The notes beneath the pieces were generated by a model that had not been told where the DNA came from, searched no databases, and was given only the letters and a program-made list of their open reading frames with translations. DNA of 64,000 nt from Spiroplasma apis B31 (GTDB lineage Bacteria > Bacillota_I > Bacilli_A > Mycoplasmatales > Mycoplasmataceae), in the NCBI RefSeq assembly GCF_000500935.1, contig NC_022998.1, positions 496,001-560,000 on the forward strand, read 5' to 3'. The translations under genes were made by a program, and so were the position numbers. Each line of letters starts with the position of its first letter. The first letter of the stretch is position 1. Shown here piece by piece: positions 1 to 64,000 of the stretch.

Positions 1-1
1 C

Positions 2-1958
<1,957 letters not shown>

Positions 1959-1987
1959 CAATATTGCTTTGAAGCATTAGTTATGTT

Positions 1988-2022
1988 AAAAAACAAGGAG
2001 TATTATTAACTTCTTGTTTTTT
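1988..2022 (+). terminator. Rho-independent terminator after the beta-glucosidase gene
   Basis: Arms 1988-2000 and 2010-2022 pair over about 13 positions (AAAAAACAAGGAG against CTTCTTGTTTTTT, one G-T wobble). The run of T at the end forms the U-tail. Confidence 0.75.
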
Positions 2023-2246
2023 ATTGGCTTTATAACTTATATTTAAACTTGTTCTGTGTTCAGTTTCTGATTTTTTTATCTCTTTGATTAATTATCTTTA
2101 AATACACGATTTTAAAAAACTCGATATTTTATATAATTAAAGGGGTAACTCGTTAAATAATACATTTTTTAAGAAGTATTTAAATATTTTTTAAAAAATT
2201 ATAAAAAATTTATATTTTATGTTATTATATTTTTGTCAGGCAACTA

Positions 2247-2329
2247 GTCGTCTATTGCTTAGATATGTCAGAAACTAAGATAAACTTCTTAGTGAAGGGT
2301 TGAGCATCCCTAAACCTGCTCTTTTTTTT
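2247..2329 (+). ncRNA. tracrRNA of the type II-A CRISPR system
   Basis: Bases 2247-2278 are the reverse complement of the CRISPR repeat with one substitution and one missing base. After a four-base AGAT bulge, AAAC at 2282-2285 pairs with the first four bases of the repeat, reproducing the lower stem, bulge and upper stem layout of known Cas9 guide duplexes. A small stem follows (CTTC 2285-2288 with GAAG 2294-2297), a plausible nexus. The 3' end is a terminator: GAGCA 2302-2306 pairs with TGCTC 2317-2321 before eight T. The gene lies on the cas9 strand about 65 bases upstream of the cas9 start, a common place for tracrRNA. The transcription start was not fixed; a TATTAT box near 2223-2228 is a candidate -10. 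Confidence 0.9.
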
Positions 2330-2392
2330 ATTTTCAAAACAAATTTATATAAGTTTGATAAAATATTTTTGAAAGTAAAAAAGGATGAAAAA

Positions 2393-5300
2393 ATGAAAAA
2401 ATATATATTAGGTCTTGATCTTGGTATTTCATCAGTAGGGTGAGCTGTCACAGGTTATGATGATGAGAATGCTATAGAACCTTGATTAGATGATTTTGGT
2501 GTTAGATTATTTGAAGTACCTGAAAATCCAAAAGATAAAACATCTTTAGCTGCTGAAAGAAGAGGATTTCGTAGTTCAAGAAGATTAAAAAGAAGAAAAA
2601 AAGCTAGAATAAAGTTATTGAAAAAAATATTGATAGATTCGGATATTATTAATGAGAATTTATACGAAAAAACTTTCAATTTTTCTATTTCTTCATTAAA
2701 ACCAACAAATAAAATTGTATATGATGAAAAGAAATACTTTAATCCATATGTTATTAGAAAAAAAGGGTTAAAGGAAAAATTAAGTAGTGAAGAACTAACT
2801 ATTGCGCTTGTACACATCGCCAAAAATAGAGGTTTTGAAAACTTATTTGATCCAGAAAAAGGTGAAGATAAATCAGAATTAAAAGATGATGCTGAAATCA
2901 ATGAAAAAGAAGATTATGCAAATTCAATTATAATTGCTAGAAAATTAATAGGTTACGATATAGCCACAAAAACTTGTAAAAAAACAATTGCAGAAGCTTT
3001 CATTGATGAAGAAAGTTCTACAAGGATTGAAAAAAATAAAAATTTGTTAAATGTTCGTAATAAAGATAGTCAATATAGATTTCTTTTTCCAAGAGCGGCA
3101 TATAAATACGAACTAGAACTTATTTTAAATAAACAAGCAGAGTATTATCCTCAACTAAACAATGAAATTATTGATAAAATCATGGATACTATATTAAGAC
3201 AAAGATTCTTTGAGGATGGTTTTGGACCTAAAAATATCTCTCGAGCAGAAAACATTGAATTAATTAAACAAAAATTATCAAACATTAAAGACAAAAATAA
3301 TCATTATATTGCATTAAGAGATTCTTTAAGGGCATATAAATTATATAAACCATTTACTGAATTAGTAGGAAATTGTACATTTTTTCCTAATGAAAAAAGA
3401 TATATTAAGTCAAGTATAATTTTTGATTTATATCAAATGGCAGTTGAAGTCTCTAAGTTTTCTTCTTTTTTAGAGAATAAACAAACAATAAAAGACTTTC
3501 ATAATAAACTATTCAACTTAGCTTTAACCGATGAAAAATTTATTTCAAATAATAAAAAGCAAATTGAAAGTGTTTTAAAAACTGATTTTGGTGTCAAATC
3601 AGAAGATTTAAAAAACTTAAAGGCATTAGATAATGCTAAAAAAACTGATTTATTTGGATTTACCAAAAGATTCATCAAAGTTTTTGGAATGGAAAAACTA
3701 AAAGAATTAAATATTGATAATTTAGACTCAAATATAATAGATGATTTAGGGGATATTTTAAATAAGAATATAACTCCAGAGTTGAGAAAAAGTAACATAA
3801 AAAAATGAGCAAGCGATAATAATGTAACAATTAACGACGAAAATATAAATCAATTACTTTTAACTCCTTCAAAAGTAACTACAACAAGTAATCTTTGTAA
3901 AAAGGCAATGTTAATGGTAATAAAACACTTCCTTGAAGGTGAAATCGCTGGTGTATATCAAGATGAATTAAAAGCAAAAGCAAATGAGTATACAGACTTA
4001 AACATCAAGAAGTTCTTACAACCTATTGTTGATGGAGATTTGGTAAGAAATCCAGTAGTTTTCAGAGCAATCAATGAAGCTAGAAAAGTATTAAAAGCAC
4101 TTTTCAGGAAGTATAATGATTTTGAAAAAATAAATGTGGAAACATCTCGTGAACTTGGTAAGTCTGGTGAAGTCAGAAATGAGTTGAACAAAAAAAATCT
4201 TGATTCAAGAGCTAAAAATGAAGTAATAAAATCTGAACTTGAAAAAATTGGTATTGTAGCAAACACAACCTCAATATTGAAATATAAGCTATGATTAGCT
4301 CAAGATAAAAAATGTTTGTACTCACTTAGAGATATTAAAATAGAACAATTAAACTCACATGAACTTGAAGTCGATCATATATTACCGATTTCGAAGTTTC
4401 CAGATGATTCATTTGATAATAAAGTGCTAGTTTACACAACAGAGAATCAACTTAAAAAAAATCGTACCCCATTAGAATATTTCAATGCTGAAAATCCAGA
4501 TATTATAAATAGCTATAAAAAAAATTGTCTTGATTTATATCGTAAGGGTAATATCACTTGAAATAAGTATGAAAACCTATTAATTAAATCAGTTTTAGAT
4601 ATTGATCAAAATAAATTTTCTTCTAGAAATTTAGTAGATAATTCTTATATTGCTAGGTATTTTGCTAATTGACTTAAAAATAATTTAATTCATAAATATA
4701 AGAAAGAAAATAAAGAATACAAATCTAATGTGTTAATGATTAAAGGGGTTGTCACCTCAAGATTTAGAAGAAAATGGTTACGCTTTTCTCCATGAGGATT
4801 AGATATAAAAGTTCGTGATATAACACCATTTCATCATGCTGTTGATGCGATAGTATTATCACAGTTTAAAAACCAAGGAAGTGTTGATTTTGCTTCTGAC
4901 TTGATAGCTATTGAAAATGAATTTAAAAGTTTTAAATATAAAAACATTTCTTTAGAACAATATCATAATAACGTTAAAGAAATATGTAGTAAGTGACATG
5001 ATAATAGTGGTTATCAGTGACAGTTTCAAATTTCAAAGCCAATTGAGAGAATTGATGATTTTATAAATTCAGATTGCCAAGCAATTAAGATGTTTCCTTT
5101 AGTAAAAAATTTAGATAAATTAATTGATTTAAGAATGCCGATTGAACTATCAGTTAAAGTTGATGTTGATACAGTAAAATTAACTGAAAAAGAACTGAAG
5201 AGAAATTTCAAAAATCTTAACGAGTTATCAATTTTAAATGAAAAAGACTTTAAAAAAGAAATAAAAGTTAAAAGACCTGTATTTGTAAAGGTTAAACATC

Positions 5301-5842
5301 CACAAGAATATATTGAAACTTTAAAGAATGCTAATGTTGCTGGAGATATCCATTATCCTTTTGTTTCCTATAAAGTAAATCATAAAGTTTCTGGATCTGT
5401 TACATCAAGTGAAAAAATGGCTGCAAAAAAATTATTAAAAGATTCCAACAAAGATCAATTTCACATTGATAGACATGGAAACCTCTGAGAAACTAATGTT
5501 TATTATGGAGTTATAATAGACAAAGAAGGTATTAATAAACCTAGATGGATTAAAAAAATAGATATATTTAAAAATAAAAACATTCTAAAACTAAGAGATA
5601 ATGAGCTGATTTTGAGACAAAATGACACAGTATTCTATAAGAATAAAGACGACAATTATGAGTACAAAGTGTTTAAATCTAAAATGGGAGCACAAATTTG
5701 TGCAACAAAAATAAATACTACATATATTTCAACGTTACACAAAAATAAAGAGATATTCGGTACACAAAACTGTTATGACTCATTATCAAATATTTTAAAA
5801 GAAATTAAGATAATAACAATAGATATTTTAGGTAAAGCATAA
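2393..5842 (+). CDS. cas9: CRISPR-associated endonuclease Cas9 (type II-A, compact, 1149 aa)
   Basis: RNA-guided DNA endonuclease that uses the upstream tracrRNA and the downstream crRNAs. All catalytic motifs are visible: RuvC-I in GLDLGISSVGWAV (D9), an arginine-rich bridge helix just after it (about 54-73), RuvC-II in INVETSREL (E583), the HNH core EVDHILPISKFP with catalytic H662 plus the downstream N and K residues of the fold, and RuvC-III in PFHHAVDAIV (H815, D818). Two REC-like helical lobes would occupy about 75-560, and the segment after about 900 should be the PAM-interacting region. The start at 2393 follows AAGGA by seven bases. Several TGA codons are read as Trp. At 1149 residues it is smaller than S. 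pyogenes Cas9 (1368). No frameshift or lost motif was seen, so it is probably active. Confidence 0.97.
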
Positions 5843-5848
5843 TTTGAG
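5842..5848 (+). promoter_or_regulatory. Leader-anchoring sequence ATTTGAG at the cas9 stop / first repeat junction
   Basis: The seven bases directly before the first repeat read ATTTGAG. This is the motif known in streptococcal type II-A loci to position spacer insertion at the leader end. Its first A is the last base of the cas9 TAA stop codon. Any longer leader, including any array promoter close to the first repeat, would therefore have to lie inside the cas9 coding sequence. Confidence 0.7.
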
Positions 5849-8800
5849 GTTTTAGTTATCTGACATATCTAAGGAATAGACGACAATCGCTCTAAATATT
5901 CTCAAACAGATCTAGTTTTAGTTATCTGACATATCTAAGGAATAGACGACAAACAACGAGACGTTACATTTTATGATAAAGTTTTAGTTATCTGACATAT
6001 CTAAGGAATAGACGACCTTTACCAATTAACAATGTATGTGTACCTTGTTTTAGTTATCTGACATATCTAAGGAATAGACGACAGTATCACAAGACGAGTA
6101 CGACACTCTAGAGTTTTAGTTATCTGACATATCTAAGGAATAGACGACCTATTTTTATAAACAAAGTACCTATCATTAGTTTTAGTTATCTGACATATCT
6201 AAGGAATAGACGACATTTTGCCGATAAAGGATTTGCAAGTTGAAGTTTTAGTTATCTGACATATCTAAGGAATAGACGACGAAATGTATTTCAATAGTTA
6301 TATTATAACAGTTTTAGTTATCTGACATATCTAAGGAATAGACGACATAACTTTAAAAAATATTGACAATTATTATGTTTTAGTTATCTGACATATCTAA
6401 GGAATAGACGACAAACTTAAGATATTTGCTATCGTAACTTTTGTTTTAGTTATCTGACATATCTAAGGAATAGACGACGATAATTACAAAAATAATAAAA
6501 TGCGCCTTGTTTTAGTTATCTGACATATCTAAGGAATAGACGACATTATTGTAATACTCGCTTGCTTGTACCAAGTTTTAGTTATCTGACATATCTAAGG
6601 AATAGACGACCATTTTTATAATGAAAACTTGTCCGTTAGTAGTTTTAGTTATCTGACATATCTAAGGAATAGACGACACCTGTTTTAAAAAAACCAATTG
6701 AAGGTGTGTTTTAGTTATCTGACATATCTAAGGAATAGACGACGATTTTGTCATCATAGACATAATCGTTGTAGTTTTAGTTATCTGACATATCTAAGGA
6801 ATAGACGACTGAAAAGGGAAAAGAAATGTCACGTCCTATGTTTTAGTTATCTGACATATCTAAGGAATAGACGACTTTTTCAATAACTAATATTTTTATT
6901 AGTTGGTTTTAGTTATCTGACATATCTAAGGAATAGACGACAAAAAGGTTATTATTAGCATTCTACAAGCCGTTTTAGTTATCTGACATATCTAAGGAAT
7001 AGACGACTTTTTTTTCTCGTGTACGATTTCGTTCAGTTTTAGTTATCTGACATATCTAAGGAATAGACGACTTTTTTTTCTCGTGTACGATTTCGTTCAG
7101 TTTTAGTTATCTGACATATCTAAGGAATAGACGACATATTCTTGATCGACAAGATTGTTAAAAGTGTTTTAGTTATCTGACATATCTAAGGAATAGACGA
7201 CCTCAATAGATGTAAACAATGTTTCACAACCGTTTTAGTTATCTGACATATCTAAGGAATAGACGACAAAATATGAATACAATGCAGACGGAAAAGGTTT
7301 TAGTTATCTGACATATCTAAGGAATAGACGACTTATCTTTAAACTACTAATTTGTAAACTAGGTTTTAGTTATCTGACATATCTAAGGAATAGACGACTT
7401 TTTTTCAATACATAATTACTTGTTCATAAGTTTTAGTTATCTGACATATCTAAGGAATAGACGACGACAACTTCGGAATCATCATTATCAGTAGTGTTTT
7501 AGTTATCTGACATATCTAAGGAATAGACGACATCAGTCCGAGAGACTTAAAACAAAGGAGTGTTTTAGTTATCTGACATATCTAAGGAATAGACGACATT
7601 AAAATTGAAATTAATAATCATATTTGAGTTTTAGTTATCTGACATATCTAAGGAATAGACGACACGATTTCGTTCAATAAAAAATTCAATCTAGTTTTAG
7701 TTATCTGACATATCTAAGGAATAGACGACATCTATTTCATCCGTCACACTTACCACATTGTTTTAGTTATCTGACATATCTAAGGAATAGACGACATGGG
7801 AGATCCTGATTGAAAGGGGAGTTTAGTTTTAGTTATCTGACATATCTAAGGAATAGACGACAATAAAGAAATAGTAAAAATTGAAATTATAGTTTTAGTT
7901 ATCTGACATATCTAAGGAATAGACGACCAAAAACATTGAATTTGAGCATTGGTCTTGGTTTTAGTTATCTGACATATCTAAGGAATAGACGACCAGTATT
8001 TAAAACGCAATATTTTTCCCATAGTTTTAGTTATCTGACATATCTAAGGAATAGACGACAAGTTTTTTTCGTCAACCTTCAAGTCTTTCGTTTTAGTTAT
8101 CTGACATATCTAAGGAATAGACGACTAATAAGTTATATTTCTTAGCTAAAGATGGGTTTTAGTTATCTGACATATCTAAGGAATAGACGACGAACCTATT
8201 AAAAATAGTACAACTAATAGAGTTTTAGTTATCTGACATATCTAAGGAATAGACGACTCAATAGTTAGTTTCTCAACGAACTCTTTTGTTTTAGTTATCT
8301 GACATATCTAAGGAATAGACGACTTTTTCATTAACTAATATTTTTATTGGTTGGTTTTAGTTATCTGACATATCTAAGGAATAGACGACTCGTAAATTGT
8401 TCGTTATAAGTCTTCATTTGTTTTAGTTATCTGACATATCTAAGGAATAGACGACGATTTTATGTACAACGAAATGGAAATTAGTGTTTTAGTTATCTGA
8501 CATATCTAAGGAATAGACGACTCAACAAAAGTCTTATCATATGGCATTCAAGTTTTAGTTATCTGACATATCTAAGGAATAGACGACCAAAACACAGACC
8601 CTACGATCAAGTACAAAGTTTTAGTTATCTGACATATCTAAGGAATAGACGACGTCATTGAAAAACTTTTATTAGAGGTAATTGTTTTAGTTATCTGACA
8701 TATCTAAGGAATAGACGACGGTTCATAGCTTTTGAACAACCACAACTTTGTTTTAGTTATCTGACATATCTAAGGAATAGACGACACTTGCTGAAGGCTT

Positions 8801-9501
8801 TGACCAAGGTACGGGGTTTTAGTTATCTGACATATCTAAGGAATAGACGACGTATTGACATACATATTTTTTACCTATAAGGTTTTAGTTATCTGACATA
8901 TCTAAGGAATAGACGACTTTTTTTCATTTTAAAACCTTTCCATTTCTGTTTTAGTTATCTGACATATCTAAGGAATAGACGACTTTTTCATTAACTAATA
9001 TTTTTATTGGTCAGTTTTAGTTATCTGACATATCTAAGGAATAGACGACACATTTTCGTTCAATAAAAAATCCAATCTAGTTTTAGTTATCTGACATATC
9101 TAAGGAATAGACGACAGTGAAAACAAAGTATCCGCATCTATTTGAGTTTTAGTTATCTGACATATCTAAGGAATAGACGACGGACCAATATATACCTATT
9201 TCCCCGACAACGTTTTAGTTATCTGACATATCTAAGGAATAGACGACGCAATAAGCATTTTTACATCATGTTAGGGGTTGTTTTAGTTATCTGACATATC
9301 TAAGGAATAGACGACAACAAGATCAAGTATCTTATACAACCTATAGTTTTAGTTATCTGACATATCTAAGGAATAGACGACTTAGATTTAAATAATTACG
9401 AAACAAATAATGTTTTAGTTATCTGACATATCTAAGGAATAGACGACAAGATTGAGAGTAACAAGGAGTTGGAGATTGTTTTAGTTATCTGACATATCTA
9501 A
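5849..9501 (+). CRISPR. CRISPR array, 55 intact repeats plus one truncated repeat, 55 spacers
   Basis: The 36-base repeat starts GTTTTAGTTATCTGACATAT and ends GGAATAGACGAC; the 55 full copies looked identical. Spacers are 30 bases, except 31 (spacers 12 and 24), 28 (18 and 19), 29 (22) and 32 (52). The last repeat (9478-9501) keeps only its first 24 bases, which marks the old, leader-distal end. Orientation follows from the tracrRNA: crRNAs read spacer then GTTTTAG on the plus strand, the same way as cas9. Spacers 18 and 19 are identical. Spacers 16, 38 and 48 are near-identical, as are 28 and 49. Spacers 18 and 28 share 13 bases end to start. No spacer was seen to match the rest of the window, although this was not searched exhaustively. 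Confidence 0.99.
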
Positions 9502-9675
9502 TACATAAGGACTAAAAAACCCTACAAAATTACCTTTAAAATTTTACTAATTTTGTTAGGTTATTTGGAAATATAGTTTGAAAACTAACATTTTCAAACT
9601 ATAGTGGTATGGTCTTTTACTTTTTTATTACATAAAATGAACTTATATTTATGTATATAGGAAAGGAATAACGTT
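9502..9675 (+). promoter_or_regulatory. Array trailer with two strong inverted repeats before cas1
   Basis: This 174-base gap holds two stem-loops. Arms 9518-9530 and 9550-9562 pair with two mismatches. Arms 9572-9584 and 9591-9603 form a perfect 13-bp stem with loop CTAACA. Neither is followed at once by a T run, although CTTTTACTTTTTT follows ten bases after the second. They could end array transcripts or separate the array from cas1. A purine-rich GAAAGGA at 9661-9667 is the ribosome binding site of cas1. A promoter for cas1-cas2-csn2 probably lies between about 9604 and 9660, but no clear -35/-10 pair could be fixed. Confidence 0.5.
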
Positions 9676-10617
9676 TTGTCTTGGAAAACAATAATTATAA
9701 ATAAGTATGATAAATTATCGCTTAAAAATAATTTATTAAAAATAGAAAATACTAAACAGGAATCTGACAAATCATTAACATTCTCATTAAGTGATATTAA
9801 CTGTGTAATATTAGAAAATAATTACACATTAATTTCTACACAACTTATTTCTAAATTATTAGATAATAATGTGTTTCTAGTTGTTTGTAATGATAGTTAT
9901 GAACCTAACGGAATTATGCTCTCATATCACAATCATTGAAAACCATTAGCTATTATAGAAAAGCAAATAAGCATTAATTCAGAATATAAAAAAATAATAT
10001 GAAAACAAATAATTGAAAAAAAGATCGAAAATTCTTTGAATGTTATGGTCATGATTGGTTGTAGTGATAGATCAATCGAAATGGTATCGAACTTTCAAAA
10101 AACAGTCAAATTAAACGATACAACCAATAGAGAAGGACTTGCTGCTAAAGTCTTTTTTAGAGAGTTATATGGAAGTAATTTTATTAGATTTAGTGATGAT
10201 ATCATAAACAAAACTTTAAATTACGGCTACACAATTTTAGCTTCTGCAATATCTAGAACCTTGGTTAAATACGGATTACTATGTTTTCTAGGTATCTTTC
10301 ATATTGGTAAAACTAATAATTGAAACTTATCTTATGATTTATTGGAACCGTTTAGACCACTTGTTGATTTATGAGTAATTAAAAATCTTGATGGTTTAGA
10401 AGGGGAGAACATTAGTTATAATAAAAGACTAGAATTAATCAACTTACTTAATCAATTTGTATCAGTTGATGGTAAGTTTCAAACTATTACAAATGCAATT
10501 GATATAATGGTTAGAAGTTATGTAACAGTTTTAAAAACAACAAGTTCTCTAAAACTTAAGCTTCCTACAATAATATATTATGAAGAAAAAGTAGATGACA
10601 TCTATGAGTATGAGTAG
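9676..10617 (+). CDS. cas1: CRISPR-associated integrase Cas1 (type II-A)
   Basis: Catalytic subunit of the Cas1-Cas2 complex that inserts new spacers at the leader end. The 313-residue protein follows the type II-A pattern closely: a SWKTIIINKYDKLSLKNN start like that of streptococcal Cas1, then NREGLAAKVFF (metal ligand E153), FHIG (H209) and LLEPFRPLVD (E224), the three expected active-site residues. TGA is read as Trp at several conserved places, for example before KPLAI. The start is a TTG at 9676, eight bases after GAAAGGA; no ATG lies near the conserved N-terminus. It overlaps cas2 at its 3' end, so cas1, cas2 and csn2 form one transcription unit. Confidence 0.96.
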
Positions 10618-10936
10618 GTTTCGACAAATGAGATTATTTGTGTTTTATGATTTACCTAATACAACTAAAGGTGAAAATAAAGAATACACTAAGTTTAGAA
10701 GAATATTAATTCAAAATGGTTTCTATATGATTCAATTTTCTATATATGTAAAGTTATGTATAAATTATGATCAAATGTTAATCTATCAAAAAAAGATTGA
10801 AAACTTTAAGCCTAAAAAAGGAGACGTTAGAATGATAGGTATAACAGAAAAACAATATAAAGATATGAAAATTTTAGTGGGTAGCAAGACTTTTCAAGAA
10901 GAAAATCAAAACATTGATTTTATATTGGAATTATAG
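10595..10936 (+). CDS. cas2: CRISPR-associated protein Cas2
   Basis: Structural partner of Cas1 in the adaptation complex, with a ferredoxin-like fold. The conserved first strand reads MRLFVFYDLPNTTKGE with the metal-site aspartate in YDLPN (D19 from the first ATG), followed by the typical FRRILIQNGFYMIQFSIYVK and PKKGDVRMIGITEKQY segments. Three in-frame ATGs (10595, 10604, 10610) are possible starts. The one at 10610 gives MSRFRQMRLFVFYD, which aligns best with streptococcal Cas2, so the true protein may be 108 rather than 113 residues. It overlaps the end of cas1 and shares its last base with the csn2 start. Confidence 0.94.
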   Translation: MTSMSMSRFRQMRLFVFYDLPNTTKGENKEYTKFRRILIQNGFYMIQFSIYVKLCINYDQMLIYQKKIENFKPKKGDVRMIGITEKQYKDMKILVGSKTFQEENQNIDFILEL

Positions 10937-12108
10937 TGGAAACTAACTTAGTACTTAATAGTAACTTTTTTGGAAAAACCACAATAAATTTTCATAATAA
11001 TATAGCATATTTATATGGTACTAATAACTCTAAAAAAAGCCTATTATTACATGAAATCTATGAAGGTCTTAAAGGTAAAGAAATATACAAACTTTCATTT
11101 AATTCCTCAAGCTCGTGTGTTGCTAGATATCAATGTGTTTTTTTAAAAGAACTATTTGATTTACAAAATGAATTAAAACTAACAAAATCTAATCTTTTAC
11201 GTAATTGTATTTTGAAGAAAATCAATAGCCACATAATAATGCAACAAGATAATGAGAATTTTCAAAACCGACTAAATACTTTTTACAATGATTTAGAAGA
11301 GGTTATTAATTCATTAGAGTTCAAAGAAATGTTTGATTTAGATGAAAAATTATCTGTTAAGTTCAATATTGATACCAAAGCAATAGATAGCCTTATTGAT
11401 AAATTATTAAAAGTTTATTTATATAAAGAAGATGAATCTAAAGAAGTTGATGAGAAATCATATAGCAGATTTACTATAAGAATGTTGATATTAGAGATCT
11501 TGTTTTTAGAGATTGATTTCAATGATAAAGAACGACCAATATTTTTATTATTAGATCTTCCCGATGCTTGTGCAGATGATAATAATATTTTAAAACTTAG
11601 CGCAACTATATTAGAATGGATTGGTAAATACAATATTAATGTTATTATTACCGTTAACAGTTCTTTTACCTTAAAATTATTCAACCCTGATTTACGATCA
11701 ATAAACTTTATATCTAACTCAAAGATTATCAATTTAAAAAAGTTAAAAAGTATTTTCAAAAACATAGCAGTTTGCTATTCATTTATTGAATCTAAAAGCA
11801 CAGATTTAATAATATACAAACAACAAATTACTAGTTTGATTAATAATGATGACTTACATTTTGAATATAGTTACTACAAGAAGAGAATTGAACATTACTT
11901 ATATATGACTCATATCTTTAGAAAAATTGTTGTAATTGAAAGTAAAGATGTAAGTAACTGAAATGTTGATCACAAAGCGTTAACTTTAAATATTAACTAC
12001 AAAGATATTGTTTTCCTTTTTGTTTTATCTTTTGAGTTGGAACTCTCAAAAAAGATTGATTGAAATATAGAAAATATTAAATTGAAAGCATTGATAGAAA
12101 ACTACTAA
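10936..12108 (+). CDS. csn2: Long Csn2-like adaptation protein (type II-A)
   Basis: Csn2 is a DNA-end-binding ring protein needed for spacer acquisition in type II-A systems; its position after cas2 identifies this gene. The GTG start shares its G with the cas2 TAG stop. The 390-residue protein has a P-loop-like segment LYGTNNSKKSLLL (residues 26-38; a degenerate Walker A, with K at both 33 and 34) and a hydrophobic strand ending in an acidic residue, FLLLDLPD (D207), like an ABC-type Walker B. It is longer than both the short (about 220) and long (about 350) Csn2 forms I know, and overall similarity is weak, so it may be a separate subfamily. The C-terminal 60 residues are hydrophobic and rich in Ile, Leu and Lys. 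Confidence 0.75.
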
Positions 12109-12930
12109 ATATATTTGTTAACTACATAAGATGTTTTTAAATTAATTCAAATTTTTATTTCAAACAACAATTTTTAATAAGTTCTCTATAATCTTTTTAA
12201 TTTATACAAACCTATTATGTTATTTTATAAATGTGTTTTATTACATCGTCAACGTAATAAAAATATCATAGTTGTTTTTTCATATAAAATTTAAAGTTTT
12301 AAATTTTTATTTAAATATAAACAGAATTTTATAAAATATACCATCCTAATAATTTATATTTGATTATTTTTTGTTTTAAATACATTTAATAATGAGTATA
12401 AATAAAAAAATAAAATGTTATAAATTTACTCATTATTTATGTAGTTTTTTATATTGGGGAAATTACTTTGTAAATTTAATCTATAAATTTTCTTGCAAAT
12501 AGTAACAAATATGCTTATTCAATCTTTTACTCAATAATTTAACCAGCAAACTTCAACCTTGTTATTTATTCACTAGCTCACTTCCTGCATTAACATTATT
12601 TATATGTATAAAGTTATGAAGACTTATACTTTTCAATAGTCTAGCTTTCTATATGTGTGGCCATTAGCATAATGAAGTGCATAATGTAGTTCTTCTAATA
12701 ACATCAGTTTTTTTCTCATTTTAACAACCTCTCTTTTACGAGTTTCATGAGGTTTAATATATTCAACTTATAATATCTGTCTAAAGTTATATATTGTTTT
12801 CTAAAAAGCTTTTTGTTTATTAGCTATATCATTTTGTTGAATGCTTTAAAAATATATTTTTTTAATTCAACAAACAAAAGTTAATAAATTCATTTATAAT
12901 AAAAAAAAATTAAAAATGGAGTTTTAAAAT
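12109..12930. other. 822-base gap between csn2 and the ATPase gene
   Basis: No intact gene is present. The sequence is very AT-rich and broken by stops in all frames, apart from a possible minus-strand relic at 12562-12719. A perfect 10-bp inverted repeat (TTTGTTGAAT at 12833-12842, ATTCAACAAA at 12865-12874) with a 22-base A/T-rich loop lies about 60 bases before the next gene and might be a regulatory site or terminator. GGAG near 12919 serves as the ribosome binding site for the gene at 12931. Confidence 0.6.
12562..12719 (-). pseudogene. Small gene relic, unidentified
   Basis: Read leftward from an ATG at 12719, the frame gives about 30 protein-like residues including ELHYALHYANGHTYRKLDYW (with TGA as Trp) before a stop. 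A neighbouring frame then continues as LHNFIHINNVNAGSELVNK to a stop at 12562. This looks like one short coding sequence split by a frameshift. The composition is less A/T-biased than the surrounding gap. The family is not recognised. Confidence 0.25.
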
Positions 12931-15753
12931 ATGGATGAATTATTAAATAATAAAGATAAAATTTTCTCAGTTATTGATTTTTTTAGTTTTAATTTATTTG
13001 CAAGTGATATAAAGTATCCTATGAAGAAAATATTTACATTTGATGAGTATAAAAAAGCAATTATAAATTTCAAAGATAATAAAAATAAGGAAAATGCTAT
13101 TGATGAGATAACAAAAAACACTGATAAACCCTATCAAAAAGATGTTAAAATTTTTTTGAATTTTAATTGCATTTATTACTATGGTAGTAGAGGCTCTGGT
13201 AAAACTATGTTCACAAAAAACTCAGCCAATCATAAAGATATTGAAGCATATTATTTAAAAGATCTTAGTTATGAAAAAATTAAAGACTTGGAAGAAAACA
13301 TAAATACCAATAATTTAAAATATGTAATTTTTGATGGGATAAATGAATTTGATTTTTCTCTTAAACGCATTTTTGAAAAAATCATAATAAATCTTTTAGC
13401 TATTAATATCAAAGTTATAATTACTGGTGTTTGCGAAAAGGAAATAAAAAAACTTGATTTAAATATAGGAACAATTGAATTTAAAAATTCTTTGGAAAGT
13501 AACTATATGTATAGAGTGTCTACTCTTATAAGTCCAAGTAATTATGAGAAATATTATAAGATAATTCAAACTATTTCTTTTAATTTACTGTCTTTAAGAG
13601 AAATTAATTACTTTATCCATTCATTAATTATATTATCTAATAAAGGATTTGTAATCAAAAAAAATACTGATCACTTCATATTTATATGAAGAAATATTCT
13701 GGAGCATTTTTTTGAGTTTTACTTCGAAGGAGAGAAATGTGTAGACTGAAAAAGTTATTGAACTTTTTTAAAAAATAATATTAAAACTTTTTACTATGGT
13801 ATTGATGAGAAATCAGAATTCTTTAAAAAAAATAAAAGTGAAATAATTTTTTTTAACTCTCGAAGTATAGTGGCAAAAGAAAAAGAAAAGTTTGTTTTAA
13901 AAGATAGAATGTTATACCTACCATTGTTACTAACGCATATGAGAAAATGTAAGGATGATAAAGAATATAGGGATGACGTAGAATTGAAGGAATGATATAC
14001 AGCTTTTGTTCTGTTGTTAAAATCTGAAAAAATGGAAGAAGTTAACATAGAATTTATTATAAATAAGGACGATGATATCTTACTAGTAAAAAGAATTAAT
14101 AAAAGTATTTTGAATAAACTTATGCTTCTTTTTTCTTTTAAGGAAAAAAGGAAAAAACTAGTACTCAATAAGAATCATGAATATAAAATATCTTTTTTTT
14201 ATTTTTTAATATCAAACTTCAACGTTCAAGATTTAAATGAATGTATTGAGTTGGAAAGGGAAGATTATGAAAAATGTATCACATTTTTAATAGATAATAT
14301 AAATATTATGAAGTTTGAAAATATTCTATGTAATTTTATTGATTTGACAGATTTTAATGACAGAAATATGGAAATTTTTTATATAAGTTATTTTACAAAT
14401 CGTATATTAAATTTATCTGAAAATGATGCAATCATATTTTATAAAAGATTATTTAACTCATTTTCTTGTTATAAAACCTTTGTTAAATGGGCCAATATTT
14501 TTCTAAGAATTAAGATATTTCAAAAAGCTAACAGTCATGTAAATATTTTAAAATATTACTTAAAAAAAACATTTTGTAAATATAAAAAAACATTGACATA
14601 TAAATATGTCTTTTATAATTACTATTTTTTGCACTTAGATTTAATAAATACACCTGTAAATAACAACTTTGGAAACATTCATGATAAAAAATATTTAATC
14701 AATATAAATAATAGCCTAATTCAAAATGCGTATATATTTTTATGTTATTTTTTCAAACAAACTGAATACCATACATGTGAAGAGATAAAAGAAATTATGA
14801 ATTTAATAAATGATAAATTTTCATTTCCAAGAAATGTACAAATTAATTCTTATTTTAAACTCCATTACACAACATCTACAAAAATATATAATAGTTTTGA
14901 TTGAAAAGTTATTGAATTAATAGATTTTATTATTTTAAAGTATTTTAAAAAGAAAAAATGCGACGCAAAAAAGAATAGAATATATTATTCTGATATATAT
15001 TTAGAAAATAACTTAAAAATTGAATGACCATTGATAAACAATAATTTTTTTATATGCTCCAATTTAATTTTTTGCGATAATAAAATTTCTGATGAAAAAA
15101 TGTGAAATATAAAATATTATCCTTTGGATAAAGAAAAATTTAGAAAGATTACGAATAATTTCATTAAATTTTTATTAGAAAATAAATTTTACGCCTTTAA
15201 AAATAAGGTTAGGATAGAGACGGGTTTTAAAATATATTACATTTTTAAAGAGATAAAGTTCGAAAAGGAGTTTTATCATCAAAATATCTCTGATGTTGTA
15301 ACAAATAATTGTTACATAGATACTTTTGAAGTATCAGAATTTTCAAAGGAACAGTTCATATTCCAAATTCAGTTGTATTCAGAAACAATATTCTCTTCGG
15401 AACTTTTAAATCATAAAGATATTTGTATTAATTATAATGGTGAATTAGAAACTTTTTTTCCATCAAATCACTTGACCAAAAAAAGAATCAATTGATCGAC
15501 AAAAGAGGGGACTGTTTTTTTCGATGATGATTCACAAACTTGATTCAAAATACCTAATAATGATAGAAAAAAGAATTTTTTTAAATATTATGTTTGTTAT
15601 TGCGAAAGTTGAAATACTGGTAATATAATAAGAAGATGAATAATATTAAAATATAATAAAAAAGAAGTATTTTTTCAAGAAGTTTTTGATACAAGTGAAC
15701 TTGGGATGGAAGTGTTTAAATTAAAGGAAAACAAATGATTGTCTTTAAAATAA
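12931..15753 (+). CDS. Large P-loop ATPase, NACHT/STAND-like (940 aa), putative defence protein
   Basis: The 940-residue protein has a Walker A motif YYGSRGSGKT (G85 to T92) and a Walker B strand YVIFDGINEFD (131-141). The DG-x-x-E form of Walker B, followed by a second buried strand IKVIITGV, resembles NACHT-type STAND ATPases (usual form DGLDE, then LITSR). The roughly 650 residues after the ATPase part are helical, rich in Phe, Tyr, Lys and Asn, and unrecognised; they could be a sensor region. The first 80 residues show no known effector motif, transmembrane segment or signal peptide. The gene stands alone between the CRISPR locus and an IS relic. Anti-phage function is inferred from fold type and neighbourhood only; a KAP- or AAA-type ATPase is an alternative. 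Confidence 0.7.
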
Positions 15754-15779
15754 TCAAAAAATAATATTGTCTAGTTATA

Positions 15780-16526
15780 GAAAAAAATGGTTGCATATAT
15801 TTCAAAGATTTTAAAATATATTGTCTCATTTTAAATAATCAAGGCATAGTAGTAAGTCAATCTAAAGTTGCTAGAATAATGAAATTATTCAATTTATATT
15901 CAGTTATAAGAATAAAAAAGATGTATAGAAAACCAAAAGAAGTCAAAAAAATAACTTATGGTCCTAATCATGTTAATAGAAATTGATCTTTGTATTCAAA
16001 AAATGAGCTTTAAGTTACAGATATTACATATATACCTTTCAATAAAAAATTTGCATATTTAAGTGTTTTGAAAGACGCAAACACTGGATTCATAGTAGGT
16101 CATGAGGTATCTTTAAAAAATGACATAGATATTTACAGAAAAACACTTGAGAAAGCTTCGTTTCATAGACAAGATCTAACTAAAAAACTTACCATCCATT
16201 CTGATAACGGAAATTAATATACATTTATATTTGCAAAGCATTATGTTAGAAAAAATATCATAATCTAGACCATGTATCTCTATTGATAATGGAATGTGTA
16301 AAACTTTTTTTTCTTTAAAAGAAGAGTGCGAAAATAAAACTAAAGCAGAATAATTTTCATAAGTTAAAAATAGCAATCGATAATTATATATAATTTTACA
16401 ATTATAAAATAATAATGATAAACATAAGACCGTCCAACATATATTTATTTAGATTTCAAACTATAAAAAAAAGTACTTCAAACTTTGTTTAAGTATTTTT
16501 ATAAAAAACATTTTGCATACTTGACA
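15780..16526 (+). pseudogene. IS3-family element relic (orfB part and right end)
   Basis: In-frame remains of a DDE transposase are clear: VTDITYIPFNKKFAYLSVLK, then LTIHSDNGN directly followed by a TAA stop, then ISIDNGMCKTFFSLKEECE, with several stops and no intact frame. The stretch after 15753 and before this holds weakly similar coding remains (SKVARIMKLFNLYSV). The right end AACATTTTGCATACTTGACA near 16508-16526 matches the right end of the copy at 29674-30776. The left end and orfA are missing, so the element is dead. It is the best preserved orfB of this IS family in the window together with the 29674 copy. Confidence 0.8.
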
Positions 16527-16725
16527 AATTATATTTAAAATATTGATTATATTAGATTTTTTTATTTAACTCTATACATAGAGGGTTTATTCGTTTGTAT
16601 AAATGAGTGTTTTTTTAGCATAATGTATACTTAGAGAATTATATTCACACTTTTAGTATTATATTTTGATTTATTTAGGTTATAATAAATCATAATTAAA
16701 TGTGTAATGCGGAGCATGAAAAAAT

Positions 16726-18846
16726 ATGAATTTTAAAATTAGTGATGAACAACAAAAAATAATTAACTACCTTAAAGCTAATTATAATTTAAAAATTGAA
16801 GCAGTAGCTGGAAGTGGTAAAACTACAACTAGCTTATTTATAGCAGATGCTTTTAAGGACAAAAATATAATAATTTTAACTTATAATAAAAAGTTAGCTG
16901 ATGAAACTAATAAAAAAATTAAGAAGCATAGTTTAACAAATATTAAATGCAAGACATTTCACTCATTTATTGGAAACTGTTTTGGTGACACTTGTAAAGA
17001 TGATCAAGCTCTAAATAATATAATAATCAATAAAATTGAAGTAATTAAAAATCTAGAACACTTTGATTTACTTATTTTAGATGAAGTTCAAGATATGTCC
17101 TTCAATATTTTTAAACCTTTAGTCAAGATTATTAAAGAAAAATATTTTAATTCACAACTATGTATTTTAGGAGATTCAAGGCAATCAATATATAGTTTTA
17201 GAGGGGCTAATCCACTTTTTTTATCAAAAGCAGAAATTGCTTTTGGAAATCTTAATAATTTTAGTTGAAAAAGCACTAAGTTAAGTACTAGTTACCGAAT
17301 CACAAAAGATAATGCAACTTTTTTGAATGAAGTTTATTTTAACGAAAATTTCATTACTTCAAATCAAGAAAACAGCGAAAAGAACTTATTTTATACGGTG
17401 ATTGATGCATTTAATACTAAGGCTTTATATGAATATTTGAAACCTGTTTTTGAGAAATACGAAGATGAAGATATTTTTATATTATCGAATAAAGTTCAGG
17501 GGACAAACACCCCTCTGTCAAGATTAGCAACGCTTTTATCGGAAAAAGGTCATTTAGTTTATATATCTTTAAGTGAGGAAGAAAATTTAAGTGACAAAGA
17601 ATTGAAAAACAAAATCGCTTTCTCAACTATTCACCAATCAAAAGGAAGAGAAAGAAAAGTAGCCATCATTTTTTCTATGGAACATAGTTATTTTGAATAT
17701 TATGATAGAAATTCTGATCATATGAAACCCAGCAATCTTCATTATGTAGCTCTTACAAGAGAAACTGAAAAAACAATAATAATCAACCACTATAAAAACT
17801 CAGCATTTAAGTTTTTAAACTTTGATAATTTGAATAAGTTTATTGATTTTAAAGTAGAAGAAGATAAAAAAAGAACTTGAGAAGAAGCTAACAAAAGTAT
17901 TAATAGGAGAATTGAAAATACAGTTTTAAACACATCTGTTAGTGATCTCTTGAAGTTTTTACCTTTAGAAAAATTAAGAGAAGATTTAGATAAAATGAAA
18001 GTTGAACGTTTTGTCATAAAACCAAGTTATTCTTTGGAGAAAGTGCCAAACTCAAAAACCTTTTTTAAAAAAAAGAAAGAATACTCTGAAAATTTATCAA
18101 TCTTTAACGGTAAATACTTTCCAATTATGTTTTTAGAAAAAGTCAATAAATTTGATGACATAATCAAATCCATTAAACAAGTTTTAAAAGAAATATCTGA
18201 ATCTAAATCCGACTCTGACACCTTATTAAGTTTTCTAAAACCAAAAAAAGCTTGGGTTAAAAGTATTATTGATGAATATGAAAACAAGAATATTAATATA
18301 TTAAAAGTAGTTCTATTGCTTTCGGCAATAGAAAATGAAGACATTTCAAGAATAAATCAAATCCAAGAAATAGACTGAATTACAAAAAAAGATGATCAAA
18401 CAGCCAATGATGTATTTGAAATCATATTGGGAGATAATGCAGGAGTTTTAAGCAAGAAATTTAAGTTCGAATATAATATAAAAATTGAAAATATAAATGG
18501 TAGAAACTACATAGGAATACTTGATTGTGTTGATTTTGAAAATAAAAGAATATGAGAATTTAAATTTACAAATGAATTAAGTAATATTCACAGATTACAG
18601 TTACTTTTATATAAATTAATCATTTCAAAAAATAGTGATTTAAGATCTAAATTTGATAAATTTCAATACTATTTATTTAACTTAAAGAAAAATAAGGTTG
18701 AACGTATCAGTATGAACTATGAAGACTTAGAAAGAATGTTTTACAATATTTTGTTTATAAAAGAAAACATGAATACTGTAGAAATAAACTTAGATAGCTT
18801 TTTAGATGAAATCAATAAAATTAAAGAAATGAATTATTTTATATAG
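16726..18846 (+). CDS. UvrD-like superfamily 1 helicase with C-terminal PD-(D/E)XK-type nuclease motif
   Basis: A 706-residue SF1A helicase. Motifs in order are the Q motif SDEQQKII (6-13), Walker A AVAGSGKTT (26-34), Walker B LLILDEVQD (D119, E120), LGDSRQSIYSFRGA (motif III/Q-R region), FSTIHQSKGRE (motif V) and YVALTRE (motif VI). After a helical linker, residues about 595-630 carry a RecB-like nuclease pattern: D600 in GILDCVD, E611 and K613 in WEFKFT, and Q625/Y629 in LQLLLYK. The domain order resembles AddA-type helicase-nucleases but in a much shorter form. The gene lies alone, about 110 bases before the DpnII-type restriction genes. A repair role is possible, but the setting beside CRISPR and restriction genes suggests phage defence (inference). 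Confidence 0.85.
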
Positions 18847-18958
18847 TTTGTTTGTAAATCATATAAATATATTTTTTTATTATAAACTAATTTATTTTCT
18901 ATTTATTTAAGAATTTTTTTCATTGTATAATTAAAAAAGATTTAAGGGGCAAATTAAA

Positions 18959-19807
18959 ATGAAAAAAAATTTTGATAATTTTATCAATAATTTTAAAGAT
19001 AAAGTCTTTAATTTAGATTTTTACGTTGATTATGACAAAGCTATAAAAAATGTAGATATATACAAAAAAGAGATAGAAGTTTTAAATAAAGCAATTTTAG
19101 CAAAAGAACCTTTACACATACTTAAGTTAGCTTTTGAAGAAAATAGCAATTTGCAAAAACTCATCCCTTCATTAATTGCTGTAAGAAAGAATGTTATTCA
19201 AACAATATCTGAAAGTTACGATTTTAGCAAAAAAATGGATGCTAATAAGATTATTGAGTTTATAGACGGTGTAGGTTTATTGAAAATCATCCAAAATAAT
19301 AGAATAACTAACTTTAATGATTATTTATTAGGTTTAGAAGTTGGAATGGACACAAATGCTCGAAAGAATAGAACTGGTAAAGCTATGGAATCATTAGTTT
19401 CAGATTTACTTATTGAAAAAGGTTTAATTTTTTCGGAACAAGTTTCTTTAAGAAATATTGCAAATATAATTCCTGATTTTGATTGAGAAGATTTATCTAG
19501 CCAATTTGATAAATTTAACGCGGATAAAAGAGTAGATTTTCTCTTTAAATATAATGAAATATATTACTTAACTGAAGTTAATTTTTATTCTTCTGGAGGA
19601 AGCAAATTAAATGAAACAACAAGATCATTTATAATGTTAAATAATAAACTAAAAAAATATGAGCATATTAAGTTTTTGTGAATTACAGATGGTATTGGTT
19701 GACTTACTGCAAAAAAACAAATTAGAGAAGCATATGAAAAGATTGACTTACTTTTCAATTTGAAGGAGTTTGAAGAAAACTCCCTTGAAGATTTATTAGG
19801 TATATAG
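18959..19807 (+). CDS. Type II restriction endonuclease, DpnII-type (GATC)
   Basis: Expected to cut unmethylated GATC sites. The 282-residue protein matches the DpnII family along its length: GLEVGMDTNARKNRTGKAME near the middle, VDFLF (D193) and LTEVNFYSSGGSKLNET (E206, with the EVN form of the PD-(D/E)XK core), and the FLWITDGIGWLTAK segment near the end, with TGA read as Trp. The length is normal for DpnII. The methylase gene begins one base after its stop, so the pair forms a compact restriction-modification unit. AAGGGGC at 18944-18950 provides the ribosome binding site. Confidence 0.93.
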
Positions 19808-19808
19808 C

Positions 19809-20621
19809 TTGAAACCAATTGTTAAATGAGTAGGCGGTAAAACACAACTATTAAATGATATTAAGCAACGATTACCAGAAAAGTTCAATAGATATATTGA
19901 ACTATTTGTGGGTGGGGGAGCAGTTTTCTTAAATTTACAATATGAAAAAACCATTATTAATGATCTAAACTCAGAATTAATTAATATGTATGAATGTATA
20001 CGTGATAATTATATTGAAGTAATAAAGTATATCGAGATTTTCAGGATTAAATATAATTCAAACCCTAGAAAATTTTATTACGAACTTAGAAGCCTAGAAA
20101 AATATCAAAATGATTTTGAAAGAGCGGCAAGAACAATTTTTTTAAACAAAACTTGTTTTAATGGACTTTATAGACAAAATAAAAACCATAAATTCAATGT
20201 TCCATGAAACCAAAAAACTATTGCACCAAATATTTATGAACTAGATAATTTAGAAGAAATATCAACATTCTTGAAGTCTGTCAAGATTTTAAATTTAGAC
20301 TTCAAAGATACATTAAATTTAGTTAAAAAAAACGATTTTGTTTATATAGACCCACCGTATGATAAGTTAAATAATAATACATTTGCAAATTACTCTGGAA
20401 ATGACTTCCTTAGATTTCAACAGGAAGAATTAAAGATTTTTTGTGATGAAATTTCAAAAAAAGGAGCATTCTTTATGGTTTCAAATCACAATACAGAATT
20501 TATTAAAGATTTATATAAGGAGTATAGTATCGATGTTGTTATGGCGAAGAGAAATGTTAATTCTAATGGTCAAAAAAGAGGGAAAATAGAAGAAGTATTA
20601 ATCACTAATTATAGAAAATAA
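19809..20621 (+). CDS. dam: Adenine-N6 DNA methyltransferase, Dam/DpnM type (GATC)
   Basis: Methylates adenine in GATC and so protects the host from the enzyme encoded just upstream. The 270-residue protein has the class alpha order: VKWVGGKTQLL at the N-terminus, the AdoMet motif YIELFVGGGAVF (F33-G37), RAARTIFLNKTCFNGLYR, and the catalytic YIDPPY (D181-Y184). The closing GKIEEVLITNY is typical of Dam enzymes. The start is taken as the TTG at 19809, one base after the endonuclease stop; the conserved KPIVKWVGG follows at once, and no usable ATG precedes it. The weak start may keep methylase and endonuclease amounts tied. Confidence 0.93.
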
Positions 20622-20797
20622 AGTGAATAAATATTCATCATTTTATAAAGGTATAGAATTGCAAAACAATCATTAAATGTGTTAAGTTCATTATTTACTT
20701 AAACTATATTTTTAATTGATATTAAAACGCCATATATAATAATTTTTATGTAAAATTTTATTAGGAGAATATTATTAATAGACAAATAGAGGAAAAA

Positions 20798-21517
20798 ATG
20801 AAGAAAACAGAGATTATCAATAATGAATTAACACTTATTATGGATGATAAAAATGAGCATAAAACAATCAAATCTTGGATATATAAAACATTAAAAAACA
20901 ATATTATCGAATTAGTTATTAAACCTAATCAAAAGATTTCTGAGTTTTATTTAAGCCAACAATTTAAAGTTTCAAGAATACCAATTCGTGAAGTACTTAC
21001 TATTTTAGAGAATGAAGGTTTGGTGGAAGTATTACCGCAAAAGGGTACATTTGTTAAAAAGATATCTTTACAAGAAATTCACAGTGGTATATTTTTTAGA
21101 AAAGCAATTGAAGCTGAAGTACTATTTGAAATTGTTGAGTCTACTCAAAACTATGATTTAAGTTACATTTATCATACTTTAGAGTTAATGAAAAAATATG
21201 ATTGAGAAAAAAATAATGATCCTAAAAAGTTTCATTATTTAGATAATGAGTTTCATCGACAAATATTTAAACTTGTCTATAAAGAATATCAATGAGATAA
21301 ATTAGATCATTTTGTTAGTGGTCACACAAGAATAAGATTTTTAGAATTGTTTGATAAAAAAACAATTGTTAATATAATTAATCAACACGAAGAAGAGTTA
21401 GAAATAATAATTGAAAAAAATAAAGATAAAATTAGAGACTTTTTATCGCGACATACTTCAAACTTTATTGATCACTTAAATAATATAATCAAGTTAGACC
21501 CTGATATGTTTGAATAA
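20798..21517 (+). CDS. GntR-family (FadR/FCD type) transcriptional regulator
   Basis: Likely controls the hexuronate genes that follow. The N-terminal winged helix (about residues 24-88) contains the family signature FYLSQQFKVSRIPIREVLTI, then ENEGLVEVLPQKGTFVKKIS. The C-terminal half (about 95-235) is all-helical with histidines in FHYLDNEFHRQIF and SRHTSNFIDHL, as in FCD effector domains that bind metal and sugar acids. The protein has 239 residues, normal for the UxuR/ExuR-like group. GAGGAAAAA precedes the ATG. The gene is convergent with kdgK. The ligand (glucuronate, fructuronate or KDG) is inferred from context. Confidence 0.88.
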
Positions 21518-21548
21518 TATTTAAAATTGTAATTGCTTACAATTTTTT

Positions 21549-22553
21549 TTAACGCTTAATATCGCTATTAATAAATTTTCATTCTTTAATTAATTTAAAA
21601 CTTATTTTAGACCAATCTCCTAATAGATAATGTTTGAAATATAGACAACTTAAACCATTTCTTAAAATATCATTATTTTTTAAGTCCATTAAAATAGAAT
21701 GAACAATACTTGCTGAAAAAGCATCACCTGTACCAATTCTTTCTACGTAATTGTCAATGAAAATAGTATCTGATTTGGTCATTACATCGTTTTCTCAAAG
21801 ATATCCCGTTACTCTGGATGAGTTACTGGTGATGATCTCTCTTTTAGTAGAATATATTTTTTCTATATTTGGGTATTTTTTTGTGATAACTTGATAACCT
21901 TTAACTAATGATTCATCATAATTCGAATCTGAGTCTAATAATTTTAGAATATAAACTAAATCTTTAATCCCCATTGATATGTAGGTTGACAAAGGTAAAA
22001 TCTCTAAATAAGTTTTTCTCGCCTCCTCATAATTTCATAATTTAGACCTATAGTTAAAATCAAAAAATATTTTTTTATTTTTTTTACTAAAAGTCTTTAC
22101 TAACTTAATAAGTGATAACCTAGTATTTATGTTTGTGGCAAAAGATATTCCTGATATATAAATACAATCAAATGTATTCGATAAATCTTCAATTTGATTA
22201 TTTGTTAGAAGTCATTCTGTAAAACAGCTACTAGAACGATTATAAATTATCTCATCGTTAAAAGGCCCTAAACCTTTTTTAACATAGTAAGTTCCTAAAG
22301 GTTTGTAATTATCTAAACTTATATTTTTAGTAATAACATTATTTGTTTTCAAAAAATTTAAAATACTTGCCCCAATAAAATCGTTAGAGAGTTTAGTTAA
22401 AAATGTAACCTCGTTTCCTCATATCCCTAAATAATTGGCTACATTAAATTCAGCCCCTCCAAAGTTGATTGTTACAAGTTCATTGTTAGAAAACTCTTTA
22501 TTCGGTAATGAAGTTAATCTTAACAATGTTTCTCCAACAACTAAGATTCTCAT
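21549..22553 (-). CDS. kdgK: 2-keto-3-deoxygluconate kinase (PfkB family)
   Basis: Phosphorylates 2-keto-3-deoxygluconate to KDPG with ATP in the cytoplasm. The 334-residue PfkB/ribokinase-type protein starts MRILVVGETLLRLTS, has the sugar-site NFGGAEFNVANYLG near residues 30-44, and the C-terminal signature ERIGTGDAFSASI with catalytic base D277. The start ATG overlaps the end of eda (AAATGAGAATCTTAG), so the two are translationally coupled and transcribed leftward together. Assignment to KDG rather than fructose or ribose rests on the eda, uxaC and uxuA genes next to it. Several TGA codons are read as Trp. Confidence 0.9.
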
Positions 22554-23179
22554 TTGTTTACTTTCTCTATGTATTTTCTGGCGAGGGCTATTGTTCCTTT
22601 ATAATCATCATTATCTTCAATTAAATTAGATAAATGATTTCCTATACCACAAGCAAACGCACCGCCATTTAATCAAAATATAAAATTATCTAAATCAACT
22701 CCACCCGTAGGCATTACTTCGATATCGGGCAAAGGACCTTTTAAAGTATTTATAAAATTCTTTTCAAAGTTATTGGCAGGAAATAATTTTATAAGATCCC
22801 AACCTTGTTTATTTATAGTTGTTATTTCATTAATAGTCATTGCTCCAGGGATATATAATAAATTTTTTTCCAAACAAAAGTTAGATATATCAATACTAAA
22901 ATTTGGTGAAACGATAAAATCGCATTGATATTTATAAGCTAGTTTGGCCTGATTGATATTCATAACTGTGCCAGCACCAATTATACAATTATAAGTTTTT
23001 TTAATTTTATCAACTTCTTGTAATACTTTTTCTACATCTGGAATTGTGAAGGTTATTTCAATAAATTTAAATCCACCTTCTAAACATGCTTTGATGGTAA
23101 GCAAAGCTTTATCGATTGAACTAGTTCTTATAACTGCTACAAGTTTTTCTTTTTGTAATATTTCTTTAATATTTTTCAT
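22541..23179 (-). CDS. eda: KDPG aldolase (2-dehydro-3-deoxy-phosphogluconate aldolase)
   Basis: Splits KDPG to pyruvate and glyceraldehyde-3-phosphate, the last step of hexuronate breakdown. The 212-residue class I aldolase has the expected FIEITFTIP (E41), GAGTVMN, SPNF, YIPGAMT and the Schiff-base lysine in LIKLFPA (K131), followed by PTGGVDLDN. The start was set at 23179 because GGAGGT lies seven bases before that ATG; the in-frame ATG at 23194 would fall upstream of this site. The gene ends inside the kdgK start. Its promoter appears to overlap a candidate GntR operator (see 23199-23228). Confidence 0.95.
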
Positions 23180-23198
23180 ATAATTTACCTCCATAAAA

Positions 23199-23227
23199 AC
23201 TATACTCTTTTAAAAACTAGTATACAA
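23199..23227 (-). promoter_or_regulatory. Leftward promoter of eda-kdgK
   Basis: On the minus strand, TTGTAT (complement of 23222-23227) and TATAGT (complement of 23199-23204) are separated by exactly 17 bases. The ribosome binding site of eda lies just downstream. The -35 hexamer is part of the candidate operator at 23217-23228, so a bound regulator would block the promoter. Confidence 0.55.
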
Positions 23228-23228
23228 G
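23217..23228 (+). promoter_or_regulatory. Candidate GntR-type operator, site 1
   Basis: CTAGTATACAAG is palindromic except for one base pair around the centre GTATAC (implied consensus CTTGTATACAAG). A second close match lies 72 bases downstream before the permease gene. Placement in the divergent promoter region of the hexuronate genes, and overlap with a -35 box, suit control by the GntR-family protein encoded at 20798. Confidence 0.5.
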
Positions 23229-23288
23229 ATTAATTTATTTTTATTTTTCCCTTTAAATAATATATTTTATGTGTTTTAATAAATACGA

Positions 23289-23300
23289 CTTATATACAAG
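23289..23300 (+). promoter_or_regulatory. Candidate GntR-type operator, site 2
   Basis: CTTATATACAAG matches site 1 at ten of twelve positions and is also nearly palindromic. It lies 18 bases before the permease start, just upstream of its AGAAAGGAG ribosome binding site, where a bound repressor would block rightward transcription of the uptake and uxu genes. Confidence 0.5.
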
Positions 23301-23318
23301 TTAGAAAGGAGTAAATAT

Positions 23319-25010
23319 ATGAATTTATTATTTTTTGCAGATTATGGTTCAGTTGGAGATGGATTCTTAGGTTTTTTTAAAGGATTCTTTGGTTATCCCG
23401 CGATTTTAATAGGTATATTTGCTTTGGTAGGTTCTTTGATACAAAGAAAGAAATCATCAGAAGTATTGATATCTACCTTAAAAACGATTATTGGATTCTT
23501 GATTATTTCAGGTGGAGCTGGAGTATTATCGACAACTTTAGGTAATCTTACAAGTGTTATCAAAAATGGATTTAAGTTAGGTTCTGAAAGCGGAATGGAT
23601 TTTATAATTCCTTCCAATGAAGCCGCTATGGCTTGAATGACCGCAAATATTCCTGATATTATGACGTCAGCTTCCATTATTTTAATATTAGCTATGATAT
23701 GCAACATTATTTTAGCTAAGTTATCTAATTTAAAATATATCTATTTAACTGGTCATGTAGCATTTTATACATCTTTGGCACTTTCAATCGCCATGTGAAT
23801 GGCTGGATTAAAACCAATGCAAAATATTCAAGATACTGTAATAGTTCTTTTAAGTGGTTCACTATTTTTAGGATTATATATGGTTCTTAGTCCTGCTGCT
23901 AGTGCAAAATTAGCGGCTAAAATTGCAGGAAACGAAAATCTAGCCCTAGGTCATACTGGAGGTTTTGGAGTTGCTATTTCTGGAATAATGGGTATAGGCT
24001 TACTAAAATTAAGCAAAAAGCAAGTATTGGTTAGTACCGAAAACATTCGAATACCTGAAAAGTTAAAAGTACTAGCTGACAATATAGTTTCATTATCATT
24101 AACAATGATAGTTATTTATATGACAATTATGATGATTGCTCTAGGGATTTCTGGTTTAGATGCTTTTGCGAATAAATGAGATGCAGACGGAAACGCAACC
24201 AGTTGGCTTATAGGTAATGATTCTATTTCCAAAAACGTTGGTAATGCCATTGTCTATGCTTTTGTTCAATCATTAACATTCGTAGCTGGAATACAAATTA
24301 TTATTTTTGGAGTAAAAATGTTTTTAGGGGAGTTAATTCCTGCTTTTAGCGGAATTGCAAACAAACTTATAAAAGGATCAAAAGCAGCGGTTGAGGTACA
24401 AGCATTTTGACCTGCTGCCCCCAATGGAGTAATATTTGGTTTTCTAGCCTCCTTTTTTGGAGGATTAGTAACGTTTGGTATATTATTAGGAGTCCATTTT
24501 AGTTTAAGAAATGGTGACAGTAATTTGGCTAGATACTTCCCAGTAGTGTTACCTGAACTATTTCCTCATTTATTTATTGGTGGAACCGCTGCTGTATTTG
24601 CTAATTACAAAGGTGGAATAAGAGGGGCTTTGATTGCACCATTTATTGTTGGTTTCATATGAGCGTGATTTCCTGTTATTTATAAAGATTTAGGGATGGT
24701 TCCGAGCGAATTAACCGATCAATTATTACCAAATGGTGAAAAAGCTGTCATGAACTCTGCTACTTTTGCGGAAGTTGATCATATCATTGCTGTAATTCCT
24801 TTCTTACTAATCAAATTAAATAAATGATTATGGCTAGGTATTTCAGTTGCACTATTTTTAGCACCGATTATTATTTCTGTAGTAAAAAATGCATTCGACA
24901 AAAATAAAACAAATAAAACCGATGTAAAAACTTTGAAAGAAGAACAAATAAAAGATATCAGTTTAAACACTAAGGACTCTAAACAGGTAGGAGAAGTAAA
25001 TGGAGTATAA
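23319..25010 (+). CDS. PTS ascorbate-type permease IIC component (UlaA/SgaT family)
   Basis: A 563-residue polytopic membrane protein that should carry a sugar acid or related sugar inward. It has about ten to twelve hydrophobic segments, with conserved-looking loops SPAASAKLAAKI, LGHTGGFGVAISG, FWPAAPNGVIFGFLASFFGG and FPHLFIGGTAAVFAN, which are typical of the UlaA family. The last 60 residues form a charged cytoplasmic tail (NKTNKTDVKTLKEEQIKD), making it longer than the usual 465 residues. No IIA or IIB protein is encoded nearby, so either general or distant components phosphorylate the substrate, or it works as a non-PTS carrier. As first gene of the uxu transcription unit it is the likely hexuronate importer (inference). 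Confidence 0.8.
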
Positions 25011-25638
25011 ATATATCATTTTAATATGTTTGATTTTAGTGGCTTCAATTGTTATTGTTTTATATTGAATTTCATTCTATAAAAAACCAGCACTTTTTAA
25101 AAATAAAGCTAAGCTTGATGGTGAGTTATTAAAAATGGATAGAATTGAAAAAAGTTGAATATTTCTTTCTAATACTAATATGAAATATAAAAATAACAAA
25201 TGAATATTATTTGACAATATTATCATCACCGATAATTGCGTTTATTTTATAAATGATATTTCTTCTTTTGAAAAAATCATCAGTCCGGACTTTTCTTCGA
25301 AAGAGTGACTAGTTATAAAAAAAGAAAAAGAAAATACAATACTTAATCCAATTTACGTTTATGAAAATCAAGTTAAAAAGCTTAAAAAAATTATTAATTT
25401 TGATTATGATTACAAAATATTATTAATAGTTCCAAGTAATCTTGAAGTTATTAATTATCCAAATGGGTTTTCTGTAAACTTTAATGAACTATTTATACTC
25501 AATCAAATAATTAAAGATTTTGAAAATAAAACAAAGTTTACAAAAACAATAAATATGAAAGCTAAAAAAGATTTATTAATTAGAATCCAAAATACTAACT
25601 ACGAGGTTAATAAAAAGTTAGTTTTAAATATTAAATAA
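25000..25638 (+). CDS. Membrane-anchored protein of unknown function, weakly NERD-like
   Basis: A 212-residue protein with one N-terminal membrane helix (YIILICLILVASIVIVLYW, residues about 4-22) and a soluble remainder. The segment LDGELLKMDRIEKSWIFLSN, a later run of beta-strands, and LNPIYVYENQVKKLKKII recall the NERD fold, but the usual acidic nuclease residues are not evident. The ATG overlaps the stop of the permease gene by 11 bases, so it belongs to the hexuronate operon; five further genes follow in the same direction. A helper role for the permease is a guess from gene order only. Confidence 0.65.
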
Positions 25639-25650
25639 AGGAGGAAAATT

Positions 25651-26490
25651 ATGAATACATATACTAATTTACAAAATAAAATTGTAGCTATAACTGGAGC
25701 TGGAGGAGTTTTATGTAGTTTTTTTGCAGAAGAATGTTTAAAACTTGGTATGAGTGTAGTTCTTATGGATATAAATGAAACCAGCATTCAAAAAGTTAAA
25801 GAAGATTTAGGTAACGATGACAAAGTTATGGCAGTACAATGTGATGTTTTAAATATCGATTCCGTAAAAGAAGCTTGTGATAAAGTTATACAGCATTTTG
25901 GTAAAATAGATATTTTAATAAATGGTGCTGGAGGAAATCATCCAAAAGCATCAACATCAAATGAATATTATGAATTGGATCAAAAATCATCGAATAGTGA
26001 AGTTGGTTTCTTTGATTTGACAACTGAAGGATTCAAATTTGTTTTTGATTTAAATTTTATGGGAACCTTCAATGTCACTCAAGTATTCGCTAAATATATG
26101 TTGAAAGAAGGGTGTTCAATTATAAACATATCATCTGCTTCATCAGAAAATTCTTTAACAAAAGTTCCTGCATACTCAGCTGCAAAGTCAGCTATAAATA
26201 ATTTTACTAAATGATTAGCAGTACATTTTGCAAAGACTGGATTAAGAGTTAATGCAATGGCCCCTGGTTTCTTTCTAACAAAACAAAATGAGAAATTATT
26301 GATTGATAAAGATGGAAACTTTACTCCAAGAACTACAAAAATTTTAAGTCACACTCCAATGGAGAGGCTAGGTGTACCAAAAGATTTGATAGGAACTTTA
26401 ATATATTTAATGGATAATGAAATGAGTAATTTTGTAACAGGTAAAGTTATATACGTTGATGGAGGCTTCTGTTCATATAGTGGAGTTTAA
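25651..26490 (+). CDS. uxuB: SDR-family oxidoreductase, probable D-fructuronate/D-mannonate reductase
   Basis: Probably reduces D-fructuronate to D-mannonate with NAD(P)H. The 279-residue short-chain dehydrogenase has the cofactor motif TGAGGVL (15-21), the acidic residue ending strand 2 in VVLMDIN (which favours NAD), INGAGGNHPKAS, and the catalytic YSAAK (Y175, K179), closing with VTGKVIYVDGGF. The insertion around residues 100-130 containing NHPKASTSNEYY is characteristic of the YjmF/UxuB type. The gene lies directly before uxaC and upstream of uxuA, which supports the assignment. GGAGG precedes the ATG. Confidence 0.88.
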
Positions 26491-26491
26491 A

Positions 26492-27886
26492 ATGAAAAAC
26501 TTTGTAGATGATAATTTTTTATTAAATAATGATTTATCCATAAAACTATATAACGAGATAAAAAGTGAACCTATTCTTGATTATCACAATCATTTGAACG
26601 TAGATGAGTTAGCAAGTAACAAAAAGTTTTCTAACTTAACAGAACTTTGATTAAAATCAGATCATTATAAATGAAGACAAATGAGAACTTGCGGCGTGAG
26701 TGAAGATTTTATTACAGGAAATAAAGATGATTTTGAAAAGTTTGAAAAGTTTGTTGAGTGCTTAGAAATGATGCAAGGAAACCCTGTTTCGCAATGATGT
26801 CAATTAGAACTTAAAATTTATTTCAATATTGAGAAACCTTTAATATTAAAAAATGCCAAAGAGATTTGAGATACAGCCATCGAAAAACTTAAAGATATGA
26901 GTTGTAGAACTTTTCTAGAAAAGTCAAATGTTTACTCTATTTGTACAACAGATGATCCTATTGATAATCTTGAACAACATAATTTTTTGAAAAAGGATTG
27001 AAAAGAAGTTAAAGTGATACCTAATTTCAGACCAGATAAAGTTATTAAAATTAATGATGAAAACTTTGTTGATTATATTCGTCAGTTATCAAATGTATCA
27101 GGAAAAAATATATTTAGTTTTGACTCTCTGATGGAAGCTTTAGAAAATAGAATTGATTTCTTTCATAATATGGGAGGAAGGTCAGCTGATCACGGTTTAA
27201 GTTCTTTCAATTATGAACATTGTATTAAAAAAGAATTAAATAGCCTATTTATGAAAAGACTAGCCGGGGAGAGATTAAGTGATTTAGAATTAGCAAAGTA
27301 CACCGGCAATTTGATGTATGAACTTGCAAAAATTTATTACAAAAAAAATTGAGTTATGCTCTGACATATTAACTGTGATAGAGATAATAATCCTCATTTA
27401 TTAAAAGCTATTGGACATGATGTTGGTGCAGATTCTGTTGCTGAACATTTCGTTGCAAATCAGCTTAATGCTATTTTTAAAAAACTAAAACAAGATAACT
27501 TGTTAGGAAAACATCTACTCTTTTCTTTAAATAGAATGAACTGAAACGCTATTGCTACATTAGCTGGTAATTTCCAAGATAACGAGGATGAGATCAAGGG
27601 TAAAATTCAACTAGGAACTGCTTGATGATTTGCAGATACTTTCAGTGGTAATAAAGAACAAATTATAACTTTCGCAGAGTTGCAAAGTTTAGGAGTTAAT
27701 GTTGGTATGTTAACTGACTCAAGAGCTTACTCTTCTTTTGCTAGACATGATTACTATAGAAGATTATTATGTGATATTGTTGGAGAATGAGCTGAAAAAG
27801 GTATGTGTGTTAATGATTGAGATATTTTAGTTAAACTTTTAAAAAATATATCTTTTAAAAATGCGCAAGCTTATTTTGGTTACTAA
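26492..27886 (+). CDS. uxaC: Glucuronate isomerase
   Basis: Interconverts D-glucuronate and D-fructuronate. The 464-residue amidohydrolase-fold protein carries the metal pair H32 and H34 in LDYHNHLN, then WLKSDHYKWRQMRTCGV, TTDDPID, MGGRSADHGL and LTDSRAYSSFARHDYYRR near the end, all typical of UxaC. TGA codons encode many of the conserved Trp residues. The start at 26492 lies one base after the preceding stop; an in-frame ATG at 26456 exists but falls inside the upstream gene. The length matches the family. Confidence 0.96.
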
Positions 27887-27887
27887 T

Positions 27888-28601
27888 ATGCAAAAAATGG
27901 AGATTGTATGTCTAACATTAAAAGATGCTCTTAACATTCAACAATCTGATGCTGAAAGAATAATTTTAGTAGGTGATATTAAAGAGGGTGGCTTGACACC
28001 CGAATATAACTTTATCAAAGAAGTTTCAAGAACTATCAAAAAAGAAGTTAGAGTTTTAATTAGAAGAAATAAAATCGACTTCAAGGCCACTAATATTGAA
28101 TTTGAATTAATGAAGAAGGACGTCGAGTTTTGTAAAAAGAATAATATTAAAACGATAGTATTCTCTGTGATGAATGAAAATAATTGTATTGATTGAAATC
28201 GTAATCTCGAGTTATTAGAAATAGCTAAACCAATGCAAGTAATTTTTGGTAAAGGTATAGATTATTCAACCAAAGTCTTGGAAGATTTAAAAAAAGTAGA
28301 GAAGATTGGTTTTAAAGGTGTTTTAATGCAAGGTGGCTTAAAAGGTTTTACTAACTATTTAGATGCATTAAAACAAGTGGGTTCATCTATAAATTCTCAT
28401 GCTAACTTTGAATTAATATTAGCAGGTGGAATTGGTATTGAAAATATAAAAGATGCTAAATCTTTAGGTTTTAATTGATTCCATATTGGAAATCTAGTTA
28501 GAGAAAATAATTCTTATGAAAACGATATTGATATTAATAAAATAAATTTATTGAAACAAAAAATAGATAGAGAGAGTGAAAATAATGAAACTGTCATTTA
28601 G
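27888..28601 (+). CDS. cutC: CutC-family TIM-barrel protein
   Basis: A 237-residue protein of the CutC family. The first half shows MEIVCLTLKDALNIQQSDAE, then GGLTPEYNFIKEV and a typical RNKIDF strand. The second half has VLMQGGLKGF and LILAGGIGIENI, matching the phosphate-binding end of the barrel. The usual family start (E-V-C...AE-RIEL) fits a start at 27888, two bases after uxaC; an in-frame ATG at 27861 lies inside uxaC. The link of CutC to copper is doubtful in bacteria. Here the gene is locked between uxaC and uxuA and its end overlaps the uxuA start, so a role in sugar-acid metabolism is plausible. Confidence 0.82.
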
Positions 28602-29643
28602 ATGATATGGTCCTAAAAAAGACCCTATAAAAATAGAATATATTAGACAAATACCTAATGTTGCTTCTGTTGTAACTCAATTATATGAATACGTTCCAGG
28701 AGAAGCTTGGGATTTAGAAAACATACTAAAAATGAAAAAACTTATTGAAGATAATGGTTTAAAAATGGAAGTAATTGAATCAGTTCCTGTCCACGAAGAT
28801 ATAAAATTAGGAAGACCAACAAGAGATAAGTATATAAAAAATTATTGTATAACTTTGGAAAATTTAGCAAAAGCAGGGGTTAAAGTAGTTTGTTATAACT
28901 TTATGCCTGCATTCGATTGAGTAAGAACTGAATTGTATAAAGAAATGGAAGACGGCTCATTTTGTGAAGCATACGACCAATCTATAATTGATAAATTAGA
29001 TGCTGAAGCTGCTATAAAAAAATTCAAAGAGCTTCCAGCTTGAACTTTAAGTTTTCCAGATGAAGAAATTGCTGAAGTAATAGATACATATAAAAATATG
29101 AGTAACGAAACATTATGAGAGAACATTGCTTACTTTATTAATGGGGTAATTCCTACTTGTGATGAGTTTGGCATAAAAATGGCGATTCATCCAGATGATC
29201 CTGCCTGACCAATATTTGGAATTCCTAGATTAATGATAAACGAAGATAATATTGAAAGATTTATTAATATTAATTCTTCAATTAATCATGGTTTAACATT
29301 ATGCGTAGGTTCACTGTCGACAAACCTAGAAAATGATATGGTTAGAATAATTAATAGGTTTCACAAAAGAATTCATTTTACACATATTAGAAATATAAGA
29401 TACGACACTGGTCATAGCTTTCATGAAATAGCTCATGCAGACGCAAATGGTGTTTTGGACTTGAAAAAAATAGTAGAAGCATATTATTTAAACGGCTATG
29501 AGGGGTATGCTAGACCAGACCACGGTAGAATGATTTGAGGAGAAGAACAAAAACCAAATAATCCAGGATACGGTTTATATGATCGTGCATTGGGGCTAAG
29601 TTATATAAACGGTCTATGAGATGCTTTCAAAACAAATAAATAA
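28585..29643 (+). CDS. uxuA: Mannonate dehydratase
   Basis: Dehydrates D-mannonate to 2-keto-3-deoxygluconate. The 352-residue TIM-barrel protein starts LSFRWYGPKKDPIKIEYIRQ, the family signature, then EVIESVPVHEDIKLG, CYNFMPAFDW, AIHPDDPAWPIFG (metal-site His and Asp) and FTHIRNIRYDTGHSFHE, YARPDHGRMIWGE and LGLSYINGLWDAF near the end. TGA is read as Trp in FRWYG and elsewhere. The start overlaps the cutC stop. With uxaC, uxuB, kdgK and eda in the same cluster, the pathway from glucuronate is complete. Confidence 0.97.
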
Positions 29644-29673
29644 ATATTTTTAAACTCTTGATAATAACTATAA

Positions 29674-30776
29674 TTCTCTGAGTAAACATTATGTCAAAAA
29701 AACATAAAATTATACAAAGAGAATTTTTTTTATGGCAAATTTAATGAAAAGCAAATCAAACACTCCAAATTATGACATTGAAATAATTTAATGATCAAGT
29801 ATTTTGTTCAAATTTATCTTATAAAGATAAGTTAAAAAGATTCATTATTTCATATTCAACAATTAGAAGAATGTGTGTGGTTTAAGAATTTTTTGGGATG
29901 ATTAACTTACTTCAAAAACAAGAAAACATAATAAGTACAATGGAAAAATTACAAATAATTTAAAAGGTTCAAAAAAATAAAATAATTGCAAAACTTAACA
30001 AAAAAAATTAAGTTAATTTAAAAAGAGAATAAATTTTTTAAAAAGTTCAATGAACTAATGGATGCTTCAAAAAAATACAAGACTATAAATGAATATATTA
30101 ACAAATACAGCGCTCTTTCTTTATGCAAATTATTCGATATCACAAGATCGGGTTATTATTGTTGATGTAGTAAAAATAAACTAGTTTATAAAACAAAAAT
30201 AGATATGAACCTAGCATATAAAATAAAAAAATATTTTCGTATTTAAAAAAATGAACTTTGAGTTACAGATATTACATATGTATATTCCATCAAAAAAATG
30301 TATATTTAATTGTTTTGAAAGACGAAAACACTGGATTTATATTAGGTCATAAGGTATTTTTAAAAAATGATATAGATATAAACAGAAAACATTTGAGAAA
30401 GCTCGTTTCATAGACACGATCTATCTAAAAAACTTATTATCCATTCTGATAACGGAAATCAATATACATCTATATTTGCAAAGCGTTATGCTAAAAAAAT
30501 AATATTATAAAATCATTATCTATACCATGTAATTCTATTGATAATGGAATGTGTGAAACCTTTTTATCATTGAAAGAAGAGTAAAAAAAACTAAAGCAAA
30601 ACGAGTTTTTCAAAATTAAAATAGCAATTAACAATTATATAGAGTTTTACAATTATGAAAGGATAATGGTCAAACTCAAGAGCCCTCCAGCATATGCTTA
30701 TTTAGATTTCAATTTATGAAAAAAAAATTCAAACTTTGTTGAAGTATCTTTATAAAAAACATTTTGTATACTCGAC
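29674..30776 (+). pseudogene. IS3-family element relic, both ends present
   Basis: The ends are imperfect inverted repeats: GAGTAAACATTATGT at 29680-29694 against the complement of ACATTTTGTATACTC at 30759-30773. The inside holds a decayed orfA and a DDE orfB with recognisable pieces (VTDIT, then HSDNGNQYTS near 30430-30475, IDNGMCETFLSLKEE, and a PPAYAYLDF end) broken by many stops and frameshifts. Just inside the left end, AATTCTC and GAGAATT flank a nested hairpin and are followed by eight T, a terminator-like element directly before the orfA start. It is the most complete of several copies in the window and is inactive. Confidence 0.8.
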
Positions 30777-30816
30777 AAAATATATTTATAATTATTTTAG
30801 AGAGCGAAGTTATAAA

Positions 30817-32466
30817 ATGAATAAATTGAATTTTAAATTGTTTAGTTTTAACTATAAAAATGTTATAAAAAACAAAATGCTATTATCAATTACAATAACT
30901 TTTTTGATAATATCTACTTTGTTAGAGATAGCTTCATTTTATAATTATTATTTTAGTTCAAATATTTATATAGACAATATGAATGATCTTTTTAACAAAA
31001 TATTCTTTTTTAAAAAAATATTTGACATGCTAATGCTTTCAATAATTGTTATTTATTTAACAACAATATGTTTTTATATCGATAAAAAACAAGGCAGATT
31101 AAATCTTGAATTAAAAGGTGGGATAAGCTTATTTCAAACATATCTTCAAAGAATAGTTATAATAACATCATTTATATTAACTATAATATTATTTTTACTA
31201 GCAATGCAATCGCTATTCACATTAACAATTAATGATTATTTTGTAGAAACGAGACATAAAGTTATTAACTTTATGTATTTTTACTTTCTTTTAGCAATAA
31301 TGATATTTTCAATAACATTCTTTTTTATTATGATATTTAATTCAAAAGTTGTCTTAACTGTTGTTAGTATTATTTCTTGTTTGATTTCATTATCTAGTAC
31401 ACTTAGCTCTTTTAGATATAATGACTGTATAAATTTATATAGATATGGGTCATACACAACAACATTTCAAAAATGAACGTCTTTTAATAATGAATTAAAA
31501 TCAGACAAAACTTTTTTTGATTTTTTACCAAACTTTGAAAAAATATATGAAAATAGAGGTAGTTTCGACAAGTATCAATGAGCTTATGGAAATTATTGAT
31601 ATGTTATGAACAATTTAACTTCTGATGATAAAAAGCTCTATGGTGATAACTTTATAAATTTTATTAAAGATATGGATAAGTTATTTAATGATAATTATCA
31701 TTTATTTAATAATCCAGATTCAACTGGTTTTAAATTAGAAGATAGTTTTGTATACAATTATAGAAAAAACTATGCTAGTTATAAAACATTAAATCAAAAC
31801 TTAATATACAACATTATTAATAAAATTATAGGATTATCAAAAAATGAACAATATTCTAATTTTTTGAATATATTAAAAGATTACTCTAACTACTTTTTAG
31901 AATACTTAGAAAAATCACCATTGTCCATTGCATACCTTAATCAATCATTTATTTCTAGATCTGTACTTGATGGTTATTTTGATGAAACTTTTAAAAATTA
32001 CAAAACAAGTGATCAATATGATTTTTACTATTTCTTGTCTTCGATAGCATATGATATTTTTAATTGACAAGATAACATTAGACAGAAGTATGAAAAAAAC
32101 ATAAAAATTGATTTATCGCCAGAACAAAGTTTGGTTGATGGTTTAAAAAGGAATGCAAATAGCAATCCTTTTAATCAATTAGCACAATTACAGTTTGGTA
32201 ATTACTTTTCAAAAAACAGTTTATATTATTACAATAGTTTGTCGGGAGGAGTATTTTATAATACTTTTGAATCACCAACTATTCCTTTAGAGTTCAAATA
32301 TTTTAAAAATAGGGATGAAAATGACCATCCAATTAAATTAGATGATCTTGAAGAAGTAAATGTAAGCTTTTCAAGTTATTTTGCCTTATATTTTTCTTAC
32401 TTATCTATTTTTATTTTAATTGGAGGTCTATCTTACTTAAGATATAGAAAAGTAGCACTTGATTAA
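30817..32466 (+). CDS. ABC-type permease-like membrane protein
   Basis: A 549-residue protein with about five hydrophobic helices in the first 235 residues, a hydrophilic region of about 280 residues (roughly 240-520) rich in Tyr, Asn and Asp, and one final helix (FALYFSYLSIFILIGGLSYL) followed by a short basic tail. This layout resembles ABC-2 type permeases with a large external loop. The ATG at 30817 was chosen because earlier in-frame codons lie within the IS right end; AGAGCGAAG precedes it. No ATPase partner is adjacent; an IS may have separated them. The substrate is unknown. A terminator follows at 32575. Confidence 0.6.
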
Positions 32467-32574
32467 TAATAGGGTAGTAAAAAATCTAAAAATATGATAA
32501 TAATATCTATTTTTGAAAATAATTTATAACTCGATACGTCACAAAATAAAATTAGCCAATAAATTATTTTTATA

Positions 32575-32608
32575 CATATTCTGTCAAGTATAAAATATGT
32601 TTTTTTAA
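32575..32608 (+). terminator. Terminator hairpin CATATT...AATATG plus T run
   Basis: CATATT and AATATG enclose CTGTCAAGTATAA and are followed by seven T. A near-identical hairpin ends the gene at 52446, so this is a reused terminator form. Confidence 0.65.
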
Positions 32609-33229
32609 AAAATAATAATAAACTTAAGTGTATACATGAGACAAAAAAGTAATGTTTTACAATAAATATTTGAAAAAGTTTAAAAATTGATTTACATAAG
32701 CTAGGGACAGATGTTTACTATTTATACCTCGTTATTGCGATAAAAAATGTTAAATTGATTGGATAATTTTCTTATAACTGATTTGATAATAATTTGATAG
32801 CGTATAATATTTCTTTAAGCAAAAAACTTATAATTAATATGAAAATATTATAGATGTTATTATATTAATTAAATATTTACGAAGCTGACTTTGTAATCAT
32901 TTAAATGGATTAAAATATTTAAATTTATCTTCTGTAGTAAAATAATTTATGAAAGGTTGTCATAATATAATATTACTTTGTAAATGTTAGAATTTAGCAT
33001 TAAGCACAATGATTTGGTAAAAGCATTGAATTAATGATATATTTTTCATGTTCGCAGAATACTAAAATTAATTTAAATATTCAACATAAAAAAGAATTCA
33101 AACTTCATAAGGCACTTTTGGAATATTTGCAGATTCTTGTTTTGAAATGTATAGTTTATTTTTATTGATAAAAACATTAGTTAATTTTTGTTTTCTGGTT
33201 TCTAATTTTAGAAGTATATATTTTTAAAA

Positions 33230-33690
33230 GAGTATTTATGAATCGAACTAGTTTTATGAATTATTTAATTAGAAAAAAATTAAGGATACTCTAATAGAAT
33301 ATGAAAATTTTGAAGATTTTTTTTTCTAAATAAATTGGGACTTGAAGATTACTCGATAAACATAAATTTACTTTTATTTAATAAGTTAGGATTAAAAAGT
33401 ACCTGAAATATATTTTTAGAGAAATTGAAAACTAATAGTAAAAATAAAAATGATCTTTTAAATTATAATAATTTATCATACTTATATGAATATGGTTTAG
33501 CATATATAAACAAATCATATAAAAAAGATTTAGGTAAATATTATACTCCGGAAGATGTTGCGAGGTTTATGGGCGAATTTTTATAAAAAAATTACGATAA
33601 AGAAGACTTAATAGATGTTGCTTGCGGAGCGGGTAATCTTATTATTAAAACTCTAGAGTTATTATAAGAAAATAAAGGTATGCTTTTTGT
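33230..33690 (+). pseudogene. Dead N6-adenine DNA methyltransferase (restriction-type)
   Basis: One frame from about 33325 reads through LNKLGLEDYSININLLLFN and NDLLNYNNLSYLYEYGLAY to DLGKYYTPEDVARFMGEF, a TAA, then DKEDLIDVACGAGNLIIK. YYTP and the glycine-rich DVACGAGN (AdoMet motif I) are hallmarks of type I/IIG N6 methylases. In-frame TAA stops, an apparent frameshift in a T tract near 33320, and loss of everything after motif I (no NPPY) make it a pseudogene. It indicates an older restriction system besides the DpnII-type one. Confidence 0.7.
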
Positions 33691-33899
33691 AAAAAAACTT
33701 AGTTTCAAATAAAAAAAATTGAATCGATGATAAAGTAAATATAATTCAAGTCTTTTATTATTACCCTATAATAAAGCAATAATTTTTGATATAGAATCAG
33801 AAAAGTTTTTTTTGCTTTTTTTGACTTGGATCGGGCTTTTTTGTTATAAGTGATTTTAAAGACATTACTATAAAAAAATATTATTTAAGAATTTCAAAT

Positions 33900-34279
33900 T
33901 TATAATTGTTTTTTTGTAAAAGTCTTATTGATTTTTTGCTTTGAGAAGTTTTTTAATTTATGAGTAACTATCTTTATCTCTTCAAACTAATTTCTAAAAA
34001 TGTTTAATATTAAAGTCAATATAAGTCTTTTAAAAAAATTAAAGATCTCATTTTTAAGACTTTGTTAAATATTATCGATGGTGTTTTCAAAGGTTTTTAA
34101 TAATAAAAGCCTTTGCGTCCTTTTTTGATAATTGCTTAACTTTCTTTTTATGAGCCTAATGACTCATCCAAATTGACGTGCAGTATTTCTTTTTTTTCTT
34201 TTTCTTTTCTTTGTTTAGAGGTAGAACCCAAAATAACATTAGTTTTTATTGTTTGAAAATTTCTTTATTCATATTTTCT
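33900..34279 (-). pseudogene. Possible decayed minus-strand gene, unidentified
   Basis: Reading leftward from an ATG near 34279 that follows GGAGAAAAT, the sequence gives coding-like pieces MNKEIFKQ and, one frame over, NVILGSTSKQRKEKEKKEIL then HVNLDESLGS, interrupted by stops. The good ribosome binding site and protein-like composition suggest a former gene. The family is not recognised. Confidence 0.25.
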
Positions 34280-34441
34280 CCAATTATTTATTATAATTAT
34301 GGAAATAATTTTTTATTGATTACTTGGTATAGAATCACTTATTATTTCTGAAAATTTTTTTCTAAGTTTTTACTTAACTTGAAAAAGTGAAATAATATTT
34401 TAAAATAAAAATAATAATAAAGGAAGGAAATATAAAAAAAT

Positions 34442-35005
34442 ATGAAAAAAATATTAAGTTTATTAGGAGCAATGGGAGTAGTTGTATCAGCTTCACCTGT
34501 TGCAATATCTTGTTCAAATAAATCGGTAGAAAAAAAACAAGCAACAGAATTAAGTTACATTGAAGGTAAAAAAGACTCCGATTTTATTAGTTTGTTAAAA
34601 TCTAATAGTAAGTTACATTTATCTAATGGGGGAAACGATGATACATATAGGAAATTTAAGTTAAGTGCAGACGAAAAAAGCCTAGGTGATGATTACGGTG
34701 ATACCAAAAATAAATTATTCGAGTTTGGTTTGGGCGAATCATTTTCTTTAGAAGGTACTGCAATGACTGATTTTGATGAACATGCACCTCTGTTTGAGCA
34801 AACAAAAAATTTAAAAGAAATTAACTATGATGAGAATTATGAAACTTTTGATGAGCTTAACACTTTTACAATTAAAGGTAATAAGGGTGATACTGAATTC
34901 AAACTAAATTACTTTTTTATAAAAGTAAAACATAATAAAGAAAAAGGAACACTTGAATTAATAAGTGTCGAAAACTTATATTTTAAAACAATCAAAATAA
35001 GTTAG
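34442..35005 (+). CDS. Lipoprotein of unknown function
   Basis: A 187-residue surface lipoprotein. The signal peptide MKKILSLLGAMGVVVSASPV ends in AISC, with lipidated Cys24, the typical Entomoplasmatales form. The mature part is acidic and hydrophilic (IEGKKDSDFISLLKSN, DDYGDTKNKLFEFG) with a mixed beta-type pattern towards the C-terminus. No known domain is seen. GGAAGGAAA lies about ten bases before the ATG. It stands alone within decayed IS-rich DNA and is followed by an AATCCTCT...AGAGGATT hairpin at 35050-35112. Confidence 0.8.
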   Translation: MKKILSLLGAMGVVVSASPVAISCSNKSVEKKQATELSYIEGKKDSDFISLLKSNSKLHLSNGGNDDTYRKFKLSADEKSLGDDYGDTKNKLFEFGLGESFSLEGTAMTDFDEHAPLFEQTKNLKEINYDENYETFDELNTFTIKGNKGDTEFKLNYFFIKVKHNKEKGTLELISVENLYFKTIKIS

Positions 35006-36352
35006 TTGATTGAAATGCATAAAAAAATAAAATAAATATAACTAAATATAATCCTCTGCTTATAGAATTAGAGTAAAAGATCTCTAATATAATCTATAAA
35101 TAGAGGATTTTTATATGAAAAATTTAATAAAAAAATACTTTTGTTAAACTTTATACTGAAACTATAAATAGTAAAAAACAATGTATAAACTAGTAACCTT
35201 TAAAGAATTAAATAACAAATAGATTATATGGTAGTATAACAGTAGAAATTTAGTATCAGGTCACAAAAAAAGAAAGTTCATATACGATAATATTTAAATA
35301 AGAATTTGTCAAATTTAAGACGTGCATGAATAAAAAAAATAATCTTAAAGGTTATTATTTTAAGAAATGCTTTTATGAGTAAAAATATCAAGTTCTTAAA
35401 AACGGAATTATAATTATAAACCACACAAAAATAATAAAAATTTCAAAACTGTTGAGTTTGCTAAATAACTTTCCTTTCAATATACACTAGAGAATATATT
35501 TTTATATTTTAAAATAAACATTTTTTTATATAATAGTTTCCAATATATTTTTCTAAGTATACATTATGTTAAAAAAACATAAAATTATACAAATAAAATT
35601 TTTTCATGTGGTAAATTCGAAAGAATTCAAATCAAATATTTTTAATATGGATAATAAATAATATTTGATAATCAAGTTTTTGATCAAAATTATCATATAA
35701 AAATCTATCAAAATGTACTACATTTTATATTCAACAGTTTGGATAATATTTGTAGATTGAGAAGCTTTTGGTTATGAGTTATTTTTTCCAAAAACCAGAG
35801 AACACAATAAGCACAACATAAAGATTAAAAGCAATTTAAATAATAAAAAAATTTGCATAATACAACATAAAATTGTATTCATTAGAAATGGAGAATAAGG
35901 TTTTTAATAAGTTAATGAACTGATTGAGCATTCTGAAATAATAAAAAGTATTACAAGACTATATATAAATATAATAACGAATGATGAATCTAACTCTAAG
36001 CTAAGAAAAAAATTTAAAGAATATATAAGTGCTCTTATTAATAAAATTGTAAGATTACTGAGCCTATTAATTACAAGTGAGAATTAATAATTAGTAGTAA
36101 ATAATCTTGTATTTATTAATTCTAGATGTGTAGTCAATCAAATGTGAATACTTTTAAAAGATTAGGTTATATTCGAAAGGGCTATGAGCAACTGTTGTCA
36201 AGCTTTCAACAAAAATACCCATATATTCATGATTTTTTTTTGATATCTCTCACCCAAAATGATATTAAGTTTAATAAAACACTAAAAATGTTACGAAACT
36301 TATGATTGACATTGTCCTTGTAAACTTATATAATCATTTTTGGAGAATTTAT
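35006..36352. other. IS-derived debris between lipoprotein and surface-protein genes
   Basis: No intact gene. AATCCTCT (35050-35057) and AGAGGATTTTT (35102-35112) followed by ATATG copy the hairpin-plus-start layout of the left end of the IS3-family relics, so 35045 to about 35540 may be a diverged copy. A second, clearer relic occupies about 35552-36120. Between 36121 and 36352 nothing is recognisable, apart from the TGGAGAA ribosome binding site at 36341 for the next gene. Confidence 0.55.
35552..36120 (+). pseudogene. IS3-family relic, left half
   Basis: The left end TAAGTATACATTATGT followed by AAAAAAACATAAAATTATAC matches the left ends at 29680, 45190 and 50518. The following 500 bases run parallel to the decayed orfA region of the 29674 copy (for example AAGTATTACAAGACTATA against AAAATACAAGACTATAAA) but contain only stops. 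The orfB part and right end were not found. Confidence 0.55.
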
Positions 36353-37672
36353 ATGAAAAAGAAAATAATAAGAAGTAGATATTTATTACCAATAACATTA
36401 AGCGGTGTATTAACAATACCATTATTTTCTAGTGTCTCTTTAATCAAACAATATATGGATTCAAATAACAATAAAAACTTAAACTCTTTAAGTAATTTGT
36501 TAGATTTTAAAGATATTCCGTTGGAACCAAGTTACCGTTCTAGTTTAGAAAGTCTTGCTGAAAGCTCAAATAAATATTCAGCAGCTTATGACTGAAATTA
36601 CAAAGTTATTTTAAATAATAATATGATAAAAGTCATAGATGGTGATATGAATTTTTTAAATGCTGATTTTAAAGCTAAAAAACCAATTACAGTAAAAAGT
36701 GAACTAACTGATGCTATTTATCTTGGTTTACAAGTAATGGGGCACAATGCTCCTGCAGCTTCTGAATTAAATGAGATTGGTAGATACGAAATTAGTAACT
36801 TTCATGCTTTAGAGAAAAAAGGGTATAGTGTTTACTTGAATAAAGTTGACAATAATGAATTACTAGAGATTTTAAATATAGATCAAGAAAAAACTTACGA
36901 GTATGAAGGTAAAACTTACTTTAAATTAGATAATTTAAATGAAACAGATAACATCTATTTCAAATCTAACTCAAATGTTGTTAATAAAGAAACAATTGAA
37001 AAATGAAATGGTCAAGTAGTTCCAATAAATTTAATTGCTGTTAATGAAGAAGAACCTAAAGATGTATTAACTGTTTATGATCCTAATTACCATCGAAAAA
37101 CAGTCAATATTTCTATTTTAAATCATATTTCAAATGAGTTTATTCAATATAAACTATGAGATTGAAATCAATATAATTCAAACGAAGAAAATTTACAATG
37201 TTACATCGCAAATAACCTTATAAAAATTTATATAGAAATAGCCTTAAGTTATATTAACTTTATTGATCCTAAATCAAACATGTATAACGTTAAAGCACCT
37301 CCTTTAGAAGGAATTCAAAATGTATTCTCTCACAAAGAAGGTGGAGGTGGAGGAGCTACTCCTGGTTCATTGTTATATTACGCTTACAAATATAATTCAT
37401 ACTATGACTTAAGAATATTTTTATTTAAATATGACGACGCTGATTCACGTTATATTTATATAAGTTATGATCAAAATAATTGAATTGAATTTGAAAAAGA
37501 CATTAATGGAAAAGACCCAGTAATTGTTGACGAAATAAAAAATACAAATAATAATATTGAAAATAGAACAAAACTATCATTTAATCCTTGAGTAGAGCTT
37601 AATCAACAAATAAAAGATTTTGTTAAAAAAACTTGAAATCTTTTATTATTTGCTATGGAAAAAATGAGTTAG
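36353..37672 (+). CDS. Exported surface protein of unknown function, first gene of GH85/ABC operon
   Basis: A 439-residue protein with a basic start (MKKKIIRSRYLL) and one hydrophobic segment (PITLSGVLTIPLFSSVSL, about 13-30), either a signal peptide or an anchor; there is no lipobox. The remainder is hydrophilic with a notable KEGGGGGATPGSLLYYA stretch. The start at 36353 follows TGGAGAA; an earlier in-frame ATG at 36302 lacks such a site. An ABC ATPase gene begins nine bases after the stop, and two permeases plus a GH85 glycosidase follow, so a role in glycan handling at the cell surface is inferred. No domain was recognised. Confidence 0.7.
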
Positions 37673-37680
37673 AGGTACTT

Positions 37681-38400
37681 ATGATTAAAATAAATAATTT
37701 AACAAAGAGATATAATAAAGATAAAATCGTTTTAGAAAACATCAATTTAGAAATTCCAAATGGTGAAAGCATTGGTATTTTAGGTGCTAACGGAAGCGGA
37801 AAATCTACACTTGTTGAAATAATCGCTGGTATAAACGAGCAAACAAGTGGTGAAGTTCTCTTTTTGAACCAAAATAATGAAACTGACAAGGAATTAAAAG
37901 AAAGCATTGGTATCCAATTTCAAAAAGGAGATTGACCATTTAATACAAGGGCTGTCGACCTTTTAAATCTTTTAGTTGGAAAAAAATGATCAAGTAGTGA
38001 ATACATCAATGAATTGATAGATATTTTTGAAGTAAAAAGCATCATTAACAAAAGATTAAATGAATGTTCAGGTGGTGAACAACAAAGATTCAACTCTTTG
38101 TTATCTATTATAAAAAAACCAAGAATATTAATTTTAGATGAGTTAATCACTGGTTTAGATTTAAAAATGCAAATGAAACTAATTAATTTTTTTGACGAGC
38201 TTAAAAAGAAAGAAGACATCACTTTAATAATAATTTCACATATTCCAGAAGAAATTGAACAAATTTGCAAACGCGTAATTGTTTTAAATGAAGGAAAAAT
38301 TTATAAAGACGCTAAAGTAGTTGACATCGTAAAAGAACATGGTTCAGTTCGTTTGTTTTTAAATAAATACTTTAAGGAAATTAACAATGAAATACAATAA
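37681..38400 (+). CDS. ABC transporter ATP-binding protein (ABC-2 type)
   Basis: A 239-residue ATPase subunit. Walker A GILGANGSGKST (K41), Q-loop IGIQFQKGDW, signature ECSGGEQQR, Walker B ILILDELITGLD and the H-loop IIISHI are all in place, so it should hydrolyse ATP. The form of the signature and D-loop resembles drug- or lantibiotic-type ABC-2 exporters. The ATG at 37681 follows AGAGGT and an earlier in-frame ATG at 37633 lies inside the preceding gene. The stop overlaps the start of the first permease, showing translational coupling. Confidence 0.92.
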
Positions 38401-39241
38401 TTTTTTTACTAAAAGTAATTTAACAAATTTTAAAAAAATGTTATCAGTTACTTTTTCATTAAGTATTAGAAATGAAAGAGCATGAGTTATTATAAATTTA
38501 TCTTCAATCATTTTAGTTTTTGTGTTTGCTTATGCATATTCAACATATTCAAAAACATACGAACTTTTACCACCACAATTAGCAAGCTTTTTATTAATTC
38601 CAGCCTTTATAACAGGTGCTTATTTTGCAATTTTCTTATCAAACCTGAAAGACACTTCTATTTTAAAAAGAATTAAGTTTGTTGGAATAAAAAGATCTTC
38701 TATAATATTTTCTTTCATTATCTGCGCTAGCTTTTTCACTCTAGTTAGTTCATTGTTATCAATTCTTTGATTGTTTATAATGTCAAAATTTCAATTACAA
38801 ATAAACTTTGTTTATATGAGTAACTTATTATGATGAAACTGACTTTGATACTTAATAGTTCTAGTTTTTATAGAAATTGCAATTTTGTGTTTAAGTGTAA
38901 TCGTAATGGATTTACTTAAAGGAAAATTGATAAGAACTTCAGTTCCATTAGTTGTTATATTAATATCATTAATAATGTCGGATGTAGCAATACCCTCACT
39001 AATTGGAGGAAAAAATTGATTTTTAAATTATTTTGGTTATCTATGCATAACTAAATATATGGTTTGAATATTATTAATCACATCATCATTCAGCTTTATA
39101 GATTTTGGTGGAATAGAACAAGTAGTGCAGTCTAAAAAAAGTTTCATGTTCTTGAATAATTTGTATGCATTAATAACGATATCAATAATTGTGTTAGGGT
39201 TATTGATATATTTATCAATAAGATTCTTTAAATGAAAGTAG
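38387..39241 (+). CDS. ABC transporter permease (ABC-2 type), first
   Basis: A 284-residue membrane protein with six hydrophobic helices beginning at about residue 34 (WVIINLSSIILVFVFAYAYS), then segments near 60, 100, 145, 180 and 255; the N-terminus is cytoplasmic and basic. TGA codons encode Trp within the helices (LLWWNWLWYL region). The gene overlaps the end of the ATPase gene and lies seven bases before a second permease of similar build. Together they fit a heterodimeric ABC-2 transporter. The substrate is unknown. Confidence 0.8.
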
Positions 39242-39248
39242 GTATGTT

Positions 39249-40181
39249 ATGGAAAAATTAAATATTTCAAAAGTTTCATTCTCTAGTTTACTTAGTTATA
39301 CTTTTAAAATAACATTCAAGTCAGCTAAAGTTTATTTAACTGCAATAATACTTCCTGTTTTACTTTCTATTTTGATTTACTTACTTGTGACTTCTTTTGG
39401 TTTCAAAGATTATTCAAATCAATTGGGACAAATAACTAAATTATTTATAATTCCTTTCACATTTTCGTTTTTCACATTCTCACTTTTAATATTAAACTGA
39501 GAAGCCAGTGTCTTGGTAAAGCAATCTAAAATCTTTTTGATTAGTAGATGAAGAATATATTCATCAATATTTTTGGTTACTTGTGTTATGACAGTGCTTT
39601 CTTTCTTGACATTTATAATTTGTTTAAACTTATTCGATCTAGTTTTAAGAGTACAAAATTTTAATAATTACTTTATAAGCTTACCAAAATTATTTTTTGT
39701 TAAAGGAACCTTTGCAGAAGCATGTGGATTTTTATTTTCGATAACCTTAACTGCAGTGATGTTCTTCTTATATTTATTTTGTATCTTAATTATTTCTTAT
39801 ATAATTTGTAATTTATGTAAGTCATTAGTTATTGTACAAGCAATTAATTTTATTATTGTTATTTTATTTTTACTTCTTGGTGATTGCATAATAAATGTTA
39901 ACGATTTGTCGAATAGTAATTCAAATATTGTATTGAATATTTTAGGTTATTTATTACCTATTAAATCATTTCAATGAACAATAGTATCATTATTAACAAA
40001 TACATATATTTATGAATATAATATTTTACAAACTATTTTTAATCCAAAACTAGAAATACCATTTACATTCTTAACTAATAAAGCCGAACTTGTTTTACCA
40101 ATAGCTTTATTTAATTCATTTTTATGAATAGCAACTTTTTGATTAGTTGCAAATAGTCTAACTAAAAAGGGGATAAAATAA
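39249..40181 (+). CDS. ABC transporter permease (ABC-2 type), second
   Basis: A 310-residue membrane protein with about six helices (for example VYLTAIILPVLLSILIYLLV near 30-50 and INFIIVILFLLLGDCII near 205). It is probably the partner of the preceding permease, together with the ATPase encoded at 37681. Its stop TAA and the start of the GH85 gene share one base (TAATG), so the glycosidase is co-translated. This coupling is the main reason to link transporter and enzyme. Confidence 0.8.
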
Positions 40182-42958
40182 TGAAAAAAATTCTTAGTTT
40201 ATTAATGTCAACTAGTGTTATTGTTGGTGTTTCAAGTAATGCTATTTCTTGTAATATTGGAAAGTTTTCAACAAGAGCGCATTTAGAATCTTTTGATGAT
40301 TTCAATTGAAAAACAGGACAAACAAGTGATGGAGATGGATACAATTGGTATTATGATGATTTTGGAAATAAAATCACCAATGATGAATTACCTTTAGAAA
40401 GTGTACAAGGAGAACAAGGCCCAGTAGATAAAATATTTAATTATGATAAATATTCTACTTCATATAAAGGTGCAAACTTTATAAAAAAACAAGCAACCAC
40501 TGGTTCTCCTATAATAAAATCATATCGTCCAAATGGTAATAAATGATTGGACTTCGGTTTTGAATCAAGATCTCGTAAATTTAATTACATCAATTCTCTA
40601 CCTGATTGAAACGATGGAACTGATATGGATCTTGATTATAATAAGGCTAGTCAAAAACTAAAAGGTAGAAACTATGTTGCTAAAAAAACTGTAAATACGC
40701 AACAAAAACAAACCTTTTTTAATTTTTTTCATGACCCTTCAAATTCTTCAAGTTCAATTGTTGGAACTAAAAATACGTTCGGAGGTAATTTAACTAATTT
40801 AAGTTATACACACCAAATGTATACTTGACCCGCAATTACTAACAAGGGTTGATTAACACCATCATTTGCCGATTATACTGATTATATGCACAAAAACGGA
40901 GTTCCTGTTTTAGGTTTATGGTATATGTCAGGATGAGAAGATTTAACAAGAGAATCATTAAAATCAATTTTGACAACAGATGCAAATGGTGTTTTTACAA
41001 TGGTAAATATTTTAATACAACAATGTATTGATTTAAACTTTGATGGCTGAATAATAAATAACGAAGCAAATGGTTCTCAAGGTGATGGATACGTTATTGA
41101 GAATAGTGAAATTAACAAAATTATGGAGCAATTCAATGAAAGAGCAAAAGAGTTGGAGAGTTCATTAGGTAGAAAATTAAGTATAATTTATTATACTAAT
41201 GATAGTTCTTTGGAATATGACCCCGTAACTCAAAAACCTAACTCTAGAAAAACTTTTGAAGCAGCTAAAAGTGCAAGTGCATTTCAATTAGATTTTGTTA
41301 AAAGCACACCTAATCTGGATAGATATATAAAAGAAGAACACGCTGGTAATAATGAAAAAAGAAAAGATTTATATACACTATTAAACGAAAGTGTAACAAT
41401 ACCTGGACTTGGTGCATTTGATTATAAAAATTTGATATTTAATAAAGATAAGTATAATAGATATGACTTAGAAAAGGCTAATAATTCTTTTTCAATATTT
41501 GGTTCAGGTGGTGCTAATGAGTATGCTAAATCTTTCAAAAACTGAGCTAATTCAGAAAACTTAATAAATGATCAAAACGAGTATAAATATTTACTAATGC
41601 AACAAGAATTATCAAATTTATACTCAACTTATCAAATGGTTGGAAAAAATGGTTATCTTGAAAACGATCAGAAAGGTTTTACTGATATGATTTCGCAAGG
41701 ACAACAAGATATTGATGAACTTTATCAATACGATCCAAGAATTAATTTCAAAAAATTTAATAAAAGTTTATCAATTTCTCCTATCGATTATTTATTCAAA
41801 CGAAGTGAGAATAATGTTTACAAATATAGTGTTGGAGTAGGGAGTTCATTTTTAGAGAAAACCGTAGTAGCAGATACAGTTATTGATAACGATTACAGTA
41901 GTTACAGTAACAAAGAACCAAAAGAAATTGAAAATGATCCATCAATGACAACTTATTTTTCTACTGGTTCGGGAATTAAATTTATTAACAGAGATAGTAA
42001 AGGCAAAGCACTTTATGACAAAATTACTCCTTGAACAAATTCTCGCTTAGGAGATGTTATGCCAACATATCAATGAGATTTTTGAAGTAAAGAAAAAGTT
42101 CATGACACAATTCAAATTAATACTCTAGATGGTGAGAAAAACGTAAGTACAATTACAAGTGAAGGGCAATTAGCACCATATTTTGATTATTACAATCCTT
42201 ACATGAAAGGTAATTCCATTTCTGTTGGTATGGGTTATGACTTTGATAATGATGGAGTTGTAAAACCAGGTATATGATATCCAAATCAAGATTATTACTG
42301 AAATATAATGGGAACTAATCTAAGTAAAAACAATTACAATGTTAGTTATTTTGTCAAAAAAAGTAAAAGTGATACAAAGTCAAATGACATCATTAATGAT
42401 AAAAATACCAAAATAACTTATACAACATCAAATGAAAATCAAGGACCAAAAGTCATTGATGATACAAAAATAACAGAAATTAATGATGGTTGGTATAAAG
42501 TTACAGCTGATTTGAGTAAGCTATCAGGTATTAATAGTGGAAATAGGATTGCTAAATTAGGACTTAAAATAAATCCTGCTAATGAAACTAAGTTTTTATA
42601 TTCTGTTGGTGGATTTAACATTTCTAAAAACTTGGATGCTGAGCAATTAACTAATGAAACTAAGGTAAAAAAAATAAAAAACGAGTATGTTGTTAAAAGA
42701 TCATCTGACAATAACAATGTAAATATAAGATTTAATTGAGATATAGACAATAAGGAAAGTGATTACTTCAATATCTTTTATTCAAATGATGGGATTAATT
42801 GATATCGTCTTGGTCAGACAACCATCAATAAGTACTATTTAAGAGAGTTGAACGATAATGAAGACCATTTTATCTATATAGGAATACAACCAGTTAATAA
42901 ATCAGGTATACCTAATAAAGTTTTTTACTCAAAAATCGATACAAACTATAATTATTAA
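40181..42958 (+). CDS. GH85 endo-beta-N-acetylglucosaminidase lipoprotein
   Basis: Cleaves the chitobiose core of N-linked glycans, releasing oligosaccharides from glycoproteins. The 925-residue protein has a lipoprotein signal ending NAISC (Cys24), so it should sit outside, on the membrane. The GH85 barrel is marked by HQMYTWPAITNKGWLTPSFA, PVLGLWYMSGWED and FDGWIINNEANGS, in which N293 and E295 form the catalytic N-x-E pair. The C-terminal 250 residues look like beta-sandwich carbohydrate-binding modules (PYFDYYNPYMKG; a last part resembling fibronectin type III with YFNIFYSNDGINWYRLG). Many Trp are TGA-coded. It is the last gene of an operon with an ABC-2 transporter and ends at a strong terminator. 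Confidence 0.92.
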
Positions 42959-42964
42959 AAATTT

Positions 42965-43035
42965 AAACACCTAAAATAAAATCAGCGATTAAAAGAGACT
43001 CTTTTTATTGTTAGATTTTATCATAGGTGTTTTTT
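42965..43035 (+). terminator. Terminator of the GH85/ABC operon
   Basis: AAACACCTA (42965-42973) pairs with TAGGTGTTT (43024-43032), with further A/T pairing inside, and six T close the hairpin. Confidence 0.65.
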
Positions 43036-43704
43036 ATGACTAACTTCATTTTTGATTCAAAGAATTGAAATATCTTAAAAGTCTCTTAATTCATTTGATA
43101 TTAATAGGATTTTAAAAACATACCTTTATTAAAACTTGTAATTATTTTCAACAATTTGAGGACACATTCATTTTGATTAAAATAGAACTGTGTGTATTAT
43201 TAGCTAAAGTTGATAGTTACTATACTTAAAATATATTAATAATTTTAGAACAAGAATGGTATTTATAAATACTTTGCCGAGGTTAAGGATTGAAACAATG
43301 CCATAATTTGAAGGTAATTACAATTATGAAAAAAAACGTCAATAATAAGTTTTAAAACATTTGATTATGTACATAATCAAACTAAATCAGAAAATTTAAT
43401 ATAGCTAAAAAACTAATAATTTGACCTTTTTATATAAAAGATAAATTTTTCGAATTTTGAAAAAATTAATTAAAAAGCAAATTTTATTTATATATATATA
43501 TATATATAAAAGTCGAAAAACTAAAACCTTTTTAACAAGCATATGATTTTTTTACTACACTTTGTAAAAAAGTCTAGTGGTAAAATTAATTTTTAAAATA
43601 TTTCTAAATTTTAAAAATCATTTTACTTTGATAATTATTTTCACTTTGTTGTGTATCATATTAATAAGTGTATTAAATATTAATATACCAAAAGGAGAAA
43701 AAAA
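43036..43704. other. 669-base gap, decayed DNA with a TA repeat
   Basis: No open gene is present; stops occur in all frames. A run of ten TA dinucleotides lies at about 43489-43508. Fragments such as the one near 43265-43300 look coding-derived but could not be assigned. The last 70 bases before the lipoprotein gene carry its ribosome binding site AAAGGAGA (about 43690). Confidence 0.55.
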
Positions 43705-45126
43705 ATGAAAAAACTATTAGGATTATTAGGCGCACTAGGAATGGTGGCCTCAACAGGTGTATCTGTTGTATCATGTGGCAAAAAAAATGAAGCTGAATCT
43801 ATTGGTAAAGTTTCTTTAGGGAAAAATAACTTAAGGTCAAAAGATGACTCAACCACTTTAACTGTTGAACTTAATAAAGATCTAGCAAGTGCAGATAAAA
43901 TTACAGTATCAAGTAATAAAGGTGAAGATTCATTGTTAAAAGTTGAAGAAACAAATAAAGAGACAAAAAAAGTTGTTTATAAAGTTTCATTAAAAAATGA
44001 TTTACCTGAAGACAATATTAGTGAAGCATTAACTGTTAAACTTAATGATAAAGAAGTTGGCTCTGTTGAAATAAAAATATTTAGCGAAGAATCAAATGAT
44101 AGAGCTGAATTTGATTTAAGTTTAATCGAAGAGGCAATAAATCACGAGGGAATTGCGGAAATAGTAACTAAAAACTATGGTAATAAAGGTTATTTATCAG
44201 TGGAACCAGGAAAAATTAAAGATCAAAATGGCATTATAGAGGCTGTAAAAACTTACGTAACCAAAGTTTTAGAAGATGCTAATAATTTAGGGTTAAATTT
44301 AAATATATCCGTTGATACTATTATAACTATGGTAAACATCGATTTCCTAGATAGTAATGGGGAGAAAATTATTGATAATAACACTAAAGACATAAATTCA
44401 ATTAAAATTTCTATAAAAGAAGGGCATGAAAATGACATTGATGGTTATAAAGTTTCGGGTGAAGCAAATGTTAAAGTTGCAGAGAAAAAAGACCTTACGG
44501 GAGTTAAAACTAATTTAGATGAAGTTACTGTTGTTTCAGAAAGTGAATCTATAATTTTGAATGCAGTAAAGGAAAAATTTGGAGAAGCTAATCCTAATGC
44601 TAAGGATGCAGTTGAAAAAGGAGATTTTAGTTTTGAAAAATTAATTAACGATAGCTCTAAAAAAACAGGAAGTATCGAAGTAACAAATAAATTTAATAGT
44701 AGTGTAAAGCTAACTAATGATGAATTTACAATCACTTTTAATTATAAAATTGATAAAAATGGAATTCATGAATTAGATATAGAAAAATATGTGTTTAAAA
44801 ACATTGATAGTATCATTTTGTTCACTGATGAAGAAGTAAATAATGATGATATCGTTAATGCATTATTCGATTCTGACAGTGGAGGGTTTAGTAATCAGCT
44901 TATTGAAGACGACTCATTCTATCTGACTTTAATGGAAGAAGAAAAAGTATACGGGTTTGATGAAGAAGAATTTAAGCAAAGATTTTTGGAGATATTTAAC
45001 ATAAACATAGCGAGTGATAAGAATTCATTTGTAATAAGTGTTAAAAATTCAAAGGTGTTTGAAAAAGCTAATTTTGTTGGTGGTCCAGTAACTATTAAAA
45101 TCACAAAAGAAGATCAGGCTTTTTAA
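43705..45126 (+). CDS. Large surface lipoprotein
   Basis: A 473-residue lipoprotein with signal MKKLLGLLGALGMVASTGVS and lipobox VVSC (Cys24). After Cys, residues about 32-135 have an Ig-like or cadherin-like beta pattern (GKVSLGKNNLRSKDDSTTLT). Two similar alpha/beta segments follow (about 135-265 and 270-390), each ending in an EANVKV- or TFNYKI-like strand, suggesting an internal repeat. The protein is strongly acidic. The build recalls the abundant surface lipoproteins of spiroplasmas, though it is not spiralin. It is free of TGA codons. AAAGGAGA precedes the ATG. Confidence 0.85.
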   Translation: MKKLLGLLGALGMVASTGVSVVSCGKKNEAESIGKVSLGKNNLRSKDDSTTLTVELNKDLASADKITVSSNKGEDSLLKVEETNKETKKVVYKVSLKNDLPEDNISEALTVKLNDKEVGSVEIKIFSEESNDRAEFDLSLIEEAINHEGIAEIVTKNYGNKGYLSVEPGKIKDQNGIIEAVKTYVTKVLEDANNLGLNLNISVDTIITMVNIDFLDSNGEKIIDNNTKDINSIKISIKEGHENDIDGYKVSGEANVKVAEKKDLTGVKTNLDEVTVVSESESIILNAVKEKFGEANPNAKDAVEKGDFSFEKLINDSSKKTGSIEVTNKFNSSVKLTNDEFTITFNYKIDKNGIHELDIEKYVFKNIDSIILFTDEEVNNDDIVNALFDSDSGGFSNQLIEDDSFYLTLMEEEKVYGFDEEEFKQRFLEIFNINIASDKNSFVISVKNSKVFEKANFVGGPVTIKITKEDQAF

Positions 45127-45181
45127 ATACTCTAAATAAAAAGATTAAAAATATTACTTCTATAACAAACAAAAAATAAAT

Positions 45182-45620
45182 ATAATTCTCTAAGTATATA
45201 GTGTGTTGAAAAACATATATTTATACAAGGAGAATTTTTTTATATGCTAAATTTTAAAAAAAATGCAACATTATATATCTTAAAAATTAGAAAAATGTGT
45301 ATTGTTGAATAAGTTTTTGTTTTGCTTAGAATAAACAGTATTGTGAATAATAAAGGTATAAATGCAAGCCGGGTTAAATCTGTTATGTTAAAATATTATT
45401 TTATATTAATCTTGGAAAACTCAATTGATGATGAAATGTTTAAAATTTTCATCTTATTTAAATAAGATTAATAGTGAATATAAACAGATTAACTTTGTTG
45501 ATTTTAAATAAAACGTTAAACAATTTTATAACATTTTACTTCTATATAAGTATAATGATTGAACATAAGATTTCCCCAACATACATCTCTTTAGATTTCA
45601 AATAATTAAATTATATTTTT
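45182..45620 (+). pseudogene. IS3-family relic with internal deletion
   Basis: The left end TATAATTCTCTAAGTATATA...GGAGAATTTTTTTATATG repeats the hairpin-plus-T-run seen in the other copies. The sequence then jumps to the orfB 3' end (CCCCAACATACATCTCTTTAGATTTCAAA, seen also near 16435 and 30690). The middle is lost or scrambled. A T16-A17 tract follows at 45665-45697. Confidence 0.6.
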
Positions 45621-45664
45621 TGATATCATTGGAGTGTTCTTAAAAAAGATTGGTGTACCGAGCA

Positions 45665-45697
<33 letters not shown>

Positions 45698-45740
45698 CTC
45701 AGAGTTTAATAATTATAATGAATTTACTAGGAGATTATAT

Positions 45741-46058
45741 ATGGCTTATTTAATAATTAGTTGAGTTGCATCAATCTTATTAGCATCGTCACTAATACCA
45801 CAAATAATTAAAATGTGAAGAACAAAAAGTGCCAGAGATGTAAGTTTATTTACAATCTTGTGTTTTGTATTTGGGAATGGAAGTTGATGTATTTATGCTT
45901 ATTTACAAATTTTTTTGTATGATCAAAGTACTTTGATTCAACTAGCTTTTACAAACACACTTTTATTTAGTTTTGGTGTTATTTTGATGATTTTGAAGTC
46001 AATTTCAATCTTAAAAAATAAAGTATCTAAGAACCAACCGAAAGAAGAGGAACTCTAA
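45741..46058 (+). CDS. SemiSWEET / PQ-loop sugar transporter, first copy
   Basis: A 105-residue protein with three membrane helices that would form half of a SWEET-type sugar channel and work as a dimer. The PQ-loop motif reads SSLIPQIIKMWRTKSARDVS in helix 1, the family signature, followed by a helix with FGNGSWCIYAY and a third FTNTLLFSFGVILMIL. AGGAGA lies six bases before the ATG. The second SemiSWEET gene starts at the first base after its stop, and the fructose operon follows, which hints at sugar uptake or release. Confidence 0.88.
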
Positions 46059-46334
46059 ATGGAAATTTTTATTCAAATAGTTTCATGATTTGCGACTATA
46101 GTAAGTTGTATTAGATTTATTCCACAACTTATTAAAATTATAGTAACAAAATCTTCAAAAGATGTTTCCTTGATAATGTACATTATTGCAGTTCTAGCTG
46201 CACTGTTATGATTGATAGCAGCTGTCATGATTATGAACTATCCCTTGATAGTAACTAATGTAATAGTGTTTATAATTGCAAGTTTCATTTTAACATTCAA
46301 AATATGAGAAATTAATAAATCTAAAAAAGATTAA
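46059..46334 (+). CDS. SemiSWEET / PQ-loop sugar transporter, second copy
   Basis: A 91-residue three-helix protein with PQ-loop CIRFIPQLIKIIVTKSSKDV, then LAALLWLIAAVMIMNYPLI and NVIVFIIASFILTFKIWEI. It begins directly after the stop of the first copy and differs from it considerably, so a heterodimer is as likely as two homodimers. The next 80 bases hold the tandem motifs ahead of fruR. Confidence 0.87.
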
Positions 46335-46344
46335 CAGTATATTC

Positions 46345-46390
46345 GGTTGTTTTTGGTTGTATTTTAGAAAATTTGGTTGTTTTTGGTTGT
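46345..46390 (+). promoter_or_regulatory. Tandem candidate FruR operators before the fructose operon
   Basis: GGTTGTTTTTGGTTGT occurs at 46345-46360 and again at 46375-46390, so the copies start 30 bases (about three helical turns) apart. Each is itself a direct repeat of GGTTGT. Directly repeated sites are typical of DeoR-family repressors, and the DeoR-type regulator encoded next is the obvious binder. The gap contains TATTTTAGAAAATT, which could hold the promoter. Confidence 0.6.
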
Positions 46391-46433
46391 TTTTCTTATT
46401 TTATAAGAGTACTATATGAGTGAGGTGCTAAAT

Positions 46434-47138
46434 ATGTTGAGAGAAGAAAGACTTAAACTGATAATCGATTTTGTAAATAAAAGCGGTTATTGTTCAAATG
46501 AAGAAATTTCTAAAGAACTTAATATTCCTTTTACCACCTTGCGAAGAGATTTAACGGATTTGAATTATGAACAAAAATTAAAACGTGTTCATGGTGGAGC
46601 TCAATCCATTAAAGAAAAGTCTATTTTAGAGGCAAAATTAGATGAAAAACTAACTTCTAACATTGATGCAAAACAATTAATTGCTTCAAAGGCTTTAAAC
46701 TGTATTAAACCTTTTGAAACTGTATTTTTAGATGCAGGATCAACAACTTACTTTTTAGCTAAACTTATCACACAGGATTTGAATGTCAAGGTTTACACAA
46801 ACTCAATAATTAATGCTCAGGTTTTAGCAAATAATGGAATAAGAGACATTTATTTATTACCTGGTAAATTAAAACTATCGACGGGTGCTATTTGTGGGGT
46901 TGAAACTATTGCTGCAATTTCGAAGTATAACTTTGATGTAGCTTTCTTAGGAATTAACGCCATAGATAAGGAATTTAATTTTTATACTACTGACGATGAC
47001 GAAGCAGAGATTAAAATGAAAATTATCAAAAACGCACAGTTTGCTTTTGGTTTAGCAGACACAAGTAAAATGAATTCTAAATCCTTTGTAAGATTTAGTG
47101 ACAAGAGCAAAATAGCTCTTATAAATGAAGAGGTATAA
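46434..47138 (+). CDS. fruR: DeoR-family regulator of the fructose operon
   Basis: A 234-residue regulator. The N-terminal winged helix (about 1-57) reads REERLKLIIDFVNKSG, then NEEISKELNIPFTTLRRDLT and the family end KRVHGGAQ. The C-terminal sugar-phosphate domain has FLDAGSTTYFLA, VYTNSI and FGLADTSKM. The start at 46434 is preferred over the in-frame ATG at 46416 because GAGGTG lies seven bases upstream and the protein then begins MLREER, as is usual. The gene is three bases from fruK. Control through the tandem motifs just upstream is inferred. Confidence 0.92.
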   Translation: MLREERLKLIIDFVNKSGYCSNEEISKELNIPFTTLRRDLTDLNYEQKLKRVHGGAQSIKEKSILEAKLDEKLTSNIDAKQLIASKALNCIKPFETVFLDAGSTTYFLAKLITQDLNVKVYTNSIINAQVLANNGIRDIYLLPGKLKLSTGAICGVETIAAISKYNFDVAFLGINAIDKEFNFYTTDDDEAEIKMKIIKNAQFAFGLADTSKMNSKSFVRFSDKSKIALINEEV

Positions 47139-47141
47139 AAT

Positions 47142-48080
47142 ATGATATATACAATAACATTAAACCCAGCAATTGATCATATCATTCTAACAGATAGGCG
47201 GGTTGAATTGGGTGTAACAAACTACTACAATGATGAGTATAAAGTAGTCGGTGGTAAAGGAATTAATGCTGGTATCATTTTGAACAATTTAGGTTCTAAT
47301 GTCCAAGCAATAGGTATCCTTGGTGATGAAAACAAAGACATATTTTTAGAGAAATTTAAGGAAGTAAATTTAAATAATAAATTTTTATCAAATCCAGGCA
47401 AAACAAGAGTTAATTATAAAGTTAAGAATCTTGAGTCTAAACAAGAAACAGAACTTAACGGTTTAGGTTTTGAAACTCAGAGTTCTATCATTGATGAACT
47501 TATTAAATATTTAGATGGAGTTATCAAACCCAATGACATTGTTATGGTCACAGGAAGTGTTGCAAGAGGAATTGAAAAAACAATTTATCAAGAAATTGGA
47601 AAATTAACAAATAAACACAATGCAACACTCGTTTGTGATGCCACAAACGAGTTATTAAAGTATGCTTTAAAAGAAAAACCATTTTTAATTAAACCTAATT
47701 TAGAAGAAATTTGCTCAACTTTAAATATCGAATTTAAAGAAGACATTACTTTTGATGAAACAAAAGAACTTATTCTTCAATTGAAGAATATGGGAGCTCG
47801 TAACATATTATTGAGTAAAGGTTCACAAGGTAGTTTATACTTTACAGAGTTAGGTGAAATATATAGAGTTGGTGTAGCAAAAGGTAAGTTAGTAAACTCA
47901 GTTGGAGCAGGAGATAGTATGCTCGCTGGTTTTGTTCATGGGATAGACCAAAAGTTATCTATTGAAGAAACACTACAATATGCAGCTGCCAGTGGTGCTG
48001 CAACAGCTTTTAATGAATGATTAGCTTCAAAAGAAGAAATACAATCATTAGTTAATAAAATAACAGTAGAAAAAATATAA
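47142..48080 (+). CDS. fruK: 1-phosphofructokinase
   Basis: Phosphorylates fructose-1-phosphate, the product of the fructose PTS, to fructose-1,6-bisphosphate. The 312-residue PfkB protein starts MIYTITLNPAIDHI, has the substrate motif VVGGKGINAGIILNNLG (39-55) and the C-terminal VNSVGAGDSMLAGFVHG with the catalytic Asp. It lies between fruR and fruA in the classic order fruR-fruK-fruA. Confidence 0.97.
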
Positions 48081-48090
48081 GGAGGTTCTT

Positions 48091-50442
48091 ATGGAATTAA
48101 AAGAACTGTTTCATAAACAAATCGCCTTTTTTGAACAAGATTTAAATACAAAAGACGAAGTTATTGAATTTTTAACTTCAAAATTAAAATCACAAAAATT
48201 CATAAAAGACGAAAAAGATTTTAAAGACGCAGTTTACAAACGTGAGGGCGAAGGTTCAACAGGTATTGGTGATGGAATTGCAATTCCACACGTATTAAAT
48301 CCAACTGTTGAAAAATCAGCAATTGCATTTGTAAAACTAAAAAATAAAATTGATTGACAATCATTAGATGATCAACCAGTTGATTTGGTTTTTATGATCA
48401 TGACAAATGGAAAAGATGGAAATGAGCATTTAGATGCTTTAGCAAGTTTATCAGGTTATTTAATAAAACAAGAAGTTCAAGCAGGACTAAGAAGTGCAAA
48501 AAGTGTTGACACTGTAAAAACTTTATTTAGTCAACCAAAAGAGAAAAAAGATAACACACCAAAAAATGGTAAATATGATGTTATCGGAATTACTGCTTGT
48601 CCAACTGGAATTGCACATACATATCTTGCAGCTGAAAAGTTACAAGAATACGGAGAACAACAAGGTTTAAGTGTAAAAATAGAGACACAAGGTCGTAGGG
48701 GTGTAGAAAATAAACTTACTGCAGATGATATTGCAAATGCAAAAGTTATTATTTTAGCACATGATAAGGCTATTCAAGGAATGGCTAGATTTAACGGTTA
48801 CAAAGTAATCGATACAACAACTAAAGAAGCTATTTATAAGGGAAAAGATCTAATTGTTGGATTTGATAATCACCCAAAAGCTCAAAAAGTTGAAAATGCA
48901 AAAGATGATGAGGATTCAGGATCTGGAGAATTAACATTAAAGCAATTTAAAAAAGTAAAAGATAATTTATTAGCAGGTGTATCAAGAATGTTACCATTTG
49001 TTGTTGCAGGTGGTATTATTCTAGGATTTGGTTTCCTATTAGACTATATTTATACAGCATCTTTAGGAATTACTGCTATCGCTGATGAAAATAAATTCAA
49101 TCAAATATTTAACGGAAAAGTTTTTGATGATTTCAAAAACGCAGTTGGTTATTGAGTAGCATCTGATGGTGCTAAGTATTATTATTCTGGCAGTTTTGGT
49201 TCTGTTTGGGGAGTCGCTCAAGCAGTCACTGCTGTTGGTAAAATAGGAATGGAATTAATGATTCCAATCTTGGCAGCATACGTGTGTTACTCATTGGTAG
49301 GAGCACAAGGATTGATGGTTGGAGCAGTTGCTGGACTTATTTCTAATGGAGATGGTTTCGTTTATAGTGTGGCTGTTAAATCATGAAGTGGGGGATGATC
49401 AAGATTCCTTCCAGAAGCAATCAGAAATGTTCCTTCATCAGGATTTATTGGTGCTTTAATTGGTGCCTACCTTGGAGGTTTAGCAGTATTTGGTTTAGCA
49501 AAAATGATGAAAAATCTACCAAAAGGATTACAAGGAGCTAGAGACATTGTTTTTGTTCCTGTGTTATCATTAGCAGCAATTGCTTTAATTATGTTAGCAA
49601 TTAATATTCCTTTAGGATACGTAATGTTAGGACTACAAGAAGGTATTGTATTCTTAGCAGACAAAAATTTATTATTCATAGTATGTACATTAATCGGATT
49701 TATGATGTGTGTTGACATGGGTGGTCCAATCAATAAAATCGCTTACTCACTTGGAGTTTTAGCTGTTGGAAATCAATTGGTTAAAGACCCAAATAGTGCA
49801 GCATATTCATCACAAACTATGATTATGACAGCAAGCTTAGTTGGTGGAATGGTTCCACCAATCGGAATAGCAATATCAACTGTTTTATTCCCAAGACAAT
49901 GAAGTGCAAAACATAAAGATTCTGCAAAAGCTAACTGATTAATGGGAGTATGTTTCATTTCAGAAGGTGCAATTCCATTTATGATTGAAGATCCAAAAAG
50001 AATTTCAGTATCAGCTATGGTTGGTGGTGCAATCGCTGGAGCCATCGCTGGTGCAATGCAAATTACTATTACAGCTCCACATGGTGGAATATTCATAGCA
50101 CCTTTAACTAATTCATTAGTATTTAATGATGTAGCTTTATCAAAAGGACTTGGTATTGCATTCTTTATCACAGCATTTATGGTTGGTTCAATAATTATGG
50201 GTATAATCTTAGGATTCTGAAGAATGGCAGATATCAAAAACGGTAAATTAGTACTTTCAGGTACTAATGGAGTTAGAGAATCAATTCAAAATAGAATTTC
50301 TAAGTATACAGGTAATGATAAAAAAATTGCTGTTTTAGAAAGCAAACTAAATAAATACAATCAATTCGAGGAAAACTTGAAAATTAAACAAAATGAATAT
50401 CAAAAACAATTGGCTGAAAAACAAAAGTTAAAAGCTAAATAA
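48091..50442 (+). CDS. fruA: Fructose-specific PTS enzyme IIABC
   Basis: Imports fructose and phosphorylates it at C1. The 783-residue fusion has domain IIA (1-145; phosphorylated H67 in DGIAIPHVLN), IIB (about 158-265; C170 in GITACPTGIAHTYLAAE) and the polytopic IIC (about 290-715; LLAGVSRMLPFVVAGGI, GFIGALIGAYLGG, CVDMGGPINKIAY, FISEGAIPFMIEDP). A charged coiled-coil tail (about 740-783, KLNKYNQFEENLKIKQNEYQ) is an added feature. GGAGG precedes the ATG. A degraded copy of its 3' end is present at 60233-60436. Confidence 0.98.
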
Positions 50443-50511
50443 TTTATTCAATAATATTATTGAAGTAAATCTTTTTAAAAAAATTTTACACATAAAACAA
50501 GTGTAGATATA

Positions 50512-50788
50512 ATTCTCTGAGTATACATTATGTAAAAAACATAATTCTATACAAGGAGAATTTTTTTTATATAAAATTCATAAAACCAAATCAAACAAAT
50601 TGAATCTCGATACTAAAAAGTTGCCGTGCAAGTACTTTATTTAAAAATCAGCACATAAATTTTTAATTAAAATGAAATTAAACATAATAACTTTTTTAGT
50701 CAAAAAACATCTGATAATCATATAATTTTATATAACTAAAAAAACTCAAACATTAATGAAGTAATCATATAAAAACATTTCGTATACT
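50512..50788 (+). mobile_element. MITE-like deletion derivative of the IS3-family element
   Basis: Both ends of the IS are kept within about 277 bases: left TCTCTGAGTATACATTATGT and right AAAAACATTTCGTATAC, which are inverted matches over about 15 bases. The inner hairpin (AATTCTC...GGAGAATTTTTTTT) is intact, but the transposase is gone. It could only move with an active transposase elsewhere. Confidence 0.65.
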
Positions 50789-50790
50789 TT

Positions 50791-50860
50791 AAAGGGTCAC
50801 CCCAAACTACAATTATTTTAACAAATTACTTTTGTACATTTCTATTGGAGTAATTTTTAA
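50791..50860 (+). mobile_element. Solo left end of the second IS type
   Basis: About 70 bases match the left end of the element at 53690 nearly perfectly, beginning AAAGGGTCACCCCAAACTAC and running through AACAAATTACTTTTGTACAT to GGAGTAATTTTT. No matching right end is near. It begins just two bases after the right end of the MITE-like derivative, so this IS appears to have inserted at that end and later lost the rest. Confidence 0.75.
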
Positions 50861-50867
50861 TTAATAT

Positions 50868-51081
50868 AAATGTAGCAAAAATTAATGGGGTAAACATATA
50901 TCCATATCTATATCATTACAGTGATAAATTACTTGAAGATAAAATAGTTGATGATTACTTTATATTAGTAGATGAAGTTATTAAATCAAAATATAAAAGT
51001 TTATATAGAGTAAATATACCTATAATAAAAGCTGTTAAAAACCTATATGGTGATATAATAATAAAATTAATCAATAAATAA
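50868..51081 (+). pseudogene. Coding fragment without a start, unidentified
   Basis: One frame stays open for about 70 codons and ends in TAA at 51079-51081. It reads AKINGVNIYPYLYHYSDKLL, then DDYFILVDEVIKSKYKSLYR and NIPIIKAVKNLYGDIIIKL, which is protein-like. No start codon or ribosome binding site is present and the 5' side abuts the solo IS end, so this is the truncated tail of a gene. The family is not recognised. Confidence 0.45.
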
Positions 51082-51120
51082 AATAAAAGTATCAAATAAA
51101 TTTGCAAAAATAAGAAAAAA

Positions 51121-51226
51121 CCAACTTGTCTTCCAAGCTTTTTTGTGCTGCATTAATGCTAGTGCAAAAATGGTAAGTGCTAGCACAATTTTTGAGAAAA
51201 AAACCTTTATTAAAGGGTTTTTTGAA
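51121..51226 (+). terminator. Cluster of hairpins with T runs
   Basis: AACTTG/CAAGCTTTTTT near 51123-51147, the palindromic GTGCTAGCAC near 51177-51186 with a partner TGCTAGTGC upstream, and AAAACCTTT/AAAGGGTTTTTT at about 51199-51224 all lie within 110 bases. The last has a clear terminator form. The cluster might be a multi-part terminator or a small structured RNA; no known RNA family was recognised. Confidence 0.4.
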
Positions 51227-51365
51227 AAAAGAGCTAACCACGCTTATCCTGCCACCAAAAATTTTCAATTTTAGGTAGAAAAAAATAAATTTATTTATTT
51301 TTTTCCACAAATATAAACAATTAATTGTTATTATGTTGTTAAGTAATTAATGGAGGTATTATAAT

Positions 51366-51734
51366 GTGAAAAAATTACTAAACATAGTAGGAACTTTTTC
51401 TATAACAGCTTCAGGAGCTAGTTATTCAATAAGTTCAAAAAGCGAAATTCAGAAAAATAATTCAAATTATGAAATTAAAGATGAATTAAACTGAAGTGAA
51501 ACAAATCAAGCACTTATAAGCTTATTCGATAATGTAAAAAAAAGCATAGTGTACAATAATGAAAACAATTCAAATTTTTCTAAAAAAATAAATCAAAGTG
51601 AAATTATAAAATACATTGAATTTTCACAAAGTAAATCACAAGAAATTCTTAGTAAACTCTCAAATCAGACTTTAATTGCTTTATGTGCAACAATTGGAGC
51701 AATAGTTGCATGAATAGATTTGGTAAAATTTTAG
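51366..51734 (+). CDS. Small exported protein of unknown function
   Basis: A 122-residue protein starting at GTG (51366), eight bases after a perfect GGAGGT. The ATG two bases earlier leads to an early stop. The N-terminus KKLLNIVGTFSITASGAS is like the lipoprotein signals of this genome but has no lipobox cysteine. The middle is hydrophilic with coiled-coil tendency, and a C-terminal membrane helix (LIALCATIGAIVAWIDLV) precedes the stop. The next gene starts one base after the stop, so the two form a pair. The function is unknown. Confidence 0.65.
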
Positions 51735-51735
51735 A

Positions 51736-52446
51736 ATGTGATACTATATTTCTTTAGGTATTATTCCTATTATATCTTCAGGTTATTTTGGATTTATGAT
51801 TTTTCAATATATTTTATGAAGAAATATCACTTCAGTTAAAAAAATATTTAATAAAGAAACCCTTACAACAGTTTTTCCAATTTACATAAAAAATGAAAAA
51901 TGAAAAATATATACTTCTTATATTTTTTTCATTATTTTAAATTCAATAATTTTTATTGGAAGTTGTTTTATATATTCACAAAATGACAATGGTTATTTAC
52001 AATATATGTTATCTAATTCTATTGTTTATACAATTTCAATCTTTTCTATAATGTATTTTATCTATATAAGCTCTAAAAGAATGAAATTAATCAAGTTTTC
52101 AAATTATAACGAAGTAAAAGAATTTATAAATAGTCAATTTATAAATGCTAAAAACTACGAAGATATATCATATGATTTAAATTTATTACCTTTTAATAAT
52201 TATATAAAATATTTAGAACTAGCACGAAAAAGATATATAAATAAAATTAATTATTCATTAAATTATGAAAAATTATACAAATTATTTTTGAAATATATTA
52301 GAGCTAATTCATGGATTTTAAACCAAATTTTAGTAAAAGAATCTATTGATCTAAGTATCGAAATTCAAGCAAAACTTAAAAATATGCCAGAAATTATTTT
52401 TAAAAACTTTTGATGCAATGCGTATGAAATTTTTCAAAAAAAATAA
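51736..52446 (+). CDS. Membrane protein of unknown function
   Basis: A 236-residue protein read from ATG 51736 through TGA-coded Trp codons to TAA 52444-52446. It has hydrophobic helices at about 4-25, 58-78 and 92-110 (the last YTISIFSIMYFIYISSK), followed by a hydrophilic C-terminal half with an NEVKEFINSQFINAKNYEDI helix. It is coupled to the preceding small exported protein and followed by a terminator. The pair is not recognised; a plasmid or phage origin is possible. Confidence 0.65.
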
Positions 52447-52503
52447 TGCTAATTAGACTTATATTTAAATTAAAATATAAAAACAGTCAATATTAATTTT
52501 AAT

Positions 52504-52536
52504 CATATTCTGTCAATTATAGAATATGTTTTTTTA
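52504..52536 (+). terminator. Terminator hairpin CATATTCT...AGAATATG plus T run
   Basis: CATATTCT (52504-52511) and AGAATATG (52521-52528) are perfect complements around GTCAATTAT and precede seven T. It nearly duplicates the terminator at 32575. Confidence 0.75.
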
Positions 52537-52599
52537 TTGTAGATAGAGTTTAATGAATTACAAGGTGCTAAGTTATTTTTATAATGTCTTTCACAAACA

Positions 52600-52637
<38 letters not shown>

Positions 52638-53069
52638 GTAAAGTCATAAAAATATAAGAATAAGCTTTTTTAACTTTGAAACTTATTCAACACTATTTAA
52701 TGTTAATTTACCAAATCATCAATATAATGGAAATAAAACCGCTTCTTATAGAACTTCAATCATTATATATGCGATCTCATTGAACATATATTTAAACATT
52801 ACATTCATAATATTAGTTATTATGATAGTCCTAGTCAGGATTCAATACTTGGTAATAAAAACTATAAAACTATTCATATGAATGATTTTCACCTACTTTT
52901 TTAATTTTGAATAAATTTTTTTAAGTTTCATAAAAGCTACCTATATTCACTTTTAAAACATAAAACTTTCTAAATTCTTTCTTTTATACATATTTGATAA
53001 AATTTATTGGTAATCTATTAGAGAGGTAACAAAAAATGAAAATAAATTTTAAATAAAAAATTTAGAAAC

Positions 53070-53347
53070 TTAACTAATGGCCATAAAACACTTGAAACTT
53101 TAGATAATAAATTAAATTATTTATTTGGAGAGATCAGTTCAGGTAAAAGCAATTATTTAGATTCTATTTATTGATTTTTTTTCTTGCTTAGAGATGATAA
53201 TATAGAGACTAACTTAACTATTCATGGTTTAAAGATACTAACAGAAAATTACACAGTGAAAAATAAATTAGAAATACGAATTAAATTTCAAACAGATAAG
53301 TGTTTGATAAAACAAATAAATTTATTAAATGATGGAACAATTGTGTA
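53070..53347 (+). pseudogene. N-terminal fragment of a RecF/SMC-like P-loop ATPase
   Basis: A frame with the Walker A segment NYLFGEISSGKSNYLDSIYW followed by NIETNLTIHGLKILTENY and a stop near 53347 matches the start of AAA or SMC-like ATPases, as found in OLD-type or Abi-type defence genes. No proper start was found: the ATG at 53037 runs into stops and a frameshift is needed. Nothing resembling the rest of such a protein follows. It is probably a relic of a defence or repair gene. Confidence 0.5.
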
Positions 53348-53766
53348 AAAACGAAATAATAAAAGTGGATTTAATTTATGAAACTTTGTTAGAACCAAAA
53401 TAATTATTTATTAAATGTTTAATAGATTTTGTTTCAATTTTATTAATTATTAATTTATAAAATGTAATAAATAATTATACAATGAAATTAATTTTATTAT
53501 TTATTGAATAAAAAGAAATATAACATTTTAAAATTTTTTAAAGTCAATTAAAAATAATTTTTAATACATTATTATTAGTCTAAAGTTGCTGATTCAACAT
53601 TATCTATACAGATCTTCAATTCTTATTATAAGTGTTTATGATTTTTTTGCATTTTCTATATAAAATTTATTAAAAAAAATTACATTTAATAAAGGGTCAC
53701 CCCAAACTACAATTATTTTAACAAATTACTCTTGTACATTTCTATAGGAGTAATTTTTTTTATTTA

Positions 53767-54540
53767 TTATTCTATTGTTTGAATAATTTCAGATACAATT
53801 TTCCATTCAAGATAGAAATTCTGTTTTGTTTAAAAATTTGTATCCTTTAAAATAATTTTGTTTAATAATATTAAAAAAAATTTTTACTATTGCGTTTTGT
53901 TATGAAGCATAACCATCCGTCATACTTTGTTGTATTTTATTTGCTTTACAAAAGTCCATCATACTAATACTTCTAAACTGGGCTCCTCTATCTGTATGGA
54001 TAATTGAATTACATATATTGTAGTTATTTTTTAATATATATAGCGATTTTATTAATTCTTTTGTAGTTTGATTACTTGAAAAATAAGTTTTTAAAGGTAA
54101 TCTAGAATAAACATCAATATATGCAAACATATATAATTTAGAGTTATTAAACTTAAATTCTGATATATCTAAACATATTTTTTCCAATGGTCTTGAAGCA
54201 AAAAATTCTACTTTACCAGTAATTGGATTTTTCAATAAATTTGGAGCAGTATTTACAGGTTCTTTTTTTCCACTAACATAAGATTTTCACTTTCTACTTT
54301 TTTCACAATTATCAGGAAAAAGTCCTTGACTTTTCATTGAGCTTAAAACTGTTTTTCTACCAATGCCGAATTTTAAAGCTATTTTTTTATGACCTCATTT
54401 ACGGTGTGTACCATATTTTAAGTCACAATCATTAAATACTAGTTTTATGAATAGATCATAAGAAGTATTTCTTTTTGTTTTATAATCTTTCGAACCATTA
54501 TTAACTCAACTTTTATAAGTTTTAAAATCAATGTTTAATA
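53767..54540 (-). pseudogene. IS3-family transposase OrfB (DDE), damaged
   Basis: Read leftward, the frame from about 54540 gives FKTYKSWVNNGSKDY, then GHKKIALKFGIGRKTVLSSM, the catalytic strands ICLDISEF and SIIHTDRGAQFRS (first and second Asp), and a C-terminal DGYASWQNAIVKIFF. In active relatives the last motif contains the catalytic Glu (NAxxESFF); here a Lys stands in its place. An upstream stop separates this frame from orfA, and no normal start codon is present. It is therefore judged inactive. Confidence 0.75.
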
Positions 54541-54610
54541 AATTTAATAGTTATGAAAGTTTTATATTTTTTTTGCAAGTATTTACTTATTATTTTATAA
54601 AATTCAATGT

Positions 54611-54969
54611 TTATTTTTTGTTTTTAAAATCCTTTACCAGAGATGTTGTGAACTTTTCCATAATTTCGACCTTATTAATTAACTCTCTATTTTCCTTATT
54701 TTTATTTTGCATCTCTTTTCTTAAAAAACTTAACTCTTGTTTGATGTTTTCGATGTTTTTTTGTTTATCAATATTGGATTTTCTACCTCTTTTTTGATCA
54801 AATAAACCAGGGATCCCACTAGTTACATACCTATTCTGTCCTTGATAAATAGTACATGGTTGTTTAATATTATATTTTTCTGCTATTTTTTTGCACTTAT
54901 GTCAAATGTTAAAAATTCATTTACTATTTTCATTTTTTCATCTGCAGTAAATAGTTTTGTTTTAACCAT
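54611..54969 (-). pseudogene. IS3-family OrfA, frameshifted
   Basis: From the ATG at 54969 the reading is MVKTKLFTADEKMKIVNEFL to an early stop after DISAKK. A one-base loss in a run of seven A there explains it: the next frame continues IAEKYNIKQPCTIYQ, GIPGLFDQKRGRKS and a coiled coil ELSFLRKEMQNKNKENREL to TAA at 54611-54613. This is the helix-turn-helix plus leucine-zipper layout of IS3 OrfA. CCTCCTAT at 54980-54987 (GGAGG on this strand) is its ribosome binding site. Confidence 0.75.
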
Positions 54970-55333
54970 AAAAAAGACACCCTCCTATAAAAATTATTTG
55001 CATAATTTTTGTGTAGTTTGGGGTGACCCTTTACTTGTCAAAGTATATTTACTGTATTTAATAATATCCATTAACCAACCTTTTCACTATTTTTTTGCTT
55101 TTTTGTTAGTTAATATTTAGTGTTAACATAAATTGAAAAAGTAAATTTAGGAAATTCGTTTATACTAGTATTGAAAAACAAATTTAATTAAATTATTAGA
55201 TTTGTTTTATAAATAAAATCGTAACCATTTAAAAATACTATTTTTAAAATCTTTCATATTTGGTATTTTTTAAACAGAATTTCATATAAAATTTTTTATC
55301 TGAAATTTAAAAAAAAGAAGAGAGTTGAAGTAC

Positions 55334-56044
55334 ATGAATAAAACCATCAAGTTAAAAAATATATGTCACCACATAAAAAACTTTGAAATTTTAAAAGACA
55401 TAAATTGTACTTTTTATGCTGGAGAAATTGTATCTATAATTGGTTTGTCAGGATCTGGAAAAACAACTTTACTAAACATCTTATATGGTTTAGAAAAACC
55501 TTTAAAAGGCGAAGTTTATATTAATGATAAATGTATTAATACTTTAAAGGAATCAAAATTAACAAAATATCGTAGAGAGAATATGACCTACATATTTCAA
55601 GATTTAAACTTAGTAGATTATTTAAACGTTAGAGATAATATATTACTAATTTCTAAATTAACTAAAACAAAGCTTGATTTAAAAAAATTTGAGTATGTAA
55701 TCAATAAACTAAATTTAGCAAATAAACTCGAGAATAAAATAAATTATTTATCTGGTGGTGAAAAACAAAAAGTAGCAATCGCAAGATCGATAATGTGCAA
55801 TAGCAATATAATTTTAGCTGATGAGCCAACGGGTTCTTTGGACATAAAGGATAGAAATAACATCACACAACTACTTAAAGATCTTTGCTTAGAGTATAAT
55901 AAAACCTTGATATTAGTTACTCATGATCCTTATGTTGCAATTGAAAGTGATAGTATATTTATAATTGATAATAAAACCTTAAAGAAATATAATGGAATAA
56001 AAAATGTTGAAAATGTAGAAAGATATCTACTTAACTCCAAATAA
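55334..56044 (+). CDS. ABC transporter ATP-binding protein (MacB/BceA type)
   Basis: A 236-residue ATPase of the LolD/MacB/BceA group. Walker A IIGLSGSGKTTLL (K43), Q-loop YIFQDLNLVDYLNVRDN, signature YLSGGEKQKVAIARS, Walker B IILADEPTGSLD and the H-loop LVTHD are all intact. The ATG at 55334 is taken as start; a TTG three codons earlier, which follows AAGAAGAGAG closely, is an alternative. The stop directly abuts the permease start. This pair probably exports or detoxifies a peptide or lipid. Confidence 0.92.
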   Translation: MNKTIKLKNICHHIKNFEILKDINCTFYAGEIVSIIGLSGSGKTTLLNILYGLEKPLKGEVYINDKCINTLKESKLTKYRRENMTYIFQDLNLVDYLNVRDNILLISKLTKTKLDLKKFEYVINKLNLANKLENKINYLSGGEKQKVAIARSIMCNSNIILADEPTGSLDIKDRNNITQLLKDLCLEYNKTLILVTHDPYVAIESDSIFIIDNKTLKKYNGIKNVENVERYLLNSK

Positions 56045-57358
56045 ATGAATAATCTATTCTTATCTTATTTTAAAAAGAATATAGTAATATCAATCGGGGT
56101 TTTATTAACATTGATATTATCAACATTTCTCATTTTCACTTTTGGTTTACTACTTGCTAATAGTATTTATGCATATGCTTATAAAGATGTTTTGGAATTA
56201 ACAAACCCTTTAGGTCCATTAACTTTTTTTAATGGAATAGTAGGTATAATATTTTTTGTATCCATTTTCTCTATTTTTAGTCTTATCACATTATCTATGA
56301 GTTTAAGAGATTCTAGTTTTAAATTGCTTAGAATTATTGGTATCAGTCACACAAAACTGAGAGTATTTATTTTTTTTGAAATTTTTATTTACATGACTAT
56401 TGCAATTTTATTTTCCTTCTTTTTAAATATTCCATTTGCAAATTTTATTCTAAAGGAGTTAAAAAATAAGCAAGTAATTGAAAGTAATTTCAAAATATAT
56501 AATGAGTACTCATATCATTATATATTTGTACTAGCAACTATTTTAATTACATTGCTTTCAACATACTTTTCAACAAAAAGATTAAGAAAAATAGCGAGCG
56601 TGAGTTTTGATATACCAGAAAGTAAGAAGAAAAGAAATCTACGTATTATTTTTTCTTCTATTTTCTCTTTGATATGCATTGCATTATTGTCAAACAGTTA
56701 CACTATGCGAGGAGGTTTAGGATTAGGTTTATTGATAATAGTTATTATAAATTTTGTTTTTGCTTTCAGTCTTATAGGAAAAAAACTCTTATGTTACTTT
56801 TTAAAACTATTTAACAAAAGATCAAAAAGCATTTATAAAACAATTGTTTTAGAATCACTAATTGAAAATATTAATAAAATATTCGTTCTTATTAACTTGT
56901 TAATGGCTTTTTCAATGTTCGCTTATTATATTTATTCTACATATTCGTTTAGTGCAGTAGAAAAAAATAACTCACAAAACAATAGGGGGATTTATATACT
57001 CTTAATCATAAATTCTATATTTGGTTTAATAGTATTTACAAACACGTTAGTAGCATTTTTTACAAGTCAAGAAAGTAATTATAAGGTGATATACAAAATT
57101 GGTTTTAGTAAAAAGCAGATAATGTTCGTCATTATTATTACAAACTTTGTAATAACTCTTATAAGTCTGTTTGTTTCAACATTATTCTTCTCAATATTTA
57201 TATTTTGTTTTTATGGATTTAATGCTTCGAATTTTAACTTGTTAAAGTTATTTGAAAATATAGCAATAATGAATATTTTAATTTTATTAGTAACTACTTT
57301 ATTAGTGATTCCATTTTGTATTTACAACAACAAAAAATTAATGCACAAATACGATTAA
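56045..57358 (+). CDS. FtsX/MacB-like ABC permease
   Basis: A 437-residue membrane protein. An N-terminal helix (ISIGVLLTLILSTFLIFTFG), three helices of a first FtsX-like half with LLRIIGISHTKLRVFIFFEI, a central pair, and a second FtsX-like half with VIYKIGFSKKQIMFVIII and two more helices give eight to ten segments. The repeated pattern of helix, loop with IG-[IF]-S-x-x-[KQ]-[LI], helix is the FtsX signature. It follows the ATPase with no gap. The gene contains no TGA codon. It is convergent with the exporter gene at 57485; a terminator lies between. Confidence 0.88.
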   Translation: MNNLFLSYFKKNIVISIGVLLTLILSTFLIFTFGLLLANSIYAYAYKDVLELTNPLGPLTFFNGIVGIIFFVSIFSIFSLITLSMSLRDSSFKLLRIIGISHTKLRVFIFFEIFIYMTIAILFSFFLNIPFANFILKELKNKQVIESNFKIYNEYSYHYIFVLATILITLLSTYFSTKRLRKIASVSFDIPESKKKRNLRIIFSSIFSLICIALLSNSYTMRGGLGLGLLIIVIINFVFAFSLIGKKLLCYFLKLFNKRSKSIYKTIVLESLIENINKIFVLINLLMAFSMFAYYIYSTYSFSAVEKNNSQNNRGIYILLIINSIFGLIVFTNTLVAFFTSQESNYKVIYKIGFSKKQIMFVIIITNFVITLISLFVSTLFFSIFIFCFYGFNASNFNLLKLFENIAIMNILILLVTTLLVIPFCIYNNKKLMHKYD

Positions 57359-57360
57359 AT

Positions 57361-57398
57361 AAAATATCTCAATGTAGTATAGATATTTTATTTTTTTT
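57361..57398 (+). terminator. Terminator of the MacB-like pair
   Basis: AAAATATCT (57361-57369) pairs with AGATATTTT (57381-57389) and is followed by a long T run. Confidence 0.7.
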
Positions 57399-57484
57399 AT
57401 AATGTTATATTTAGTCATAAAAAAAATCTCCATATATAGAATTTATGAATAAATAAACATAAATGTATATAAGGAGAATTGTAG

Positions 57485-59069
57485 TTATAATTTTATTATT
57501 TCATCAAAATTTTGATTGTTTAAAATATTAGTTGTGTGGGAAATAAATATAATAGTTTTCTTTAAACCACCTATAATATTTTCTATTATTTCTCTATTTC
57601 CTTTATCTAAATTTGAAGTTATTTCATCAAAAATCAATATTTGTTTATTTTGTGTTAAAGATCTTGCTATTGATATTCTTTGTAACTCACCACCAGACAA
57701 ATTGCTGAAGTCATTATTTAAATCACTTTCCAAACTAGCGGAATTTGCTAATTCATTCAAATTAACGTTTTTCAAAGCTTTGAATAGTTTTCCATCTTCA
57801 ATACTTGGATCAAACAAAGAAATATTATTTCTCAAACTATCATTAAAAATGATAGTTTTTTGGGGCATATATCAAATTAAATTTTTAATATCCTCCTTAC
57901 TCAATGATTTATAATCGTGTTTTTCATTTATTATCAAATTACCTTGATAGTTATCTATTAAACCGAAAACAATATTTAGTAAAGTAGTTTTACCTTTTCC
58001 AGAATCACCAACAATCAAGTATTTTTTATTTTTTTCAAAAGTTAAATTAATATTTTTGAATATGTCTTTTTCAGCAACTTTATAGCTTAAATTTTTTACT
58101 TCTAGCTTTTCAAAAGCAATAAATTTTTTTGGATGTACTTGTTTCTCGTTATAATTAAATTTTTTGATCATGATAGTTCCTGCTTTTATAATAAAAGCAG
58201 AACCGAATAAACCGTTTACACCATTAAAAAATGTACCTGATATATTTGTAACTGCAAGTATTGAACCAACTTCTGTGTAATTATTTAACGATAAGAAAAT
58301 TGAAACAAATAGCATAATCATTTGACTAGAAATAAATAAAGAGAATAAGATTAAACCTTGAAAAGCGTTTACATATTGATAAGAAGCGACAGCTTTTTCT
58401 TCGCGTTTATTAGCTATGTTTATCAAGTTTGCAAACTTTCTTTTTTTCATTTGCATAAGAAAAAATTATATAACCATTTAGTAGGTTTTCAACCTTGCTT
58501 GAAAAAATTTCTCTCTCTTTTGACATTTTCTCGGTTTTTTTAGTAACAATTGATTGAACTAATGTCGGTAGTACTATCATAAGTATTGTTATCCCTAAAA
58601 GTGATAAACCTATTATTCAATGAAATGTAAAAATAGCATACGTTGCTAAAATTATAGCAGACAAGCTTTTGATCACATTGAACAAGTTTTCTATGCATAA
58701 ATTTTCAATTGAATTGACATCATTTGTAAATCATGATATCAATTCTCCTTTTTTATAACTGTTATATTCTTGATCACTAAATGAAATTATTTTTCTGCAT
58801 ATAAGGTTTTTTAATTCAATTTTTATTTTTTTAACAGTATATATTTTTAGTATGTTAGATATATAGTTTGATATTATTGATAATAAAAACGATATTGCCA
58901 CTATTATCGTATCTTTTGTAACACCTTGAATATTTTTTTCAAAGACATTATTTAAAACACTAGATAATTGATATCCTGCATAAACCATACAACCGTTTGA
59001 AACGGATGTTATTAAAAAGTAAGCGAAAATCAAATACCAATATTTATTAGTTAATCTTGTAAGTTTCAC
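57485..59069 (-). pseudogene. ABC exporter (TMD-NBD fusion), interrupted by a frameshift
   Basis: Read leftward from ATG 59069, the first half is a membrane domain (KLTRLTNKYWYLIFAYFLIT, then AIILATYAIFTFHWIIGLSL) that ends at a TAA near 58420, out of frame just after IIFSYANEKKK. The frame beside it continues in register with KFANLINIANKREEKAVASYQ and carries the ATPase: VGDSGKGKTTLL (Walker A), LSGGELQRISIARS, ILIFDEITSNLD and FISHT. The break lies in the A-rich GAAAAAAAG at about 58441-58449, so a one-base slip, either fixed or phase-variable, splits a protein of about 528 residues. The layout matches peptide or bacteriocin exporters. The neighbouring gene at 59090 is upstream in the same direction. 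Confidence 0.8.
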
Positions 59070-59089
59070 AATTTTAATCCTTTCTAAAA

Positions 59090-59740
59090 TTATTTACAAA
59101 TAATTTGTGAAATGTTCAAAAAATTGTTAGCAAACTGATCACCATAAAATAATCTTAATCTTTTTATAAATTGTGTTTTCAAAAAACTTACAATTAAATA
59201 CGTGATTCTTTTATAACTTTTGTAAATCTCAAAACTAATCAGAAACATAAAGAAAATTAAAGATTTAATATACTCATAAAAAGTTGTAATCACAGAAAAA
59301 ATATTCTCTATAACTTTTATCTTTATTAAATTTGATTTTGCAAAACTTATTTGCAAAATCAAAAAAGTATAAGCATATGTAATCAGAAGTAAAATTGTTA
59401 AAAGATTAAAAAAAACAAATAAATCAACTTGTTTATTATTTGTATACAAATAAAAGATGATATTTAACATAGATATAAGAGAAATAGTTAAATAATATTT
59501 AAATCAATATATTATTTCATAACAATATGAAGACATTGTTTTAACTAAGTTTATAAAAAGTAACATTGTAGATACAAAAAACAAAAGACTAAAGAAATTA
59601 ATCAAAGATGTAAATAAAAATAATAAAGAGTTTTGTAAATTATGATATATAAATGTAAGTGTTAGAGACAAAAGTATCATGAAGAATATCGATATCATTT
59701 TATGATTTATAATTATTTTATTATTTAGCCTTATTTTCAT
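59090..59740 (-). CDS. Membrane protein upstream of the broken ABC exporter
   Basis: A 216-residue protein with five or six hydrophobic segments (for example MISIFFMILLSLTLTFIYH near 15-33 and LLTILLLITYAYTFLILQI near 110). It runs through one TGA-coded Trp at 59501-59503. It ends 20 bases before the exporter gene and is read in the same direction, so the two were one operon. There is no recognised motif; it may be an accessory or immunity protein. It starts with a basic KIRLNNKIIINHK segment; a ribosome binding site AGGTGATG lies just before the ATG. Confidence 0.6.
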
Positions 59741-60232
59741 ATCATCACCTAGTTTTAGTATACACCTCTAGTTAAATTTATTTTTTTTATTGCTTGCTAA
59801 AAAAACTTAATCTTCTTTACTCTTTGCGTATATTTTTTCAGTGATTGTTCTTTGAAAGTCAAACTACTTGAATTTTATCTTTTGCTTTGAAATGAGAAAA
59901 ATACTTCAGAGAACAAACAAAATAGCACTTATAAGATTCGACAAGAATCTTATTTGTAACAAAACAAGAGATTTCGTTCGTCTGTTAACGATTTAAATTA
60001 TTATGCATAGTGAATTTCTAACAACCAACTTGATAGTAAATACTTTTGATTATTTTTTTAAACTGTCAGAAATTTTTTCAAAAAATAAAATATTATAATA
60101 TTTAAGTTTAATAAAAGAAAAGAACTGACAATAAAATTTCGCTAGTTCTGTATCAAACAAGCGGATATAAAATGGTATAAAGATCGAAAAAAAACTAATT
60201 GATGGGGTTATGTACCATTTTAGAGTGTAAAA

Positions 60233-60436
60233 GCAAATAAATATAACAGCTTCACTTGACGGAATATTCGTAGCATTTTTAACAAATTCATTAGTATTTA
60301 TTGATGTAGCCTTATCAAAAGTACTTCGTAATGCATTCTTAATTACGACAATTATATCCGATATCAAAAGTTAAAATTAGTATTTTTGGGTACTGATGGA
60401 ATTAGAGATAAGTATAAAACTATTAAATAATTTATT
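60233..60436 (+). pseudogene. Degraded duplicate of the fruA 3' end
   Basis: This stretch follows fruA positions of about 50058 to 50455. Shared pieces include GGAATATTC, AATTCATTAGTATTTA-TGATGTAGC, TTATCAAAA, GATATCAAAA and GTACT-ATGGA-TTAGAGA. It has many substitutions and internal deletions, and stops in frame, for example after GATATCAAAAGT. The remains point to an old segmental duplication or to a lost second fructose-type PTS gene ahead of hisS. Confidence 0.8.
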
Positions 60437-60462
60437 AAAACCTTCTTTATGAAGGTTTTTAT
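60437..60462 (+). terminator. Terminator AAAACCTTC...GAAGGTTTTT
   Basis: AAAACCTTC (60437-60445) pairs perfectly with GAAGGTTTT (60451-60459) around TTTAT and is followed by TATTAT. It lies after the fruA relic and before hisS. Confidence 0.75.
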
Positions 60463-60532
60463 TATGCTCAATTAGTATTTTTAACCTTTTAAAAATGGTG
60501 TAAAATTATATGGTTAGAAATAGGAGATTAAT

Positions 60533-61768
60533 ATGATTCAAAAACCAAGAGGAACAGAAGATTTATTTAATGAAAAGGTGAGAGAATTCTTTGCGTTAGA
60601 GTTAATTATTAGAAATTTAGTTGATTTATACAATTATCAAGAAATAAGAACACCAATTTTTGAGTCATTAGAGCTATTTAAACGAAGTGTTGGTGAGCAA
60701 ACTGATATAGTTTCTAAAGAAATGTACGTATTTAATGATAAAAAAAACCGTGAACTAGCATTAAAACCAGAGGGAACTGCACCAACAGTTAGATCTATTA
60801 TTGAAAATAAACTTTATATAAACGAAAACTTACCATTGAAACTATTTTATTTTGGTAGCATGTTTCGTTACGAAAGACCCCAATCAGGAAGACAAAGACA
60901 ATTTAACCAATTTGGCGTTGAAGTTTTTGGTAAAAAAACCCCTGAATTAGATGCAGAAATACTATGTTTAGCTGTTTCATTATTAAGAACTGTTGGAATA
61001 GAAGAGTTTCAAGTAAACTTAAATTACTTAATTACGGGAGAAAAAAGAGAAACATATATTGCATATTTAAAAGAAACATTAAGTGGTTTAGATTTATGTC
61101 AAGATTGTCAAAAGAGAATCGAATTAAATCCTTTACGTGTTTTAGATTGCAAAATTGATGCACCTAAATTCAAAGATTTAAAAGACATGAAAGAATATTT
61201 GAGTAATGATGAGAAAGAATACTATCAACAACTTAAAAATAATCTTAATAACTTAGGAATAACTTATCAAGAAAATGGTATGCTTGTTCGTGGATTAGAC
61301 TATTATACTGGTTTTGTTTTTGAAGTTATTGATGATACTGGAAGCACCCTTATTGGTGGTGGAAGATACGATAATTTAGTTCAAGAATTAGGAAATGTTG
61401 AGTTACAGGCAGCTGGATTTGGGATGGGTATCGAAAGAATCATCAATAAACTGGAAACACTAGGTATATCATTGGCTGAAGAACAAAGTGTTGATTGCTA
61501 TATTATCGCTTTGTGTGAAAAAGCTAAACAATTCTCAAATATTTTATTACTAATGATGCGTAGTGCAGGTATAAAATCAGAGTTCAATTACCAAGAAAGA
61601 AATTTAAAGTCAGCATTCAAGTTTTCAGAAAAACTTAAGGCTAAAAATATCATAATTATTGGAGAAAATGAATTAAAAAACAATGTTGTGGTTATTAAAA
61701 ATCAGATAACCAAAAAGGAAATAACTGTACCTTTTGATAAAATTATAGAAACAATAAGGGAGAAATAA
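60533..61768 (+). CDS. hisS: Histidyl-tRNA synthetase
   Basis: Charges tRNA-His in the cytoplasm. The 411-residue class II enzyme starts IQKPRGTEDLF and shows motif 1 around YNYQEIRTPIFESLELF, LKPEGTAPTVRSIIE, motif 2 FRYERPQSGRQRQFNQFGVEVFG, LVRGLDYYTGFVFEV, GGGRYDNLVQELG and motif 3 GFGMGIERI (about 295-303), followed by a normal anticodon-binding domain. There is no TGA codon in it. AGGAGA stands before the ATG. aspS begins five bases after the stop, the common hisS-aspS order of Firmicutes and Mollicutes. Confidence 0.98.
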   Translation: MIQKPRGTEDLFNEKVREFFALELIIRNLVDLYNYQEIRTPIFESLELFKRSVGEQTDIVSKEMYVFNDKKNRELALKPEGTAPTVRSIIENKLYINENLPLKLFYFGSMFRYERPQSGRQRQFNQFGVEVFGKKTPELDAEILCLAVSLLRTVGIEEFQVNLNYLITGEKRETYIAYLKETLSGLDLCQDCQKRIELNPLRVLDCKIDAPKFKDLKDMKEYLSNDEKEYYQQLKNNLNNLGITYQENGMLVRGLDYYTGFVFEVIDDTGSTLIGGGRYDNLVQELGNVELQAAGFGMGIERIINKLETLGISLAEEQSVDCYIIALCEKAKQFSNILLLMMRSAGIKSEFNYQERNLKSAFKFSEKLKAKNIIIIGENELKNNVVVIKNQITKKEITVPFDKIIETIREK

Positions 61769-61773
61769 AAATA

Positions 61774-63495
61774 ATGAGAAGAAGTCACACCTGTGGTCAA
61801 TTAACAATTAAGGAAATTAACCAAAATGTCGTTCTTGAAGGATGAGTTGCCAAAGTTCGTAAAATGGGAGCATTGAATTTTGTGGATTTAAGGGATCGTT
61901 ATGGTATTACACAATTAGTGGTAGATGAAAATATGAGTTTAGAGTTTTTGAAACCTGAATATGTTGTTAGAGTTTCGGGAGTTGTTATTGAAAGAAAATC
62001 AAAAAACGCAGACTTAATCACTGGTGAAATTGAAGTTAAATTAAATAAAATTGAGTTAATTAATAAATCAGAATTAACTCCTTTTGAGATTAAAAACAAC
62101 ATTGACTCACAAGAAGACACAAGATTAACTTATCGTTATTTAGACTTGCGTCGCCCTGAAATGCAAAATATTTTAGTAACAAGAAGTAAAGTTAATAATA
62201 TTATTCGTAATTATTTTGTAAATAACGATTTTATCGAGATTGAAACACCAATATTTGGTAAGTCTACACCAGAAGGTGCTAGAGACTTTTTGGTTCCTTC
62301 AAGATTAAATCCTGGTAAATTTTATGCTCTACCACAATCTCCACAATTATATAAACAATTATTCATGATTGCAGGGTTAGACCGTTACTTTCAAATAGTT
62401 AAATGTTTTAGAGATGAAGATTTAAGAATTGATCGTCAATTAGAGTTCACTCAATTGGATATGGAAATGGCTTTTGCAGAACAAGAAGATGTTATGCAAA
62501 CAATTGAAAGTTTATTGAAAAAATTAGTATTAGATTTAAAAGGTGTTGACATAAAAGGTAATTTTTTACGCCTAACTTACCAAGAAGCTATGGAAAAATA
62601 TGGAAATGATAAGCCTGATATTCGTTTTGGATACGAAATTCACACTTTAAATAATATATTCGATAATACAGAAATACCTTTATTTTCTAATCTTCAAGAT
62701 AAAAAAATTAGAGCGATTTGTGTTGACGCACTTTTAACTAAAAAAGATTTAGAAACATTAAGCGAAGTAGCTAAGCAAAATAGCGTGAATATCTTAGCCT
62801 TTGCTAAATTTGATCAAAACGAATGATCTGGTTCAATTGGTTCAAAATTGAATGATGCAGAAAAACAAGCATTAATCAAAGAGTTTGATATTAAAGAAAA
62901 AAGCACAATTCTATTTGTAGTTGATGAATATTATCGTGCAAGTAAAGCACTTAGTGCCGTAAGAAACACAGTCGCAAGCTTATTGAATACCTTAGACCCA
63001 AATGAATTGAAATTCTTATGGGTTGTTGATTTTCCGTTATTTGAGTTTTCTGAAGAAGAGAACCGTTATGTTGCTGCTCATCATCCATTTACAATGCCAT
63101 CAGAAAATTGTTTAAAAGATTTTGACATAAATAAAGAAAAAGCTTTTGCAAAAGCATATGATATAGTTCTTAATGGTTTTGAAATTGGTGGTGGAAGTCA
63201 AAGAATTACTGATCAAACTATTCAAAAACGAATGTTTGATGCTATCGGGTTAACTGAAAACCAAATTAAAGATAATTTTGGTTGATTTGTAAATGCCTAT
63301 AATTATGGGGCTCCTTATCATGCTGGGTGTGCTCTAGGTTTAGACAGAATAACAATGATATTAACTGGTGCACCAAATATTCGTGAAGTTATTGCATTTC
63401 CAAAAAACTCTTCTGGTATTGACCCGATGACAAATGCACCTGACATAGTAACTGAAACACAACTTAAAGAGTTATCAATTAAATCAGTTAAATAA
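61774..63495 (+). CDS. aspS: Aspartyl-tRNA synthetase
   Basis: Charges tRNA-Asp. The 573-residue bacterial-type enzyme has the N-terminal OB fold (RSHTCGQLTIKEINQNVVLE, GWVAKVRKMGALNFVDLRDR), class II motif 1 (FIEIETPIFGKSTPEGARDF), motif 2 (YFQIVKCFRDEDLRIDRQ, EFTQLDMEM), the bacterial GAD insert (about 285-400) and motif 3 (GCALGLDRITMILTG). The C-terminal VIAFPKNSSGIDPMTNAP is typical of bacterial AspRS. TGA is read as Trp in EGWVAK and elsewhere. It is co-transcribed with hisS and followed by a perfect 15-bp hairpin. Confidence 0.98.
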
Positions 63496-63515
63496 TTAAT
63501 TTTAAGTTAAAATAT

Positions 63516-63549
63516 TTTAAAAGGTAAATAAATGTATTTACCTTTTAAA
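63516..63549. terminator. Perfect 15-bp hairpin after aspS
   Basis: TTTAAAAGGTAAATA (63516-63530) and its exact complement (63535-63549) enclose AATG. No T run follows at once, so it may act in both directions through the A/T-rich stem itself. Confidence 0.65.
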
Positions 63550-63582
63550 CTTGTATAATAAAGTTGTTTGGGGGATCTTTTC

Positions 63583-64000
63583 ATGAAAATGTATAAAAAA
63601 ACAGGAGAAGTATATACACCTGAGTTAGTAGTTAAAAATATGTTGGATATGTTATCTTATAAAAATAAGAATATTTTAAAAAAGCATATAATTGATAATT
63701 CTTGTGGTTTAGGAGCTTTTTTATCTGTTATTGTTAAACGATACATTAAGGTATCTCTGGCCGCTAATATTAGCTTAAATGAAATTAAAAGAGATTTAGA
63801 GAAGTACATACACGGTATAGAATTAAACAAGGAAAGTCATAAAGTAACAATATCAACTTTGGATGAAATTTGTTTAGAACATAAAATACCTGGAAAAGTC
63901 AAATGAGATATTATTAATGGCGACTCCCTTTATATTAAAAAATATGATAAAAAGATGGATTTTGTAGTTGGTAATCCACCATATATTAGAATTCATGATT
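63583..64000 (+). CDS. N6-adenine DNA methyltransferase, 5' part (cut by window end)
   Basis: The first 139 residues are present. TGEVYTPELVVKNMLDMLS near the start, the AdoMet motif I in HIIDNSCGLGAFLSVIVKRY, GIELNKES (motif II) and the catalytic DFVVGNPPYIRIHD (motif IV, NPPY) are the pattern of Eco57I/TaqI-type N6-adenine methylases or methylase-restriction fusions. The start at 63583 is preceded by TTGGGGGA; a TTG at 63568 is in frame but overlaps that site. A TATAAT box lies at 63554-63559. Partner genes would lie beyond the window. The dead gene at about 33230 was of the same general class. Confidence 0.9.

What the first reader, a model, noticed from the sequence alone, without database searches (positions are those of the whole stretch)
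5837..5915. CRISPR array fused to the end of cas9: ATTTGAG leader motif overlaps the cas9 stop codon
The first repeat begins six bases after the cas9 TAA, and the seven bases before it are ATTTGAG, the leader-anchoring motif established for streptococcal type II-A adaptation. The usual order is cas9-cas1-cas2-csn2-array; here the array sits between cas9 and cas1. The leader recognised by Cas1-Cas2 must lie in the 3' end of the cas9 coding sequence, so it would be under double constraint. There is also no room for a separate array promoter close to the first repeat. Array transcription could come from cas9 read-through, which would couple nuclease and guide supply. The truncated repeat at 9478 confirms that the leader end is at cas9.
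Basis: partly seen in the sequence, partly recalled or inferred. Interest (0 to 1): 0.85.

Follow-up and report, generated by a model that had tools for sequence, protein, structure and literature searches.

The report
CRISPR array abutting the cas9 gene
In the honeybee bacterium Spiroplasma apis the CRISPR memory array begins six bases after the stop codon of its cas9 gene, so the spot where new memories are inserted sits at the very end of the gene; this is real and tight, but it is the extreme of a layout seen in several relatives rather than a new kind of system.

Summary
Stop codon TAA at 5840-5842, ATTTGAG at 5842-5848, first of 55 identical 36-nt repeats at 5849, truncated 56th at 9478, then cas1-cas2-csn2. 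The genome is 1,160,554 bp, the published size of Spiroplasma apis B31. ATTTGAG is the general group 1 type II-A leader end (87 of 167 loci), so leader polarity is well supported. The nearest relative (58% Cas9 identity) has the same order with a 9-nt gap; 9 of 51 surveyed Mollicutes loci carry a same-strand array within about 110 nt behind cas9. Double constraint on the cas9 end is not seen: synonymous codon identity there is lower (5/15) than elsewhere (385/644), and upstream identity between the two fused loci is at chance. The published minimal leader overlaps little more than the stop codon. 'No room for a promoter' is not sound: 6 of 9 leaders in this Cas9 group have an exact TATAAT 7-15 nt before the first repeat; here CATAAT spans the stop codon. 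Read-through from cas9 stays plausible: no terminator hairpin lies at this junction, unlike two relatives. A long Csn2 downstream makes the system II-A, against its published II-C label.

The parts
2247..2278 (+). tracrRNA anti-repeat, upstream of cas9; the tracrRNA probably runs to the T-run terminator near 2329
   Evidence: local alignment to the reverse-complemented repeat; predicted repeat:tracrRNA duplex -48 kcal/mol
2393..5842 (+). cas9, 1149 aa in code 4 (TGA=Trp), TAA stop at 5840-5842
   Evidence: TIGR01865 E=1.6e-154; translation
5838..5843 (+). CATAAT, candidate -10 box straddling the last cas9 codon and the stop codon (inferred)
   Evidence: one mismatch to TATAAT; relatives of this Cas9 group have exact TATAAT at -7 to -15 from the first repeat
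5842..5848 (+). ATTTGAG leader-end motif; its first base is the last base of the cas9 stop codon
   Evidence: sequence; group 1 type II-A leader end (PMC5382924)
5849..5884 (+). first CRISPR repeat; predicted integration point at 5848/5849
5849..9501 (+). CRISPR array: 55 perfect 36-nt repeats, 55 spacers (mostly 30 nt), truncated terminal repeat at 9478-9501
9512..9568 (+). hairpin just after the array, possible end of the pre-crRNA (inferred)
   Evidence: fold -13 kcal/mol, z -2.0
9572..9603 (+). second, perfect 13-bp hairpin between array and cas1; overlaps a promoter-like TTGAAA-16-TATAGT (9578-9605)
   Evidence: fold -12 kcal/mol, z -4.2; scan
9676..10617 (+). cas1 (type II)
   Evidence: TIGR03639 E=7.5e-80
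10595..10936 (+). cas2
   Evidence: TIGR01573 E=2.1e-19; Cas2_II PADLOC
10936..12108 (+). csn2, long form, 390 aa
   Evidence: PADLOC Csn2 PDLC01597 E=1.2e-115 over the full profile; predicted fold, best PDB match 3zth (Stu0660 of S. thermophilus), model pLDDT 69

Best explanation
This is an ordinary type II-A (long-Csn2) CRISPR-Cas9 locus whose array lies between cas9 and cas1 and whose leader has shrunk to about the minimal adaptation signal. Cas1-Cas2-Csn2 would recognise ATTTGAG plus the first repeat and insert new spacers at 5848/5849, six bases past the cas9 stop codon, so acquisition leaves cas9 intact. The array is most likely transcribed at least partly by read-through from cas9, since nothing separates them, possibly helped by a start whose -10 box (CATAAT) overlaps the stop codon. 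Any joint transcript would be cut within the first repeat by RNase III on the tracrRNA duplex, which would set the 3' end of cas9 mRNA. Shown: anatomy, motif, polarity, gene set, absence of a terminator hairpin. Inferred: integration point, read-through, weak promoter, RNase III trimming.
For: Motif and junction. Group 1 leader end and about 10-nt requirement (PMC5382924). Degenerate terminal repeats on the far side here and in relatives. Intact cas1, cas2 and csn2 and 55 perfect repeats suggest a working system. Nearest relative G003 has the same order with a 9-nt gap. No terminator at the window or G003 junctions, against strong hairpins in G028 (-18.5 kcal/mol, z -8.1) and G311 (-18.0, z -6.3). 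TATAAT within 25 nt of the first repeat in 6 of 9 group leaders, 0.56 expected, 0 of 300 shuffles. Repeat:tracrRNA duplex -48 kcal/mol.
Against: No transcript data. CATAAT is a one-mismatch match that AT-rich DNA gives often (about 3.7 of 9 leaders by chance), has no -35 box, and the scan found no plus-strand promoter ending before the first repeat. G003 has no -10 match and its leader end is TTTTAAG, so the motif is not strictly kept even in the sister locus. No second S. apis strain was available to show acquisition at the cas9 end.
Confidence: 0.6

Rival explanations
1. The array has its own dedicated promoter whose -10 box straddles the cas9 stop codon and whose start lies in or next to the first repeat, as in related leaders; cas9 and array are controlled separately.
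For: TATAAT at -7 to -15 in 6 of 9 leaders of this Cas9 group, 0 of 300 shuffles reach it; in G028 a terminator hairpin and TATAAT are packed into the 34 nt between cas9 and array; CATAAT sits at -11 here.
Against: One mismatch, no -35 box, absent in G003; no terminator here to stop cas9 transcripts.
Confidence: 0.35
2. One reading: an extended leader inside the cas9 3' coding sequence is read by Cas1-Cas2, so that DNA is under double constraint, and read-through is the sole source of guides.
For: The only DNA upstream of the 6-nt gap is cas9 coding sequence; no terminator.
Against: Synonymous codon identity with G003 is 5/15 in the last 34 codons against 385/644 elsewhere (Fisher p 0.06, lower not higher); identity upstream of -10 near chance; about 10 nt of leader is enough in S. 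thermophilus (PMC5382924).
Confidence: 0.1
3. The position is a harmless result of genome compaction in a system that no longer acquires spacers.
For: Csn2 here and in G003 has a degenerate Walker A motif (GTNNSKKS, GPNDSKKS) while G311, G185 and G196 keep GxxxxGKT; spacers are largely without known targets.
Against: cas1, cas2 and csn2 are open, repeats are identical, ATTTGAG is intact, spacer 24 matches other Spiroplasma genomes exactly. Csn2 of studied II-A systems is thought not to need ATPase activity (own knowledge).
Confidence: 0.15
4. Assembly artefact: short-read assembly of a 3.7-kb repeat array joined the wrong repeat to cas9.
For: The genome was built from Illumina reads, 101-bp pairs and a 3.8-kb mate-pair library (PMC3886961).
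Against: The junction bears the exact leader motif, and G003 shows the same order with a 9-nt gap.
Confidence: 0.03

Closest known systems
Type II-A CRISPR-Cas, group 1 leader (ATTTGAG), long-Csn2 branch, e.g. Streptococcus thermophilus CRISPR1
   Same: ATTTGAG|GTTTTA junction, 36-nt repeats, 30-nt spacers, Cas9-Cas1-Cas2-Csn2 gene set, long Csn2 with best fold match Stu0660
   Different: array lies between cas9 and cas1, with no intergenic leader beyond 6 nt; tracrRNA upstream of cas9
Locus of G003 (Spiroplasma, 1,560,007 bp; probably S. clarkii, name not verified)
   Same: order cas9-array-cas1-cas2-csn2, repeat differs at one base, array 9 nt after the stop codon
   Different: leader end GATTTTAAG, no -10 match, Cas9 58% identical
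Locus of Spiroplasma sp. JKS002669 (G311, L119)
   Same: array between cas9 and cas1, long Csn2, ATTTTGAG leader end
   Different: 108-nt intergenic leader with a strong hairpin and TAAAAT at -15
Loci of S. syrphidicola-like relatives (G193, G196, G185)
   Same: related Cas9 and long Csn2; leader end ATTTGAG in G193 and G196
   Different: cas1-cas2-csn2 directly follow cas9 and, in G193 and G196, the array comes after csn2 with TATAAT at -15; no array was detected in the G185 stretch

Membership tests
Type II-A CRISPR-Cas | Cas9 effector with HNH and RuvC | tested here: met
   TIGR01865 E=1.6e-154; HNH_4 and RuvC_III in Pfam
Type II-A CRISPR-Cas | cas1 and cas2 of type II | tested here: met
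   TIGR03639 and TIGR01573; Cas1_II and Cas2_II
Type II-A CRISPR-Cas | csn2 present | tested here: met
   PADLOC Csn2 E=1.2e-115; best structural match Stu0660 (moderate model); no Pfam or NCBIfam hit
Type II-A CRISPR-Cas | tracrRNA with anti-repeat | tested here: met
   2247-2278
Group 1 type II-A leader | ATTTGAG directly before GTTT of the first repeat | tested here: met
   5842-5848
Group 1 type II-A leader | leader directs spacer integration | not testable with these tools
   needs an acquisition assay or strain comparison
Type II-C CRISPR-Cas (published label for S. apis) | no csn2 and no cas4 | tested here: not met
   csn2 found at 10936-12108 against PMC6882279
Canonical II-A operon order | cas9-cas1-cas2-csn2-array | tested here: not met
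   array between cas9 and cas1

The most novel reading that the evidence does not exclude
The junction is a control point: nuclease and guides leave one transcript, the first repeat acts as the 3' UTR of cas9 mRNA, and tracrRNA plus RNase III cut it there. Guide maturation would then set cas9 mRNA ends and stability, with the newest spacer always next to cas9.
Probability: 0.2. Interest if true: 0.6.

Novelty: new variant of a known kind. Interest (0 to 1): 0.36.

Why it matters
It is a natural test of how small a CRISPR leader can be. Adaptation signal, cas9 stop codon and perhaps a -10 box are packed into about 12 bp, while relatives range from 9 to 108 nt with or without terminators. If both expression and acquisition work here, the minimal leader found in S. 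thermophilus by mutation also exists in nature, and guide supply may be tied to cas9 transcription. It also corrects the published subtype of the S. apis system.

Tried and rejected
Spacer searches: the array against phage and plasmid collections gave nothing above chance, and 49 spacers against 60 family genomes gave only short AT-rich matches; only spacer 24 has perfect matches. Rfam found no known RNA in 1900-9800. A single-protein scan of genome contigs found no relatives; the alignment scan gave 18 named loci. First guess that the genome is S. litorale was rejected: that chromosome is 1,225,519 bp. Promoter scan of the junction found no plus-strand site above chance upstream of the first repeat. 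Double-constraint test was negative. A tested alternative, a leader at the cas1 end, was rejected because the terminal repeat there is truncated here and degenerate in relatives.

Full report
What is there. The window is coding-table-4 DNA at 496001-560000 of a 1,160,554-bp chromosome, which is the published size of Spiroplasma apis B31 (PMC3886961). A published survey reports that spacer 24 of S. apis B31 has a perfect match in Spiroplasma floricola (PMC6882279); spacer 24 counted from the cas9 end here has perfect matches in two other Spiroplasma genomes, which agrees. cas9 runs from 2393 to 5842 (1149 aa; TIGR01865). Its TAA is at 5840-5842, ATTTGAG at 5842-5848, and the first 36-nt repeat at 5849. 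There are 55 identical repeats and a 24-nt partial copy at 9478. cas1, cas2 and a 390-aa csn2 follow. A tracrRNA anti-repeat lies upstream of cas9 at 2247-2278.

Is it more than chance. ATTTGAG occurs 18 times on both strands of 64 kb, 1.4e-4 per position, so its presence exactly at the junction is meaningful. PMC5382924 reports ATTTGAG as the leader end of 87 of 167 type II-A loci in 42 genera and, citing Wei et al. 2015, that the last 10 nt of leader plus the first repeat suffice for adaptation in S. thermophilus. The degenerate last repeat on the far side is seen here and in relatives.

How unusual. In the same order of bacteria, 82 of 320 genomes have a Cas9 match. In 51 loci with a readable array, most have cas9-cas1-cas2(-csn2)-array. 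Nine have a same-strand array within about 110 nt behind cas9: this window (6 nt), G003 (9), G157 (27), G090 (30), G026 (32), G028 (34), G034 (41), G036 (107) and G311 (108). These lie in several families, so the layout has probably arisen more than once (inference). G003, the nearest relative with 58% Cas9 identity, has the same order and a repeat that differs at one base. G311 is Spiroplasma sp. JKS002669 and G026 is Candidatus Hepatoplasma vulgare. G090, with 30 nt, also ends in ATTTGAG. Non-mollicute relatives mostly carry the array after cas2.

Double constraint. If Cas1-Cas2 read a long leader inside cas9, synonymous sites there should be conserved. Between this window and G003, codons for the same amino acid are identical in 385 of 644 cases over the rest of the gene but in only 5 of 15 in the last 34 codons (Fisher p 0.06, in the opposite direction). 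Anchored at the repeat, the two sequences agree at 5 of 7 positions next to the repeat, 2 of 10 at -11 to -20, and 17 of 40 at -21 to -60, against about a third by chance. The test is weak because only one fused relative is known and it is distant, but it gives no support. The 10 nt needed for adaptation (5839-5848) overlap one wobble base and the stop codon.

Promoter or read-through. Among nine leaders of this Cas9 group, six have an exact TATAAT within 25 nt of the first repeat (0.56 expected; 0 of 300 shuffles), at -7 to -15. So array promoters in this group appear to abut the first repeat, and six bases of gap do not exclude one. Here the best candidate is CATAAT at 5838-5843, formed by GCA|TAA|T; it has one mismatch, no -35 box, and no counterpart in G003, so it is not significant by itself. 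On the other side, G028 and G311 have strong hairpins between cas9 and array (-18.5 and -18.0 kcal/mol, z -8.1 and -6.3), while this junction has none (-5.4, z -0.8). Read-through from cas9 is therefore expected here (inference). A joint transcript would contain a repeat that pairs with tracrRNA (-48 kcal/mol) and should be cut by RNase III. PMC12216489 describes such cleavage lowering expression from transcripts that carry repeats.

Subtype. PMC6882279 assigned S. apis B31, S. syrphidicola, S. clarkii and S. eriocheiris to type II-C for lack of csn2. The gene at 10936-12108 matches PADLOC Csn2 at E=1.2e-115, and its predicted fold (pLDDT 69) is closest to Stu0660 of S. thermophilus, which I know as a long-form Csn2. 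Homologues lie after cas2 in G003, G311, G185, G193 (disrupted) and G196. The system is II-A. A similar correction was published for Hepatoplasmataceae (PMC10928387).

Verdict. A real and extreme case of a recurrent layout in a known system, with a testable question about transcription and leader size. The survey PMC6882279 covers this locus, but its text has no occurrence of 'leader' or 'promoter', so the fusion itself seems not to have been discussed there.

Noticed in passing
10936-12108: Long-form csn2 (390 aa) that the published survey reported as absent in S. apis; its Walker A motif is degenerate (GTNNSKKS) as in G003, while G311, G185 and G196 keep GxxxxGKT.
   Followed up: partly
6876-6905, 8324-8353 and 8984-9013 (spacers 16, 38, 48); 7664-7693 and 9050-9079 (spacers 28, 49); 7008-7035 and 7072-7099 (spacers 18, 19): Spacers that are near-identical variants of one another, and one exact duplicate of a spacer-repeat unit: repeated capture from related elements, or array duplication.
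   Followed up: no
7399-7429 (spacer 24); L152, L153, L154, L155: Perfect matches in two other Spiroplasma genomes (and two copies with 2-3 mismatches), all within a large open frame and all followed by GTTAA, a candidate PAM.
   Followed up: partly
genome position C1:926386-926413 (L137, outside the window): A solitary repeat-like sequence (93% over 28 nt) in a stretch with no open frame above about 100 aa: relic, second anti-repeat, or a mobile-element repeat mimic.
   Followed up: partly
12931-15753: A 940-aa protein downstream of csn2 with only a weak AAA-domain match and no PADLOC hit.
   Followed up: no
L094, L099, L102, L105, L108, L111, L113: In several other Mollicutes the array behind cas9 appears to point the other way, with its trailer end near the cas9 stop codon.
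   Followed up: no
L055 (G028): An array of more than 185 repeats starts 34 nt after cas9, with a terminator-like hairpin and TATAAT packed into that gap.
   Followed up: partly
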